Shown piece after piece: positions 1 through 64,000 of a DNA stretch of 64,000 nucleotides. A program made the translations under genes and the position numbers. Within the stretch, counting starts at the first letter, position 1. Each line of letters starts with the position of its first letter. The notes under the pieces are model-generated. The model saw nothing but the letters and a program-made list of their open reading frames with translations, was not told the DNA's origin and ran no database searches. Where the stretch lies: assembly GCA_902555985.1 (NCBI GenBank), contig CACDUI010000004.1, forward strand, positions 1 to 64,000, in the 5' to 3' direction. Source of the DNA: an uncultured Candidatus Actinomarina sp. (GTDB lineage: Bacteria; Actinomycetota; Acidimicrobiia; Actinomarinales; Actinomarinaceae).

Positions 1-1334
1 GCTCTTAATACAGATATCAAATACAAGAATCCAGTACTTAAAAGGATTAACGACACAAAAGTATTTAATGAAAAATTAAAACCTATTAGATTCCAAACTA
101 TTCCGAAACCCTCACCATAAATTGTAGGATTGCCAGCATTTGCCCCAGCATTCCATGAGTAGCCAGAATTAATTCCAATAACAGCATTGTTAATTAAAAC
201 TAAGAGGTAAGAAAATTTAAATCCAGCAAAGATTATATTTTCAAGTCTTGAATAAGCTACCTCTCTTCCAAATAATTTAGGAATTAAATAATAACTCAAA
301 GATATAGTTGCTAGTACAAGTGATCCAACGTAACCATATGAAATAACATTAATAAAATTAGTAATTCCCAAAATTGGCAGAAGGTTCTCAAAAGAAGACA
401 CAATATGAAAAATTGTTGTTATAGAAAATAAAATTACAGAAAAATTGACAAGTTCTAACGATTTGTTTTCAGCTTCTTTTGATTGAATTGTTTTAATGAA
501 ATTTACTAAAAAAGCTATTAAAGGAACTAAAAGACTCATTGATAAATATATAGATATGTTTTCAATCCAGTTTGGAAGAAGTGAGCCATAATAATACTTA
601 AAATTAGTCCACGGCATTAGGAATAAAAACCCCCAAAAAGTAATTGAGGACAGGGTTTTGTTGAACAAAACTGCTTCTAGCGGTCTTGTCATTAAAAAGT
701 GAATTATTGCTAAGTATATGAAAGTAATTCCAACATATATATGTGTTGACGTATAGAGAGCGTTTATAAGAAATATGTCTGAAAAAATGTTTAATTCCGC
801 TCTAACAATAAAAAGTGAAATAAGATAAAAGACTACAGCTCCATATATAAATTGAGCACTTGCAAATATTGAAGCTTCTTTCTTTGCTAGTAAATTAAGT
901 GAAGCTAAGCCAAATAAGCCGAATACTACCAAGATTTTTAACAGAATAAGTAATGAACTATTTCCTAAATCGTATGCTGTGTTCTCAAAAAAGAAATTTA
1001 CAAGTATATCTAAGAATTCTGTTCCAACTACTCCTAGTAAAGTTAAAAAAACTAATGGAAAAAGAACCAAAGTTCTTCCAAGTGATTTTGAAAACAAATA
1101 CGAAAAACTTAAAGAGAGTGATGCTCCAAAAACAAGACCTAATGAAGATTGGGTATCAAGCCTATCTAAAAAACCATAGTTAAAAACAGCATTGGTTGGG
1201 AGAAGGTTCGCAAAGGTAAAGTAAGCATTTTTTAAAAACGAAATTGTATAAGAAAGCAATAGGGTAAGAGGAAAAATCAAAACAAAAAGTTTTGAAAGCT
1301 CTTGTTCGTTTTTTGGAAACAACTTTATTTTCAT
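1..1334 (-). CDS. Partial (3' end off window) polytopic membrane protein, divergent CcoN-like / heme-copper oxidase subunit I family
   Basis: Own reverse-strand translation from ATG at 1334 (MKIKLFPKNEQELSKLFVLIFPL...) stays open to base 1; not in the ORF track because its stop is outside. Segments resemble remembered CcoN: KKEASIFASAQFIYGAVVF, THIYVGITF (cf. GHNAVGFF), YYYGSLLPNW (cf. HLHYTALPDW), LSYYLIPKLFGREVAYSRLE (cf. AIYCLVPWLWNRERLYSLRL). Confidence 0.62.
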   Translation of the reverse strand, partial: MKIKLFPKNEQELSKLFVLIFPLTLLLSYTISFLKNAYFTFANLLPTNAVFNYGFLDRLDTQSSLGLVFGASLSLSFSYLFSKSLGRTLVLFPLVFLTLLGVVGTEFLDILVNFFFENTAYDLGNSSLLILLKILVVFGLFGLASLNLLAKKEASIFASAQFIYGAVVFYLISLFIVRAELNIFSDIFLINALYTSTHIYVGITFIYLAIIHFLMTRPLEAVLFNKTLSSITFWGFLFLMPWTNFKYYYGSLLPNWIENISIYLSMSLLVPLIAFLVNFIKTIQSKEAENKSLELVNFSVILFSITTIFHIVSSFENLLPILGITNFINVISYGYVGSLVLATISLSYYLIPKLFGREVAYSRLENIIFAGFKFSYLLVLINNAVIGINSGYSWNAGANAGNPTIYGEGFGIVWNLIGFNFSLNTFVSLILLSTGFLYLISVLR

Positions 1335-1482
1335 CAATTTAGCCAATATTCATTATGACTTTACTATTATATTGGAAAAATGTTGGTTGGTGTTATCGAA
1401 AATTTTTTAAAAAAAGATAATGAATCAATTTATATTTTTCTCTCAACTTACGATATTATATATAGGTAAGGTTTGAGGAAAT

Positions 1483-2076
1483 TTGATTTATACAGTTTAT
1501 AAACTTAGATACAAAATTGGTTTAGTTTCAATTGTTTCAGGACTAGGCGGTATGACCATTGGAGTCATTATTGCCCACTTTGCAGGTTTTCCAAAAGGCG
1601 AAGTAATCGATTATTTTAACTGGATTCCAAGAGGTTGGTTACCACAAACAATTGGTCAGCTTATGGCTTTTGGTGCGAGTCAGTTACTTCTTTTAGGAAT
1701 GGTCTTAGTTGTCTGGAATCAAAAAGAATTAACCTGGGCAAAGGCAACATATTTTGCTTTTCTAACTTGGATCGAGATGTCAATTCTTTTAGGTATTGTT
1801 CCATCAGAGTGGCTTAACCTAGCACAGGGTCCTCTAGAATGGACTGGCCAAAGAGATTTTATTCAATTTCCTCCAATATTATTTTTAAATAATGAAATAG
1901 GTCTAAGCATGGCCGCTCTAAAAGATCTGATCCAGCTTGGTATTTCGACTAATTTTCTAATTGCAGGACTTGTAGTGGCTTATTTAATTCAAGATGTAAA
2001 CAATAAAATAGAAAGTTCAAAATCACGAATTTCTGATTACGGTAAGGAAGTAATTAAGGTGGAGCAAAATGGCTAA
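1483..2076 (+). CDS. Multi-TM membrane protein of unknown function, first gene of bc-complex operon (TTG start)
   Basis: ORF track; hydrophobic segments; 8-nt overlap with the ferredoxin gene. Confidence 0.7.
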   Translation: MIYTVYKLRYKIGLVSIVSGLGGMTIGVIIAHFAGFPKGEVIDYFNWIPRGWLPQTIGQLMAFGASQLLLLGMVLVVWNQKELTWAKATYFAFLTWIEMSILLGIVPSEWLNLAQGPLEWTGQRDFIQFPPILFLNNEIGLSMAALKDLIQLGISTNFLIAGLVVAYLIQDVNNKIESSKSRISDYGKEVIKVEQNG

Positions 2077-2515
2077 ATCTGAAGTCTTAATTGAGATGCC
2101 AGAATTTGAAAAGAAGTACAATCTGGCAATGGTTGATGCAGAAAAAGTTGCTTCACGTGTTCGTCCAAAACAATTTTTACACATAGATGAACCCGAATGT
2201 ATTTTATGTGAAGGATGTGTTGATATATGTCCATGGAAATGCATCCATTATTTGTCAGTTGATGCTATTGACGATTCAATAAATGTTGAGTCTCCAGATG
2301 AGGATGAGGCACCAGGATTTTTCGTTGTTGATGAAGAAGCGTGTACTAGATGTGCGCTTTGTATAGATAGATGCCCAACTGGTGTCATATCTCTTGGTAA
2401 ATTTGAAGGTTCACTAGCAGATCAAGCAGTGCAGAATGGAGTTTACACAGCACCTTGGGATGAAGACTCAGGACAAAGAAACGACAGACATGGTTATATA
2501 TATGGAAGGCTTTAA
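2069..2515 (+). CDS. 2x[4Fe-4S] ferredoxin-type protein
   Basis: Two clusters CILCEGCVDICP and CTRCALCIDRCP. Confidence 0.9.
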   Translation: MAKSEVLIEMPEFEKKYNLAMVDAEKVASRVRPKQFLHIDEPECILCEGCVDICPWKCIHYLSVDAIDDSINVESPDEDEAPGFFVVDEEACTRCALCIDRCPTGVISLGKFEGSLADQAVQNGVYTAPWDEDSGQRNDRHGYIYGRL

Positions 2516-2524
2516 AATAACATA

Positions 2525-3298
2525 ATGCAGAAATTATCTCTCAGAGACAGAATTAAAGAAGTCAGAGTTACTGCTGGCGATAGTTTTAGAGGTGGAAAAC
2601 TAATGTCTAGTATATTTCGTCCAGGATCTCCATTTAAAAAAGGTTATGTAGACAGCCCTAGAAATAGATCCTATGTTGTTATGAACAATGTTTTGTACCA
2701 CTTACACCCAGTCAAGGTCAAAAGGCATGGTGTTAGACTTTCATACACCCTTTGTCTAGGTGGATTAAGCTTCTTTTTGTTTATTGTCTTAACAATTACT
2801 GGTATTTGGTTAATGTTCTATTTCCGTCCCACAGAACTTGCCTATGTAGATATTCAAGCATTACAAACTGATATTGCATTTGGTTCTTTAGTTAGGAATA
2901 TGCATAGATGGGGTGCACACCTGATGGTCTTAGTTGTATTTCTTCACATGTCTAGGGTTTTTTATCATGGAGCTTACAAAGCGCCTAGGGAATTTAACTG
3001 GGTTATAGGAGTTATTTTACTATTGCTAACATTACTCCTTTCTTTTACTGGTTACCTTCTTCCCTGGGACCAGCTGGCAATTTGGGCTGTTACTGTAGGA
3101 GGAAATATGGCAGGGTACACACCTGTTATTGGTGCCCAAGCCAAGTTCGGTTTATTTGCAGGACTTGAAGCAACAACTGCTACTCTATTAAGGTTTTACG
3201 TGCTTCATGTACTTTTCTTACCATTCATAATCGTTATTTTTATGGCTGTTCACTTCTGGAGAGTAAGAAAAGACGGCGGAATCTCAGGACCTTTATAG
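2525..3298 (+). CDS. Cytochrome b N-terminal half (cytochrome b6 / QcrB-like)
   Basis: Heme-ligating His context (MHRWGAHLMVLVVFLHMSRVFYHGAYK, HVLFLPFIIVIFMAVHFWRVRKDGG); ends before the subunit IV region. Confidence 0.9.
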   Translation: MQKLSLRDRIKEVRVTAGDSFRGGKLMSSIFRPGSPFKKGYVDSPRNRSYVVMNNVLYHLHPVKVKRHGVRLSYTLCLGGLSFFLFIVLTITGIWLMFYFRPTELAYVDIQALQTDIAFGSLVRNMHRWGAHLMVLVVFLHMSRVFYHGAYKAPREFNWVIGVILLLLTLLLSFTGYLLPWDQLAIWAVTVGGNMAGYTPVIGAQAKFGLFAGLEATTATLLRFYVLHVLFLPFIIVIFMAVHFWRVRKDGGISGPL

Positions 3299-3305
3299 AG
3301 TACTT

Positions 3306-4181
3306 ATGGTAGATATTCCAGAACATTTATTGCAGCGATCTGCTGAGGCAAGAGCTAAAGCTTTAGGTATAAGTATCGAACAAGCGTTAGCTGAAATGAA
3401 AGGCGAGTCAGATCCAACAGTTGTATCAAAGGACCCTGAAGTAAAAATTATTGACGAGACTCCAGCTCCAGCAGCAGAGACTCCATCTCCAGCAGCAGAG
3501 ACTCCAGCTCCAGCAGCCGAAGTCACACCTGTAAAAGAAGAACATGCGGCAGAAACAACGGAGAAGGTAGCAGAAGTAGCGATCGAAAAAAAACCTGCAG
3601 CAAAAGCTCCAGACCCAAAAACTGATGCCCCAGATGAAGTAGATTTTGCTCCTGAAGTTAAAGTGACCCAAAGGTTGTTAACTGTAGTTAAAGCAAAGCC
3701 TATACAAAAAGCTGCATCAGAGCCTGTAGATAAAGTAAATACATGGCCACACTTAATGCTTCCTGAGTTTGTATCACTTATGGCTATGACTGCTTTTTTA
3801 ATATTATTATCAGCAATATTACAAGCACCTCTTCTTGAAGAGGCAAATCCAAATGTAACTCCAAACCCAGCAAAAGCACCTTGGTACTTTTTGGGCCTAC
3901 AAGAGTTATTGTCCTACTGGGATCCTCAAATAGCTGGCGTTATGATTCCACTTGTTTTAGGATTAGTCGTCTGGATGGCATTTCCATATATTGATAGAAA
4001 CCCTGAAACCCACCCATCAAAAAGAAAATTTGCAATTATGTTTTATACTTTTTTTCTTGCTGGAGCAGGTGTTTTAACAATTATTGGAGTTTTGTTCAGG
4101 GGTCCAGGTTGGAACTGGACTTACCCATGGATTGATGGAATATGGTTTGATGATTTGCTCGATTGGATTCACTTCGAATGA
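3306..4181 (+). CDS. Cytochrome b C-terminal half (subunit IV/PetD-like) with long low-complexity N-terminal extension
   Basis: NPAKAPWYFLGLQELLSYWDPQIAGVMIPL is typical of cytochrome b C-terminal domain; about 140-residue Ala/Pro/Glu-rich extension. Confidence 0.87.
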   Translation: MVDIPEHLLQRSAEARAKALGISIEQALAEMKGESDPTVVSKDPEVKIIDETPAPAAETPSPAAETPAPAAEVTPVKEEHAAETTEKVAEVAIEKKPAAKAPDPKTDAPDEVDFAPEVKVTQRLLTVVKAKPIQKAASEPVDKVNTWPHLMLPEFVSLMAMTAFLILLSAILQAPLLEEANPNVTPNPAKAPWYFLGLQELLSYWDPQIAGVMIPLVLGLVVWMAFPYIDRNPETHPSKRKFAIMFYTFFLAGAGVLTIIGVLFRGPGWNWTYPWIDGIWFDDLLDWIHFE

Positions 4182-5041
4182 GCATAGTCGAATTATCTTT
4201 TGCAGCTTTTGCTATAGTTGGATTTCTCGGTATTGTTGGAATCGTTGTTATTGTTACTGGGAGAGCACCAAAAAGCTTTAATTGGAAGAAAAATCTAGAG
4301 AAAAAAGCATTAAAAGAAGACAAATCTCAGACTAATTTTTTAGAACCTGAACTACCCAAAGGAGAATCAGAAACAACTATTGATGAGATTGACGAACCAA
4401 TTATTGATTCAGATGGTGCTGTAAAGCTAGAAGAGAAAGTAATTTATGAGGAAATTTCTGAAGAGGAAGTAGGGATAAATAGAAGGCAATTTTTAACAAA
4501 AGCTTTAAGAATTTCCTTTGGTGCTTTCGCTGGTATTCAAGCAATTTCTTGGCTAGGTTTTTTCTGGCCAAAGGTTTCTGGTGGATTTGGTTCGAAAGTT
4601 GATGCTGGGCCAATCGAAGATATTAAAGGTCAGATTTTTCAGGCTGACGGATCAGTTATACCTGCTTTCATTCCCTCAGCCAGAGCATATGTGCTTCCTT
4701 TAGATGACTCTGCAGCAGCTAATTCACAATTTACTTCAGGATCTACAGTCACAGATGGCCTTGTTGCTGTTTATCAAAGGTGTGTTCATTTGGGCTGCCG
4801 AGTTCCTTGGTGTAACTCATCTCAAGGTTTTGAGTGTCCATGTCATGGTTCAAAATATAATATGATAGGCGAATACTTTGCTGGACCAGCACCAAGAAAT
4901 CTCGATAGATTTAATGTAGAAAATGTTGGCGGAAGGTTAGTAATAGATACAGGTACAATTATTGAATCTCCTAGAGCACCAGGTATGTCAGTAAAATATC
5001 CTCAAGGACTATCTTGTATTGCACTAACAACAGAGGAATAA
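4163..5041 (+). CDS. Rieske iron-sulfur protein (QcrA-like)
   Basis: CVHLGC...CPCHGSKYN Rieske motifs, TM segment upstream. Confidence 0.92.
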   Translation: MDSLRMSIVELSFAAFAIVGFLGIVGIVVIVTGRAPKSFNWKKNLEKKALKEDKSQTNFLEPELPKGESETTIDEIDEPIIDSDGAVKLEEKVIYEEISEEEVGINRRQFLTKALRISFGAFAGIQAISWLGFFWPKVSGGFGSKVDAGPIEDIKGQIFQADGSVIPAFIPSARAYVLPLDDSAAANSQFTSGSTVTDGLVAVYQRCVHLGCRVPWCNSSQGFECPCHGSKYNMIGEYFAGPAPRNLDRFNVENVGGRLVIDTGTIIESPRAPGMSVKYPQGLSCIALTTEE

Positions 5042-5042
5042 A

Positions 5043-6467
5043 ATGACTAGTTCACTCTCAATTACTCTAATTGCATTTGGTATCATTGCAGCTTTAGCAT
5101 TTTTTACAGCTGCTGGATTTAGAGGTTCAGGAAAAGTTAATGATTATGCACCTAACCTTTCTAAGTACAGAACAGATGATGATTTAGAAACAAAAACACT
5201 AGATAGAACTCTAACTGTTGCTGTATTGTTAGCTTCAATTTTAACAATTATGATCCCACTTTATTATCTTGGTGAACAAGAAAGGCAAGAAGGCTTTGTA
5301 GAAGAGTTTGATGAGGTATCTGTAGAACGTGGGGAGCATCTTTATGAAGAGTTTGGTTGTGGCAATTGTCATGGAGCTGATGGATCTGGTGGCGCTGCAT
5401 CATATGTCGAAAAGAGAAGTGGCATAAATGTTACATGGACTGCACCAGCAATTAATAATGTATTTTACAGATATGATGATGAAGAAGTTCGTTATTGGTT
5501 AATATATGGACGTGCCAACTCACCTATGCCAGCATGGGGACTAGAGGGTGGTGGCCCTATGAATGATGGACAATTAGATGATTTAATCGAGTACATGCAT
5601 CATTTTCAAATTACTCAAGAATCAGAACTTCGAACTATTGAGATGAATATCAATAGTTCTTTATCCAGAATAGAAACATCCGAATTATTAGTAGAAAATG
5701 AAATAGCCAGACAAAAAGAATTAATTCAAAGTGTTGAGGAAGCACCTTCAAAATTGCCTATAGTAGAAAAGGCTGTTCAAGATGTTTCTGCATTTCTATC
5801 CAAAGAAGGTGGGATTGATACAGATGAAGATGGTTTGAGTGACTCAACTGAAACGGAGCTTTCTACTTACAGTGCTTCAATTTCTGAGGCGTTAGGTACA
5901 TCAATTTTGAATTTAGATCCTGATAATGAACAGTCAATTCCAGGAAGAAAAGACTTATCAGTTGCTAAAGGGTATTTATCGCAGCTTGAATCGGAATTAA
6001 TCAATATAAGAATTGTTTCTGAGGGTTATGATAAATTTATTAATGAGGCCGAAACAGGTTTAGCATTTCTTGAAAAAGCACTTGAAGAGAAACTTTGGGA
6101 GGTTTCGTTTGATGAAATTGCTAACTCAACTTTTGATGGTGATTTAGAAAAAGCAATACGAGCAGTTGGATTATTCAATGCATACTGTGCAAGATGCCAT
6201 ACAGCGGGCTACTCTGCTGGTGTAGCATATACTAAAGAAATAGCCTCTGGGGGATTAGGACCTGCACTTAGAGCTGGAAGAGCGAATATTCAATTTAAGC
6301 AAAGAGAAGATTTGATAGATTTTATTGTTAAGGGTTCTGTGAATGGTAAAGCCTACGGTGTAAATGGTGTAGGTGGAGGAAAAATGCCTGGTTTTGGTGC
6401 AGTACTTCCTGAATCAGACATAGCTTTAATTATTGATTACTTGAGAGGAATGAAACCTGATGCGTGA
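5043..6467 (+). CDS. Diheme cytochrome c, membrane anchored (QcrC-like)
   Basis: Two CxxCH motifs (CGNCH, CARCH); N-terminal TM segments; in bc operon. Confidence 0.87.
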   Translation: MTSSLSITLIAFGIIAALAFFTAAGFRGSGKVNDYAPNLSKYRTDDDLETKTLDRTLTVAVLLASILTIMIPLYYLGEQERQEGFVEEFDEVSVERGEHLYEEFGCGNCHGADGSGGAASYVEKRSGINVTWTAPAINNVFYRYDDEEVRYWLIYGRANSPMPAWGLEGGGPMNDGQLDDLIEYMHHFQITQESELRTIEMNINSSLSRIETSELLVENEIARQKELIQSVEEAPSKLPIVEKAVQDVSAFLSKEGGIDTDEDGLSDSTETELSTYSASISEALGTSILNLDPDNEQSIPGRKDLSVAKGYLSQLESELINIRIVSEGYDKFINEAETGLAFLEKALEEKLWEVSFDEIANSTFDGDLEKAIRAVGLFNAYCARCHTAGYSAGVAYTKEIASGGLGPALRAGRANIQFKQREDLIDFIVKGSVNGKAYGVNGVGGGKMPGFGAVLPESDIALIIDYLRGMKPDA

Positions 6468-6828
6468 AATAATGAGATCACTTCTCTCCTCTAACTTATT
6501 AGTTACAGGAATCATAATGTTTATAGGTTCTATGATTGTATTTGCTGGTTCTACATTTTTATTAAATGCTACAAATGTTGGAAAAAGATTAGGTTTCTTA
6601 ATTACCGGAGCAGCAATATTTGGCTGGGGAGTAATCAACTCAATATTTTTCATACTATATGCTCCTCGAGGTCCAGCACCTTCGAGCATTGATGGTTTGA
6701 ATGCATTTGAAATAAGAATTATTCCAATTACATTTTTAATTGGCTCTGGAATATTATTTATTATGTTTTTATTAGCGCTCAACAGGTTTGAACAAGAACA
6801 GCTTGAAAAGGAAGAGCAAGATAATTAG
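6460..6828 (+). CDS. Small multi-TM membrane protein, end of bc operon
   Basis: ORF overlaps the cytochrome c stop; hydrophobic. Confidence 0.65.
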   Translation: MREIMRSLLSSNLLVTGIIMFIGSMIVFAGSTFLLNATNVGKRLGFLITGAAIFGWGVINSIFFILYAPRGPAPSSIDGLNAFEIRIIPITFLIGSGILFIMFLLALNRFEQEQLEKEEQDN

Positions 6829-6837
6829 ATTATCTTT

Positions 6838-7272
6838 ATGACACAAATATGGTTTATAGCTGCTGCAGTGCTTCTATTAGCTGAGCTTTTAGTACCTACT
6901 TTTTTTATCCTACCCTTTGCGATTGGTTCATTCTTTGCAGGTTTAGCCTCACTATTTACAGATAATCAAAATATTCAATTATCCACTTTTATTATCTTTA
7001 GCCTTGTTGGTGTTTATTTATCAGTTAAAGTTTTTGGACCTAGAAATAAAGAAAAAAAATCAAGTTCAGGCTTTACTGAAGGAGCCAATAAATATATTGG
7101 TATGACCTTTGTCACAACTGAAGAGCTAGATGTTTACGATTCGACTATGCAACATGTATATGGTGACGATTGGCAGGTTGTATCAAAAGATAGAAGAATT
7201 CCAACAGGAACAGAAGTTAAAGTAGTAAATGTAAATGGTACAAAATTAGAAGTACAAACCAAGGAAGGTTAA
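6838..7272 (+). CDS. NfeD-like membrane protein
   Basis: N-terminal TM segments plus C-terminal OB-like region (GTEVKVVNVNGTKLEVQ); paired with an SPFH gene. Confidence 0.75.
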   Translation: MTQIWFIAAAVLLLAELLVPTFFILPFAIGSFFAGLASLFTDNQNIQLSTFIIFSLVGVYLSVKVFGPRNKEKKSSSGFTEGANKYIGMTFVTTEELDVYDSTMQHVYGDDWQVVSKDRRIPTGTEVKVVNVNGTKLEVQTKEG

Positions 7273-7281
7273 AGTTAAATT

Positions 7282-8247
7282 ATGGAAATAATATTTGGAA
7301 TCGTTAGATGGGTAGTAATAATTGCACTTCTCGGAGTTGTGCTTTTTAGAATTTTTAGAATAATTAGACCTTTTGAGACAGGTCTTGTTGAAAGGCTCGG
7401 TAAGTTTAATAGAGAGGCTAAATCAGGCCTAAACATTGTACTACCTGGTTTGGAAAGAATAATTATTGTAGATATGAGAGAACAAGTTATTGACGTGCCA
7501 CCTCAAGAAGTTATCACTAAAGATAACGTAACAATCACAGTTGATGCTGTTATATATTATGAGCCAACAGATCCAAAGAAACTTGTGTATAACGTTGGTG
7601 ACTTTATTCAAGCAGCAACAAAATTAGCACAAACTAATTTAAGGAATGTTGTTGGTGACTTGGAGTTAGACGCAGCTTTAACATCTAGAGAAACTATTAA
7701 TACACAATTAAAACTTATTTTAGATGAGGCAACCGACAAGTGGGGTACCAGAGTCGTTAGGGTTGAAATTCAAAGAGTTGATCCACCGCAAGATGTTCAG
7801 GATGCAATGAATAAAGTTATGAAAGCTGAAAGAGACAGAAGAGCAGCAGTTACTGAAGCTGAGGGTGAAAAAAGAGCTGCAATTCTTTCTGCTGAGGGAA
7901 GAAAAGAGTCTCAGGTTTTAGATGCTAATGGTGAAGCTGAAGCTTTGAAACAAGTAGCAGATGCACAAAAATATGAAAAAATTGCAATTGCTGAAGGTGA
8001 ATCTGAAGCAATTGAAAAAGTTTTTGCTGCGATACACAAAGGTGATCCAACAAATGATTTAATCGCAATTAAGTATTTAGAGTCACTTGAGAAGGTAGCT
8101 GAAGGAAATGCTACGAAGATATTCTTGCCTGCAGATTTATCTGCAACATTAGGCAGTATTGGTGCAATTTCAGAACTTTTTAAAGATGAAAAATCTGGTG
8201 AATCGGATGAATCTGTTGAGGAATCAGATGAATCTACTAAAGAATAA
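7282..8247 (+). CDS. SPFH/Band 7 (stomatin-like) protein
   Basis: RPFETGLVERLGKFNREAKSGLNIVLPGLERIIIVDMREQVIDVPPQEVITKDNVTITVDAVIYY. Confidence 0.92.
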   Translation: MEIIFGIVRWVVIIALLGVVLFRIFRIIRPFETGLVERLGKFNREAKSGLNIVLPGLERIIIVDMREQVIDVPPQEVITKDNVTITVDAVIYYEPTDPKKLVYNVGDFIQAATKLAQTNLRNVVGDLELDAALTSRETINTQLKLILDEATDKWGTRVVRVEIQRVDPPQDVQDAMNKVMKAERDRRAAVTEAEGEKRAAILSAEGRKESQVLDANGEAEALKQVADAQKYEKIAIAEGESEAIEKVFAAIHKGDPTNDLIAIKYLESLEKVAEGNATKIFLPADLSATLGSIGAISELFKDEKSGESDESVEESDESTKE

Positions 8248-8826
8248 ATAGATACCAACGCTAATTAGACAAACTCCGCTGATTATATTTATATATCTTT
8301 TTACTATTAACGATGAATAATTAAACAAATAACTACTTAGAAGTGCATAAGAAATATCTGCAAAAAGATTAATCAAAATAGTTATCACTCCTAAGAAAAT
8401 GAGTGAAGAAAACACGGTAGCCTGGTCTTGAACAAACAGTGGGAGTACTGATAAATAAAATACCCACATTTTAGGATTTGCAAGATTAATTTTTAGTCCT
8501 GATATGAATGATGCTGAATGTAGCTTTGTTGGATTATACCCTTCATCTAAAAGGGTTTTAATACCTTTGTAGATAATATAAACTATTCCAAAAATATAAA
8601 TAAATGTAAGTATTTCAGGAATTAATGAAAATATATAAGTAATTACAATTGCTGTTATGACTGTAATTCCGATAGCACCTGTTGCAGCACCGTATGCAAC
8701 TTGAAGCCCATTTATTCTTCCTTTTTGCACAGACTCATTCACTACTAAAGCAATTATTAATCCTGGGCTAAAAGCTACGCTGATTTGCAATAAAATAAAT
8801 TCAATTGTTAATGGTGGGATTTGCAC
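8224..8826 (-). CDS. LysE family transporter
   Basis: SPGLIIALVVNESVQKGRINGLQVAYGAATGAIG... and NLANPKMWVFYLSVLPLFV. Confidence 0.8.
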   Translation of the reverse strand: MQIPPLTIEFILLQISVAFSPGLIIALVVNESVQKGRINGLQVAYGAATGAIGITVITAIVITYIFSLIPEILTFIYIFGIVYIIYKGIKTLLDEGYNPTKLHSASFISGLKINLANPKMWVFYLSVLPLFVQDQATVFSSLIFLGVITILINLFADISYALLSSYLFNYSSLIVKRYINIISGVCLISVGIYLFFSRFI

Positions 8827-9107
8827 TACGAAGATTTAATTTTATTTATCTCCGGAACACCCTGCTTAAACAAAACTTCACAATCTTTATATTCCTCACC
8901 AATTTGATTACCTACAATAACGAGTAGCTCCAACACAGCTTCTTTTTTTCCCGAAGATGAACCAAAAGTATTCGGTGAGTTTTCGTATTCTTTTTTTATT
9001 TTATTAAACATATCGATAGCCTGTTCTTTGTTAAATTTATCTGAAAGAGAAGATTTAGCAATAGCTTCAAAGCTCTTTCTTTGACGTCTTGGTAATTCAA
9101 ATTGCAT
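8826..9107 (-). CDS. Hypothetical protein
   Basis: ORF 1-nt overlapped with LysE gene. Confidence 0.6.
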   Translation of the reverse strand: MQFELPRRQRKSFEAIAKSSLSDKFNKEQAIDMFNKIKKEYENSPNTFGSSSGKKEAVLELLVIVGNQIGEEYKDCEVLFKQGVPEINKIKSS

Positions 9108-9116
9108 AAAAGTATT

Positions 9117-9638
9117 CTAACTATTTATCAATAACTTTTGTAATGAGACCTCATAATCTTCAGAATATTTAACTGTTCCAAATTCTTGAAAACCAAAAGA
9201 TTCATGAAACTTAAAAGATCCTTTATTTATAGACGGAAGTAAATTTATCTCTGCAGTCAAATGTTGAAGTGAGTTTTGTTTTGCAAAAACAAGAATATTT
9301 TCATACAGCTTTGTACCCAACTTGATATTCCTAAACTGATCATCAACAACAATTCTGTCAATATACAAAAAATTATTAACTCTATTGCTAATTTCTTTAA
9401 AATTTTTGTGTTTTATCTCACTCATGTATGATTTTGTTTGATCGTTATCTTGAAAGCAAACTACAAATCCGATAACTGTATTACCGAATACAATACTTTC
9501 GTTATAGTCAGAATTTTCAATAGAATTGGATAATCCCTCTAATGTTCTAGAGCCAACGTTTGGAACATTTTTTTCATTTAATTCATGACACTTTGCAATT
9601 AATTTATTGTTTATTGGTAAAAATGAATGTTCTTTCAT
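9117..9638 (-). CDS. GNAT family N-acetyltransferase
   Basis: IDRIVVDDQFRNIKLGTKLYENILVFAKQNSLQHLTAEINLLP...FHESFGFQEFG. Confidence 0.85.
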   Translation of the reverse strand: MKEHSFLPINNKLIAKCHELNEKNVPNVGSRTLEGLSNSIENSDYNESIVFGNTVIGFVVCFQDNDQTKSYMSEIKHKNFKEISNRVNNFLYIDRIVVDDQFRNIKLGTKLYENILVFAKQNSLQHLTAEINLLPSINKGSFKFHESFGFQEFGTVKYSEDYEVSLQKLLINS

Positions 9639-9682
9639 ATTTAGAAATATACATTTAATGTATAAAAATGTAAACTAATTGT

Positions 9683-10477
9683 GTGAATCAAAAAACAGTT
9701 CTCATGAGCTCTCCAGAATATTTTAAAGTTGAATACTCAATCAATCCATGGATGGTTGCAGGTGCAACTATTGATTTAGATCTGGCAAAAAATCAGTGGA
9801 ATAATTTAAAATCTACAATTGAAGAAGCTGGAGCAGAAGTAAGGGTTGTTCCACCTGCTGAGGCATATCCAGACCTTGTGTTTACTGCAAATTCTGGAAT
9901 TATTAATGATAAAGAAGTTTTAATTGCAAACTTTAAATATGAAGAAAGACGTGGTGAGGAAGAGCTTTACTCAAACTGGTTCAGTGAGAATGGTTACAGT
10001 GTTGGACGCATACCTTCAGAATATAAATTTGAAGGGAGAGGTGACGCATTTGTATACGGTAAATACTTAATTGGATCATATGGAATAAGAAGTGATAAAG
10101 AGGCTTTACTATATATTGCTGAAAAGTTTGATTTAGAACCAGTAATTGTTGAATTAGCTCAAGAAAAATTTTATCACCTAGATACCTGTTTTCAACAGTT
10201 CCCAACAGGAGATGCGATTTATTACCCAGACGCTTTTAAAGATTCCTCTTTAAGTGCATTCGAAAGCTTGTTCAATCTTATTCCAGTATCAGAACACGAT
10301 GCTAATCAACTTGCATGTAACGCAGTTGTTATAAACAATACAGTAATATTTCCTTCAGAAAATATTGAAGCTATAAAAATAGTTGAGGGACTTGGTCTTA
10401 ATGCTGCTGTTGCAGATGTTTCTGAGTTTCTGAAATCTGGTGGTGCATGCCAGTGTCTCGTAATAGCATTAAACTAA
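9683..10477 (+). CDS. Dimethylarginine dimethylaminohydrolase/amidinotransferase-fold hydrolase (GTG start)
   Basis: PWM..., DLVFTANSG, GRGDAF, HLDTCFQ, C-terminal GGACQCL motifs. Confidence 0.8.
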   Translation: MNQKTVLMSSPEYFKVEYSINPWMVAGATIDLDLAKNQWNNLKSTIEEAGAEVRVVPPAEAYPDLVFTANSGIINDKEVLIANFKYEERRGEEELYSNWFSENGYSVGRIPSEYKFEGRGDAFVYGKYLIGSYGIRSDKEALLYIAEKFDLEPVIVELAQEKFYHLDTCFQQFPTGDAIYYPDAFKDSSLSAFESLFNLIPVSEHDANQLACNAVVINNTVIFPSENIEAIKIVEGLGLNAAVADVSEFLKSGGACQCLVIALN

Positions 10478-10484
10478 AACCAAT

Positions 10485-10928
10485 ATGATTAAAAGACTTT
10501 TTAAATTTGTAATCTGGCCTGTAAAAAAAATTGTTCTACTTCCATTTAAATTCTTAATTTATACACTATTTATATTCATTATTCTCATTTTGTTTTTTCA
10601 ATACAGGGCCGATTATGAAGTTGATACAAGTCCACTTTCAAAAATAGAATATGAAAATTGTATTGAAGTAATAGACAGTTATGAAATTACTCTTAATCTT
10701 CTGTCGGAATATGTTCAAGAGCTAGATAGTGTTCAACGAGAATTTTTAGAGGAACGACTACCAGATAATTTACAAATATTACTTGAGCCACAAAAAATTG
10801 ATCCTGATGAATTTGAGAATATTAAAGGTAGTTTAAAAACGTATCTCCAAGGTGGAAGGCTTCCTGGATTTAATGGTAAAGCCCTACTACCTCAGGCCGC
10901 TAGTTTATGTCGGACTGGCTTAGGTTAA
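10485..10928 (+). CDS. Hypothetical membrane-anchored protein
   Basis: ORF with one strong N-terminal TM segment. Confidence 0.55.
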   Translation: MIKRLFKFVIWPVKKIVLLPFKFLIYTLFIFIILILFFQYRADYEVDTSPLSKIEYENCIEVIDSYEITLNLLSEYVQELDSVQREFLEERLPDNLQILLEPQKIDPDEFENIKGSLKTYLQGGRLPGFNGKALLPQAASLCRTGLG

Positions 10929-11396
10929 ATCTAATACTTCAGCGTGTGAAAGCTTAATTAATGTTTCAGGTGAAAGAAAAAATTTAGAGACCCTATTTCC
11001 TGCTCCAATAAAAAGCTTTTCTCTTTCAATAACATTTTTATCTATAAATACTTTTATATTTTCAGGTAATCCTAATGGACTAATACCGCCATATATTTGT
11101 TTAGTTACTAATTCTGCTTCATCTCTAGATGCAAAACTGACCCTTTTTGCACTCATAGCCTCTTTAGCTTTATGATTTACATCTAATCTATTTGCACCCA
11201 GTAAACAAAACATGGCATAAAATTCCTCTGGCTTTTTTGCTTTAATTAAAATAGCATTGCAAGAATCTTCTATATCAAAACCATAATGATTACAAAAATT
11301 TTCTGTATCTGAAAACTCATCTAAGCACTCAAATATTTCTAAGTATTCTTTGTTATTTTCGTAAAGTTTTGCAACAGTTTTATGAATTTCCAACAT
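10920..11396 (-). CDS. YbaK/ProX-type aminoacyl-tRNA deacylase
   Basis: AILIKAKKPEEFYAMFCLLGANRLDVNHKAKEA...RVSFASRDEAELVTKQIYGGISPLGLPENIKVFID...IFIGAGNR-type pattern. Confidence 0.8.
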   Translation of the reverse strand: MLEIHKTVAKLYENNKEYLEIFECLDEFSDTENFCNHYGFDIEDSCNAILIKAKKPEEFYAMFCLLGANRLDVNHKAKEAMSAKRVSFASRDEAELVTKQIYGGISPLGLPENIKVFIDKNVIEREKLFIGAGNRVSKFFLSPETLIKLSHAEVLDLT

Positions 11397-11417
11397 AGAG
11401 ATTATGATATCTGAAAA

Positions 11418-12821
11418 ATGATTAGTTACAATCCTTCTATGGAATTTAAAACAATAATTGAACCTTTTAAAATTAAATCAGTTGAATCGCTTCCAATTAC
11501 TACTCCTGAGCAAAGAAAAGAATATCTTGAGAGAGAAAACTGGAATGTCTTTGGCTTAAGATCACAAGAAGTAACAGTTGACCTATTAACTGATTCAGGT
11601 ACAGGATCAATGTCATCAGAACAATGGGCTGCAATAATGCGAGGAGATGAAGCTTATGCAGGGTCACACTCTTGGCAGAGATTTCATGAGGTAGTATCTG
11701 ATTTAACTGGCTACAAGCATATTATTCCTACTCATCAAGGTAGAGCTAGTGAAAAAATACTTGCAACAATAACTGTCAAAGAAGGGGATATTATTCCAAG
11801 CAACAGTCACTTTGACACAACGCGGGCAAATTTTGAATTTGCACAAGCAAAACCAGTTGATCTGCTTTGTGAGGAAGGACTAGATTTATTGTCTCCGGCT
11901 CCTTTCAAGGGAAATATTGATCTTTCAAAACTTGAGGCATTATTGTCTGGTGAAGAGAGTGATAAAGTACCATTTGTTTTGATGACAATTACTAACAATA
12001 CAGGTGGTGGACAACCTGTATCGATGGATAATTTAAAAAAAGTTAAAAAATTATGTACACAATATAACAAAATGTTTTTGTTAGACGCCTGTCGTTTTGC
12101 AGAGAATGCATGGTTTGTATCTCAAAGAGAAGAAGATTATAAAGATATAGAAATTAGAGATATTACTAAAGAAGCTTTCAGACTCGCAGATGGTTGTACC
12201 ATTAGTCTAAAAAAAGATGGTTTTGGAAATATTGGAGGAGTTCTTGCATTAAACGATGACACCCTTGCCGAAGCAGCTAGAAATTTATTAATTTTGACTG
12301 AGGGATTTCCAACTTATGGAGGGCTTGCAGGTAGAGATTTAGATGCTTTAGCTCAAGGTCTCAAAGAAATTACAGATAGAAATTATTTAGAGTATAGAGC
12401 AAGATCCATATCTTATCTTGGTGAAAAAGCATTGAGTTATGGTATTCCGGTTGTTCAGCCTGCTGGAGGGCATGCTTTATACATTGATGCTAAGACTTTT
12501 TTGCCCAACATACCACCTCATGAATATCCAGGCCATTCTGTTGCATGTGAGATATATTTATTAGGCGGTGTGAGGGTAGTAGAGTTAGGAACACTTGCTT
12601 TTGGTGTTGCAGGAGAAAATGGAAAACCTGATACACCAGCAACACACGAACTAGTAAGGCTTGCTGCTCCTAGAAGGACTTATACTCAAAGTCATTTTGA
12701 TTATGTAGCAGAGGTTTTGGAGAAGCTTGCAGAAAATAAAGATAAGCTAAAAGGTTATGAAGTTATAGAACAACCAAAACTATTAAGACATTTTACTGCA
12801 AAATTAAAACCTCTAATATAA
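11418..12821 (+). CDS. Beta-eliminating lyase, tryptophanase/tyrosine phenol-lyase family
   Basis: VDLLTDSGTGSMSSEQWAAIMRGDEAYAGS, PTHQGRASE, SLKKDGFGNIGG, EGFPTYGGLAGRD, C-terminal LRHFTAKL. Confidence 0.92.
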   Translation: MISYNPSMEFKTIIEPFKIKSVESLPITTPEQRKEYLERENWNVFGLRSQEVTVDLLTDSGTGSMSSEQWAAIMRGDEAYAGSHSWQRFHEVVSDLTGYKHIIPTHQGRASEKILATITVKEGDIIPSNSHFDTTRANFEFAQAKPVDLLCEEGLDLLSPAPFKGNIDLSKLEALLSGEESDKVPFVLMTITNNTGGGQPVSMDNLKKVKKLCTQYNKMFLLDACRFAENAWFVSQREEDYKDIEIRDITKEAFRLADGCTISLKKDGFGNIGGVLALNDDTLAEAARNLLILTEGFPTYGGLAGRDLDALAQGLKEITDRNYLEYRARSISYLGEKALSYGIPVVQPAGGHALYIDAKTFLPNIPPHEYPGHSVACEIYLLGGVRVVELGTLAFGVAGENGKPDTPATHELVRLAAPRRTYTQSHFDYVAEVLEKLAENKDKLKGYEVIEQPKLLRHFTAKLKPLI

Positions 12822-12827
12822 AGAATC

Positions 12828-14567
12828 ATGAAGAGTAAGTTAGTTGTAGTCTTATTATTTATAATTGCATGTACAAGCGCTACCCCAAATTCTGAAGAGT
12901 CATTGACACAAAATATTCAAGAAGAGGTAACTACCACTACCTCAACTTTTATAGATGAGCCAGATGTATATGTAATGTTGTTATGGCATCAACATCAACC
13001 CTATTACCCAAAAGACCAGGATGGACATTTTAGTAAACCGTGGGTAAGGCTTCACGCTACAAAAGATTATTTGGATATGGTTGAACTTGTTCAAGAGCAT
13101 GAAGGCTTAAGAGTAACATTTAACTTGACCCCAACATTAATTACTCAACTTAAAGAATTAGAAGATGGTGTTGAAGATATATATTGGGTTCATACAGAAA
13201 TAGAAGCAACAAGATTACTTGATAGTCAGAAAACTTTTATAAGAAATAGATTTTTTGATATAAGTTCAAGAACTATCAATAAATCTCTTAGATATTTAGA
13301 ACTTAAAAATCTCAGACAATTTCCTAAGGATTGGACAGACAATGACTATCTAGATTTACAGGTATTATTTAATCTTGGATGGACAGATCCAAAATACTTA
13401 TCTGAATCACCGCTTAATTTAATTGCCTCCAAAGATTCTGATTTTACAGAAAAGGATAAAGAAACTATTTTAGAGGTCCATAAAGAGATAATTAATAAAG
13501 TAATACCTGCCCATTTAAAAGCCTATGAAGAAAACCACATTGAACTTATTACAACTCCTTACGCGCACCCTATACTTCCACTTATTCATAATTCTAATTT
13601 AGGAAAAGTTGGAGACACACAGTCTTCATTTCCAGAAAATAATTATAAATATCCTGAAGATGCACAGATTCATGTAACAAAAGGAAAAGAAGTCTTTGAA
13701 AATACTTTTGGCTTTTCTCCAAATGGTATGTGGCCGGGTGAGGGAGCAGTTGCTCAAGATATCTTGCAATATTTTAATAATGAGAATATATCATGGATAG
13801 CTTCAGGAGAACAGCCTCTATCTAAATCATTAGATGTTAGATTCCAACGCTGGGTTGGGGGAGTATCTTCAAAACCAGAATTACTTTACAGACCTTGGAA
13901 TACCAAATTAGATAATGGGGAATCAGTAGCTATGTTTTTTAGAGACAATTATTTATCTGACAATATGTTTAATTACTCAAGTAAGAGAACAGATCTTGCT
14001 GTTGCAGAATTTGAAAACACCATTATTAAAATTCGTGAAAAAACTTCTGATCTAGAATTTACTCCTGTTGTTTCGATTATTGCTGATGGTGAGAACTTCT
14101 GGGAATCATACTCTAATGATGGAATTGATTTCTTAAACGGGATGTATGACGTATTAACAAAATATGACTGGATTCAAACAGTTACTCCTTCAGAATATCT
14201 TGCAATGCATCAGGATAATATTGATACTATTGATAACTTGTATCCAGCTTCTTGGTTTCAGCCAAATTATGCTACTTGGATAGGTGAGGCAGATGAAAAT
14301 TTAGCTTGGGATTATTTATATAGAGTAAGAATAGATTTTGAAAATGCAAAAAACTCAAAAAATTATACTATTGAGGAAATTGAATCAGCTTTTGAGTATA
14401 TCTTATTGGCAGAGGGTTCTGACTGGTTTTGGTGGTATGGAGACGACCAAGATTCTTCTGTAGATGAATATTTTGATAAAGCATTTAGAACTTTGTTGTC
14501 AAATGTTTATATAGAGCTTAATCTGGAAATTCCAGCATTTCTGAACAAACCAATTAATAAGTATTAG
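12828..14567 (+). CDS. Glycoside hydrolase family 57 lipoprotein
   Basis: Lipobox-like N-terminus (LLFIIAC) followed by [12 protein letters not shown]...[28 protein letters not shown]. Confidence 0.85.
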
Positions 14568-14576
14568 TATTTTTCA

Positions 14577-14759
14577 GTGAGTGATATAAAGCAATTGAAT
14601 TGGCGTTTAGTTGCTGTTATCACATCCCTACTAGTATTTGTCACTGGTGTTTGGGCATACTACCCACAGCACCTCTTAACATTAGGTAACCTTCTTTTAG
14701 GAATATCTTTTATATCTTTCTTTGCTTACTATATAAAAAATCGTAAAGCTAAAAAGTAA
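14577..14759 (+). CDS. Small two-TM membrane protein (GTG start)
   Basis: ORF immediately downstream of the GH57 gene; hydrophobic. Confidence 0.5.
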   Translation: MSDIKQLNWRLVAVITSLLVFVTGVWAYYPQHLLTLGNLLLGISFISFFAYYIKNRKAKK

Positions 14760-14861
14760 ATTAAAAACTTCACCTTTTAAAACACATAACTGTATTATTT
14801 ATGAAGAAGCTGTCTTTTTTAGAATTAGTGTTGCAACACTATAAGCTTCAAACAGTAGAAG

Positions 14862-14890
14862 AGAGGACCTTTCATTCTCTCTTTTTCTGT
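14862..14890 (+). terminator. Putative intrinsic terminator between convergent genes
   Basis: agagagga...ttctctct stem followed by ttttctgtttt. Confidence 0.45.
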
Positions 14891-14906
14891 TTTATGAAAG
14901 AAAAGT

Positions 14907-15161
14907 TTAATTATCAGTCTGAAGCTTTTGTTCTTTTATTGGACTTAATCCTGTTTCTTTTTTTTGTATATAAGCTTTATCGAATGCTTCTAATTGCCAT
15001 CCATCCATTCTTGATCTACTAATTTCTATAATTTGTATTTGTTCCTCGTCAGTATATTTTGACCATTTTGCTATTTCGGGAGTTGTTCTTGCACAACCAT
15101 AACATAAATCACTATTTGGGTCCGTTACGCAAACATTTATACAGGGTGAAGTTATTGCCAT
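14907..15161 (-). CDS. DUF1289-like small protein
   Basis: SPCINVCVTDPNSDLCYGCARTTPEIAKWSKYTDEE Cys pattern. Confidence 0.8.
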   Translation of the reverse strand: MAITSPCINVCVTDPNSDLCYGCARTTPEIAKWSKYTDEEQIQIIEISRSRMDGWQLEAFDKAYIQKKETGLSPIKEQKLQTDN

Positions 15162-15166
15162 GGGGG

Positions 15167-16201
15167 TTATCTTAATTCTTTAATCAGATTATTTGTAGCT
15201 ATTTTAAGTGTACCTTTTGGGTCATTAAGCCCTGCTTCTCCACATTCAAATATATTAGTAAATAATTTTTCATCCCCTACTTTGTATTGACCTCCTAAAA
15301 AATAACTATCACCTTTAAAATTTTTTAAAAGCTCACCAATTATTTTTCCCTCGAAAGACGATTCGTCAAATCTACCTTCACAAAAAACTCCTATTTCGTA
15401 CTCTTTCACTTTTTTTGTAAGCTTTGTTACTTCTATGAAATATTTAGAACCACTATCAATTTCACAGCCTAATACTTGATGTAAGCAAAAAGATAACCCA
15501 CCGGCTGCTCCTGAAAAATCTTCATATGGGTTTAAATCTAGAGAAAGTTCTTTTGATAAAAGTTCTATTATCCTTTCGGCTTCTTCTTTATGTTGTTTAA
15601 TAAATTCATTATTTAAACCTTTCTGAGGTCCAAAAACATCATATGCTGAATTCTTTCCAAGTAATGGAATAGTTGTATCAGCAAGTACTTTTAAGTTTAT
15701 CTCTGGATAGAAATCAACAGCCTTAACATTATTGATTAGTGGAAAGTCCTTTGGAGTGGGGTTAACAATTCTCTCTCCATTAGATAAAAAATCTATCCCA
15801 ATTTTACTCAATAGGCCAACTCCAAAGTCAACAGTTTTGGATCCACCTGTTCCTAAAATATTTACTTTTTGCACAACCTCACTTAACGAAGCAGAATTTA
15901 TTTCTAAAGTGTCTTTTGTTGAATTAATTCCAACTAATTGAGCAGACTCAAAATACTTAAGCTCGTTAATATTTAAAGATTCAACCTCAACCTCTATTTC
16001 ATCACAATTAAAAGATTTAAACACTTCAAACTGCTCAAAACCATATTCTTTAAATATCTGCGTACTGCCCTCACCACCATCTGTAACACTAAAAAACTCA
16101 GCATTAATATCTGAAGCTTGAAACACATCTTTAATTGTATCGAGAGCTTCTTTAGCAGTTAATGTCCCTGAAAACTTATCACTAAAGACTGCAACATTCA
16201 T
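15167..16201 (-). CDS. Glycerate kinase (GlxK/GarK family)
   Basis: FSDKFSGTLTAKEAL, VTDGGEGS, GTGGSKTVDFGVGLL, GAAGGLSF motifs. Confidence 0.88.
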   Translation of the reverse strand: MNVAVFSDKFSGTLTAKEALDTIKDVFQASDINAEFFSVTDGGEGSTQIFKEYGFEQFEVFKSFNCDEIEVEVESLNINELKYFESAQLVGINSTKDTLEINSASLSEVVQKVNILGTGGSKTVDFGVGLLSKIGIDFLSNGERIVNPTPKDFPLINNVKAVDFYPEINLKVLADTTIPLLGKNSAYDVFGPQKGLNNEFIKQHKEEAERIIELLSKELSLDLNPYEDFSGAAGGLSFCLHQVLGCEIDSGSKYFIEVTKLTKKVKEYEIGVFCEGRFDESSFEGKIIGELLKNFKGDSYFLGGQYKVGDEKLFTNIFECGEAGLNDPKGTLKIATNNLIKELR

Positions 16202-16256
16202 GTATGTATTTTATTTAATTCTTAGTAAGTTGTCAGCATATTTAAACTAAGTAAGT

Positions 16257-17264
16257 ATGAAAATTGGATTTATAAAAGATGTTGATGGATATAGGGCACC
16301 AATACACCCTGAATCTATTGATAAATATACAATAAATATTCATTTAGAAAAAGATATGTTTGATTATCTCAATTACTTAGAACCTAAAAATGTAAAATAT
16401 ATTTCCAAATTAGATGAACTCGATATTGTTGCATGTGTAGAAAATATAGATGAAAAGACTGTAAAAAATCTGAAGAATGGAGCTGTTTTAATCGGCATTT
16501 TTGACTTTGACAAAATAGAAGAGATAAAAAACTTAAGACCTGATATTAAAATATTAAGTTTCTTCAACCTTCCTAGAATTTCAAGAGCCCAAAACTTAGA
16601 TGCTCTCTCTTCTCAAGCAAACTTACTCGGATACGCATCTGTTTTAAGAGCTGCAAAAGAGACATCAGATGTATTACCAATGATGACAACTGCTGCAGGA
16701 AACATCCAGCCATCTAAAGTATTGATTCTTGGCGTAGGAGTTGCCGGCCTTCAAGCAATTGCGACTGCAAAAAGACTTGGAGCTAGAGTGTGGGCTTTTG
16801 ATATTAGAAAAGAGGCCAAGGACCAAGTGGAATCTCTAGGCGCCAAATTTGTTGAAGCAAGTACGCAAGCTCAAGACAGCGTATACGCACAAGAAGTCTC
16901 AGAAGAAGAGAATCAGAAAATTCAAGAGGCATTAAAGAAACAAGTAATTGATAGCGATATTGTTTTAACATTTGCGCAAATACCTGGAAAGAAAGCACCT
17001 GTCTTGATTGAAAAGTCAACTGTTGAAAACATGAAAGAGAATTCTGTAATTATTGACCTAGCTGCTGGTACTGGTGGAAACTGTGAAGGCACAGAGGTGG
17101 ACAAAGTTGTTGATATCAATGGCGTAAAGATAGTTGGTGAAACAGATATCCTAAACACTGTTAAGCATGCTGCTACAAAGCTGTATTCAGAGAATGTAAG
17201 AAATTTAATCGAACTGTATATAGAAAATAGTGACGATGAAATTTTTGTGGAGATGAGTTCATAA
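16257..17264 (+). CDS. pntAA: Proton-translocating NAD(P) transhydrogenase alpha subunit, part 1
   Basis: LILGVGVAGLQAIATAKRLGARVWAFDIRKEAKDQVESLGAKF; followed by pntAB and pntB. Confidence 0.92.
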   Translation: MKIGFIKDVDGYRAPIHPESIDKYTINIHLEKDMFDYLNYLEPKNVKYISKLDELDIVACVENIDEKTVKNLKNGAVLIGIFDFDKIEEIKNLRPDIKILSFFNLPRISRAQNLDALSSQANLLGYASVLRAAKETSDVLPMMTTAAGNIQPSKVLILGVGVAGLQAIATAKRLGARVWAFDIRKEAKDQVESLGAKFVEASTQAQDSVYAQEVSEEENQKIQEALKKQVIDSDIVLTFAQIPGKKAPVLIEKSTVENMKENSVIIDLAAGTGGNCEGTEVDKVVDINGVKIVGETDILNTVKHAATKLYSENVRNLIELYIENSDDEIFVEMSS

Positions 17265-17551
17265 TGGAAGCAACGTTCTTACTTACATTGTTGATAACGT
17301 TTTTAGCAAGCTTTATTGGATACGAGCTTATATCTAAAATTCCACAGACATTACACACTCCCTTGATGTCTGGTTCTAATGCTATTTCTGGAATTACATT
17401 GATTGCAGCAATTCTTATATACCCAGAAATAGGCGAGTCTCAATTACTTAAAATTATTGTTTTAATTGCAATAGCATTTGCAACTCTCAATATTGTTGGA
17501 GGGTTTTCAGTGACTGGTCGAATACTAGAAATGTTCAAGAAAAATGATTGA
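17264..17551 (+). CDS. pntAB: NAD(P) transhydrogenase alpha subunit, part 2 (membrane)
   Basis: IPQTLHTPLMSGSNAISGI; 1-nt overlap with pntAA. Confidence 0.92.
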   Translation: MEATFLLTLLITFLASFIGYELISKIPQTLHTPLMSGSNAISGITLIAAILIYPEIGESQLLKIIVLIAIAFATLNIVGGFSVTGRILEMFKKND

Positions 17552-18875
17552 AATAATATTACTTGTCTCATCTGTTTTATTTATCTTTGCTTTGAAGCTC
17601 TTTGGAAGACCGTCAACGGCACATAGAGCAAATACTTTTGCTATGTTGGCCATGGCATTAGCTGTTTTTAGCGCATTTAATTTTGATTTTTCAAAATATG
17701 ATTCTGCTTTTTATATCACAATTGTTGTTTCAGGACTACTTGGAGTTTTAATATCAAAACGTGTTCAGATGACACAAATGCCAGAACTAGTTGGTTTATT
17801 TAATGGCTTTGGTGGAGGAGCTTCCGGTGCAATAGCCTATGTTGAGCTCTCCGGTAATTCTTTACCACTTTCTGATGTTTTCGTAGCAATCTTCTCAATG
17901 GTTATTGGAATATTTACTTTCTCAGGAAGCCTTGTTGCAGTAATGAAACTACGTGGCAAACTAAATAACTTCAATAAAAAATTAGCAGATATATTTTCAG
18001 TGTTTCTACCTACGATAATAGTATTTCCAGCTGTTTTAGAAATGGATGACCTTTTAATGGAATTTATTATCTTGGTTTCATTAATTGCTGGATTAATTCG
18101 AGTTGCAGTAATTGGTGGAGCAGATATGCCAGTTGTGATAGCATTCTTAAATTCACTTTCTGGAATTGCGGCGATGTCAGCTGGGTTTATTGTAAATAGT
18201 ATTATTTTGATCGTAGCTGGTGCCTTAGTAGGGGCATCGGGAATAATTCTTACTTTACTGATGTGTGCTGCAATGAACCGTACACTTTTAGATGTTTTAA
18301 AGGGTGGATTTGGCAGTACATCTATTAATAATGAGTATGAAAAAGATCCAATTAGCACTTCCCCAGAAGATGTTGCAATTCAATTAAGCTATGCAGAATC
18401 TGTAGTTATTGTTCCGGGATATGGAATGGCAGTAGCTCAAGCACAGGCAGCTGTAAAAGAATTAACAAATACCTTAAAAGATAAAAATATTGAAGTGAAG
18501 TTTGCTATTCATCCAGTTGCTGGAAGAATGCCAGGCCATATGAATGTACTCCTAGCTGAGGTAGATATTGACTATGAAGATATGTATATCTTAGAAGATA
18601 TAAATTCTGAGTTTTCCTCAACGGATGTTGTAATAGTTCTTGGAGCAAATGATGTTGTAAATCCATTGGCTAGAACTGATGAAGATTCTCCAATTTATGG
18701 AATGCCAATACTTGATGTCGACTTAGCAAAACAAGTCATCGTTGTAAAAAGATCTATGTCACCAGGTTATGCAGGTATTGCGAATCCATTGTTTATAAAT
18801 GACAATGCAAAAATGTTGTTTGCAGATGCCAAAGAGGGTTTAGAAAATATCATTAAATCATTTGAATTAGTTTAA
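17544..18875 (+). CDS. pntB: NAD(P) transhydrogenase beta subunit
   Basis: QMPELVGLFNGFGGGASG; VIVPGYGMAVAQAQ; VLGANDVVNPLA; VVKRSMSPGYAGI. Confidence 0.95.
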   Translation: MIEIILLVSSVLFIFALKLFGRPSTAHRANTFAMLAMALAVFSAFNFDFSKYDSAFYITIVVSGLLGVLISKRVQMTQMPELVGLFNGFGGGASGAIAYVELSGNSLPLSDVFVAIFSMVIGIFTFSGSLVAVMKLRGKLNNFNKKLADIFSVFLPTIIVFPAVLEMDDLLMEFIILVSLIAGLIRVAVIGGADMPVVIAFLNSLSGIAAMSAGFIVNSIILIVAGALVGASGIILTLLMCAAMNRTLLDVLKGGFGSTSINNEYEKDPISTSPEDVAIQLSYAESVVIVPGYGMAVAQAQAAVKELTNTLKDKNIEVKFAIHPVAGRMPGHMNVLLAEVDIDYEDMYILEDINSEFSSTDVVIVLGANDVVNPLARTDEDSPIYGMPILDVDLAKQVIVVKRSMSPGYAGIANPLFINDNAKMLFADAKEGLENIIKSFELV

Positions 18876-18982
18876 ATATCTCTTTCTGAATTTAAAAAAG
18901 AATTAAAACAAACAATAAGATTTAGATAAGACAAAAATAGTCCTGATTAGCACGATCTATTTCAATTAAGTAAAATAAAAAT

Positions 18983-19117
18983 ATGATAGAAACAATAACA
19001 TCCTACCCTTTGTTTTTAATTCTTTTATTTCCAATAAGTACTTTTGCATTATTGGTAATTGGATTATTACGCGCTCCAATGGAAAAAGACTCCCTTTGGG
19101 CTGATATTCGTGATTAG
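18983..19117 (+). CDS. 44-aa putative single-TM small protein (MIETITSYPLFLILLFPISTFALLVIGLLRAPMEKDSLWADIRD)
   Basis: Read from sequence; below ORF-track cutoff; TM followed by charged tail; fills a gap between pntB and a convergent gene. Confidence 0.4.
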   Translation: MIETITSYPLFLILLFPISTFALLVIGLLRAPMEKDSLWADIRD

Positions 19118-19129
19118 TGGCTAAAAAAG

Positions 19130-19642
19130 CTACTTAATTGCTTTCGCTAAGTTAAGTACGTCTCTCATTGTCTTTACAATCTCATCAGCTTTGTAATATT
19201 TTCTAAATAAGACTTTTCTTGAATTTACAAATGTATCTTCTACTCTTAATCTTCGGAGCTTTTTCTTTGATCCTTCTACCAGTTCTTCATTTCGCTTAAT
19301 AAATAAATCTGTTACGTGTTCATCATCACCATCAAACTCACCTCGCCAGTTAATTTTTAACCCCATATCAAAACTTTCTGGAAAATAGGCAAAGAAAGAT
19401 ACATATGTTGTTGAGGACCGCCCATGACTTCTTGTATAGACCTCCACTTCACAGTCGTATCCGTCTAATTCACCCACTATCTTTTTTTTTCTAAATATAT
19501 TTTTTGATAGTACAGGCGTAAAGCTCAGAACTTCAGAAGCTAATGTAAGTGCATTATTTATTCTTTTATTTGCAGTAAAAATAAACCAAATTATTCCTAC
19601 AAAAAAAAGAAATCCAGGTGTTAAATATAACAATTCTTCCAT
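19130..19642 (-). CDS. Hypothetical protein with N-terminal TM segment
   Basis: ORF track. Confidence 0.6.
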   Translation of the reverse strand: MEELLYLTPGFLFFVGIIWFIFTANKRINNALTLASEVLSFTPVLSKNIFRKKKIVGELDGYDCEVEVYTRSHGRSSTTYVSFFAYFPESFDMGLKINWRGEFDGDDEHVTDLFIKRNEELVEGSKKKLRRLRVEDTFVNSRKVLFRKYYKADEIVKTMRDVLNLAKAIK

Positions 19643-19686
19643 ATGCTTATTTAAACACTTTAAATACTTATTAAGCAGCTGAAAAA

Positions 19687-21249
19687 TTAATTAATTAATT
19701 TATAGGCAGGAAGTGTTAAAAAATCTTCAAACTCTTTATTTACAATTAGATCTTCAAAAAGAGTACCTGCTTCATCCAACATTTTATCAGTTGGAGTTAA
19801 ATTCTTAATTTCTTTTAATTCCTCACCAATTAATTTTTTTATGAATTCAATATTTATTTCAATGCCACTATCGGTGAAGGCATTGTTGTGTACCCATTGC
19901 CATAATTGTGAACGTGAGATTTCAGCAGTTGCAGCATCTTCCATTAAATTAAATAAAGCAGCAGCTCCTTGACCGAGTAGCCATGATTGAATATATAAAA
20001 TTCCAACCTTTACGTTTGTACGGATACCCTCTTCAGTAATTGATCCATCTTTGATATTAAAGTCTTGCAACATATCATCTGTGATTTTGTAATCAGGAAC
20101 ATAACTAATTTGGTTATCAGCTTCACCAAGATGTTCTGAAAAAACATCTTTGCAGATTTTTACAAGATCTGGATGTGCAACCCAAGAACCATCAAACCCC
20201 ATTTCAGCCTCTCGAATTTTGTCATTTTTTACTTTTGTAAAAGCTTCTTCGGTGATATCAGGACTTTTTCTATCAGGAATAAATGCTGACATACCTCCAA
20301 TTGCATGTGCACCACGTTTATGAAGACTTTGAACTAGTAACTCAGTATAAGACTTCATAAATGGAACGGTCATAGTTATCTGAGAACGGTCTGGAAATAG
20401 GACACCTTCAACTTCTCTGTGCCTCTTTATAGCACTAAAAATATAATCCCATCTGCCAGCATTCATGCCTAAAGAGTGGTTTTTAAGACTATATAAGATT
20501 TCATCCATTTCAAATGATGCAGAAATCGTCTCAAGAAGAACAGTTGCTCTTATAGTACTTATTGGTAAATTCAACTCTTCTTCAGCAAGTGTAAATACAT
20601 CATCCCAAAGCTGAGACTCTTCTGCTGTTTCGAGTTTAGGAATATAAAAATAAGTCCCTAGATTATTATCTAATCTTATTTGAGCATTGTGAAATATATA
20701 CATACAAAAATCAAACAAGCTGGCTGAGACAGGCTCATTATTGTAAGTAACATTTTTTTCGTCTAAGTGCCATCCTCTTGGTCTTACGAAAAGTGAAGTT
20801 GTGGAATCCTCATTAAGAGAATAGGATTTCCCTTTTTCTTTATTCTCAAAAGATATTTCTCTTTTATTAGCATCAATTAAATTGACATGTCCATTCACAA
20901 TATTTTCCCAAGTTGGTGATGTTGAGTCTTCAAAATCAGCCATAAAGACATCTGCACCAGAATTGAGTGCATTAATAATCATCTTGCGATCAACAGGACC
21001 AGTAATCTCAACATTTCTATTGGCTACATCCTGTGGCGGTGGAACTACAGTCCATTCACTATCTCTAATAGAAGTGTCTTCTGGAAAGGAGAACCTCCCT
21101 CCATTAGAGATAAACTCTTGGGTTTTATTTCTTTTTTCTAAGAGTTCTTTACGTCTTTTATCAAAAGAAATAATAAACTTTTCAAAAAATTCTAGTGAGT
21201 CATCATTAATGACACTTTCTGAGTTTGTTGAATCATTTATTTCAAACAT
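19687..21249 (-). CDS. aceB: Malate synthase (A-type)
   Basis: DVFMADFEDSTSPTWENIVNGHVNL; SLGMNAGRWDYIFSAIKRHRE; FDGSWVAHPDLV; RSQLWQWVHN. Confidence 0.95.
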   Translation of the reverse strand: MFEINDSTNSESVINDDSLEFFEKFIISFDKRRKELLEKRNKTQEFISNGGRFSFPEDTSIRDSEWTVVPPPQDVANRNVEITGPVDRKMIINALNSGADVFMADFEDSTSPTWENIVNGHVNLIDANKREISFENKEKGKSYSLNEDSTTSLFVRPRGWHLDEKNVTYNNEPVSASLFDFCMYIFHNAQIRLDNNLGTYFYIPKLETAEESQLWDDVFTLAEEELNLPISTIRATVLLETISASFEMDEILYSLKNHSLGMNAGRWDYIFSAIKRHREVEGVLFPDRSQITMTVPFMKSYTELLVQSLHKRGAHAIGGMSAFIPDRKSPDITEEAFTKVKNDKIREAEMGFDGSWVAHPDLVKICKDVFSEHLGEADNQISYVPDYKITDDMLQDFNIKDGSITEEGIRTNVKVGILYIQSWLLGQGAAALFNLMEDAATAEISRSQLWQWVHNNAFTDSGIEINIEFIKKLIGEELKEIKNLTPTDKMLDEAGTLFEDLIVNKEFEDFLTLPAYKLIN

Positions 21250-22544
21250 TAAAATTGTTCCTCTTCTGTAGAACCCTTAAGAGCAAGTGTTGAAGCATCT
21301 CCATCACTTATGATTGTAGAGATTGTATCAAAATAACCTGCACCTACTTCTCTCTGATGTTTGACAGACGTAAATCCATCTTTTTCTAATGCAAACTCTT
21401 TCTGTTGAAGCTCAACATATGCAGACATGTTTCCACCTTTGTACTTCATTGCAAGTTCAAACATAGATGTATTAAGAGCATGAAATCCTGCCAAAGTAAT
21501 GAATTGGAACTTATATCCAAAAGAGCTTAACTTCTCTTGGAATGTAGCTATTTCATCATCTGAAAGTGATTGCTTCCAATTGAAGGAAGGTGAACAATTG
21601 TAAGCTAATAATTTATCAGGGAATTTTTCATGTATTGCATCAGCAAACTCTTTTGCAAATCCTATATCAGGTTTTCCTGTTTCACACCATACAAGATCAG
21701 AGTAAGGGGCATAAGAAAGACCTCTACTAATTGCAGACTCTGGACCATTTTTTACTTTAAAGAACCCTTCTGAAGTTCTTTCTCCTAAAACAAAGTCACT
21801 GTCTATCTCGTCAATATCACTCGTGACAAGGTTTGCAGCCAATGCATCTGTTCTTGCAATTATTACAGTTGGAACACCCATAGTGTCAGATGCAAGCCTT
21901 GCTGAGGTAAGGGTCCTAATGTGTTGACTAGTTGGCACTAATACTTTACCACCCATATGTCCACATTTTTTCTCTGCAGCCAATTGATCTTCAAAATGTA
22001 CTCCTGCAGCTCCAGCTTCAATAAATTTTTTGGTTAATTCAAATACATTAAGAGTTCCACCAAAACCTGCTTCACCATCTGCCACAATTGGTACAAGATA
22101 ATCAATACTGTTATCTCCCTCTACACGATCAACTTGTTCTGCTCTTAAAAGAGCATTATTGATTCGTTTTGCAAGTGTTGGGGCACTATTACTTGGATAC
22201 AGAGATTGATCTGGATAAGTTGTCTCGCCAAGGTTTGAATCGGCAGCAACTTGCCATCCACTTAAATAAATTGCCTTAAGACCGGCTTTTACCATTTGAA
22301 CAGCTTGATTACCAGATAAAGCACCAAGTGCTGAAATCCATTCATCTTTTTTGTTTAAATCTTCAAATAATTTTTGAGCTCCGTTTTCTGCAAGAGTATG
22401 TTTAATTTCTACAGAGTTTCGAATGCTTATCACATCTTCGGCACTGTAGTTTCTAGTGATTCCTTTCCATCGAGGATTATTAGCCCAATCATCTTTTAAC
22501 GATTTAGAATCTAAAAAACTATTCTGCATCATAAAGACTTTCAT
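21249..22544 (-). CDS. aceA: Isocitrate lyase (true start may be at 22532)
   Basis: [61 protein letters not shown]. Confidence 0.95.
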
Positions 22545-22608
22545 AAAGATCAGCCTTTGTCTGATGTATATCGTTAGTCTTTATTTGGTTTCTTTCTTGT
22601 TCTTTCAT
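22519..22608 (-). CDS. 29-aa upstream ORF ([29 protein letters not shown]) overlapping aceA start
   Basis: ATG at 22608 preceded by aggaaggaaaata (SD-like); overlaps aceA start by 26 nt in a different frame. Confidence 0.45.
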
Positions 22609-22626
22609 TATTTTCCTTCCTAAAAT

Positions 22627-22651
22627 AAAAAAAACCGGGCATGTGCCCGGT
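22627..22651 (-). terminator. Intrinsic terminator/attenuator in aceA leader
   Basis: Perfect inverted repeat accgggca-tg-tgcccggt (22634-22651) followed on the minus strand by 8 U (22627-22634). Confidence 0.75.
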
Positions 22652-22732
22652 ATCAAAAATTGTTGTAGAAGGGCACTACATATGTATGTAAACCACCACT
22701 TGCACAACATTTAATTTTTGCATATAAAAAAA

Positions 22733-22761
22733 ATAGCACAGTTGAGTAGTAAATGTGTAAA
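22733..22761 (-). promoter_or_regulatory. Candidate sigma70-type promoter for aceA
   Basis: Minus strand TTTACA - 17 nt - TGCTAT, upstream of the terminator. Confidence 0.35.
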
Positions 22762-22795
22762 TTGTACGATTTTTTTATACATTTTTTGCATAGAA

Positions 22796-22954
22796 GAACC
22801 AGCTCCAGAAATCCTTATTTCATATTTGATCTTTGCAAGATTCTGGGCTGGTTCCTAAATTTTTTTAGTGTTACCGTACGTCTAATAACACTCCTTTAAA
22901 TGATCCAAGTTTCCCCCTTGTAGCTACTCTTAACATAGCTACGCTTACCAAGGG
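22796..22954 (-). ncRNA. Candidate structured RNA (three strong hairpins; strand uncertain)
   Basis: Stem C GAACCAGC/GCUGGUUC extended by CCAGAAUC/GAUUUCUGG (22796-22854); stem B AGUGUUA/UAACACU (22867-22892); stem A CCCUU-GUAGCUA/UAGCUAC-AAGGG (22915-22954). Confidence 0.4.
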
Positions 22955-23032
22955 ATGTTTGTTAAAAATAAGTTATTCACAAGCGCTATTTGTTTGTGAA
23001 ATTATTATCTGTTAAAATACTATCTTGTTTGA

Positions 23033-24079
23033 CTAAATATTTTTAAATATATAACGATTAAAAATTTCCATCTTTTCTTTCCAAGTATCTTTGTAATAAT
23101 GTTGCACAGTTGCTGCCACAGAAGATAACAATGCATTACCATCTTGAGGAGTAAAGCAGTAACCAGTTAAAGTATTCTCTTTTACATGCAGAGAGTGATT
23201 TGCTACAACTCCATGAGAGAGTAATCTTCCGTGATATCCATGATCTCTTCCAAAAGAAAAAACTTTGTTAGAAGACATTTTTTCAGTTTCTATTAAGAAG
23301 TCGCTATTTTTCAAATTTTCTTCGATATCCTCTTTATTGATTTGATCTGAAAAATTAAGTGAAAACCAAAGAGTGTGCATATATTGTGTTGGCAATTTGA
23401 TCGCAGAAGAAAATAGGTTTAATTTTTTTCCTTCTTGAGCAAATAATTCATAAACATCACGTGCATGATGAGTGCCAAAGTTTTGATTTGTATGTTTTGT
23501 AATTGTTGGAGAAGGAGAGAATGAATCATTTTGAGAAACATCATTTGCTCTTCGTAAACAGACAAACTTTCCTTCAAGTAAATCTCTTTGCTGATCCAGA
23601 GCAAATGCTTTAACAATGGAGGCAATATTGTGTGTATTACAAGATGCAATTAGAAACTTATTTGATTCATCCTTTAGAATTTCATTATTTATTCCCCATG
23701 CAAAAAATGGCCCAAAACCGTGTTCTGATCCTTGTGCCATGAATCGCTTATCTTGACTAAGCGAAGAATATATTTTTTCCCAATTATCATTTCCACTTGG
23801 TGTGCAGTCAATAATTACATCTGATTGTTCATAAGCTAATTCAACATCTTTTATTTCATTGAAACCTAATTGATGAAATTCACTAAGAGCATCATTAGTA
23901 GAAACTATTTCAGCCCCTTTTCTTAAAAGTGCTTCAACTTTCCCTCTTTCTTCAGAGAGAGGTGTTCTTTTAAAAAATATAACTTTATCTAATCCGAGTG
24001 ATTCTTTGTGCTCTGCAAGAAGACCTATGAGTGGTTCTCCAATTGTTCCTGTACCAATCACTAATACATTCTTAGACAT
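23033..24079 (-). CDS. Archaeal-type (type II) glyceraldehyde-3-phosphate dehydrogenase-like protein
   Basis: VIGTGTIGEPL; DVIIDCTPSG; IASCNTHNI (cf. SCNTTGL); RRANDVSQ (cf. RRGADP); KLPTQYMHTLWFSLNF (cf. KVPTTLMHVHSI). Confidence 0.72.
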   Translation of the reverse strand: MSKNVLVIGTGTIGEPLIGLLAEHKESLGLDKVIFFKRTPLSEERGKVEALLRKGAEIVSTNDALSEFHQLGFNEIKDVELAYEQSDVIIDCTPSGNDNWEKIYSSLSQDKRFMAQGSEHGFGPFFAWGINNEILKDESNKFLIASCNTHNIASIVKAFALDQQRDLLEGKFVCLRRANDVSQNDSFSPSPTITKHTNQNFGTHHARDVYELFAQEGKKLNLFSSAIKLPTQYMHTLWFSLNFSDQINKEDIEENLKNSDFLIETEKMSSNKVFSFGRDHGYHGRLLSHGVVANHSLHVKENTLTGYCFTPQDGNALLSSVAATVQHYYKDTWKEKMEIFNRYIFKNI

Positions 24080-24133
24080 ATCGTTCCCCCCCTATATAAT
24101 TGAGAATAGGTGGTAAACTTTTTAAATCCAAGT

Positions 24134-26788
24134 ATGAAAAATAAACTTATTTATGAATTTTCTAGTCAAAAAACCGATGGTGATGCATCATTAAGTAACC
24201 TTCTCGGCGGCAAGGGCGCAAATCTTGCAGAAATGTCAAAGCTTGGAATCAAAGTACCTGCAGGTTTTACTATCACGACTGAAGCTTGCAATTACTTTTC
24301 AAAGAATAAAAAATTACCTGATGGATTGCAAGATGAAATAATTAACTATGTTTCAAATTTAGAGAACTTATCTCAAAAAGTGTTTGGAAAAAATGAATCA
24401 CCACTTTTGCTATCTGTGAGATCAGGTGGCATGATTTCCATGCCTGGAATGATGGATTCTATATTAAATATAGGTCTAAATGATCAAAACGTGCAGAGCT
24501 TAGCAAAGGCTTTTAATGACGAGCGTTTTGCATTTGATTCATACAGAAGATTGATTCAAATGTATTCCAATGTTGTTCTAGGGGTAGAAATGAATAGGTT
24601 CGAAGCAGTTATTGCAAATAAAAAGCGTATGGATAATGTGACTTCTGATGCAGATTTTAATGTTGATCAGCTCGATTGGATAATTAACGCATATAAAAAT
24701 ACTGTTGAAAGATTTACAAACTCTTCATTTCCCCAAGATCCCCATGAACAACTACTTGGAGCTATAGAAGCTGTATTTAGTAGTTGGCAAAACAAAAGAG
24801 CAATGACTTATAGGAAGATAAATAATATTCCTGACTCTTTAGGCACTGCGGCAACAGTACAAACAATGGTTTTTGGCAATTTAAATGACAATTCAGGAAC
24901 TGGAGTAGCTTTTACTAGAAATCCCTCGAATGGCACCAATGAGCTTTACGGAGAATACTTAATAAACGCACAGGGAGAAGATGTAGTTGCAGGTATTAGA
25001 ACTCCCCACCCAATCAGAAATAATGAAATTGTTGAACAAGAGTCGCTCGAGTCAAAATTTCCTGAAGGGTTTAAAGAAATTAAAGAAATAGCATTAAAAC
25101 TCGAAAAACACTTTAAGGAAGTACAAGATATAGAGTTTACAATTGAAAACGAAGAAGTTTATTTACTGCAAACTAGAAAAGCTAAAAGAACTGCTCAGGC
25201 CAGTATAAAAATTGCTATAGATTTGCATAATGAAGGAATTACTACAAAAGAAGAGTCATTAATAATGGTAGATGCAAATAGCATTACGAATGTTTTACAT
25301 CCTCAATTTGTGGAATCACAGGAAAAAGCTCTTTTTAATAAAGCCCTTAACGCTTCTCCCGGAGCAGCTGTAGGTGAAATTGTTTTTGATGCAGATAAAG
25401 CGGAATCAGAGGCTAACAAAGGAAGAGATGTAGTTTTAGTTAGAGACGAGACCAGTCCAGAAGATATTCATGGAATGCATTCATCTGTAGGGATTCTTAC
25501 AACAAAAGGTGGAATGACAAGCCACGCTGCAGTAGTTGCTAGGGGAATGGGAAAACCATGTGTTGTTGGTGCTGAAGGTTTGACGATTGATATTCAAAAT
25601 AAAACAGTAAGTAACGGAGAGATAGTACTTACTGAAGGAGACATTATTTCTATAGACGGGTCTTTGGGAGAAGTTTATGTTGGGGAACTAGAGACTGAAC
25701 CACCGAGACCATCAGATGAGTTCAACACGCTTATGGAGTGGAGTAATGAGCATAAGAGATTAGCAATTAGAGCAAATGCAGAAACAGTATTAGACACTAA
25801 AAAGTCATTGGAGTTTGGTGCAGAGGGTATAGGGCTTTGCAGAACAGAGCACATGTTTTTTGAAGGAGAAAGAATTATTCCTATGCGCGAGATGATTATG
25901 TCAGAATCCAAACAAGGTAGGAAAAAAGCTTTAAAGAAATTAATTAATTTTCAAATTGATGATTTCGAGTCTCTTTTTTTATTGTTAAAAGAAAAGCCTA
26001 TAACAGTGAGGCTTCTTGATCCACCTATGCATGAGTTTTTACCAAAAAGTGATATTGAAATGGGTGAACTTGGTAATGTAATTGGAGTTACTCCAAGCTA
26101 CATTCGAGAAATGCTTGTTAAGCTATCTGAGAGTAATCCGATGCTTGGACATAGAGGAGTGCGCCTTGGATTAAGTTATCCTGAAATTTACCAGATGCAA
26201 GTAGAAGCAATAATTAGGGCTGCTTATAATTTACAAAAAAAAGAGAATGTAACAGTAGCGCCGGAGATAATGATTCCTTTGGTTATGAATGCTGAAGAAC
26301 TATTTCAAATGAAAAATATTCTTGTTAAGAAAATAAATAAGGTTCAAGAAAAATTAGGTTTTGTATTTAATTGCACAATCGGAACAATGATTGAACTACC
26401 TAGCGCTGCACTTAATTCTCAATCAATAGGTGAACATGCAGATTTTTTCTCATTTGGCACTAATGATTTAACACAAACTACCCTTGGTCTCTCAAGAGAT
26501 GATGCCTCAAAATTTCTTTCTAAGTATGTTGAAAATGATATATTTTCAGAAGATCCATTTGTGTCGATAGATAAAGAAACAGTTGGAAAAGTGGTTGAGA
26601 TTTCTGTCAATGATGGAAGAAAATCAAATAAAGATTTAAAAATTGGAGTTTGCGGAGAACATGCCGGAGAATCAGAATCTATTCACTTTTTTAATTCGCT
26701 AGCAATCGATTATATTTCTTGCTCTCCTTATAGAATACCGACCGCAAAACTTGCAGCAGCACAGGCAGAAATAATTAAAAACTATTAA
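24134..26788 (+). CDS. ppdK: Pyruvate, phosphate dikinase (ORF extends to 24110; ATG 24134 preferred)
   Basis: LGGKGANLAEMSKLGIKVPAGFTITTEAC; GGMTSHAAVVARGMGKPCVVG; FSFGTNDLTQTTLGLSRDDA; GVCGEHAGE. Confidence 0.96.
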   Translation: MKNKLIYEFSSQKTDGDASLSNLLGGKGANLAEMSKLGIKVPAGFTITTEACNYFSKNKKLPDGLQDEIINYVSNLENLSQKVFGKNESPLLLSVRSGGMISMPGMMDSILNIGLNDQNVQSLAKAFNDERFAFDSYRRLIQMYSNVVLGVEMNRFEAVIANKKRMDNVTSDADFNVDQLDWIINAYKNTVERFTNSSFPQDPHEQLLGAIEAVFSSWQNKRAMTYRKINNIPDSLGTAATVQTMVFGNLNDNSGTGVAFTRNPSNGTNELYGEYLINAQGEDVVAGIRTPHPIRNNEIVEQESLESKFPEGFKEIKEIALKLEKHFKEVQDIEFTIENEEVYLLQTRKAKRTAQASIKIAIDLHNEGITTKEESLIMVDANSITNVLHPQFVESQEKALFNKALNASPGAAVGEIVFDADKAESEANKGRDVVLVRDETSPEDIHGMHSSVGILTTKGGMTSHAAVVARGMGKPCVVGAEGLTIDIQNKTVSNGEIVLTEGDIISIDGSLGEVYVGELETEPPRPSDEFNTLMEWSNEHKRLAIRANAETVLDTKKSLEFGAEGIGLCRTEHMFFEGERIIPMREMIMSESKQGRKKALKKLINFQIDDFESLFLLLKEKPITVRLLDPPMHEFLPKSDIEMGELGNVIGVTPSYIREMLVKLSESNPMLGHRGVRLGLSYPEIYQMQVEAIIRAAYNLQKKENVTVAPEIMIPLVMNAEELFQMKNILVKKINKVQEKLGFVFNCTIGTMIELPSAALNSQSIGEHADFFSFGTNDLTQTTLGLSRDDASKFLSKYVENDIFSEDPFVSIDKETVGKVVEISVNDGRKSNKDLKIGVCGEHAGESESIHFFNSLAIDYISCSPYRIPTAKLAAAQAEIIKNY

Positions 26789-26824
26789 TTATAAGATTCA
26801 ATAATTTCCGATATACTTGCTTTT

Positions 26825-27214
26825 ATGAATTACAAATTAATTAATAGACTTGACCCACTTGTATACCTTGGGTTGGTATTAGTAGGGTTTATCATGCCTG
26901 AAGTGGTTTACCGTTTATTCTTGTTTGATTTCACTGCTGTACTAGCAGAGAACCAAGCAATGATTGTTAGATCTATTGGCTTGCCACTTTACTTTGCAGC
27001 AATGGCTTTTTTCCTGCTTGGAGGCAACGCAGAGAATGGAAAACAATTAAACATAATAAGATACAGTGGAGGGCTTGGGTTAATAACTTTCGCAGTCTTT
27101 ACTGAATTTAACGGTTTTTTTGCTTTTGGCCTTGTAGAAATAGGATTAGCAGTTGTTACAGGATCACAAATCAAAAAAGAAGAAGGTTCTGGCAACTATT
27201 CAACAGAAGAATAA
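26825..27214 (+). CDS. Hypothetical membrane protein
   Basis: Four hydrophobic segments. Confidence 0.6.
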   Translation: MNYKLINRLDPLVYLGLVLVGFIMPEVVYRLFLFDFTAVLAENQAMIVRSIGLPLYFAAMAFFLLGGNAENGKQLNIIRYSGGLGLITFAVFTEFNGFFAFGLVEIGLAVVTGSQIKKEEGSGNYSTEE

Positions 27215-27276
27215 TAAAAGTTATTATTTTGTGATACCTACTAACTATTTATATGGTCAAATAGTTATAGGAAAAT

Positions 27277-28050
27277 ATGATTTTAAAAGATAAAAAAATT
27301 CTTATTACTGGAATTCTTACAGATAAAAGCATAGCTTATGCCTCTGCAAAAATTGCAATAGAAAATGGAGCAACAGTTGTAGCTACAGGCTTTGGCAAAG
27401 GCCTTCGTATTACTGAAAGAGCAGTAAAGAGGCTTTCAGATGATATCAAAGTATTTTCAATGGACATTGAAAACCAAGATGAAGTTGATGCCGCAGTAGA
27501 AAGTGTAAAACAAGAAGTTGGTAATTTAGATGGGATTTTACACGCAATCGCTTTCTCACCAACTGAAGCAATGGGTGGTAATTTTTTGAATACAGACATA
27601 TCAGATGCAGTAAAAAGTTTTGAGATTTCTGCATTTTCTTTAAAAACACTAGCAACATCTTTTCAACCTTTACTAAACAATCCTTCTTCAATTGTTGCTC
27701 TGGATTTTGACAATACGCAGGCTTGGCCCGGATACGACTGGCAGGGTGTTGCAAAATCAAGCTTACAATCAATAGTTAGATATCTGGGTTATTACATGGG
27801 CAAGGATGGAGTAAGAGTTAATGCTGTTGCTGCCGGTCCTTTAGCTACAACTGCTGCTAAAAACATTCCTGGTTTTTCTGAAATGAATGAAGAGTGGAAT
27901 AAACGGGCTCCTTTAGGTTGGGATACAAAAAACCCTGAGCCTGTAGCAAAAGTAGTTAATTTTTTACTTTCAGATTTTTCTGAAATGGTAACTGGAGAAA
28001 TAATTCATGCTGATGGAGGGGTTCACTCTATTGGTGGATCAATGCTGTAA
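27277..28050 (+). CDS. fabI: Enoyl-ACP reductase
   Basis: ILITGILTDKSIAYASAKIA; SDFSEMVTGEIIHADGGVHSIGG. Confidence 0.93.
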   Translation: MILKDKKILITGILTDKSIAYASAKIAIENGATVVATGFGKGLRITERAVKRLSDDIKVFSMDIENQDEVDAAVESVKQEVGNLDGILHAIAFSPTEAMGGNFLNTDISDAVKSFEISAFSLKTLATSFQPLLNNPSSIVALDFDNTQAWPGYDWQGVAKSSLQSIVRYLGYYMGKDGVRVNAVAAGPLATTAAKNIPGFSEMNEEWNKRAPLGWDTKNPEPVAKVVNFLLSDFSEMVTGEIIHADGGVHSIGGSML

Positions 28051-28055
28051 TAGAA

Positions 28056-28433
28056 GTGAAAAAATTAATTCCACTTCTAATCTTTTTTATTTTTATACAG
28101 TGTTCTTCAGGTTCTTCTAATTCAGCAACTGAAGAAGTCAGTAATACTGAGGAAGTCAGTAATACTGAGGAACCCAGTAGTACAAACAGTGTTCAAGTTT
28201 CTAATTCTTGTGATGACGTACAAGATGCGCTAAATCAGGTTTATTTGGCTTACTCTGAAATTGAGGCAGGCTCACTTCCTTCTCCAGCAACTTTAGATTC
28301 ATTTTTAGATTGGCCTTTACTTTTTAATCAGACTTTAAAAAATAATCCAGCCTATAGCGATATTATTGCTTCGGTATCGAATTTTGATGAGTTAATTACT
28401 AATAATCCAGACTGCTTAGGTGAGTTGGAATGA
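28056..28433 (+). CDS. Small lipoprotein (GTG start)
   Basis: Lipobox-like IFIQC; tandem EEVSNT repeat. Confidence 0.6.
   Translation: MKKLIPLLIFFIFIQCSSGSSNSATEEVSNTEEVSNTEEPSSTNSVQVSNSCDDVQDALNQVYLAYSEIEAGSLPSPATLDSFLDWPLLFNQTLKNNPAYSDIIASVSNFDELITNNPDCLGELE
28134..28169 (+). repeat. 18-bp tandem repeat gaagtcagtaatactgag x2
   Basis: Two identical adjacent copies, partial third. Confidence 0.85.
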
Positions 28434-29872
28434 CAAAAAAAGTTATTATATTTACATTAATTTTATCAATCAATATTATCAGTCCTGTAAGGGCAGATGA
28501 AGAATGCACCAACCTTTCGCAGGAAGATATACAATCCTCGATTGATAAAGCTACAGAAGGTAAAACACCTAGTGAAGTATCTGTAGAAGCAATAATTAAT
28601 CAAATAAATCAAGACTTCAAAACAAACTGTACTCAAGAACAGTTTTTTAATTTACAAAAAAATGCATTAGAGAATGGTAAATGTCTAGCTGAATTTGAGT
28701 TCAATGAATTTTATAAAATTGCAGATAATTTTGTAAATAACTTGTCTTTATTTAGGAATCAAGCAGCAACTGCTGTAGCAAGTACACAGCAGTTTATGGT
28801 GGATGTTGAAGTATTAAATCTCGGACCTATTGCAGAAATTGCAAATGCAGGAAGCCAGAACATGGATCAAGTAAATGCACTAGATGAAAGGATTGCAGTT
28901 CTAGAACAAAGAAATGAAGAGCTTATGAAAGAACTTGGTTATTCAACTAGTTCTGAGAATCTATCAGATTCCTCTAATACAGCGAACTTAAATGAAATTA
29001 ATTCATTATTGGAGCAAATAGACCAACTTTATTCACTTCAGGGAACTGCATACGAGATTGAAAGTTTACAACAGCAAGTAAAATCACTAAATGATTACGC
29101 AATAGAACTTCAAGGATTGATTGATTCAGCTAGTGAAGATAGTGATACAAGTGCAGTTGAAGAACAATTAACCACTACTCGTGAAGAGATATCTTCATTG
29201 GAAGCGGTAATTGCAGAACGTGAGAGTACAACAAATGGATTAACACTTACAGATATAAATAACCGCATTAGTGAACTTGAAGCTAAGATTGCTCAATTAC
29301 AATCAGAATCAAATTCAACAGGAACTAATTCTGACACCTCAACTTCACCATCTGATAATCCACTTGAACAGGAATTTCAAAGAAATATTGAAGAGTTAGA
29401 AAGGCTACAACAAGAGGTACAGACACTTCTTACAAATGTTTCTCAGTCAAGTGAAGAGGCAGTAAATACATCTATCAACGAGGCTAATCTAATGGAACAA
29501 GAAGCAATGGATTTGTACTTTGGTGTTTACATTGAATTAAAGATGGCAGCAGATTATCTAGCAATGTTAGAAATACATGACAGAGCATTTTTCAACGGAA
29601 TGCTTAGGGTTGCATCGAACTGTGACGCTGAATATTACAAATCTAATGGTCTTGAATTACAGTATGGTAAATTGATTAAAAAACTTTCAGATGTCTCAAG
29701 CATACTTGAAGCAACTGCTAATAATCTAAGGGAGGTATCTGTATTTGAAGCAACGACCTTTAATGCGTTAAAGCAGAAGTACGCATCAATGGGTATAGAT
29801 TTTAATGTTCAATTTTTTGAATGTCCTGTTGACGAACCTAATTGTGAACCACCTCCTCCACCTAAGGGGTAG
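28430..29872 (+). CDS. Secreted coiled-coil protein of unknown function
   Basis: Signal peptide (ending VRADEEC) and heptad-like Glu/Gln/Leu-rich segments; Cys-Pro C-terminus ECPVDEPNCEPPPPPKG. Confidence 0.65.
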   Translation: MTKKVIIFTLILSINIISPVRADEECTNLSQEDIQSSIDKATEGKTPSEVSVEAIINQINQDFKTNCTQEQFFNLQKNALENGKCLAEFEFNEFYKIADNFVNNLSLFRNQAATAVASTQQFMVDVEVLNLGPIAEIANAGSQNMDQVNALDERIAVLEQRNEELMKELGYSTSSENLSDSSNTANLNEINSLLEQIDQLYSLQGTAYEIESLQQQVKSLNDYAIELQGLIDSASEDSDTSAVEEQLTTTREEISSLEAVIAERESTTNGLTLTDINNRISELEAKIAQLQSESNSTGTNSDTSTSPSDNPLEQEFQRNIEELERLQQEVQTLLTNVSQSSEEAVNTSINEANLMEQEAMDLYFGVYIELKMAADYLAMLEIHDRAFFNGMLRVASNCDAEYYKSNGLELQYGKLIKKLSDVSSILEATANNLREVSVFEATTFNALKQKYASMGIDFNVQFFECPVDEPNCEPPPPPKG

Positions 29873-29903
29873 TGCCTTGAGATTTAATTGTTACAATTAA
29901 CTT

Positions 29904-32504
29904 GTGAATAAAAAAATTATTTTTATTGTTTTAAGCCTTATTATTTCTTCTTGTTCAGGTGGAAATGAAAATACAATTGATGAATTAGAACAGCAAATTG
30001 TAGCCCTAGAAGAAAAAGGTGAACTAACTCCTGAAGAGGAAGCTGAATTAGAAGCACTCATTGAAGAGCAAGACTCTCTCACTGAATCCCAAGAAAATTT
30101 AGACGAAGAAGTCGAAAGCGCATATGATTCAGAATCCTACGATGCATGTCTTGAAATGATGGGTGCTGATTTTGGAGGGAGATTAAATTGTGCAGAAGAA
30201 CTAGACAAAAATGATCCAATATTCTCAAAATACTATACAGTAGGTGAGCCTGATCCAGAATTCAATCCAGGAAAGTTTCTTCCTAGGCACTGTACTTATG
30301 AAGGAGAGTTTAATGGAGAATTTTATGAAGAAACTTCTTTGATTGATATTCCAGAACTGTTGGAGAAACTTGACATTGATTATTTCCATGTTTCCCAAGG
30401 TCTTTATGAAGATTATAAAATACATCCCTTAAACATTGAAGATTATAAAGGAGAATATGGTGCATCTTTAGGAGCTATTTACTGTGCTTCTGACTGGTAC
30501 TTTGAACACGGTATTGGTGGAGATGGACTTGTTGTTGGAGATGAGCCAGAAGCTGAGTTACAAAAAAATTTCTATGGGTATTCTTCTTATACAAGAGTCT
30601 CTGAATTTTATACAACAAAAATTGGAGTTCAGCAAGGTGTATGGGGCCAGTGGATTCAAGCCCCAGGAGCACATCCCTATGGTCCTGGTGGTGGAACTAT
30701 AGAAGGTGGATATGGAATATACGAAAAATTTGGACGTTCAAAATACCCAACCTATATGGCTAGCGGAGCAAATAAGTTTTACAACGGAAACAGCACATAT
30801 AGCGGTTGGGGTTTTTACGAAAGACGTTGTGATTGTGCTGATTTTGGTGGTGTTCAATTAACAAATAAAGTTCTTAATCTTCCAAACGCTATCCATTTTG
30901 ATGAAGATCAAGAGGAGTATGCTGAAGATGGTGGAATATATTTTGGACATGGGTGGTTTGCACTCCCAATATTCAGTGGTGAGGAAAGGCCAGAATCTTT
31001 TTTACTAGATGATCACAGTGATCGGGGTAAATTAACCTGGACTTTTGTCTCTAATAGCGCTCAGTACAGTGGACCTATGTGGGCATACGTTCCAGAATTC
31101 TGGATTAGACACATAGATGTTAATAATGCTTTTACTTTGTTAGAAGATGGATCTGAAGACAATGAAGATCTTTTAGGAGAGGAGTTAAGAAAAATACTAA
31201 TCGAATATATTGCAGGTAGGTATGAAAACAAAGCTCTTAATGAATATATAAAAGGACTTGATTGGTATGTTGATAATGCTAATGACTACGATTATGAAAT
31301 GGAAACTCCTCTTTTTTGGACAGAGGAAAAAAATACTCTAGCTTATAGGTCAACTAATCACGTAGCTATTGGTGCAGAAATGTATGAACTTCCAATATTC
31401 ACAGAATATGACGATAACGGAGATCTGTATATCAAAATATTTCCGACAATGGCCCCTTCTTTAAAAGATAAAGAATTTTTTACACTAGATGCAAGGTCAT
31501 ATGATGTTGGCGTGTATAACAATTTTGTTAAGTATTTCAATGGAGATTCTGAAATTGAAGATGTAAATACAAATATAAAACAATACTCAACACCGCTTAT
31601 TGTAGAAACACATGATCGTGACCCTTTAGCAAAAAACCTAAAACAAGGAGGTTTATATTCTGTAGATGAAAGACTTGTTAGATGGAATCTTTACCTCCAG
31701 GGAGAAACAAAAAATGGAGAAACAAATACCTTTTGGGACTGGAGTGGCACTCCTACTGCAGAAAGAGATTTATCTCAATATTATAAAGTTTTAACACCAG
31801 GTGGAGTAAATGACTACACATCTTATCAATTCGTTCCCGTTGACAGTAATCAAGTTCCTGATAACTTAAAAATAATGGAAATGAACACTCTCGAACGAGG
31901 AAATTCATACATGCCACATATTAAATCTAATAGTGACAAGGTTTGGGAAGAAGAAATTAAAAAAAATACAGATAATGCATTTAATGTTGACTCTATCCCA
32001 TATGATTACTCTTGCTTCGATTGTGATAATGGCGGATGTGATACAACTGTATATGAGACAACATTAGATGATGGAAGCATGATTAAATATCGTTGGTATC
32101 GATTTAAAGATCAACCTACTTTTAAGTATTTATCAATAGATTATCCAGAAATATATACAGAGGAATACCTAGACTTTTTACAATTAAAAATTGAAAAAAT
32201 GCATAAAGAATGGCTTCATAATCAAGAATTCATTTCCAAGCCAAATAGTTTGGAAAATTTTCATCTTGTTGAATTAGATAATGGCATGGTTGTAGATCCA
32301 CCATCTGGAAAAGAATTTGGCTGGGTTCCAATAGTAATAGAGGTAGAAATACCATATGGAAAATATGTGACAGATAGAAATTATTATGATTTATCCTGCG
32401 GAACTTTTCCTGGAGATCCATCTTGTAATCTCAATGATATTAATGGTCAGGAGGGTAGGAAGATGATAGCTACCGACGGGGCTTATAGAGTAAGCACCCC
32501 GTAA
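29904..32504 (+). CDS. Large lipoprotein of unknown function (GTG start)
   Basis: Lipobox LIISSC|SG; Glu-rich coiled coil followed by an Asp/Tyr/Trp-rich domain. Confidence 0.65.
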   Translation: MNKKIIFIVLSLIISSCSGGNENTIDELEQQIVALEEKGELTPEEEAELEALIEEQDSLTESQENLDEEVESAYDSESYDACLEMMGADFGGRLNCAEELDKNDPIFSKYYTVGEPDPEFNPGKFLPRHCTYEGEFNGEFYEETSLIDIPELLEKLDIDYFHVSQGLYEDYKIHPLNIEDYKGEYGASLGAIYCASDWYFEHGIGGDGLVVGDEPEAELQKNFYGYSSYTRVSEFYTTKIGVQQGVWGQWIQAPGAHPYGPGGGTIEGGYGIYEKFGRSKYPTYMASGANKFYNGNSTYSGWGFYERRCDCADFGGVQLTNKVLNLPNAIHFDEDQEEYAEDGGIYFGHGWFALPIFSGEERPESFLLDDHSDRGKLTWTFVSNSAQYSGPMWAYVPEFWIRHIDVNNAFTLLEDGSEDNEDLLGEELRKILIEYIAGRYENKALNEYIKGLDWYVDNANDYDYEMETPLFWTEEKNTLAYRSTNHVAIGAEMYELPIFTEYDDNGDLYIKIFPTMAPSLKDKEFFTLDARSYDVGVYNNFVKYFNGDSEIEDVNTNIKQYSTPLIVETHDRDPLAKNLKQGGLYSVDERLVRWNLYLQGETKNGETNTFWDWSGTPTAERDLSQYYKVLTPGGVNDYTSYQFVPVDSNQVPDNLKIMEMNTLERGNSYMPHIKSNSDKVWEEEIKKNTDNAFNVDSIPYDYSCFDCDNGGCDTTVYETTLDDGSMIKYRWYRFKDQPTFKYLSIDYPEIYTEEYLDFLQLKIEKMHKEWLHNQEFISKPNSLENFHLVELDNGMVVDPPSGKEFGWVPIVIEVEIPYGKYVTDRNYYDLSCGTFPGDPSCNLNDINGQEGRKMIATDGAYRVSTP

Positions 32505-32514
32505 CTAATTTTTT
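32476..32514 (+). terminator. Intrinsic terminator overlapping the 3' end of the 866-aa lipoprotein gene
   Basis: acgggg-ctta...taag-ca-ccccgt hairpin followed by aactaatttttt. Confidence 0.6.
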
Positions 32515-32518
32515 CATA

Positions 32519-35500
32519 TTAGCCAACTTTTACAAACTCCCAATTATTGTAATCAAATTCGTACCTACCAGGACCTTCGGGTTCATATACTGGAGGTCTT
32601 CCACAAACATAATCTGCCATATATACTTTGCCATCTTCACCACCTACAAGCCCTCCTGATCTGGTTGTACCTTTAAATCTCTCACATAGCTGTTGTATTA
32701 AGGGATACTCAAGTCCAAAGTAATATGTTGCCATTGCCTTAAATATAGATTGTTCAATTTCTGTTGCTGCGGGATGAGAAACTAAGTCATCGTATGTGTA
32801 AGCCATATCACGATAAAGAAACCTTAAAATAAATGTTTCCTCTTTAGGATCTTTTGAAATACCCTCAATGTAAGTGTCTATTGCTTTTAGATATAAATCT
32901 AGGGAAGCCCTTTCATTATTTTCACCTTCAAGTAGATTACGAGCTATATCTTTGTACCCACCCGCCAGAGCCATATAATTTCTTAAAAGGTCGTCTAGGT
33001 TTGCGTCGTACCAAACAGGATTTTCAAAGTCTAATTCACGCAGTACAACCGGGTTTTGTTTAATATTTGCTAAGTCACAGTCACTAAGTTCAATATCATA
33101 TTGTTCTTGATCAGCTCTACATATTTGACTCGATGCTCTTGCAATTTCTTGTTTAGCTTGCGAAACACCAAGCCAGCTCGCATTAATAGAATATGCTGAA
33201 AATAATTCTTGATCTTTTCTAAGCTGATTTTGATTAATATTATTTTTTTTGTTAAGGTTAATTTTTTGTTCTAAAAGATTAAATATAAGGGAGAAATCTG
33301 TAATAGATGATACCTTTCCAATTTCGTTCATTGCGAGACTATATGCAATATCGTAATAGTTATATTTATCGACATCGCTATCCATTACCGTAGCCATGGC
33401 CATAAAGGCATAAGGTAGGCTAGGAATTAATTGTATAGCTTCTTCCACAAGCTTCCTAGAATTTTTCTCAATCCCTGTATACATAAGCTCTTTATAGGTA
33501 TCAATATCTGAAATTTTTATATCACCATATTCAACACCAGTAACTGCAACTTTTTCAAGAGTCTTGTAACTTTCTGAGTTTATTAGAAATTCAAAAATAT
33601 CAAAATTGATTCCCCCAAGGCCATCCCAAACAAAGTTTAGATTATATTCATCACCTTGAGGATTTCTCCAATTATCATCGCCATTCACAACTTCATTAGC
33701 AAAATAGTGGCTAAATACTATCTCTGCTTCTGTAAACTTTCTTTCACTTAACACACTAAATGTTAGATTAAGTTTTTCTGGCTCCTCTCCATAAGCGTAA
33801 GAGCGAGGTCCGTAATGATTTATATAATCATTTATATCCCAAGAAATTACTTCTTTAGCCTTTACTTCATTATTTTCATCGCATGCAAAATACTCATTAG
33901 TTTCAACACAACCTATCACAGTTGGATTTACTAATTGATAATAAGTTTCTGTGACTTCCTCAGGCTTTAAAAGACCCGCTGCGTACAAGAAAATTTGACT
34001 ATCTTGAATGGAGTCTCTTTTAATGGCTTTAAATTTATCACCATTTTTAACTACTCTAGTTGAGAACCTCTCTGTGGGAGTAACAATAAATACAGGTTTA
34101 TATGTACGTCCATCCGATTGCAATACCTTAAAACCACCTTGAAGAGTATTAGTAGCAGTTGATAATGGTGATAGGTGCATGCCATCATCACTTAGTGATT
34201 CTCTATATCCTGGACGAGGAAATCCGTATTTCCCTCCGCCAGTTTGCCCATAAATTGAATGTTGGAATTCATGTACAAATGATCCAAATTCTGGACTTCC
34301 AAGCATCAATACCATTTGCAATTCAAGATGAGTTTTACCATCAGACCATGGACCTACTTTTATTTTATTATCTTGTGCTGGTGCAGGTTTTCCATTTGAT
34401 TCATAATAATCTTGAAAGAAACCTGTTCCACGTATATGATCTGCAAGTCTCATCATATGACCACCGTGATAGTATTCTCTTGCCCCTAAAATAATTCCAT
34501 TGATATTATCATCAAAAAGTTCAAAAATTCTTCTATATGCTTGTGCATCAAGATTTGGACTAAACACAACAGGGTAGTTGTTATTTTCGTATTGTGAATA
34601 ATCATATCCAATATTCATGAATAATGAATTTCTTGTAGCCCATGTATTTTCACTTATATGCTTAATTTCTACTGTTCCTTTAAGCGCAGGATCAACAACC
34701 CTCACCCCCGCTTTATCAACGTAGGATTCGTTACTAAAGTCAATATCATAAGTAAGTTTCATACAATTATTTGTATACAGTCCATCACCTGCAACAGCAT
34801 CTCCATGAGTTCCGTCATCATATAGATAAGGGGGTTCTATATTTCCACCGTCAGAAGATCTCCATTCATCACTGAATTCTATTTTTGACTTACCTGCATT
34901 GAAATTTAAATTATCCTTAACGATAATTTGTACTGCTTCACCAGGAAAAATAACTTGTGGATTATAGAATGCCTTAAAAAAATCAGGTTCATCACTCCCC
35001 GTACCAGCTATGAATCTTGTTCCATGAAGGCTTCTTAACCATTTAGGATTGTAAACACTTGATGCAAAAAACTGATCAATCATATCATAGTTTGTATAAG
35101 AGCCTTCAGTTACCGTGGCATCACAGGAATCTGTTTGTTGTGGGATGTAAAGATTATTATCTGGGCAATCTAAACTATCACCGTTAATTTCACAAAATCT
35201 GTTAATTGGTATAGCTCTTGTATCTTCAGCAGTAAAGCTACTTTTTTGATCGGAGTTCTTTACATCATTTTTAATATTGTATAAATCACATAGCGGAAGA
35301 ATCTCAATTCTTGCTGTAGAAGTTCTATCTCGAACTTGTTCTAAGTAGGACTTAATTTTATTTAGGTTGTCCTCAGATGGATTAACTCTGTCATAACGTA
35401 TATTTTGTTCAATTTTGTCTCTAAGCCCAGATAGCGAATCGCTTTCCCAATCTATTGTTTCTACAAATTCTGAATTTAAGTTATATTCAGAATATCCAGG

Positions 35501-36427
35501 TTTATCTTCATCATTGATTGGTTCATTTCTTTTCCGTATAGAGTCTTCAATATGTAATGCCCAACCATTTAACTCAGCAAGTTCATTTGTCATGACAATA
35601 AAGCTAGATAAATCTAAACACCCTTCAAGATTTATTGTACTGATAGCAGTACCGGAATTATCATCCAGATATACGCTATCTGGATTACACAATTCTGAAG
35701 AAAGCAATATATTGTTCTTATCATCGAGTTGCTGTTTAAGGTTTTCAATATCATCTCTCAATGCTTGATTGCCCGTTCCTTCGGCTAAAGAAATTTCATT
35801 ATTTAAACGCTTTATTTCTTTTAATCTGATTTCCACTTCAGGATCTTCATTAAAGCTTCTAAATAAATTTAATTCTGTATCTAGAAGTTCAAGCTTAAGC
35901 CTTGCCTCATCTAACACATCTTTCTCTTCTTGAGATAGGTTTTCTTTTTTCTCTAAAGGTGCAATAATACCGTCATAAACCTCTGCAAGAATTGCATCTT
36001 GACCAAAGTTTGCAAAATCAACGTCTGCATAGCTAATTCCAAGTTGCGACTCTAATGATTGCTTCCTGTCTCTTAATTGTTGGATATATTCATTATTACC
36101 TGAATTGCTTAATTCTGATTCATAATCAGCTTGAACCCTTTCAAGGACTGCAAGATCTTCTTTCATATTTTGCAATTCTTCCTCAGAATAAGTAGTGTCG
36201 GCTGAAAGAGCTAAAGTCCCTTCTTGATTTCTTAACTCACTAGTGAGTTCAGCAATTTCTGATGTGAGGGTCTCAACACTATCATCAGATAAACATTCTT
36301 CATCAGAATCATAATCTGTATTTATATTTTCAACTTCGTTCGCTTCTTCTTCTATGGATGTTTGATTACTTGAGCAAGAAGAAAGTAGAAGAATCAAAAC
36401 TAGAATTAAAGATATTTTCCCCCTCAT
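32519..36427 (-). CDS. 1302-aa lipoprotein, coiled-coil N-terminus, zincin-like metallopeptidase motif
   Basis: Lipobox LLLLSSC|SS; long coiled-coil; FGSFVHEFQHSIYGQTGGGKYGFPRPGYRES (HExxH). Confidence 0.65.
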   Translation of the reverse strand: MRGKISLILVLILLLSSCSSNQTSIEEEANEVENINTDYDSDEECLSDDSVETLTSEIAELTSELRNQEGTLALSADTTYSEEELQNMKEDLAVLERVQADYESELSNSGNNEYIQQLRDRKQSLESQLGISYADVDFANFGQDAILAEVYDGIIAPLEKKENLSQEEKDVLDEARLKLELLDTELNLFRSFNEDPEVEIRLKEIKRLNNEISLAEGTGNQALRDDIENLKQQLDDKNNILLSSELCNPDSVYLDDNSGTAISTINLEGCLDLSSFIVMTNELAELNGWALHIEDSIRKRNEPINDEDKPGYSEYNLNSEFVETIDWESDSLSGLRDKIEQNIRYDRVNPSEDNLNKIKSYLEQVRDRTSTARIEILPLCDLYNIKNDVKNSDQKSSFTAEDTRAIPINRFCEINGDSLDCPDNNLYIPQQTDSCDATVTEGSYTNYDMIDQFFASSVYNPKWLRSLHGTRFIAGTGSDEPDFFKAFYNPQVIFPGEAVQIIVKDNLNFNAGKSKIEFSDEWRSSDGGNIEPPYLYDDGTHGDAVAGDGLYTNNCMKLTYDIDFSNESYVDKAGVRVVDPALKGTVEIKHISENTWATRNSLFMNIGYDYSQYENNNYPVVFSPNLDAQAYRRIFELFDDNINGIILGAREYYHGGHMMRLADHIRGTGFFQDYYESNGKPAPAQDNKIKVGPWSDGKTHLELQMVLMLGSPEFGSFVHEFQHSIYGQTGGGKYGFPRPGYRESLSDDGMHLSPLSTATNTLQGGFKVLQSDGRTYKPVFIVTPTERFSTRVVKNGDKFKAIKRDSIQDSQIFLYAAGLLKPEEVTETYYQLVNPTVIGCVETNEYFACDENNEVKAKEVISWDINDYINHYGPRSYAYGEEPEKLNLTFSVLSERKFTEAEIVFSHYFANEVVNGDDNWRNPQGDEYNLNFVWDGLGGINFDIFEFLINSESYKTLEKVAVTGVEYGDIKISDIDTYKELMYTGIEKNSRKLVEEAIQLIPSLPYAFMAMATVMDSDVDKYNYYDIAYSLAMNEIGKVSSITDFSLIFNLLEQKINLNKKNNINQNQLRKDQELFSAYSINASWLGVSQAKQEIARASSQICRADQEQYDIELSDCDLANIKQNPVVLRELDFENPVWYDANLDDLLRNYMALAGGYKDIARNLLEGENNERASLDLYLKAIDTYIEGISKDPKEETFILRFLYRDMAYTYDDLVSHPAATEIEQSIFKAMATYYFGLEYPLIQQLCERFKGTTRSGGLVGGEDGKVYMADYVCGRPPVYEPEGPGRYEFDYNNWEFVKVG

Positions 36428-36575
36428 AATTCTTATTTTAATATCATAAGACCAATTTATAAAATTGATTGATTTTAATATTACAAATAATACTGGTGGA
36501 GCTTACAGATTAATTGATAAGGCTCGAGCCAGAGTGATATCAGCTAGTAGGTATATATAAAAAAATTAATAAGTT

Positions 36576-37814
36576 TTAACTCTTTTTAAAAACAAGAACT
36601 CCATTATGCCCACCAAAACCAAAAGAATTAGACATTGCTGTAGATAGGTCTTTTTCTAAGGGTACATTTGGGGTGTAATTTAAATCACACTCTTCATCTG
36701 GATTATTCAAATTTATTGTTGGTGGAATAATATTATTTTTTAAGGTTAATAAGGAAACTAATGACTCAAAAGCACCTCCACCTCCAAGTAAGTGACCTGT
36801 CATTGACTTTGTAGAAGAAATATTAACATCGTATGCTTTTTCACTGAAGACTGTTTTGATTGCAGCAGTTTCATTTTTATCATTTGCTGGGGTAGAAGTT
36901 CCATGAGCATTAATATAATCAATATCATTAGGTGTTAGTTCAGCATCAAATAGTGCTTTTTTCATAGCATCAACAGCACCTCTACCACCTTCCGCCGGGG
37001 CAGTAATATGATGTGCATCTGTTGATGCTCCATATCCAGAAACATAGCCATATATATCGACGCCTCTATTAATTGCGGATTCTTCACTTTCCATAACCAA
37101 AACTGTTGAACCCTCTCCCATCACAAAGCCATCTCGATCCTTATCAAATGGTCTACAAGCTTTTTGAGGATTTTCATTATTTGTTGAAAGAGCTCTTATT
37201 TGAGCAAATGCACCAATAGTCATAGCAGTTGTTCCAGATTCTGTTCCACCTGCAATCACCATATCTACAATTCCATTTTGAATCATATTCTTAGCTTCTC
37301 CAAGAGCATTGGCAGAAGCAGCACAAGCTGTAGTAATTGTCAGAGAAGGCCCTTCTATGCCAAATTTAATTGCAACTTGTCCTGTACTTGAATTTGGCAT
37401 TAGTTGTGTAATAGCTAATGGATTTATTCTAGAGGCACCACGTTCATCGTATGTTCTGACAGCTTGCTCTGTTGTAGCTATACCACCGATACCAGTTCCA
37501 AAAACAATTCCTACGCCACTACCTAACCTCTGTTCTGTATCAATATTTGCGTCCTTAAGGGCTTCTTCAGCAGCATATATAGAGAGATGTCCTGACCGAT
37601 CAAGTTTGCGTGCATGTTGCTTTCCCATATACTCATTAGCATCAAAATTTTTAACTTCACCTGCAAAAGTTACTGGAAGCCCATCAGTTTCAAATGAACT
37701 TATATGGTCAATTCCAGAAATACCATTAATTAAGTTATTCCAAGTATCAGAGACATTATTACCCAGAGGATTGATTGTTCCAAGGCCGGTAACTACGACA
37801 CGTCTTTTAGACAT
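36576..37814 (-). CDS. fabF: Beta-ketoacyl-ACP synthase II
   Basis: RRVVVTGLGTINPLGNNVSDTWNNLINGISGI; TTACAASANALGEA; NAHGTSTPAND; MSNSFGFGGHNG. Confidence 0.96.
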   Translation of the reverse strand: MSKRRVVVTGLGTINPLGNNVSDTWNNLINGISGIDHISSFETDGLPVTFAGEVKNFDANEYMGKQHARKLDRSGHLSIYAAEEALKDANIDTEQRLGSGVGIVFGTGIGGIATTEQAVRTYDERGASRINPLAITQLMPNSSTGQVAIKFGIEGPSLTITTACAASANALGEAKNMIQNGIVDMVIAGGTESGTTAMTIGAFAQIRALSTNNENPQKACRPFDKDRDGFVMGEGSTVLVMESEESAINRGVDIYGYVSGYGASTDAHHITAPAEGGRGAVDAMKKALFDAELTPNDIDYINAHGTSTPANDKNETAAIKTVFSEKAYDVNISSTKSMTGHLLGGGGAFESLVSLLTLKNNIIPPTINLNNPDEECDLNYTPNVPLEKDLSTAMSNSFGFGGHNGVLVFKKS

Positions 37815-37822
37815 GATGTGAT

Positions 37823-38062
37823 TTAAATTTTAGAATGAAGCAAATTGACAGCTTGACCTACAGTTGTTACATCAGCCAATTCTTCATCATCGATTTCTAT
37901 TTCAAACTCATCTTCAAAGGCCATAACAACTTCAACTATTCCTAAGGAATCAATTTCTAAATCCTCTTCTAGCTTTGCGTCCATTGTTACTTTTGACTCT
38001 TCTATACCCAAATCTTCTACAAATAGACCTTTCACTTTTTCAAAAACTTCATTTGTTTCCAT
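37823..38062 (-). CDS. acpP: Acyl carrier protein
   Basis: LEEDLEIDSLGIVEVVMAFEDEFEIEIDDEE phosphopantetheine DSL motif. Confidence 0.95.
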   Translation of the reverse strand: METNEVFEKVKGLFVEDLGIEESKVTMDAKLEEDLEIDSLGIVEVVMAFEDEFEIEIDDEELADVTTVGQAVNLLHSKI

Positions 38063-38075
38063 AATTACTCCCTAA

Positions 38076-38804
38076 TTAAGTTGATAAACCACCATCAACC
38101 GGTATTACTTGGCCAGTTATATACTCTGACTCTTCATTACATAAAAAAGATACTACGTTAGAAATATCTTCTGGTTTACCTATGCGTTTAATTGAAAGTT
38201 GCTCTATAATATTTTCTTTATTTTGGTTATCGAGAAATGAGGTCATATCTGTTTCTATGTATCCTGGAGCTACAACATTAGAAGTAATATTTCTCGACCC
38301 CATCTCCTTGCTAATAGACTTTGCTAAGCCAATCAATCCAGCCTTTGACGCAGCATAATTAACTTGGCCTTGGTTTCCAGAAATACCAACTACAGAAGAT
38401 ATAAATATAATTCTTCCCCATTTATTTTTCATCATAAGCTTTATGGCTCTTTGTGATGTATAAAAGCTTCCAGTTAGATTAGTTTGAATTACCTCTAACC
38501 ATTCATCCTTTTTCATTCTTGGTAATATATTATCTTTTGTGACGCCAGCGTTATTTATCAAGACATCAACAGAGGTGTAGTCTTTTTCAATTGATGTAAA
38601 TGCTTCATCTACAGATTCTGAATTAGATATATCTACTCGAATTGTACTCGCACTTCCGCCAGAAGAAATTATATCTTTTGCTACATCATTAGCTTTGTCT
38701 TCTGAGTTAGAATAGCCAACGACTACATGAAAATTATTTCCTAGTTCGATTGCTATAGCTTTGCCTATACCCCTTGAGCCACCTGTAACAAATGCTGTTT
38801 TCAT
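38076..38804 (-). CDS. fabG: 3-oxoacyl-ACP reductase
   Basis: TGGSRGIGKAIA; LINNAGVTKDNILPRMKKDEW; NYAASKAGLIGLAKS. Confidence 0.93.
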   Translation of the reverse strand: MKTAFVTGGSRGIGKAIAIELGNNFHVVVGYSNSEDKANDVAKDIISSGGSASTIRVDISNSESVDEAFTSIEKDYTSVDVLINNAGVTKDNILPRMKKDEWLEVIQTNLTGSFYTSQRAIKLMMKNKWGRIIFISSVVGISGNQGQVNYAASKAGLIGLAKSISKEMGSRNITSNVVAPGYIETDMTSFLDNQNKENIIEQLSIKRIGKPEDISNVVSFLCNEESEYITGQVIPVDGGLST

Positions 38805-39895
38805 ATAAGATCTTTTTTTTCAGGTATTTGATACTCGATAGCTCTTCTTATAGTATCCACTGCTTTTCCATCAAAATCTGGAAGCTTTGCGTCTGAAGTA
38901 TTAATAGGGGTTGTTCTTTCTCCTAGACGTAAAGCACATGCACCCCATGACAAGCCAGCACCTACAGCAGTAAATACTGCTACTTCACCACCTTTTATTT
39001 CACCTTCTTCTAAAGCATCTACTAAAGCAGTAGGAATTGATGCTGCAGAAGTATTTCCATATTTATGAACTTTTTTAATTGTCGTAGCATTCGGAAGTTT
39101 TAACATCTTTTCTAGCCCTTCAACGATTCTTAAATTTGCTTGATGAGGAATCAAAATATCTATATCTTCTTTTTTAAGTCCTGATTTTGTAATTACTTCA
39201 TCTGATGCAGTAGCCATAGCTCTAATACCACCTTTAAAAATTTCCTGACCATCAAATGTCCACCTAACCCTCGCAGCTTCATCTTTGTTGAATCTATCCA
39301 TTGCTGAACCAAAGTTAGGGACTTCTAATATATCTAATTTGTCGGAACTTAAGCCGTTTACGAAAGAAAATATTTCACCATCTTCTTCTTTCTTGCTTTC
39401 TTCAACAACAACTGCACCAGCACCATCTCCAAAAAGAACGGCTGTATTCCTATCAGACCAATCAAGCAACCATGTAATATGTTCAGAGCCAATGATTAGT
39501 GCTCTTTTATATAGACCACTTTCAATAAATGCTTTTCCTTGTTCAAGTGCATAGACAAAACCAGCACAAGCCGCATTAATGTCATAAACGGAGGCGTTTA
39601 CTGCACCTAATTTTCTTTGAACATGAGCAGCTGCTGATGGAACAATACTATCAGGAGTACAGGTAGCAAGAATAACTACATCAATATCTTCTGGTGTTAG
39701 ACCCGCACATGCAATTGCATGTTGTCCTGCCACTGCTGCCATGTCAGAATTATTTACGTGACAAAATCTTCTTTCTTCAATACCTGTTCTTTGCTGAATC
39801 CATTCATCTGAGGTGTCTACAAAAACAGCTAAATCTTCATTTGTCATGATATTATTTGGTGCGCACTTACCCCAACCGGTTATTGTTGATTTCAA
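38801..39895 (-). CDS. fabH: Beta-ketoacyl-ACP synthase III
   Basis: DTSDEWIQQRTGIEERR; DINAACAGFVYALE; PHQANLRI; KYGNTSAASIP. Confidence 0.95.
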   Translation of the reverse strand: MKSTITGWGKCAPNNIMTNEDLAVFVDTSDEWIQQRTGIEERRFCHVNNSDMAAVAGQHAIACAGLTPEDIDVVILATCTPDSIVPSAAAHVQRKLGAVNASVYDINAACAGFVYALEQGKAFIESGLYKRALIIGSEHITWLLDWSDRNTAVLFGDGAGAVVVEESKKEEDGEIFSFVNGLSSDKLDILEVPNFGSAMDRFNKDEAARVRWTFDGQEIFKGGIRAMATASDEVITKSGLKKEDIDILIPHQANLRIVEGLEKMLKLPNATTIKKVHKYGNTSAASIPTALVDALEEGEIKGGEVAVFTAVGAGLSWGACALRLGERTTPINTSDAKLPDFDGKAVDTIRRAIEYQIPEKKDLI

Positions 39896-39909
39896 AAATT
39901 TCTCCCTAT

Positions 39910-40821
39910 TTAAATATTGTTCAAAGAGTTTAATGAATTAATTATTTCAATACCCTCACTAGATATAGACTTTTTTACCATCCCAGCAGTTACATTTCCA
40001 GGACCGATATGATACCACTTTTCCGGATTCATAATATTTTCAATGTTCAGAATTTGGTCATAAAACATCACACTATTGTCAATTTGATCAACAAGCCTTT
40101 GTTTTATTGTTGTAAGGTTAGCTATGTTTGCATCTACATTCATATAGACATCAAATTTACCCTCTGAAAACTCGACTTCATCAATAATATCCTGAACTTC
40201 TTGTTTAGCAGGGGAAACAAACTTTGAATGAAAAGCACCAGCAACATCAAGGGGTATCACTCTTTTTGCACTTAAATCAATTGGGTTCAACTTCAGATAG
40301 TCTATGTCATCTTTTAATCCGCCAATAACAATTTGTGAAGCATCATTAAAATTAGATATATTAATCGAAATACCTTGATTATTGAGTGTTTCAACAGCGT
40401 CTATAGTTTGTCTAAGGTCAGATGTTAAAACGGCAGCCATTGTTGAGTTAGAGTTTTCAACAGCTTTCTGCATGGAAGCACCTCTTACAGAAATAATTTT
40501 TAATGCATCACGATAGCTTATGAATTCAGCAAGTGCCAAAGCAGTATACTCACCTAATGAATGGCCTATGCCAACTTTTGGTAGACCTAGATTTTTAAAA
40601 GCTTCTAATCCGTAACAGTAAGAAATTGCAAATATATAAGGCTGAGCAATATTTGTTTTTGTAATCTCAGTTTGATCACTATGTAAAATAGCTTCTTTCA
40701 GAGACCAACCTAGAGTTTCTTCAAATTCCTCAATTAAAAGATCCGGATATAAGTCAAGCAACTCTTCACCCATACCAGCTTGTTGAGATCCCTGTCCGGG
40801 AAACATCGCTACCCAGTTCAT
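39910..40821 (-). CDS. fabD: Malonyl CoA-ACP transacylase
   Basis: MFPGQGSQQAGMGEEL; GIGHSLGEYTAL; AFHSKFV. Confidence 0.93.
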   Translation of the reverse strand: MNWVAMFPGQGSQQAGMGEELLDLYPDLLIEEFEETLGWSLKEAILHSDQTEITKTNIAQPYIFAISYCYGLEAFKNLGLPKVGIGHSLGEYTALALAEFISYRDALKIISVRGASMQKAVENSNSTMAAVLTSDLRQTIDAVETLNNQGISINISNFNDASQIVIGGLKDDIDYLKLNPIDLSAKRVIPLDVAGAFHSKFVSPAKQEVQDIIDEVEFSEGKFDVYMNVDANIANLTTIKQRLVDQIDNSVMFYDQILNIENIMNPEKWYHIGPGNVTAGMVKKSISSEGIEIINSLNSLNNI

Positions 40822-41192
40822 TCTTTTATTTCTGAAATTGTAAAAGCTATTGCTTTATCTTTTTCGTGAGATAGAGAAACATGTACATTTTCAATATTTA
40901 ATTCTTTTGCAAGTTTTTTTGCTTTTCCATAAAGAATAACTTCAGGTTTGCCTCCACCACTAATTTCAATATCTTTCCAACCTAACTGTCTCCAGCCTTT
41001 TCCTAAAGACTTCATGACGGCTTCTTTTGCTGCAAACCTAGCACCTAGTCTTTTAGCAGGATCATTGAATCGATTTGCATAGATTATTTCATTCTGCGTA
41101 AAGCATCTTTTTTCAAATTTTGTTTGTGACTTATTTAAAAGTTTTCTAACTCTATTTAGATCGACTTGGTCAACACCTATACCGTAAATCAT
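40818..41192 (-). CDS. acpS: Holo-ACP synthase
   Basis: IYGIGVDQVDLNRV; RLGARFAAKEAVMKSLG; VHVSLSHEKDKAIAF. Confidence 0.93.
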   Translation of the reverse strand: MIYGIGVDQVDLNRVRKLLNKSQTKFEKRCFTQNEIIYANRFNDPAKRLGARFAAKEAVMKSLGKGWRQLGWKDIEISGGGKPEVILYGKAKKLAKELNIENVHVSLSHEKDKAIAFTISEIKE

Positions 41193-42889
41193 TAGAACTT
41201 AGCTTCAATCTCAATTAACAAGTCACCCTTTTTTACTGGCTGTCCTTTTTCAATATTAAATTTTTTGATTACACCATCAATAGGAGCTGTAATTACATTT
41301 TCCATTTTCATTGCTTCAAGAACAAACAACGAGTCACCTTTTTTCACTTTTTTACCTTGTTTAGTCATAGTGTCCATTATTGTGCCCTGCATTTCTGCAA
41401 AAATTATTCCTGGATTCTTAATATTACCTGTGAGATCCATACCTACTTTTTTAGGGCGTTGAGGAGCTAGCGTTGAGTTAGTCGAGTCATCCAAAGATAT
41501 ATTTACCTTGCTTGGTCTATCAGAGGAAATTTCATCTTCTTCAATCTCACGTATTTCAAAGTTTTCCTCTAAAAACTTTACATGTATCTGACTGTTGATA
41601 AATTCTTTAGTTTTTAAAATATCAATTAATAAATTAATAGTTGTTGGGATACCTCCGATAATATATTCTTCAAGGCATCTAATTCCCTTTGATCTTGCCT
41701 CTTCCCTTGAAACACCCCAAACAATTAATTTTGAAATAAGGTTGTCATAATAGTGGGTAATTTGAGTACCTGTTCTTGCCCATCCATCAATACGCACACC
41801 ATTACCGGTTGGCTCTCTATATTCGGTTATTGTTCCAGGAGTTGGTAGAAAGTTGTTATTTGGATCTTCTGCATTTATTCTAAACTCTATACTGTGCCCT
41901 CTAGGATCAAGCTTATAATCCTCGATAGAGTTACCAAGTGCAATTTTTATTTGTTCTTTGACAAGGTCAAGACCATATCTCATTTCGGTTACTGTATGCT
42001 CTACTTGTAATCGAGTATTCATTTCAAGGAAGTAAAAGTTCTCGTCACTATCAGCAAGGAATTCTACAGTTCCAGCATTTACATAATTCGAACTAGATGC
42101 AATTTTAAGAGTAAACTCTTTTAATTTTTCTCTTCCATATTCAGAAAGCCACCCAGGAGGGCTTTCTTCAATTAACTTCTGATTTCTCCTTTGTAGGGAG
42201 CAATCTCTTTCACCGAGATACAAGACATTACCATACTTATCAGCAAGTATTTGAGTCTCAACATGTCTTGCTGGTTTTATAAATTTTTCAACATAGATTT
42301 GGTCAGATCCAAAATAGGCTTCACTTTCTCGCTTTACAATATCAAAATTTTCAAGAAGTTCTTTTTCATTATGGACAATTCTTAACCCTTTTCCACCACC
42401 ACCATGTGCAGCCTTTAATGCAACAGGATATCCAAAACTTTCTGCATCCTTTATTGCTTCTCTCTGAAATCTTGAGGGTTTTAGCTGTCCTGGTACAGGA
42501 TTAAGTCCAATTTTTGAAACTAATTTTCTTGATTCAATTTTGTCACCCATAGATTTAATGATTTCAGGTTTAGGTCCTACCCAAGTAATCCCTTTTTTTT
42601 CTATAGCTTTTGCAAAATCAGCATTTTCTGCAAGAAATCCATATCCTGGGTGAACTAAGTCTGCATTTGTCTCTTCAGCAGCCTTTACTAATTTTTTTAA
42701 ATTTCTATAACTCTCTGCGGGCAGAGATCCTCCAAGATAATAAGATTCATCAGCTCTTTTTGTATGTAAAGCATCTTCATCTGCATCTGAATAAACCGCA
42801 ATAGTATATAGATCCATTTCTTTGGCAGATCTAATAATTCGTAGAGCTATCTCACCTCTGTTTGCAATCAGGATTCTTTTTTGAGTCAT
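41192..42889 (-). CDS. Acyl-CoA carboxylase alpha chain: biotin carboxylase fused to BCCP
   Basis: RILIANRGEIALRIIRSAKE N-terminus; biotinyl EAMKMENVI at C-terminus. Confidence 0.95.
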   Translation of the reverse strand: MTQKRILIANRGEIALRIIRSAKEMDLYTIAVYSDADEDALHTKRADESYYLGGSLPAESYRNLKKLVKAAEETNADLVHPGYGFLAENADFAKAIEKKGITWVGPKPEIIKSMGDKIESRKLVSKIGLNPVPGQLKPSRFQREAIKDAESFGYPVALKAAHGGGGKGLRIVHNEKELLENFDIVKRESEAYFGSDQIYVEKFIKPARHVETQILADKYGNVLYLGERDCSLQRRNQKLIEESPPGWLSEYGREKLKEFTLKIASSSNYVNAGTVEFLADSDENFYFLEMNTRLQVEHTVTEMRYGLDLVKEQIKIALGNSIEDYKLDPRGHSIEFRINAEDPNNNFLPTPGTITEYREPTGNGVRIDGWARTGTQITHYYDNLISKLIVWGVSREEARSKGIRCLEEYIIGGIPTTINLLIDILKTKEFINSQIHVKFLEENFEIREIEEDEISSDRPSKVNISLDDSTNSTLAPQRPKKVGMDLTGNIKNPGIIFAEMQGTIMDTMTKQGKKVKKGDSLFVLEAMKMENVITAPIDGVIKKFNIEKGQPVKKGDLLIEIEAKF

Positions 42890-42891
42890 AT

Positions 42892-43431
42892 TTACTTTAA
42901 TTTAAAAGCCAAGCCCATTGCCAAAATAGACTTAATAGCATCTCCTATCAAAAATGGAACAACTCCAATTGCAAGAGCATTCGAGAGTGAGGTATTTAAA
43001 ATTATCATCAATCCAGAAACGCCTGCAATATAAATAGTTAATGAACCAAGCAGAATGGCCAATATAGGTTTAGCTGCAAAAGCACCTATTACATAAGCTG
43101 CCAGAAAAAATCCTATTATATATCCTATTGTTGGGCTTTTTAAAATTGCAAGACCAGCGACACCAGCAGAGAAAAATGGAAGGCCAGACATGCCAATAAA
43201 TAGATACATTAACATACTAACTGCTCCAAAAGTGCTCCCTAAAATTAGTCCTGATAAAAGCACAACAAATGTTTGACCTGTTATTGGAACTGGCGACATT
43301 GGTATAACAATTCGAACCTGAGCACTAAGAGCAGTTACTATTGCAAAACCTAGGGATAAAAATAAGTTTCTAGCAATGCTTCCTTTTTCTACCCATGCAA
43401 TAGCAATATTTTTAGAGGGGTATGTTTCCAT
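42892..43431 (-). CDS. bioY: Biotin transporter substrate-binding subunit BioY
   Basis: VRIVIPMSPVPITGQTFVVLLSGLILGSTFGAVSMLMYLFIGMSGLPFFSAG. Confidence 0.93.
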   Translation of the reverse strand: METYPSKNIAIAWVEKGSIARNLFLSLGFAIVTALSAQVRIVIPMSPVPITGQTFVVLLSGLILGSTFGAVSMLMYLFIGMSGLPFFSAGVAGLAILKSPTIGYIIGFFLAAYVIGAFAAKPILAILLGSLTIYIAGVSGLMIILNTSLSNALAIGVVPFLIGDAIKSILAMGLAFKLK

Positions 43432-44905
43432 GTTTATCTCCTAACTCTCCTTTATTAACCAAGTCTTTAAAAGAGTCAATAATAACCTTCCTTGTCTCAC
43501 TTGGTTTTATAATATTGTCAATTAATCCTAATTGTGCAGCAATATCAGGATTACTAAATTTATCATTATATTCTGTTACTAATTTTGATTTAAGTTCGTC
43601 TTTATTGTCAGCTGTAGCTATTTCTTTTTTGTGTATTATGTCAACTGCTCCTTCAGCACCCATTACTGCAATTTCACCACTTGGCCATGCAAATAATTTA
43701 TCTGCGCCAAGACCTATTGAGTCCATGACAATATAAGCTCCTCCGTATGCTTTTCTAATAACCACACAGACTCTTGGAACAGTTGCTTCCGAGTATGCGT
43801 ACAAAAGTTTCGCACCGCTTCTGATAATTCCTCCGTGTTCCTGTTCAACTCCTGGTAAAAATCCAGGAACATCAACCAAAGTTAGAATAGGTATATTAAA
43901 TGCGTCACAAAATCTGACAAACCTTGCTGCTTTTTCTGAAGCCTTAATATCTAGAACGCCTGCTAGTTCCATAGGCTGGTTAGCCACTATTCCAATTGTA
44001 TTTCCATTTACTCTTGCAAATGTTGTAATAATGTTGAGTGCATAGTTACTTTGAATTGGATAGTGCTCTCCATCATCAGAAATGTCTGATATTATTTTCG
44101 CCATATCATATGGCTGATTTCTATTTTCTGGAATGAAATTATCTAATGATTCTATTGCTCTTGAAGATTCATCTTCAGTAATGAATACAGGTGGTTTTTG
44201 AGATGAAGATTGCGGTAGGAAGCTCATAAGATAGCGAATCTCCTCAAATGCTTGTTCTTCAGATTCACATATCTGATGTGATACGCCTGATTTTGTACCG
44301 TGCGCTTCTATTCCACCTAACTCTTCATAAGAAACATCTTCACCGGTTACAGTTTTAACTACAGCAGGTCCTGTCACATAAAGTTGTCCTATATCCTTTA
44401 CTTGAAAAATAAAGTCAGTCAGTGCCGGACTATAAACTGCTCCACCTGCAGAAGGACCGACGATTACAGAAATTTGTGGAATTTTTCCCGACGCTTCAAC
44501 ATTCTTTTTAAAAATTTGAGCATATCCATATAAAGAAGAGATTCCTTCCTGAATTCTTGCGCCACCAGAGTCTTTTACTCCAATAATTGGTGCCCTAGCC
44601 TCTAGTGCGTGGTCCATTAATTTTAGAATTTTTTTAGCTACAACCTCACCTAAACTTCCTCCCATGACGGAAAAGTCTTCACTATATACAAACACTGGAC
44701 GTCCATGAATAGTGCCTGTTCCAGTTACAACTGCTTCGCCATCAGGGTTTTCTTCTGAAGTAACATGTTGGTCTATTTCGCTAAAAGACCCCTTGTCCAG
44801 TAGTAAATTTAACCTTTCATAAGCTGTTAATTTTCCTTTTGGGTGCTGAATTTTCTTAGCTTTTTCATTACGATTCTCAGCTAAATTATCGTCTGACATG
44901 CCCAT
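43412..44905 (-). CDS. Acyl-CoA (acetyl/propionyl) carboxylase carboxyltransferase subunit
   Basis: KLTAYERLNLLLDKGSFSEID; VYSEDFSVMGGSLGE; GGARIQEGISSL; DVPGFLPGVEQEHGGIIR. Confidence 0.95.
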   Translation of the reverse strand: MGMSDDNLAENRNEKAKKIQHPKGKLTAYERLNLLLDKGSFSEIDQHVTSEENPDGEAVVTGTGTIHGRPVFVYSEDFSVMGGSLGEVVAKKILKLMDHALEARAPIIGVKDSGGARIQEGISSLYGYAQIFKKNVEASGKIPQISVIVGPSAGGAVYSPALTDFIFQVKDIGQLYVTGPAVVKTVTGEDVSYEELGGIEAHGTKSGVSHQICESEEQAFEEIRYLMSFLPQSSSQKPPVFITEDESSRAIESLDNFIPENRNQPYDMAKIISDISDDGEHYPIQSNYALNIITTFARVNGNTIGIVANQPMELAGVLDIKASEKAARFVRFCDAFNIPILTLVDVPGFLPGVEQEHGGIIRSGAKLLYAYSEATVPRVCVVIRKAYGGAYIVMDSIGLGADKLFAWPSGEIAVMGAEGAVDIIHKKEIATADNKDELKSKLVTEYNDKFSNPDIAAQLGLIDNIIKPSETRKVIIDSFKDLVNKGELGDKHGNIPL

Positions 44906-44964
44906 CTTTCCTGTTTATTGTTAATGTATGTATTTGACCTATATATATGTAAAGAAGTAACACT

Positions 44965-45621
44965 GTGAAAACCTTTTTTTTTGAATCCATTTACAATACA
45001 CAGGAATTTGCACTAAGTGAATTATCAAGTGAACCGATTCTTGTAATTAGCTATTCTCAGGAAAAAGGCAAAGGTACATCAAACAGAACCTGGCTAAATG
45101 CAGATCAAGCATTGGCGTGCTCTCTTGCAGTCAAACAAGAAGATATAAAACTAAAACACACACTTATTCCGCTTCTTTCTGGCTACTTATTTACAGAGAT
45201 ACTTAAAGATACAAAGCTCAGCTTGAAGTGGCCGAATGATATTGTTTTAAATAATTTAAAAGTTGGAGGAGTACTTGTTGAGAAATCTAAAAACAGTATT
45301 TGTATTGGAATGGGAATAAATTATTTTTGGGAGAAACCAGAAATACCTGGAGCTGGTTCAATCTTTGCTAAAAAGCAGGAAGATGCATTAATTAATTCAC
45401 ATGCAGAAAAATGGGCGAGTGACGTCCTCTCCTCACTTGCTAATAAAAATTTTAATTTAGGAGGATACAAAAAAAAATTACAAACGCTTGGAAAAATTGT
45501 GGAGTATCCCGAAGGTAGAGGATGGGCTGAAGATATAAATGAGGATGGATCTCTTAAAGTAAAATCAACTAATGGAGAATATATTAATTTAACCTCACCC
45601 TTAATTTCCGAAGTAAATTAG
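44965..45621 (+). CDS. birA: Biotin-protein ligase, no evident N-terminal HTH (GTG start)
   Basis: GKGTSNRTW, LKWPNDIVLNNLKVGGVLVE, GMGINYFW. Confidence 0.87.
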   Translation: MKTFFFESIYNTQEFALSELSSEPILVISYSQEKGKGTSNRTWLNADQALACSLAVKQEDIKLKHTLIPLLSGYLFTEILKDTKLSLKWPNDIVLNNLKVGGVLVEKSKNSICIGMGINYFWEKPEIPGAGSIFAKKQEDALINSHAEKWASDVLSSLANKNFNLGGYKKKLQTLGKIVEYPEGRGWAEDINEDGSLKVKSTNGEYINLTSPLISEVN

Positions 45622-45642
45622 TTATTATTAAACAGGAGATAA

Positions 45643-47733
45643 ATGAAACAGCTTGTAGTTGAAAAAAACAATCCAACACCTATTTTATGGGATACTCCTA
45701 TTCCTAATCCAGCACCAGGTGAGGTGCTTATCAAAAATCATTATTCAGTAGTTTCCTCAGGAACAGAGTTAGCTGCTATTGAAGTAGCAAATACCTCAGT
45801 CACAGATAAGTTTCAAAATAGTTCAAATATTGAAAAAGGATTAGATCTTTTAAAGAAGGAGGGCTTTCGTTCAGTCTGGAATGCTGTATTTCCAAAAAAT
45901 CTCCTTCCAATTCAACTTGGGTATAGTGCTGCAGGGGAAGTTGTTAAGGTTGGCAAAGGTGTTAGTGGCTACCATGTTGGTGATAAAGTTGTTTCTAATG
46001 GGGGCCATGCTGAATATGTTGTTGTCAGTGAAAATTTATGCAGTCGAATTGATGAAAACACAGACATCAAAGAAGCAGCTTTCACTGTCTTGGGAAGTAT
46101 TGCCTTGCACGGTATTAGATTATCTGACACAACCCTTGGCTCAAAAGTAGTTGTTATAGGACTTGGTGTTATAGGACAATTAGTTTGTAAGCTCGCCGAA
46201 GTACAAGGTTCAGAAGTAATTGGAATTGATCCCGATCCTGAAAGATCTAAAAATAATGATAACTTTTTTACTTCTGCTGATGAAGTTGAACTGATCGATG
46301 TTGATACTGTAATTATTACTGCTGCGTCAAGCAGCAATGAACCCATAGAACTAGCTACAAAAATTGCTCGCAATAAAGCAAAAATTGTTGTTGTAGGAGA
46401 TATTCCCTTAAATATTTCTAGAAATGATTTTTATTATAAAGAACTAGAACTTGTTGTTTCTAAGTCTTACGGGCCTGGAAGATACGATAAGCAATACGAA
46501 GTTCTTGGAAATGATTATCCAATTGAATATGTTCGATGGACCGAAAATAGAAATTTTGAGGCATTTACAAAACTTCTCTCACAAAAACAAATTCATTTGC
46601 TGGACTTAGTATCAGAAGAGATAGCATTTGATGATGCACCAAGTGTTTATGAAAAATTTGATGACGAGATTAAGCCATTATCAATAATGCTTAGATATAA
46701 CATTGATACTGAACCAAAAATTGAAATGGTAACCAATTTACCACCAGAACCTAGAACATCAAAGGTAAATGTAGGAATATTGGGAGCAGGAAATTTTGCA
46801 ATTACAACAATAATGCCAGTTCTAAAAGAGCTGAAAAAAGAATGTAAAGTTCTTGGGATAGCATCGTCAAAGGGCTTAAGTGCAGAATCGCTTGCTAAAA
46901 ACTTTAAAATTAAAAATAAATACTCTACTGAAGAAGAAATATTAAATGCTGAAGAAATAGATGCGGTACTTATACTAACACCCCACTTCAACCATTCAGA
47001 TTTAGTAATAAAAGCATTAAATAAAGGAAAAGCTGTTTATGTTGAAAAACCATTAGCCCTAGACCTGCAATCAATTACTGATATTGAAGAAAGTATTTAT
47101 AGTTCTGAAAATCCAAAATTATTTATTGGATTTAATAGACGATTTTCAAAATCAGTTCAATTAATTAAACAAAAGTTAATTAATACCCCAGCAAAAAGTA
47201 TAAATCTACGATTTAGTGTTCCACCACTCGACAGTGATCATTGGACAAATATAAAGGAAATTGGTGGGGGAAGAATTGTTGGTGAGGCAGTGCACGGTAT
47301 TGACTTAGCTTGTTATCTATTTGATTCACTTCCTCAAAGCATCGCAGCATCTGCTCCAATTGATAAAACAAATAATTTGGTTAAAGATAATCAAGTTTTC
47401 TTAAATATTAATTTTGCAAACGGTTCTCATGCTTCTCTACAGTATTTTTCTGAAACAAATCGAATATTAAGTAAAGAACGATTAGAAGTTCATGGCGGAG
47501 GTAACTCGTACATTCTCGAAGATTATAGAATGTTAAGGTTTCTAGAAGGTTCACAGGATAGAAGTAAAACATTTTCATCAGGCAAAGGACACAAAGAATC
47601 TCTGACCATTTTTTTTGATTATGTAAGAGGTAAATCACAAAATCCTTTTACTTGGGAGGAAATTAAAGCTGTTTCAAAAGCAGCAATTATTGCTCAAGAG
47701 CATATTAATTCAGGACAGCAGCACACCGTTTAA
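45643..47733 (+). CDS. Bi-domain oxidoreductase: zinc-type alcohol dehydrogenase-like + Gfo/Idh/MocA
   Basis: N-terminal PAPGEVLIKNHYSVVSSGTEL / LGYSAAGEVVKVGKGVSGYHVGDKV; C-terminal GILGAGNFAITTIMPVLKEL, YVEKPLALDLQS. Confidence 0.9.
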   Translation: MKQLVVEKNNPTPILWDTPIPNPAPGEVLIKNHYSVVSSGTELAAIEVANTSVTDKFQNSSNIEKGLDLLKKEGFRSVWNAVFPKNLLPIQLGYSAAGEVVKVGKGVSGYHVGDKVVSNGGHAEYVVVSENLCSRIDENTDIKEAAFTVLGSIALHGIRLSDTTLGSKVVVIGLGVIGQLVCKLAEVQGSEVIGIDPDPERSKNNDNFFTSADEVELIDVDTVIITAASSSNEPIELATKIARNKAKIVVVGDIPLNISRNDFYYKELELVVSKSYGPGRYDKQYEVLGNDYPIEYVRWTENRNFEAFTKLLSQKQIHLLDLVSEEIAFDDAPSVYEKFDDEIKPLSIMLRYNIDTEPKIEMVTNLPPEPRTSKVNVGILGAGNFAITTIMPVLKELKKECKVLGIASSKGLSAESLAKNFKIKNKYSTEEEILNAEEIDAVLILTPHFNHSDLVIKALNKGKAVYVEKPLALDLQSITDIEESIYSSENPKLFIGFNRRFSKSVQLIKQKLINTPAKSINLRFSVPPLDSDHWTNIKEIGGGRIVGEAVHGIDLACYLFDSLPQSIAASAPIDKTNNLVKDNQVFLNINFANGSHASLQYFSETNRILSKERLEVHGGGNSYILEDYRMLRFLEGSQDRSKTFSSGKGHKESLTIFFDYVRGKSQNPFTWEEIKAVSKAAIIAQEHINSGQQHTV

Positions 47734-47767
47734 AAAATCTTATTAATATAAAAATAAAGAACTAGAA

Positions 47768-50700
47768 GTGAAAAAGTTAAAAGTTTTAATTATTGTTTTA
47801 TCACTCATTGCCTCTGCATGTGGTGGTTCTGATAATAACGTAGAAACATCTGTAGATACAACAACCTCAACCTCAACCTCTACAACAACTACATTGGTGG
47901 CTGAACCAGATATTGGTGAGGTAGTTGATGAAGCATCATTAGTTATACCTCCAATTTTGTTAAAGCCTTTAATTGGTGCAACAGGGGTTTTAACTAATGC
48001 CACGGAGGACTGGGAAGTGCTTTCAGCGATTACTCCATTAGAGATGGGTGTAAAAATTAGAACAGGAGATGATGCTACGGCCCAAATGTCTTTTGAAGAT
48101 GGCTCATCTTTATTAATGGGGGGTAATTCAGTTATTAATGTTAGAAGTTTTGATTATGATGAGGAAGCGAAATCTAGAGTACTAATTGTTGACTTAATTT
48201 CAGGAAGTGTTGCATATGATATTTTTAGTGACGGTTTAAGCGCTTCTTTAGCAAAAATAGTTACTCCAACATCTGAGCTATCAGTTCACGGAACAGAGGG
48301 TGTATTTGGATATGATGTAGCCACACTATCAGCTTCAAGTACTGTTCTTGAGGGTGGTGAAAATAGTGATGATGCAGTTTTTAGTGAGTTGTTACCAAGC
48401 GAGGATGGAACGCCAGTTCTAGTTGCAGTTTCACAAACTGCAGGCACAGAACTTGGAAGTGGCACTACAGGTGGTTCCGGCTGGACAGATGAAGACTCAT
48501 CTACAGTTGCACTTATAGTTGATGAGTTCGTTTCTAATATGGAAGGCGAATGCAGTTATACATGTAAAGCAGAAACTCAAGAAAATTTATCAGATGGAGT
48601 AGAAGACTTAACTGCTGATGTTGCTGCAAATGCAGTATTTACAGATACAGATTCAAAAAGAATGGACTTAGCACAGACTTTATTAGTTGCTGCAGGTGCA
48701 CCAAAAGATTTAACAGATTCTGTAGAAGTGTTAGCGACCGCAGTAGAGGAAGTTGCAGTTCCTGAATCAGAAGTCAAAGAGTTCATCGATGCAAATTGGC
48801 AAGAAGCTCCAGAGGATGGCCAATTGCAAGAATTACCTCCAATGTCTGAATTTTTTGGAACTTTTGCTGATGCTGCATCAGTACATGAAAATGAAACATT
48901 TGAGGATTTAGGATTTGATCATAATCAAGGCAATAATTTCAGATCACAACATGGCATGATGCAATTTATTTCAGCAGATACCAATGCTGTTAATGAGTTA
49001 GCACAGTCTGGGGATATGGCATCAGCCATGGCGTTAGCTGCATCAAATATGTTTGTAAATGCAGGCCAAGATGAGTTTGTTGAGGGAACATACTGTGCAG
49101 ATAATCCAGAAGACCCTGAGTGTGCTGCTGGGGCACCACCACCAGATTTTCTTGCACAAGCTTTTGCAGGCAATCATTTTGTTGAGGACATGGTTCAAGA
49201 TATGGGTTTTGAATACACCTTTACTGAGAACAATATAAAGCCTGGATATTGTGATGAACAACCATGGCTACCTGAGTGTGCAGATGGTCCACAATATGTT
49301 GGGGAGGCTTTTGAGGAAGGTGGAGCCTATTGTGATGCAAATCCTGAGAATTGTGAAGAAGGAGGTCTAAAGCCAGGTAATAATTTCTTTGGAGCGGCTC
49401 CACTAGATGACTCTTTTTGTGCTGACAATCCCGAATCTCCTGAGTGTAAAGGTGGAAATGCTCAAGCGGTTTATACATTTTTCCACGTATATGATGAAGA
49501 GGTTTTAGGAGATGAATGGGAACCAGTTGATTGTAACGAGTATCCAGATGATCCTATGTGTAGCGGTCAAGGTGATTTTTTCCATGAACATGTAGGAGAG
49601 GCAACAGGGCTTGCGTTAGATCGTGATGATATGTTTGATATATATGGTGGTCCTCAAGAATTACTAGGCCCCCCAGATGAATTCTGTAATGAAAATCCCG
49701 AAGCTCCTGAGTGCTCACCAGATTTTAAACCAGCTGATATTTATTCAGGTGGTGAATATGTAGCTCCAGGTTATTGTGATGAAACTCCTGATGCACCTGA
49801 GTGTGATTCTAATTTTGGTCAAGGCGGAGGACTTCAAGGCCCATTAACTGGAGGTTTACTAGCACAATACGCAGCTCCTGATCCAAATGCGCGTGCAGGC
49901 GAAAAGCCAGGTTTTTGTACAGAAGATCCAAACCATCCAGAATGTTTTAGGGATTATTATGGAGAGGAAAATTTAGATACAGGAGAATTTTTAGATAACC
50001 TATTTAGTGATGAATCATATGTTGACTTAGCACAACAAGGTGTTTTTTATGATTCAATAGATGGTGCTGGAGATTTAGCTGAAAATCGTTATGGTAACCA
50101 TAATGACTATTTAGTAGTAGATTGTACGATTCCTGAGAATCAAAGTGAACCAGCATGTTCTTCAGATTTTGACTCAGGGCAGCCAAGCTTATTCACTGGT
50201 GGCAATGAAGGAACAGAGCAATTTGAAGCTTTTAATCCTGAAGACTTAGTCACTCTCTGTGAGGAGAACCCTCAAGATCCTTTATGTTTTGCTCAACAAC
50301 CAGGAGGAAATGCCCCTATTCAGGGCGAAGCATTTGGTAGCTCTCCTGAAGGTAATCGTCCAGAAGGAGAAGCGAATACTGGTGGATTTTGGGGAAATGC
50401 AGAAAAAGCTGAAGAATTCAAAAATCAATCAGAAAGTTATGTTGAATTTGCAGGGACTTATTGTGATGAAAACCCAGATGACCCCTCTTGTTCACAGATA
50501 GCACCTCCACTACCACAGAACGGAATTATTCAAGATCAAGATTGTGCAGATAACCCTTATGCACCAGGTTGTCCACAAAGTGGTGGACAAGAAGGTCAGT
50601 CTCCTCCACCTGAAGGTGAAGACTATAATCCACCACCTGGTGATGGAGATATGCCACCTGAAGGAGAAGACATGCCACCACCTGGGGGTTATCAAGATCA

Positions 50701-51010
50701 AGAAGATTGTGCAGATAACCCTTATGCACCAGGTTGCCAGCCTAGTGAAGGAGACATGCCACCTGAAGGTGAAGGCTATAATCCACCACCTGGAGGAGAA
50801 GGTATGCCACCTGAAGGTGAAGGCTATAATCCACCACCTGAAGGTGAAGGCTATAATCCACCACCTGGAGAAGAGGGACCACCATCTGGAGGAGAAGGTA
50901 TGCCACCTGAAGGTGAAGGCTATAATCCACCACCTGAAGAAGAGGGACCACCATCTGAAGGAGAAGGTATGCCACCTGGAGAAGAGGGACCACCACCTGG
51001 AGACCCATAA
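47768..51010 (+). CDS. FecR-domain lipoprotein with Cys-motif repeats and Pro/Gly/Glu repeat tail (GTG start)
   Basis: Lipobox IASAC|GG; FecR-like LEMGVKIRTGDDATAQMSFEDGSSLLMGGNS...VSVHGTEG-type; about 13 C-x(8)-C motifs; PPEGEGYNPPP repeats. Confidence 0.78.
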   Translation: MKKLKVLIIVLSLIASACGGSDNNVETSVDTTTSTSTSTTTTLVAEPDIGEVVDEASLVIPPILLKPLIGATGVLTNATEDWEVLSAITPLEMGVKIRTGDDATAQMSFEDGSSLLMGGNSVINVRSFDYDEEAKSRVLIVDLISGSVAYDIFSDGLSASLAKIVTPTSELSVHGTEGVFGYDVATLSASSTVLEGGENSDDAVFSELLPSEDGTPVLVAVSQTAGTELGSGTTGGSGWTDEDSSTVALIVDEFVSNMEGECSYTCKAETQENLSDGVEDLTADVAANAVFTDTDSKRMDLAQTLLVAAGAPKDLTDSVEVLATAVEEVAVPESEVKEFIDANWQEAPEDGQLQELPPMSEFFGTFADAASVHENETFEDLGFDHNQGNNFRSQHGMMQFISADTNAVNELAQSGDMASAMALAASNMFVNAGQDEFVEGTYCADNPEDPECAAGAPPPDFLAQAFAGNHFVEDMVQDMGFEYTFTENNIKPGYCDEQPWLPECADGPQYVGEAFEEGGAYCDANPENCEEGGLKPGNNFFGAAPLDDSFCADNPESPECKGGNAQAVYTFFHVYDEEVLGDEWEPVDCNEYPDDPMCSGQGDFFHEHVGEATGLALDRDDMFDIYGGPQELLGPPDEFCNENPEAPECSPDFKPADIYSGGEYVAPGYCDETPDAPECDSNFGQGGGLQGPLTGGLLAQYAAPDPNARAGEKPGFCTEDPNHPECFRDYYGEENLDTGEFLDNLFSDESYVDLAQQGVFYDSIDGAGDLAENRYGNHNDYLVVDCTIPENQSEPACSSDFDSGQPSLFTGGNEGTEQFEAFNPEDLVTLCEENPQDPLCFAQQPGGNAPIQGEAFGSSPEGNRPEGEANTGGFWGNAEKAEEFKNQSESYVEFAGTYCDENPDDPSCSQIAPPLPQNGIIQDQDCADNPYAPGCPQSGGQEGQSPPPEGEDYNPPPGDGDMPPEGEDMPPPGGYQDQEDCADNPYAPGCQPSEGDMPPEGEGYNPPPGGEGMPPEGEGYNPPPEGEGYNPPPGEEGPPSGGEGMPPEGEGYNPPPEEEGPPSEGEGMPPGEEGPPPGDP
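50530..51005 (+). repeat. Degenerate in-frame tandem repeats (ccacctgaaggtgaaggctataatccacca-type units)
   Basis: Multiple near-identical units visible; translate to PPEGEGYNPPP/PPGEEGPP. Confidence 0.9.
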
Positions 51011-51041
51011 TATCTTTCGGAAATTGTTTTGGGTTTTAGAG

Positions 51042-51114
51042 CGGCCTCGGCAGGATTCGAACCTGCGACACCAGGTTTAGGAAACCTGTGCTCTATCCCC
51101 TGAGCTACGAGGCC
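51042..51114 (-). tRNA. tRNA-Arg(CCT)
   Basis: Minus-strand cloverleaf: acceptor GGCCTCG/CGAGGCC, anticodon stem-loop CAGGT-TTCCTAA-ACCTG, T arm GCAGGTTCGAATCCTGC; no encoded CCA. Confidence 0.95.
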
Positions 51115-51168
51115 AATTAAATTCTGATATCATTAGTATCAAAATAGATTTCAGCTTATAGGTACATT

Positions 51169-52140
51169 ATGTTAGCAGTAGACGTTAAAAATATTAAGAA
51201 AACTTTTATCAGTAAGCAAGACATCGTTGAAGCTGTAAAAGATGTAAGTTTTCAAGTAAAACAAGGTGAGATTTTTGGATTACTTGGTCCAAATGGAGCT
51301 GGAAAATCTACGACAATTTTAATGCTCACAACTCTATTAAGCATTACTGAGGGAAGTGCCTCTGTTTTAGGAATAGATGTTGCTTCGAAAGATAAAGAAG
51401 TCAGAGAAAAAATAGGTGTAGCACTTCAAGATACAGGTTTAGATAATCTTCTAACAGGGAAAGAGCTCTTTTTCACAACTTGCAGACTATGGGGATATTC
51501 CAAAAAAGATTCTGAAGTAAGGACAGGTGAACTCCTTGAGCTTGTAGGATTAACAGAAGCAGCCGAAAGAAGAGTAAAAACTTATTCCGGTGGTATGAAG
51601 CGAAGGCTAGACCTTGGTTTGAGCCTAGTTCATTCTCCAGAAATTCTTTTTTTAGATGAACCAACAACAGGTTTAGACCCAGGATCTAGACGAGTTTTAT
51701 GGGATGAAATAAAACGACTTCGTGATAATGGTGTAACAATCATTCTCACAACACAGTATCTTGAAGAAGCTGACGAGTTAGCCGATAGGATTGCAATTAT
51801 TGACGAAGGCTTAGTTGTTGCAGAGGGAACAGCAGATGAATTAAAAGCAAGTATAGGTGGTGATGTAATAACTTTTGCATTTGATAATTATGATGATTTA
51901 GAAAATGCAAAAAATATACTTAAGAATACCGTTCAAGAAAAAAATGAATTGAGAATTACAGTTGAGGATGGTGCGTCGAAAATCCCTGTATATTTAAAAG
52001 ATTTGAGCAGTAATGGAGTAGAAGTAAGTTCAGTCTCAGCAAGTAAGCCTACATTAGATGATGTTTTTCTCGAAGTAACAGGATATAGACTAGAAGGCTC
52101 AGAAGATATCAAAAAGTCAGAAGAAAAGAGTAAGAGATAA
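51169..52140 (+). CDS. ABC-2 type transporter ATP-binding protein (DrrA-like)
   Basis: LLGPNGAGKSTT Walker A; YSGGMKRRLDLGLSLVHSPEILFLDEPTTGLDP. Confidence 0.93.
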   Translation: MLAVDVKNIKKTFISKQDIVEAVKDVSFQVKQGEIFGLLGPNGAGKSTTILMLTTLLSITEGSASVLGIDVASKDKEVREKIGVALQDTGLDNLLTGKELFFTTCRLWGYSKKDSEVRTGELLELVGLTEAAERRVKTYSGGMKRRLDLGLSLVHSPEILFLDEPTTGLDPGSRRVLWDEIKRLRDNGVTIILTTQYLEEADELADRIAIIDEGLVVAEGTADELKASIGGDVITFAFDNYDDLENAKNILKNTVQEKNELRITVEDGASKIPVYLKDLSSNGVEVSSVSASKPTLDDVFLEVTGYRLEGSEDIKKSEEKSKR

Positions 52141-52937
52141 TGGAATCAAATCGATCTTTTTTAGTACAGTTACAAATTTTGACAAAACGAATGGTTTTGA
52201 GAGTTGTAAGAAGACCACTTGCTGAATTACCTAACTTAATTATTTCAGCATTTTTCTTATTTGTATACGATGGTGCGTTAGGTGGTGTTTTTGGTGGGGC
52301 TGCTAGTGGAACACCTTTTGACTTCGCCAAAGGAAATTTTATAAACTTTATATTACCAGTATCAATTGTGTCGGCCTCATTGAGCGGTGCAGCATCAGGA
52401 ATTTATTTGGTTGAAGATATTGAATCTGGTGTTTTTAAACGCTATCAAAGCATGCCAATCTCTAGATGGGCTATTATTTTGGCTCCTATGAATGTAGGTG
52501 CATTTAGAGTATTACTGCAATCAGGTCTTATATTATTTATTGGAATAATAATTGGTGCAGATCCTGCAGTGGGTAGTATTGGATTTTTGATAGTATTATC
52601 AATTGCTTTTATCTGGGGAATGGGCTTTGCTGGCTATTCAGTAGCAGCAGGTGTTAAATCAGGCTCTTCACAAGGCGCACAAGCAGCTACTTTTTTATTT
52701 TTTCCTGCTATTTTTCTAGCACCAACATTCGTTCCACGAGAAGCTTTAAAAGGTTGGCTTGAAACAGCTGCAGCATATAACCCAACAACATATGTTATTG
52801 AAGCTATGAGAGCAGTTATGGTTGATGGCTGGGAGCTCGATGTTTTATTTAGAGGCTATCTTTCTGCTGGATTATTTGCTGCACTAACCCTTACCCTTGC
52901 AGTCATTTCAGCAAGAAAAGCTACAGAAAAAGCATAA
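52140..52937 (+). CDS. ABC-2 type transporter permease
   Basis: Multi-TM; 1-nt overlap with ATPase gene. Confidence 0.88.
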   Translation: MESNRSFLVQLQILTKRMVLRVVRRPLAELPNLIISAFFLFVYDGALGGVFGGAASGTPFDFAKGNFINFILPVSIVSASLSGAASGIYLVEDIESGVFKRYQSMPISRWAIILAPMNVGAFRVLLQSGLILFIGIIIGADPAVGSIGFLIVLSIAFIWGMGFAGYSVAAGVKSGSSQGAQAATFLFFPAIFLAPTFVPREALKGWLETAAAYNPTTYVIEAMRAVMVDGWELDVLFRGYLSAGLFAALTLTLAVISARKATEKA

Positions 52938-52994
52938 ATACTGCTTTGAGTAGTAATTAAAATTTATTACTCTATATAATTCGTAAGGGTAAAT

Positions 52995-53678
52995 ATGGAA
53001 ACAAATTTAAAAGCAAAAGTTCGAGAAAATAGTGGTTCAGCTCAATCTCGAAGATCTAGGGGTGAGGGAAATATTCCTGCAGTTGTTTACGGCTTAGGCA
53101 TGGATCCTGTTTCAGTCGAAATTGATGCTCGAGAGTTTACAAATGCTTTAAAGACAGAAGCTGGTTCAAACGTAATTTTCAATTTAGAAATTGGTAAAGA
53201 AAAATATACAGCTTTAGCAAGAGAAATACAAAAACATGTGTATAGAAATGAATTTCTACATGTAGATTTTATTCAAGTTGATTTATCACAGACTGTTGAT
53301 GCAGATGTTCAAGTTAACTTTACTGGAATACCAATGGGAGTTAAAGAAGAGGGTGGGGTCGTTCAAACTGTTAACTCTACAATTACTATTACTGCACTTC
53401 CTACAAATATTCCTACTTCACTTGACTTAGACATTAGTGAATTAAATGTTGGGGATAACTTAGCTGCTGCAGATGTTGATTTGCCAGAAGGTGTGGAGTT
53501 AGCAAATGATGAAGACGATTCGATTTTAATAACAATCACAATACCGAGAGCAGCAGTTGAAGAGGAAGAAGAGATTGAAGGTCTTGAAGGCGAAGAAGTA
53601 GAAGGTGAAGAGGGAGCCGAAGGTGAATCCTCTGAAGAGACTGTTGAGGAAGAGTCCTCAGATGAATCTGGAGAGTAA
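52995..53678 (+). CDS. rplY: 50S ribosomal protein L25/CTC-type with acidic C-terminal tail
   Basis: KAKVRENSGSAQSRRSRGEGNIPAVVYG; HVDFIQVDLSQTVDADVQVNFTG. Confidence 0.93.
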   Translation: METNLKAKVRENSGSAQSRRSRGEGNIPAVVYGLGMDPVSVEIDAREFTNALKTEAGSNVIFNLEIGKEKYTALAREIQKHVYRNEFLHVDFIQVDLSQTVDADVQVNFTGIPMGVKEEGGVVQTVNSTITITALPTNIPTSLDLDISELNVGDNLAAADVDLPEGVELANDEDDSILITITIPRAAVEEEEEIEGLEGEEVEGEEGAEGESSEETVEEESSDESGE

Positions 53679-54261
53679 CAAAACTTTATTTGTTGGTCTC
53701 TGGAATCCACAAGACAAATATTCAAAGACACGACACAATATAGGGGCTGATATTCTGATTCGTTTCTGTAAAAAAAACAATTTAGAATTCAAACTCGACA
53801 AAAACAGTGTTTATAATTTTTCATCTGCTGAAATTGATGGCTGCAATGTTGAAATAATCTTACCTATGGTTTCAATGAACAACTCTGGGGATGCATTAAA
53901 AAGTTATTTTAAATACAACAATAAAGAAAATACAGAAGTTGTTGTTTTACACGACGATATTGATCTTGCATTCGGTCGTTTAAGAATCAAAAAAGGAAGT
54001 TCAGATGGTGGTCATAATGGAATTAAATCAATAAATAGAGTTTTAAATGCAGAAGATTATTACAAATTAAAAGTAGGTGTAGGAAGACCTCCACAAGGAA
54101 TTGACCCAGCTGATTTTGTATTGTCAAAGTTTTATAATGAGGAAAAGGAAGAGGTCGAATTCTTGATAGAAGATTCAGTTGATATTTTAAATACGTTTTT
54201 AAAAGATAAAGAATTAGCTATTAGGGATGCTTCTGAGCGACGAATAATTGATGTGATTTAA
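53662..54261 (+). CDS. pth: Peptidyl-tRNA hydrolase (start inside L25 3' end)
   Basis: LFVGLWNPQDKYSKTRHNIGADIL; VLHDDIDLAFGRLRIKKGSSDGGHNGIKSI. Confidence 0.92.
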   Translation: MNLESNKTLFVGLWNPQDKYSKTRHNIGADILIRFCKKNNLEFKLDKNSVYNFSSAEIDGCNVEIILPMVSMNNSGDALKSYFKYNNKENTEVVVLHDDIDLAFGRLRIKKGSSDGGHNGIKSINRVLNAEDYYKLKVGVGRPPQGIDPADFVLSKFYNEEKEEVEFLIEDSVDILNTFLKDKELAIRDASERRIIDVI

Positions 54262-54803
54262 TGAAAAAATATATACCAGACTTATTAGCTTTATTTCGTA
54301 TTTTTTCCGCTCCAGTAATTTTATATTTGTTGTTACTTGATGGAACGAGTGAAGGGTTAATGTTGGTTCCAGCAATAATTGCTTTTATTGCTGCTTGGAC
54401 TGACTTTTTTGATGGCCGACTAGCAAGAAAATGGGATGTGTCTTCAAAGACGGGAGCATTTCTAGATACAATTGCAGATAAAATTTTTATCACTTTTATA
54501 TTTGTTGGTTTTACTTATATTGAAAGAGTTAGTATCTGGGTTACAGTTTTACTAATTGCTAGAGAGTTTATTATTACTGGCTTAAGAGGTCTTGCGGGCA
54601 ATGAAGGAATAATGATTCCCCCCAGCAAATTTGGCAAAGCAAAAGCAAGTCTACAATTTTGGGCTGTAGGCTTCGTAATGATGGATTTTCCACTTACTAT
54701 CTTAAGTTTTACAATTGCAGATTTAATTGTTCTACATGCTTTAATTTTTTCATATATATCTGGCTATCAATACATAACTGGTTATCTGCAGCAAACTAAA
54801 TGA
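54261..54803 (+). CDS. pgsA: CDP-alcohol phosphatidyltransferase (PgsA-like)
   Basis: IPDLLALFRIFSAPVILYLLL; AWTDFFDGRLARKWDVSSKTGAFLDTIADK. Confidence 0.87.
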   Translation: MKKYIPDLLALFRIFSAPVILYLLLLDGTSEGLMLVPAIIAFIAAWTDFFDGRLARKWDVSSKTGAFLDTIADKIFITFIFVGFTYIERVSIWVTVLLIAREFIITGLRGLAGNEGIMIPPSKFGKAKASLQFWAVGFVMMDFPLTILSFTIADLIVLHALIFSYISGYQYITGYLQQTK

Positions 54804-55795
54804 AATACCACAATATTTTTATTACCGGATCAACCGGGGTTGTAGGTAAGCCACTTCTTAGAAAAATAGTTGATCAAGGCCATAATGTTTTTGCGCTTTC
54901 CAGATCACAAAACAACGATCATTTTTTTTCAGACCTTGGTGTAAAAAAGATTGAAGGCAATCTGTTTACAGCGGCAATTTATGATGAGCTTTCTGATTAC
55001 AACATAGATGCAATTTTTCATATTGCAGGTGTTAACAAAATGTGTTCCAAAAATCCTGGAGGGATGTTTAAAGCAAACATTGAAGGAACTAAAGAAATAC
55101 TTCAACTAGGCAACAGGCTAAAAATTAAAAAATTTATTTATACTTCCTCTGCGGTCACTTTAGGTGAAGAAATAGGAACTGTGGGCAATGAATTATCAGA
55201 CCATAGGGGTTACTTTCTTAGCAAATATGAAGAATCTAAGTTTTTAGCTGAAAAAGAAGCATTTGATTATGACAAAGATTTTGAGTTTGTATCTGTTAAC
55301 CCTTCCTCTGTTCAGGGTCCGGGTCGTGTATCTGGTACAGCCAAATTGTTAATTTCAACTTTAAATAAAACGTATCCACCTTTAATTAGGAATAATATTT
55401 CAATTGTTGATATTGATGACTGCACAGACGGACATTACCAAGCTCTAATAAATGGAAAAGACAATCATAGATATGTTTTAAATAGTTTTCAAACAACCAG
55501 TGAAGAGTTGCTCTCTAAGCTTAAGTCATTATCGGAATGGTCAGGCAGGCCAATTTACATTCCAAAATTGGGTTTGAAAATTATTGCACCACTGGGAGAC
55601 CTATATAAGTCTGTATCCAATTCAACTCCATTAATATGTAGTGAGTCCGCAAGAGTTTTAACACATGGACATATTTACGACGGTTCCAAAGCTGTTGATA
55701 AGTTAAATCTAAGTTATATTGATTTGGAAACGTTCATGAAGAAAACTATCAATTGGTTAATTGATGAGAGCTACGTAAATCTAAATAAAATTTAA
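54800..55795 (+). CDS. NAD-dependent epimerase/dehydratase (extended SDR)
   Basis: FITGSTGVVGKPLLRKIVDQGHNV; FIYTSSAVTLGE. Confidence 0.87.
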   Translation: MKYHNIFITGSTGVVGKPLLRKIVDQGHNVFALSRSQNNDHFFSDLGVKKIEGNLFTAAIYDELSDYNIDAIFHIAGVNKMCSKNPGGMFKANIEGTKEILQLGNRLKIKKFIYTSSAVTLGEEIGTVGNELSDHRGYFLSKYEESKFLAEKEAFDYDKDFEFVSVNPSSVQGPGRVSGTAKLLISTLNKTYPPLIRNNISIVDIDDCTDGHYQALINGKDNHRYVLNSFQTTSEELLSKLKSLSEWSGRPIYIPKLGLKIIAPLGDLYKSVSNSTPLICSESARVLTHGHIYDGSKAVDKLNLSYIDLETFMKKTINWLIDESYVNLNKI

Positions 55796-55798
55796 CTA

Positions 55799-58700
55799 AT
55801 GAATGTAAAAACATTCAATTATTCTCTTGAATCTCTTGCACCGTTCTTTTATTTAAATAAGAGAAATAAAAAAAATATCTATGTTTTTTCATCAGAAAAA
55901 GAATCTTTAGAGTTTTATAATAATTTTTCTAATTTTGTACTTGAGTCATCTCATTTCCCGGCATGGGATACCTTGTCCTACGACTCTTTTACACCATCTC
56001 TAGAGATACAGGGAAAAAGACTTCAAACACTTCATAACATACTGGTAAAGGACTCTTTTGATGTTGCAATGAGTATGAAATCTTTTACACAAAAAATATT
56101 TTTTAATGACTTAGAAGTAATAGATTTACAAGTCAATCAGGAAGTAGATTTTGAAAATTTAATCGAAAACCTCACTTACCTTGGGTATGCAAATAAAGAT
56201 AGGGTTGAATCTAGAGGAACATTCTCTATTAGAGGTGGGCAGATTGATATTTATCCACTCAATAGTGAATATCCAGCCAGAATTATTTTTAATGGTGATG
56301 AGGTAGCTGAACTAAAATTATTTGATTACATTTCTCAAAGGTCAATAAAAAATATAACAAAAGTTTTAATTACTCCTTCGTCTGAGTTGTTTCAAATAAA
56401 TCAAGAAGATATATATAAATCATTGGAGATAGAATCAAAAAAAGATTTAGATCAATACGAATTATTTCAATTTTCGCAAAATCTAGATAATTTCAAGACT
56501 TTACTTGATTTTGTACCAGATGAATTAAGCATTAACATAATCGACTTCAATGTATGCAAAGAAACCTTTAGTGAAATTCAAAAGACAGAAGAGGATAGTT
56601 TTAATAATTTACAAAAGTATTTTTCTTTGAATATATCAAAAATGAAATCAAGATATGTAGATACATTTTCAGAAATGAATAAATATGAAACAAGCTTATA
56701 TGCTACAAATGATTTAGAGAATATTAGCAATATACCACAATATTTAGATGGCTTAAGTGCTGATAGTGTTTTGCAAAATATTAATAATTTAGCAAAGGTG
56801 TATTTATCCAGTAGTAATGAAAAAATTACAGAAAAGTTTTCAGGTATAAATAATTTACAAATCGTTGAGTATCCATTTTCATACTCAGCAGTGTTTCCGG
56901 AGATGAGCATTGCAGTTATTGATGAATCATTATTTACCAATAGGAAACAAAAAGATAGGAAAGTAAAACAAAGGAAATTGAATGAGGAATCAATCCTTGT
57001 ACCAAATACTTATGTTGTTCATAAGTTTCACGGCATAGGGCTTTATGAAGGAACTGAAGTTAAGAAAATTAAAGATGTAGAAAAAGATTACCTATCAATA
57101 AAGTTTGGTGGAACGGACAGACTTTACGTACCATCTGATCAGATTAATGAACTCGAAGTCTACGTAGGTGGTGAAAATCCAAGATTATCTAGATTAGGTG
57201 GCGGAGAGTGGGAGCGAGCAAAAGAAAAAGCCAAACAAAATGCAAAGGTTGTAGCCGATAGAGTATTGAATCTTTATAAATTAAGAAAAATTGAAAATAA
57301 TAGCCTAATTATTGATGAGGATACCCCATGGCAGGCAGAAATAGAAAGCGATTTTGAATATGTCGAAACTCCAGATCAGTTAACTGCAATTAATGATGTA
57401 AAAGAAGACTTAAGCAAAAATACGCCAATGGATAGGTTGATTTTTGGAGATGTTGGATATGGAAAGACAGAAGTTGCACTTAGAGCAGCGGTAAAAGTAG
57501 CTTTTTCAGGAGGACAAGTTGCAGTTCTTGCACCTACAACAATTCTTGTTCAACAGCATATTGAAACTTTTGTTAGTAGATTAGAAAATTATCCATTAAA
57601 CATTAAACACCTAAGCAGATTTGTAAAAAAGAAGGACTTAAAAGAAATTATTAAAGGCGTCAACGATGGAACTGTGGACATAGTTATCGGAACACATAGG
57701 CTATTAAGCGACGATGTTACATTTAATAACCTGAAGTTGATAATAATTGATGAAGAACATAGGTTTGGGGTAGAAGCAAAAGATAGGCTACAAAACTTAG
57801 CCTCTCAAGTCCATAAGTTAACATTAACTGCGACTCCAATTCCAAGAACACTTGAGCAGTCTCTTATGGGAATTAGAGAAACATCAAGAATTGAAACACC
57901 TCCAGAAAATAGATTAGAAACACTAACTCATGTCGGTAGCGTTGATGAGTCAGCTATTGCTTTAGCTATTCAGAGAGAAATTTCAAGAGGAGGCCAAGTC
58001 TTCTTTGTACTAAACAGGATAAGTGAACTTGAGGAATGGATGAAGATTGTTTCAAAACAATTTACAAACTTAAATCACAAAATTCTGCATGGCCGATTAT
58101 CTGCAGAGCAAATTGAAAACACAATGCAAGATGTTTGGGATCGCAAAGTGGATGTTCTATTTGCTACCACAATTGTGGAAGCTGGAATTGATCTTCCAAA
58201 AGTAAATACTCTCATAACTCTTAGATCGGAGCTTCTAGGTATGTCCCAACTCTATCAACTCAAAGGAAGAGTTGGTAGAAGAGGAGATCAAAGTTTCGCC
58301 TATTTCTTTCATTCAAGCAACTTAGGGATAGATGCAGAATTAAGACTGGATGCAATTAAATCAATTGGTCAGACTGCTACTGGATACTCTTTAGCAATGA
58401 AGGATCTACAACTTAGAGGATCTGGAAGTATTCTAGGAGATATACAGTCTGGTTTTATAGCAAATGTTGGACTAAATATATTTAACCAATATGTTTTAGA
58501 ATCTTTAGACGAATCAATAGAAACGGTAAAACCAGCCATAAAGCCAGATATAAAACTAGATTGCTACTGGGGATCTTCTATTCCAAAAATTTATGTGCAT
58601 GCTGATTCAGAAAGAATAGATATTTACAAAAGACTTGAGCATACTCACCATACAAAAGTTGATCATGTCAAGGATGAAATCATAGATAGGTTTGGTGAAC

Positions 58701-58951
58701 TTCCCAAAGTAACAAATAACTTATTTGTTACTGCAAAAATAAGATCAGTTTTGAGTGAAAAAAATATTTCAAGATGCAAAATTACAGAATTTCAGATTGA
58801 GCTATTCCCAATTGACTTAACTGAGGAAATAAATTTGAAAATGAAAACTTTAGATAAAAAGTTTATATTTAGAAATAAACGCTTAGTTTTAAACTTTAAG
58901 AATGCATTAAGCCCGGACAGTGTTTATCAATTATTAAATAGTAATCTTTAA
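55799..58951 (+). CDS. mfd: Transcription-repair coupling factor
   Basis: PNTYVVHKFHGIGLYEGTEVKKI; DRLIFGDVGYGKTEVALRAA; IIDEEHRFGVEAKDRL; LTATPIPRTLEQSLMGIRE. Confidence 0.96.
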   Translation: MNVKTFNYSLESLAPFFYLNKRNKKNIYVFSSEKESLEFYNNFSNFVLESSHFPAWDTLSYDSFTPSLEIQGKRLQTLHNILVKDSFDVAMSMKSFTQKIFFNDLEVIDLQVNQEVDFENLIENLTYLGYANKDRVESRGTFSIRGGQIDIYPLNSEYPARIIFNGDEVAELKLFDYISQRSIKNITKVLITPSSELFQINQEDIYKSLEIESKKDLDQYELFQFSQNLDNFKTLLDFVPDELSINIIDFNVCKETFSEIQKTEEDSFNNLQKYFSLNISKMKSRYVDTFSEMNKYETSLYATNDLENISNIPQYLDGLSADSVLQNINNLAKVYLSSSNEKITEKFSGINNLQIVEYPFSYSAVFPEMSIAVIDESLFTNRKQKDRKVKQRKLNEESILVPNTYVVHKFHGIGLYEGTEVKKIKDVEKDYLSIKFGGTDRLYVPSDQINELEVYVGGENPRLSRLGGGEWERAKEKAKQNAKVVADRVLNLYKLRKIENNSLIIDEDTPWQAEIESDFEYVETPDQLTAINDVKEDLSKNTPMDRLIFGDVGYGKTEVALRAAVKVAFSGGQVAVLAPTTILVQQHIETFVSRLENYPLNIKHLSRFVKKKDLKEIIKGVNDGTVDIVIGTHRLLSDDVTFNNLKLIIIDEEHRFGVEAKDRLQNLASQVHKLTLTATPIPRTLEQSLMGIRETSRIETPPENRLETLTHVGSVDESAIALAIQREISRGGQVFFVLNRISELEEWMKIVSKQFTNLNHKILHGRLSAEQIENTMQDVWDRKVDVLFATTIVEAGIDLPKVNTLITLRSELLGMSQLYQLKGRVGRRGDQSFAYFFHSSNLGIDAELRLDAIKSIGQTATGYSLAMKDLQLRGSGSILGDIQSGFIANVGLNIFNQYVLESLDESIETVKPAIKPDIKLDCYWGSSIPKIYVHADSERIDIYKRLEHTHHTKVDHVKDEIIDRFGELPKVTNNLFVTAKIRSVLSEKNISRCKITEFQIELFPIDLTEEINLKMKTLDKKFIFRNKRLVLNFKNALSPDSVYQLLNSNL

Positions 58952-58953
58952 TT

Positions 58954-59694
58954 ATGAATGAGTTTGACGAACTTGTAGGTATTGTAAAAAAGCTCCGAGA
59001 AGAATGCCCCTGGGATATGGAGCAAACACATGAGTCATTATCTAGGCATTTAATTGAAGAAGCTTATGAACTATTAGATGCTCTAGCAAGTATTCAAAAA
59101 GAAGATTCAAATTATGTACAGGTAAAGGATGAACTCGGAGATTTATTACTACAAATTTTACTTCACTCAAAAATTGCTGAGGAAAATAACCACTTTGCAA
59201 TTGTAGATGTAATTGATTCACTTAAATCTAAATTGATTGAACGACACCCTCACGTTTTTGGAGATGTAAAGCTTGATAGTGCAGAAGAAGTTGAAAAGCA
59301 GTGGGAGACAATAAAACAAAAAGATAACAGCCAGTCAATATTTGATGATATAAATAGTAAATTACCTTCTATTACAAGAGCATTCAAGACACAAAGAAAA
59401 GCAAAAAAACTAAATCTTTCATATGCAGACTATGAAGAAGCACTTTCAGACCTTCTATCTGAAGTTAAGGAACTTGAGGAAGCAAAAAAACTAGAGGATA
59501 GGAAAAGTGAAATTGGAGATGTACTATTTTCAATCATAAATGTTTGTAGGTACTTAGAAGCTGATCCAGAAATTCAATTAAATAAATCAACGAAGCGCTT
59601 CATAGAAAGAGCTCAATACGTGGAAAAATATATTGATAAAGATTCTGATATTGATAAATTATGGCAAGAGGCTAAGAAAACTTTAGAAAAGTAA
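58954..59694 (+). CDS. mazG: MazG nucleotide pyrophosphohydrolase
   Basis: LREECPWDMEQTHESLSRHLIEEAYELLDAL; ELGDLLLQILLHSKIAEE; RHPHVFGDV. Confidence 0.93.
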   Translation: MNEFDELVGIVKKLREECPWDMEQTHESLSRHLIEEAYELLDALASIQKEDSNYVQVKDELGDLLLQILLHSKIAEENNHFAIVDVIDSLKSKLIERHPHVFGDVKLDSAEEVEKQWETIKQKDNSQSIFDDINSKLPSITRAFKTQRKAKKLNLSYADYEEALSDLLSEVKELEEAKKLEDRKSEIGDVLFSIINVCRYLEADPEIQLNKSTKRFIERAQYVEKYIDKDSDIDKLWQEAKKTLEK

Positions 59695-59734
59695 CAAATT
59701 TAACATTTTGTGCTAGATTTTAAGTAACAGGGTT

Positions 59735-61003
59735 ATGAATAAAAAAATATCACATATATATGCTAGGTATATTCTAGATTCTCGAGCTAATCCAACAGTA
59801 GAAGTTGAAATTACACTTGAAGATGGTTCCAGGGGTAGATCAGCGGTTCCCTCTGGAGCATCGACAGGATCTTTGGAAGCACATGAACTACGTGATGAAA
59901 CTAGGGAATTTAACGGTAAAGGTGTGACACAGGCAGTTAATAATGTTAATTCTTTAATCCTTGATGTTTTAAAAGGTGTTGATTCAAGTGACCAAGCTAA
60001 AGTCGATCAAATACTTCTTGAACTTGACGGAACACAAAACAAAAGTAAACTCGGTGCAAATGCAATACTTGCAGTTTCAATGGCAAATATAGTTGCATTT
60101 GCTAATTCCTCTAACAAGCAAGTCTATGATTTGATTCCTAATATTTATGGTCAACCATCATTACCAGTTCCATTTATGAATATTTTGAATGGTGGCGCTC
60201 ATGCTGATAACTCTGTAGATATACAAGAATTTATGATTGTGCCTCATGGATTTTCAAGATTTGATGAAGGACTCAAAGCTGGCGTAGAGGTTTATCACAC
60301 ATTAAAGAAAAGATTAAAGGAAAAAGGCTTATCAACAAATGTAGGAGATGAAGGTGGTTTTGCTCCTAACTTTTCATCTTCAAAAGAAGTATTGGATGAA
60401 ATTATGCTTTCAATCGCTGAAGCAGGATACAAACCTGATGATCAGATATCTTTAGCATTAGATGCTGCTGCATCTGAGTTTTACGAAGACGGTCATTACA
60501 TAATAGAAGGAAATAAGCTAAGTAATACAGAAATGTCTGATTATCTTGTAGATTTAACAAAAATTTATCCAATTGTCTCAATCGAGGATGGTCTTGCAGA
60601 AGATGATTGGGATGGCTGGAAATACTTAACATCTGAAATAAATGATTCAGTACAACTTGTTGGAGATGATTTATTTGTTACACAAGAAAAAATACTTCAA
60701 AAGGGTATTGATGAAAAATGTGGTAATGCAATTCTTATAAAAGTCAACCAAGTAGGAACTATCACTGAAACACTAGACACAATGAAATTGGCAAACGATA
60801 ATTTATATTCAAGTATGGTCTCACATAGATCTGGCGAAACGGAGGATTCATTTATTAGTCATTTAGTTGTGGGCACTTCAAGTGGACAAATTAAGACAGG
60901 GGCACCAGCCCGATCTGAAAGAACTGCAAAATATAATGAATTGCTCAGAATTGCTGAAACAATAGGTTTCGAAAACTTTGAAAATAAAAAATGGCAAACT
61001 TAA
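59735..61003 (+). CDS. eno: Enolase
   Basis: ARYILDSRANPTVEVEITLEDGSRGRSAVPSGASTG; SHRSGETEDSFISHLVVGT. Confidence 0.97.
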   Translation: MNKKISHIYARYILDSRANPTVEVEITLEDGSRGRSAVPSGASTGSLEAHELRDETREFNGKGVTQAVNNVNSLILDVLKGVDSSDQAKVDQILLELDGTQNKSKLGANAILAVSMANIVAFANSSNKQVYDLIPNIYGQPSLPVPFMNILNGGAHADNSVDIQEFMIVPHGFSRFDEGLKAGVEVYHTLKKRLKEKGLSTNVGDEGGFAPNFSSSKEVLDEIMLSIAEAGYKPDDQISLALDAAASEFYEDGHYIIEGNKLSNTEMSDYLVDLTKIYPIVSIEDGLAEDDWDGWKYLTSEINDSVQLVGDDLFVTQEKILQKGIDEKCGNAILIKVNQVGTITETLDTMKLANDNLYSSMVSHRSGETEDSFISHLVVGTSSGQIKTGAPARSERTAKYNELLRIAETIGFENFENKKWQT

Positions 61004-61383
61004 AAACTCTTGGTAATAGTGTATTTTCTAGATTATTAACCTTTGCTTTAATTGCATCTTTCCTATTTTTTTTATTTGATACATATCAAGAGAGTTACGA
61101 TCAATACAAAGTTTTACAAAGCTCGATTGAAGATAGGCAAGAAGAAGTAGCTCTTATTCAAAAACAAATTGATGAATGGAATAATCAAATATCAGACCTT
61201 GATGATCCTGAGAAAGCTGAATTAATACTTAGGAAAAGAGGATATGGAGAACCAGGTGAAGTGTTATACAGATTTGAAGTACCAGAGCCAGTAACTCCAA
61301 TTGAAGAAACATTAAAATCTGAGAGAAACAAAAGTTTATTAGAGTTTGTTGTTGATTTTGTAGTCGGTAGAGAGAGTGAATAA
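60991..61383 (+). CDS. Septum formation initiator FtsB/DivIC-like
   Basis: Single N-terminal TM, coiled coil, DDPEKAELILRKRGYGEPGEVLYRF; downstream of eno. Confidence 0.82.
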   Translation: MANLKTLGNSVFSRLLTFALIASFLFFLFDTYQESYDQYKVLQSSIEDRQEEVALIQKQIDEWNNQISDLDDPEKAELILRKRGYGEPGEVLYRFEVPEPVTPIEETLKSERNKSLLEFVVDFVVGRESE

Positions 61384-61894
61384 GGACTCAAAAATAGTTG
61401 AGCAACAAATAGGCAGAAAGCTCAGGACCGATTCAGAAGTAAGCTGTAGATGCCATTTTAATATTCCGGCAGTCATTAAGGTTCCACCAAAATTAGATGA
61501 TGGAACACCATTTCCAACTACCTATTGGCTTACCTGTCCTATGTATAATAAAAAAATTGGTTCACTAGAGTCACATGGGTTAATTAAAGAGTTAGACAAG
61601 GAAATAATTAATAATCCAGAATTAAAAAAACAATGGAAATCAAGACAAATATCTTACGAACAAGAGAGAGAAAGATTAGAAACAAAAGACATGGGACCGA
61701 AAGCTTCTGGGGGAGTTGGCGGAGCGACTGAGTCTATTAAGTGCCTTCACTCTCATACTGCAGATGAACTCTCAACTGGACAGAACGTAATTGGAAAAAT
61801 TGTAATTGAGTCAATTGGTGGTTTCAATTGTGAAGAAATATGCATAAACTCAGAAACATTTGAGAAGAACAAAGATTGGAAAATCGTTTGGTAA
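61376..61894 (+). CDS. DUF501 family protein
   Basis: CRCHFNIPAVIKVPPKLDDGTPFPTTYWLTCP; GGVGGATESIKCLHSHTADEL. Confidence 0.88.
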   Translation: MNKDSKIVEQQIGRKLRTDSEVSCRCHFNIPAVIKVPPKLDDGTPFPTTYWLTCPMYNKKIGSLESHGLIKELDKEIINNPELKKQWKSRQISYEQERERLETKDMGPKASGGVGGATESIKCLHSHTADELSTGQNVIGKIVIESIGGFNCEEICINSETFEKNKDWKIVW

Positions 61895-62787
61895 AGGTAG
61901 CTTCAATTGATCTTGGATCAAACTCTACAAGGCTCCTTATTGCAGATACCATTGATGGAAAAATATTTTCAATTCACAAAGAGCATCATGTAACAAGAAT
62001 GGGAGACAATCTCACAAATTCTAAAAATATTTCAAAAGAGTCGATTAAAAGAGTTTTGAAAGTTCTAAATCGATTCTTTAAAATAATAAATATTAATAGA
62101 GTTGAAAATATTCATATTGTTGGTACCGCTGCTTTAAGAGATGCAGATAACTCAGAAGAAATAATTAAGCAAATCCAAAAAAAATTTGATGTAGAAGTTG
62201 AGATTGTTTCTGGAGAAGAGGAAGGAGTTTTAACTAGTCTTGGTGTTTTACATTCATTGGGAAATATACAGAACTTTCTGATAGTTGACATTGGAGGCAG
62301 AAGCACAGAGTTTATATATGATAAAAACAACAAAATTATATCTAAATCTATAGAAATAGGTGTAGTCAGCTTAAGTGAATTATTTTTTAATGAGTTACCA
62401 CCTACGAATATAAGTACTGAAAGAGCTGTAGATGTGATTAATGTGAAATTGTCAGAATTAAGCGATTTCGAAAACAGGTCAATTATTGGAGTAGCGGGTA
62501 CGTTTACTTCTCTTGCCTCGATATTTCTAAAACAAGATCGATTTAATGAAGGTGAAATTCATTTAACTGAGATAAGTGATAAAAATGTTTTCGAAATAAA
62601 TAATTTAATAATGCAAATGACTGAAGCTCAAATCATTACTAAATTTAAAGGAATTGATCCAAAACGTGCGAAAACATTACAGGCAGGAATATTATTAGCA
62701 AATCAAATTATTTCTAAATATAATGTAAATTCAATTAAAGTTTCAAATAGTGACATTTTAGAAGGTCTAATATTAAAAAAATATTAG
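61876..62787 (+). CDS. Ppx/GppA exopolyphosphatase-type phosphatase
   Basis: ASIDLGSNSTRLLIAD; GTAALRDADNSEEI; IVSGEEEG; LIVDIGGRSTEF. Confidence 0.92.
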   Translation: MENRLVKVASIDLGSNSTRLLIADTIDGKIFSIHKEHHVTRMGDNLTNSKNISKESIKRVLKVLNRFFKIININRVENIHIVGTAALRDADNSEEIIKQIQKKFDVEVEIVSGEEEGVLTSLGVLHSLGNIQNFLIVDIGGRSTEFIYDKNNKIISKSIEIGVVSLSELFFNELPPTNISTERAVDVINVKLSELSDFENRSIIGVAGTFTSLASIFLKQDRFNEGEIHLTEISDKNVFEINNLIMQMTEAQIITKFKGIDPKRAKTLQAGILLANQIISKYNVNSIKVSNSDILEGLILKKY

Positions 62788-62798
62788 ATTAAAGATTA

Positions 62799-62882
62799 GC
62801 CCGGGTGGCGGAATTGGTAGACGCGACGGACTTAAAATCCGTTATTCGAAAGGATGTGGGGGTTCGAGTCCCCCCCCGGGCA
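62799..62882 (+). tRNA. tRNA-Leu(TAA)
   Basis: GCCCGGG/CCCGGGC acceptor, anticodon stem-loop ACGGA-CTTAAAA-TCCGT, variable arm, GGGGGTTCGAGTCCCCC T arm. Confidence 0.97.
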
Positions 62883-63062
62883 CTTAAAAAAGTAAACGCA
62901 ACAATTATGTAAACATTAATTAACAAAATTAATATTTTTTTTCAACTAATTTATAAAAAATATTTTAATTTATCAATCGTCTTTAAGAACAAAACCATAA
63001 AATGAAATTAGCTAAGAATCCTTATTCTTAGCATACGTACGTATACATAAGGGAGAAATATA

Positions 63063-64000
63063 ATGAAAAAGTCTATTTTTGGACTACTAGTTATTTTGTC
63101 CATGATAGCTGTAGCATGCGGTGGAAGCAGTCTCGAAGGAGAAGAAGTCTTCATAACCGGTGCTTTAGTCGGTAATGACGCAGCAGGATTCCAAGAAAAC
63201 TTTGATTCCTTTACAGAAGAAACAGGAATTATTGTTAGTTTCCAAGGCTCAGACAACTTTGAGCAAGAAATTCAAATTCAAATGGAATCTGGAGATACAC
63301 CTGATATTGCACTATTCCCACAACCTGGTGGAGTTGTAGATGCAGCACAAAGAGGATATCTAATATCACTTGAAGATTTAGGTGTAGACATGGATGAATA
63401 CAGAGCAAGCTTTTCATCATATATTGTAGGTCTAGGAGAAGTAGACGGTGCACATTATGGTGGAGCTCATGCATTCAACCTAAAAAGTATTGTTTGGTAT
63501 CAACCAGCCGAATTTGAGGCAAGAGGTTATTCCGTTCCAGCTACATGGGATGAAATGATTGCTCTTGCAGATCAAATCGTTGCAGAGGGAATGAATCCTT
63601 TCTGCTTTGGTATGGAATCAGAAGGTGCTTCAGGTTGGTTAGCAACTGACTGGATGGAAGACATCATGCTTAGAACAGGTGAAGGAACAGTAACCTATGA
63701 CAAGTGGGTAAGTCACGAAATTCCATTTAATGATCCAGTTGTAAAAAATGCAGCAACACTTTTAAGTCAAATTATGCACACTGATGGTTATGTTGTAGGT
63801 GGTACAGATGCTATCGTTTCAACTTACTTCGGTAATGCTCAGGATCCAATGTTTGTAAAAGATGCAAATGGAAACCCTGGATGTTTCATGCATAGACAAG
63901 CATCTTTCATCACCAGTTTCTGGCCTGATGAAGTTCAAAGCCAAGCAGGAGTAGAAACTACTGTGTTTCCATTCCCAGCTATGGATGACGGACTTCCAAA
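63063..64000 (+). CDS. Partial (3' end off window) ABC transporter extracellular solute-binding lipoprotein, carbohydrate type
   Basis: Own translation from ATG 63063: MKKSIFGLLVILSMIAVACGGSS...EEVFITGALVGNDAAGFQENFDSFTEETGIIVSFQGSDNFEQEIQIQMESGDTPDIALFPQPG; not in ORF track because stop is outside. Confidence 0.87.
   Translation, partial: MKKSIFGLLVILSMIAVACGGSSLEGEEVFITGALVGNDAAGFQENFDSFTEETGIIVSFQGSDNFEQEIQIQMESGDTPDIALFPQPGGVVDAAQRGYLISLEDLGVDMDEYRASFSSYIVGLGEVDGAHYGGAHAFNLKSIVWYQPAEFEARGYSVPATWDEMIALADQIVAEGMNPFCFGMESEGASGWLATDWMEDIMLRTGEGTVTYDKWVSHEIPFNDPVVKNAATLLSQIMHTDGYVVGGTDAIVSTYFGNAQDPMFVKDANGNPGCFMHRQASFITSFWPDEVQSQAGVETTVFPFPAMDDGLP

Follow-up and report, generated by a model that had tools for sequence, protein, structure and literature searches.

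What does one of the smallest free-living cells gain from a large lipoprotein in which short cysteine loops recur along an extremely acidic chain? The question is raised by an open reading frame (positions 47768–51010, + strand, GTG start, 1,080 amino acids) in the window, a 64,000-nucleotide stretch from an uncultured Candidatus Actinomarina bacterium that belongs to contig C4 of a 1.03-Mb genome with 90.6% completeness. Members of this genus are among the smallest-genome free-living cells and are abundant in the sunlit ocean. A preliminary description of the DNA, made from its letters, had called the product a FecR lipoprotein with 13 copies of a short Cys motif, proposed that these form disulfide-closed acidic loops at irregular spacing and recognized no named repeat of this kind.

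All 13 motif copies were recovered from the frame as 11 core and two tail loops, and the assignment to FecR-like lipoproteins was borne out. The protein begins with a signal peptide and lipobox (47768–47821, +), which reads LIASAC in the window's copy, LIASAC or LILSAC followed by GG in the orthologue alignment and L-S-A-C in many orthologues. Its Cys is kept in 15 of 15 aligned sequences, and Cys18 is the predicted lipidation site and membrane anchor. A Thr/Ser-rich linker (47822–47917, +) leads to the FecR domain (residues 96–196; 48053–48355, +), which matched Pfam PF04773 with E = 1e-7 and 32.8 bits against a cut-off of 24. There follow an invariant C-x3-C pair (CSYTC, residues 262–266; 48551–48565, +), within a conserved segment between the FecR domain and the loops (residues ~245–440; 48500–49087, +) that low-confidence AlphaFold2 helices suggest to be helical, then the loops and a lineage-variable Pro/Gly/Glu tandem-repeat tail (MPPEGEGYNPPP-like; 50756–51003, +). 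The FecR domain itself invites the idea of a FecR-type anti-sigma or iron-signaling regulator with a decorated tail. We give this hardly any credence: the N-terminal cytoplasmic anti-sigma segment is missing and a lipobox signal peptide stands in its place, which argues against the strict form, and neither a FecI sigma factor nor a TonB receptor was recognized beside the gene. LipL45 and Lsa33 of Leptospira (NCBIfam NF033165 and NF047849) are likewise FecR-domain lipoproteins; their profiles gave a weak match confined to the FecR region (E about 6e-4), at 19 bits against cut-offs of 350–420. To our knowledge, neither has a Cys-loop region or a Pro/Gly/Glu tail.

The eleven core loops span residues 443–908, a stretch of about 470 very acidic residues on the + strand. 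Located by the motif pattern and the orthologue alignment were loop 1 (CADNPEDPEC, Cys 443/452, 49094–49123), loop 2 (CDEQPWLPEC, Cys 495/504, 49250–49279), loop 4 (CADNPESPEC, Cys 551/560, 49418–49447), loop 5 (CNEYPDDPMC, Cys 589/598, 49532–49561), loop 6 (CNENPEAPEC, Cys 640/649, 49685–49714), loop 7 (CDETPDAPEC, Cys 670/679, 49775–49804), loop 8 (CTEDPNHPEC, Cys 717/726, 49916–49945), loop 10 (CEENPQDPLC, Cys 831/840, 50258–50287) and loop 11 (CDENPDDPSC, Cys 899/908, 50462–50491), with loops 6–8 also covered by an AlphaFold2 fragment. Loop 3 (CDANPENC, Cys 522/529, 49331–49354) and loop 9 (CTIPENQSEPAC, Cys 786/797, 50123–50158) were placed by alignment. The tail loops 12 (50543–50572, +) and 13 (50708–50737, +), both CADNPYAPGC, came from pattern and alignment and vary in presence among orthologues. 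Eleven of the 13 are C-x8-C, with loop 3 being C-x6-C and loop 9 C-x10-C. The pattern is better given as [YF]-C-x2-N-P-x2-P-E-C, in which the second P can be T, S, A, Y or E; P at position 5 is present in all 11 C-x8-C loops. At the DNA level, TGY-N9-CC-N7-CC-N4-TGY matched the forward strand of the 1.03-Mb genome 13 times, with 11 matches falling in the lipoprotein gene, compared to one or two genome-wide for the backward control of the exact pattern. A looser pattern matched 17 times in the window versus 3.7 ± 2.0 in shuffles. The motif thus clusters in this gene far above chance. An origin of the loops by duplication of larger units was rejected, as the similarity from loop to loop is confined to the loop and about eight residues upstream, beyond which the flanks are unrelated.

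The conservation of these loops was assessed with 15 distinct Ca. Actinomarina orthologues, the window's copy included, which are 67–87% identical. All 15 sequences share the 25 core Cys without exception: the one in the lipobox, the two of the C-x3-C pair and the 22 of the eleven core loops. Downstream of the FecR domain, the 24 of 24 invariant non-lipidated core Cys compare with 39% of columns overall (hypergeometric P ~1e-10). Within the loops the Cys alone never change. The acidic positions +1, +2 and +5 are free to vary: among the nine C-x8-C core loops, none has an invariant +1 or +2, and one has an invariant +5, a Trp. Next best kept after the Cys are N and P (positions 3 and 4) together with D/A, P and E (positions 6–8). 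The gene is under strong purifying selection, with dN/dS of 0.03–0.20 and dS of up to about 1.4, at which synonymous sites are often saturated. These values leave next to no room for the view that the conservation is only apparent, reflecting close orthologues, and that the Cys array is low-complexity sequence that arose as a by-product and drifts. The tail past residue 915 is repetitive and variable, as drift would have it, but the loop-bearing core shows no tandem repetition, its loops have unrelated flanks and all its Cys are fixed at identities as low as 67%.

The same alignment bears on metal binding, in which the loops would hold Ca2+ or other metals and the product would be a metal-stabilized or metal-capturing surface protein. 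In favor of it, Ca2+ and Mg2+ abound in seawater, loop positions 1, 2, 5 and 6 often carry an acidic residue, and the protein as a whole is extremely acidic, with 216 Asp and Glu against 25 Lys and Arg (net charge about −190). However, the acidic loop positions are the most variable ones whereas both Cys are fixed, and Pfam and PDB searches matched no known Ca2+ repeat; we regard a metal-binding role as unlikely. The case for the Ca2+ or metal-binding assay proposed with the preliminary description is weakened, because 12% of Glu and 24% of Asp are invariant compared to 100% of Cys. The term acidic loops therefore stands as far as acidity goes, which is true of the entire protein, but the acidic residues are not the conserved ones.

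Variation among orthologues also respects the pairing of Cys. Cys are present or absent in pairs: both tail loops are missing from L009 and L010, L006, L008 and L037 carry an extra C-x10-C pair (CGDPSNSALPQC), and in L011 the number has grown to 49 Cys. In complete orthologues the total is always odd, corresponding to one lipidated Cys plus an even number, and the sole even total, in L033, comes from a sequence that the contig edge cuts off within a loop. This pattern strongly supports a predicted arrangement of one intra-loop disulfide per loop. A DsbB gene (E = 3e-11; G000:C4:72569–72814) lies ~22 kb downstream of the lipoprotein gene, beyond the window, and adjoins a gene for a membrane-anchored thioredoxin-like protein with HWCGYC (the pair spanning G000:C4:72569–73268); DsbB is present in 30 of the 35 genus genomes. 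VKOR and a PF13462-type DsbA are absent from the genome, and a PF13462-type DsbA was found in none of the 35 genus genomes. The oxidant can therefore only be inferred. That the protein might form no disulfides, as those absences could suggest, was considered and set aside, since DsbB and its thioredoxin-like neighbor offset them. Both hallmarks of an exported disulfide protein, paired Cys conservation and oxidative machinery in the genome, were found, and the bonds themselves are predicted. The proposal of disulfide-closed, irregularly spaced loops thus gains support from the 24 invariant Cys, their paired gain and loss, their even numbers and the DsbB/thioredoxin-like pair.

Relatives of the loop itself were sought with a 14-column profile built from 42 different copies (window and orthologues) and run against all PDB sequences. 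At E ≤ 10, six sequences were returned, all of them CP12 or CP12-derived, which count as one observation because they are homologous to one another. They included CP12 C-terminal peptides (QYCDDNPDAAEC, E = 0.005; YCSENPDAAEC, E = 0.017; a third, E = 0.032) and the GapB C-terminal extension FCKDNPADEEC (E 0.8–1.1). A profile with reversed inner columns retrieved nothing from the PDB, and one with scrambled columns a single unrelated match (E = 1). In Pfam, CP12 was the best and sole family for five of ten loop fragments (36–40 amino acids), aligned at profile positions 54–67 of 70 with E values of 0.018–0.3; the best fragment score against PF02672 (16.2 bits, E = 0.018) is below the gathering cut-off of 22.7 bits. 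The whole lipoprotein gave no match to PF02672 at E ≤ 1 and chance antibody matches only in the PDB. The absence of a named repeat holds in that the loop never exceeded the Pfam cut-off, and has to be amended in that the loop is very like the named C-terminal redox loop of CP12 and GapB.

The likeness to the CP12 C-terminal loop (PF02672 positions 54–67; PDB 3zdf, 3b1j and 6gfo) comprises the pattern [YF]-C-x2-N-P-x3-E-C with C-x8-C spacing, an aromatic residue before the first Cys, acidic character and a Glu before the second Cys (for example, YCDDNPDAAEC). The signature of the CP12 C-terminal pair, C-x3-P-x4-C, occurs in 11 copies in the lipoprotein. CP12, however, is a single cytosolic or plastid protein of ~80 amino acids with one loop, an N-terminal Cys pair and an AWD_VEE core, whereas the lipoprotein has 13 loops, is predicted to be extracellular and is without AWD_VEE. 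The AWD core is absent from its sequence, and the only other Cys pair is the C-x3-C at 262/266. Because the AWD_VEE core and N-terminal pair are missing and the residues after the second Cys vary, the lipoprotein is not a CP12. Over about 12 residues, homology with CP12 and convergence cannot be told apart.

In CP12, the C-terminal pair (C-x3-P-x4-C) is disordered when reduced and forms a stable helical turn when oxidized, with a very negative midpoint potential of about −350 mV, and the tail pair also occurs alone, fused to GapB and ADK3 (PMC8151241). The extension of chloroplast GAPDH B (GapB) and the ADK3 tail are precedents for the transfer of the CP12 tail loop to other proteins (PMC8151241 and PMC3906501); they differ in having one regulatory copy at the C terminus, with no array and no export. 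Given that the loops share the sequence pattern of this redox-dependent turn, they might be redox switches like CP12, reporting light or oxidant stress at the cell surface. We find this quite improbable, as a potential of about −350 mV implies that the loops should stay oxidized in oxygenated seawater, an exported reducing partner is not established and 13 redundant switches are unlikely. Mimicry of CP12, with the loops binding GAPDH that belongs to other cells or is exposed on the cell surface, would draw on the likeness to the GAPDH-binding tail and on the fact that the isolated tail is functional when fused to GapB or ADK3 (PMC8151241). It is very improbable: the residues after the loops differ (AAG, ADG, KGG, SPD, DSN, FRD, FAQ and SQI) and so provide no common flanking surface, and the protein is predicted to be extracellular.

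Structure prediction was consistent with the CP12 comparison at the level of single loops. AlphaFold2 modeling of residues 1–920 with the 15 orthologues was unusable (mean pLDDT 36.4). A model of residues 612–740 reached a mean pLDDT of 61.3, with ~60–76 over the loops, and put a short helix at either Cys in all three of its loops. These predicted helices fit, but do not prove, a CP12-type turn. Because the full-length pLDDT is 36 and a Foldseek search of the 129-residue model against the PDB gave no match, the CP12-like loop fold is not established by structure.

The lipoprotein gene was detected in 11 of the 35 Ca. Actinomarina genus genomes examined, which is a lower bound because many of these are incomplete; some genus genomes with 90% completeness are still without it. 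A search of 24 genomes from other genera of the class found no copy. When the motif profile was run over 395 class and 397 phylum genomes, arrays appeared in Ca. Actinomarina only, and matches outside it were scattered, single and near chance, with one plausible case (L086). The latter, from another genus of the class, is a small secreted protein whose mature part begins with PPGFCDDRPDHPACAG, a single loop. Searches with tblastn found no relative in phages, viral contigs likewise yielded none, and plasmid matches were confined to the FecR region in two Rhizobium records. In the window, the slot that the gene occupies (47734–51114) has a two-domain oxidoreductase gene on one side and tRNA-Arg(CCT) (51042–51114, −) as its right border; an ABC transporter is also a neighbor. 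In close relatives without the gene (oxidoreductase 90% identical) the slot is empty, at about 15 bp, and in other genus genomes it holds an inositol-monophosphatase-like or cold-shock-like gene. In the majority of the other carriers, an M20-type peptidase and an FtsX-type permease flank the gene (names of these four genes by inspection), and the closest relative (L029, 87% identical) has it in a third setting. The distribution of the gene is patchy, and its carriers have it in at least three different chromosomal locations. In the protein tree the window's copy groups with L029 and L002 with full support, so that chromosomal location does not simply follow phylogeny. The third-position GC of 0.189 equals that of the neighbors; the gene is therefore not a recent arrival from DNA of another base composition. 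In Ca. Actinomarinales, tRNAs are hot spots of an envelope island (PMC7771536); the same main genome paper does not mention FecR, lipoprotein, cysteine or disulfide. The neighbors differ between carriers and give no hint of a partner or ligand. Upstream of the L029 orthologue, positions 4363–5790 encode a protein with the zinc-metalloprotease motif HELGHALGLNH.

These observations are probably best explained by a very acidic cell-surface lipoprotein that is disulfide-stapled by CP12-type loops and acts as a strain-variable module. The lipidated Cys18 would hold the protein in the membrane, from which the linker, the FecR beta domain, the helical segment and the ~470 acidic residues with 11 disulfide loops would extend outward, with the variable Pro/Gly/Glu tail and its zero, two or more extra loops outermost. 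After export, the two Cys of each loop would be oxidized together, probably by the DsbB/thioredoxin-like pair, and each oxidized loop would fold as the CP12 C-terminal loop does (YC-x2-NP-x3-EC), into a short helical turn. We propose that the ectodomain needs such covalent local staples because, with a net charge near −190, it has little to pack; in seawater, the staples would hold this long, highly charged chain in a compact form and protect it from proteases. Tail loops could be added or dropped singly. Because the gene is patchy and moves between loci, a strain-variable surface trait is favored; the stapled region is most likely such a module and may be an adhesin, receptor, stalk or phage-facing surface, of which adhesion or a receptor role is a guess. 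Strong purifying selection on a 3.2-kb surface gene that some of these small-genome cells retain and move to new loci indicates that the product is worth its cost.

Neither FecR lipoproteins nor the CP12 tail loop is new; their combination, and an extracellular loop array, were not found in Pfam, NCBIfam, the PDB or the literature searched, and we know of no other CP12-type loop that forms an extracellular array. It is conceivable, though we would put it somewhat short of an even chance, that the oxidized turn of the CP12 tail is an independent reusable unit, here multiplied to 11–20 or more loops that fold an acidic, otherwise poorly packed surface polypeptide, in a repeat class new to Pfam whose gene moves between loci among strains. 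If the loops fold like CP12 tails, the CP12 tail would be one case of a general, portable, oxidation-dependent fold. The array would also offer a simple test system, in the form of peptides and multi-loop fragments, for how isolated disulfide turns stabilize highly charged extracellular proteins, and a sequence model with which exported proteins that currently lack any domain assignment could be annotated.

Other lipoproteins of these genomes were also noted. A second large orphan lipoprotein in the window (29904–32504, +; 866 amino acids, lipobox SSCSGG) has a Glu-rich N-terminal stretch and one chance-like CGTFPGDPSC near its C terminus, and a search for Pfam matches gave none. Two short Ca. 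Actinomarina lipoproteins, L084 (G034) and L087 (G025), share with the long protein a loop following a signal peptide and Thr-rich repeat linker, and differ in being open frames of 336–373 amino acids without a FecR domain. L084 contains KFCEENPDHPQC twice and L087 contains KFCEDNPDNEQC once; both come from genomes in which the long gene was undetected, and both adjoin a rhodanese-like gene.
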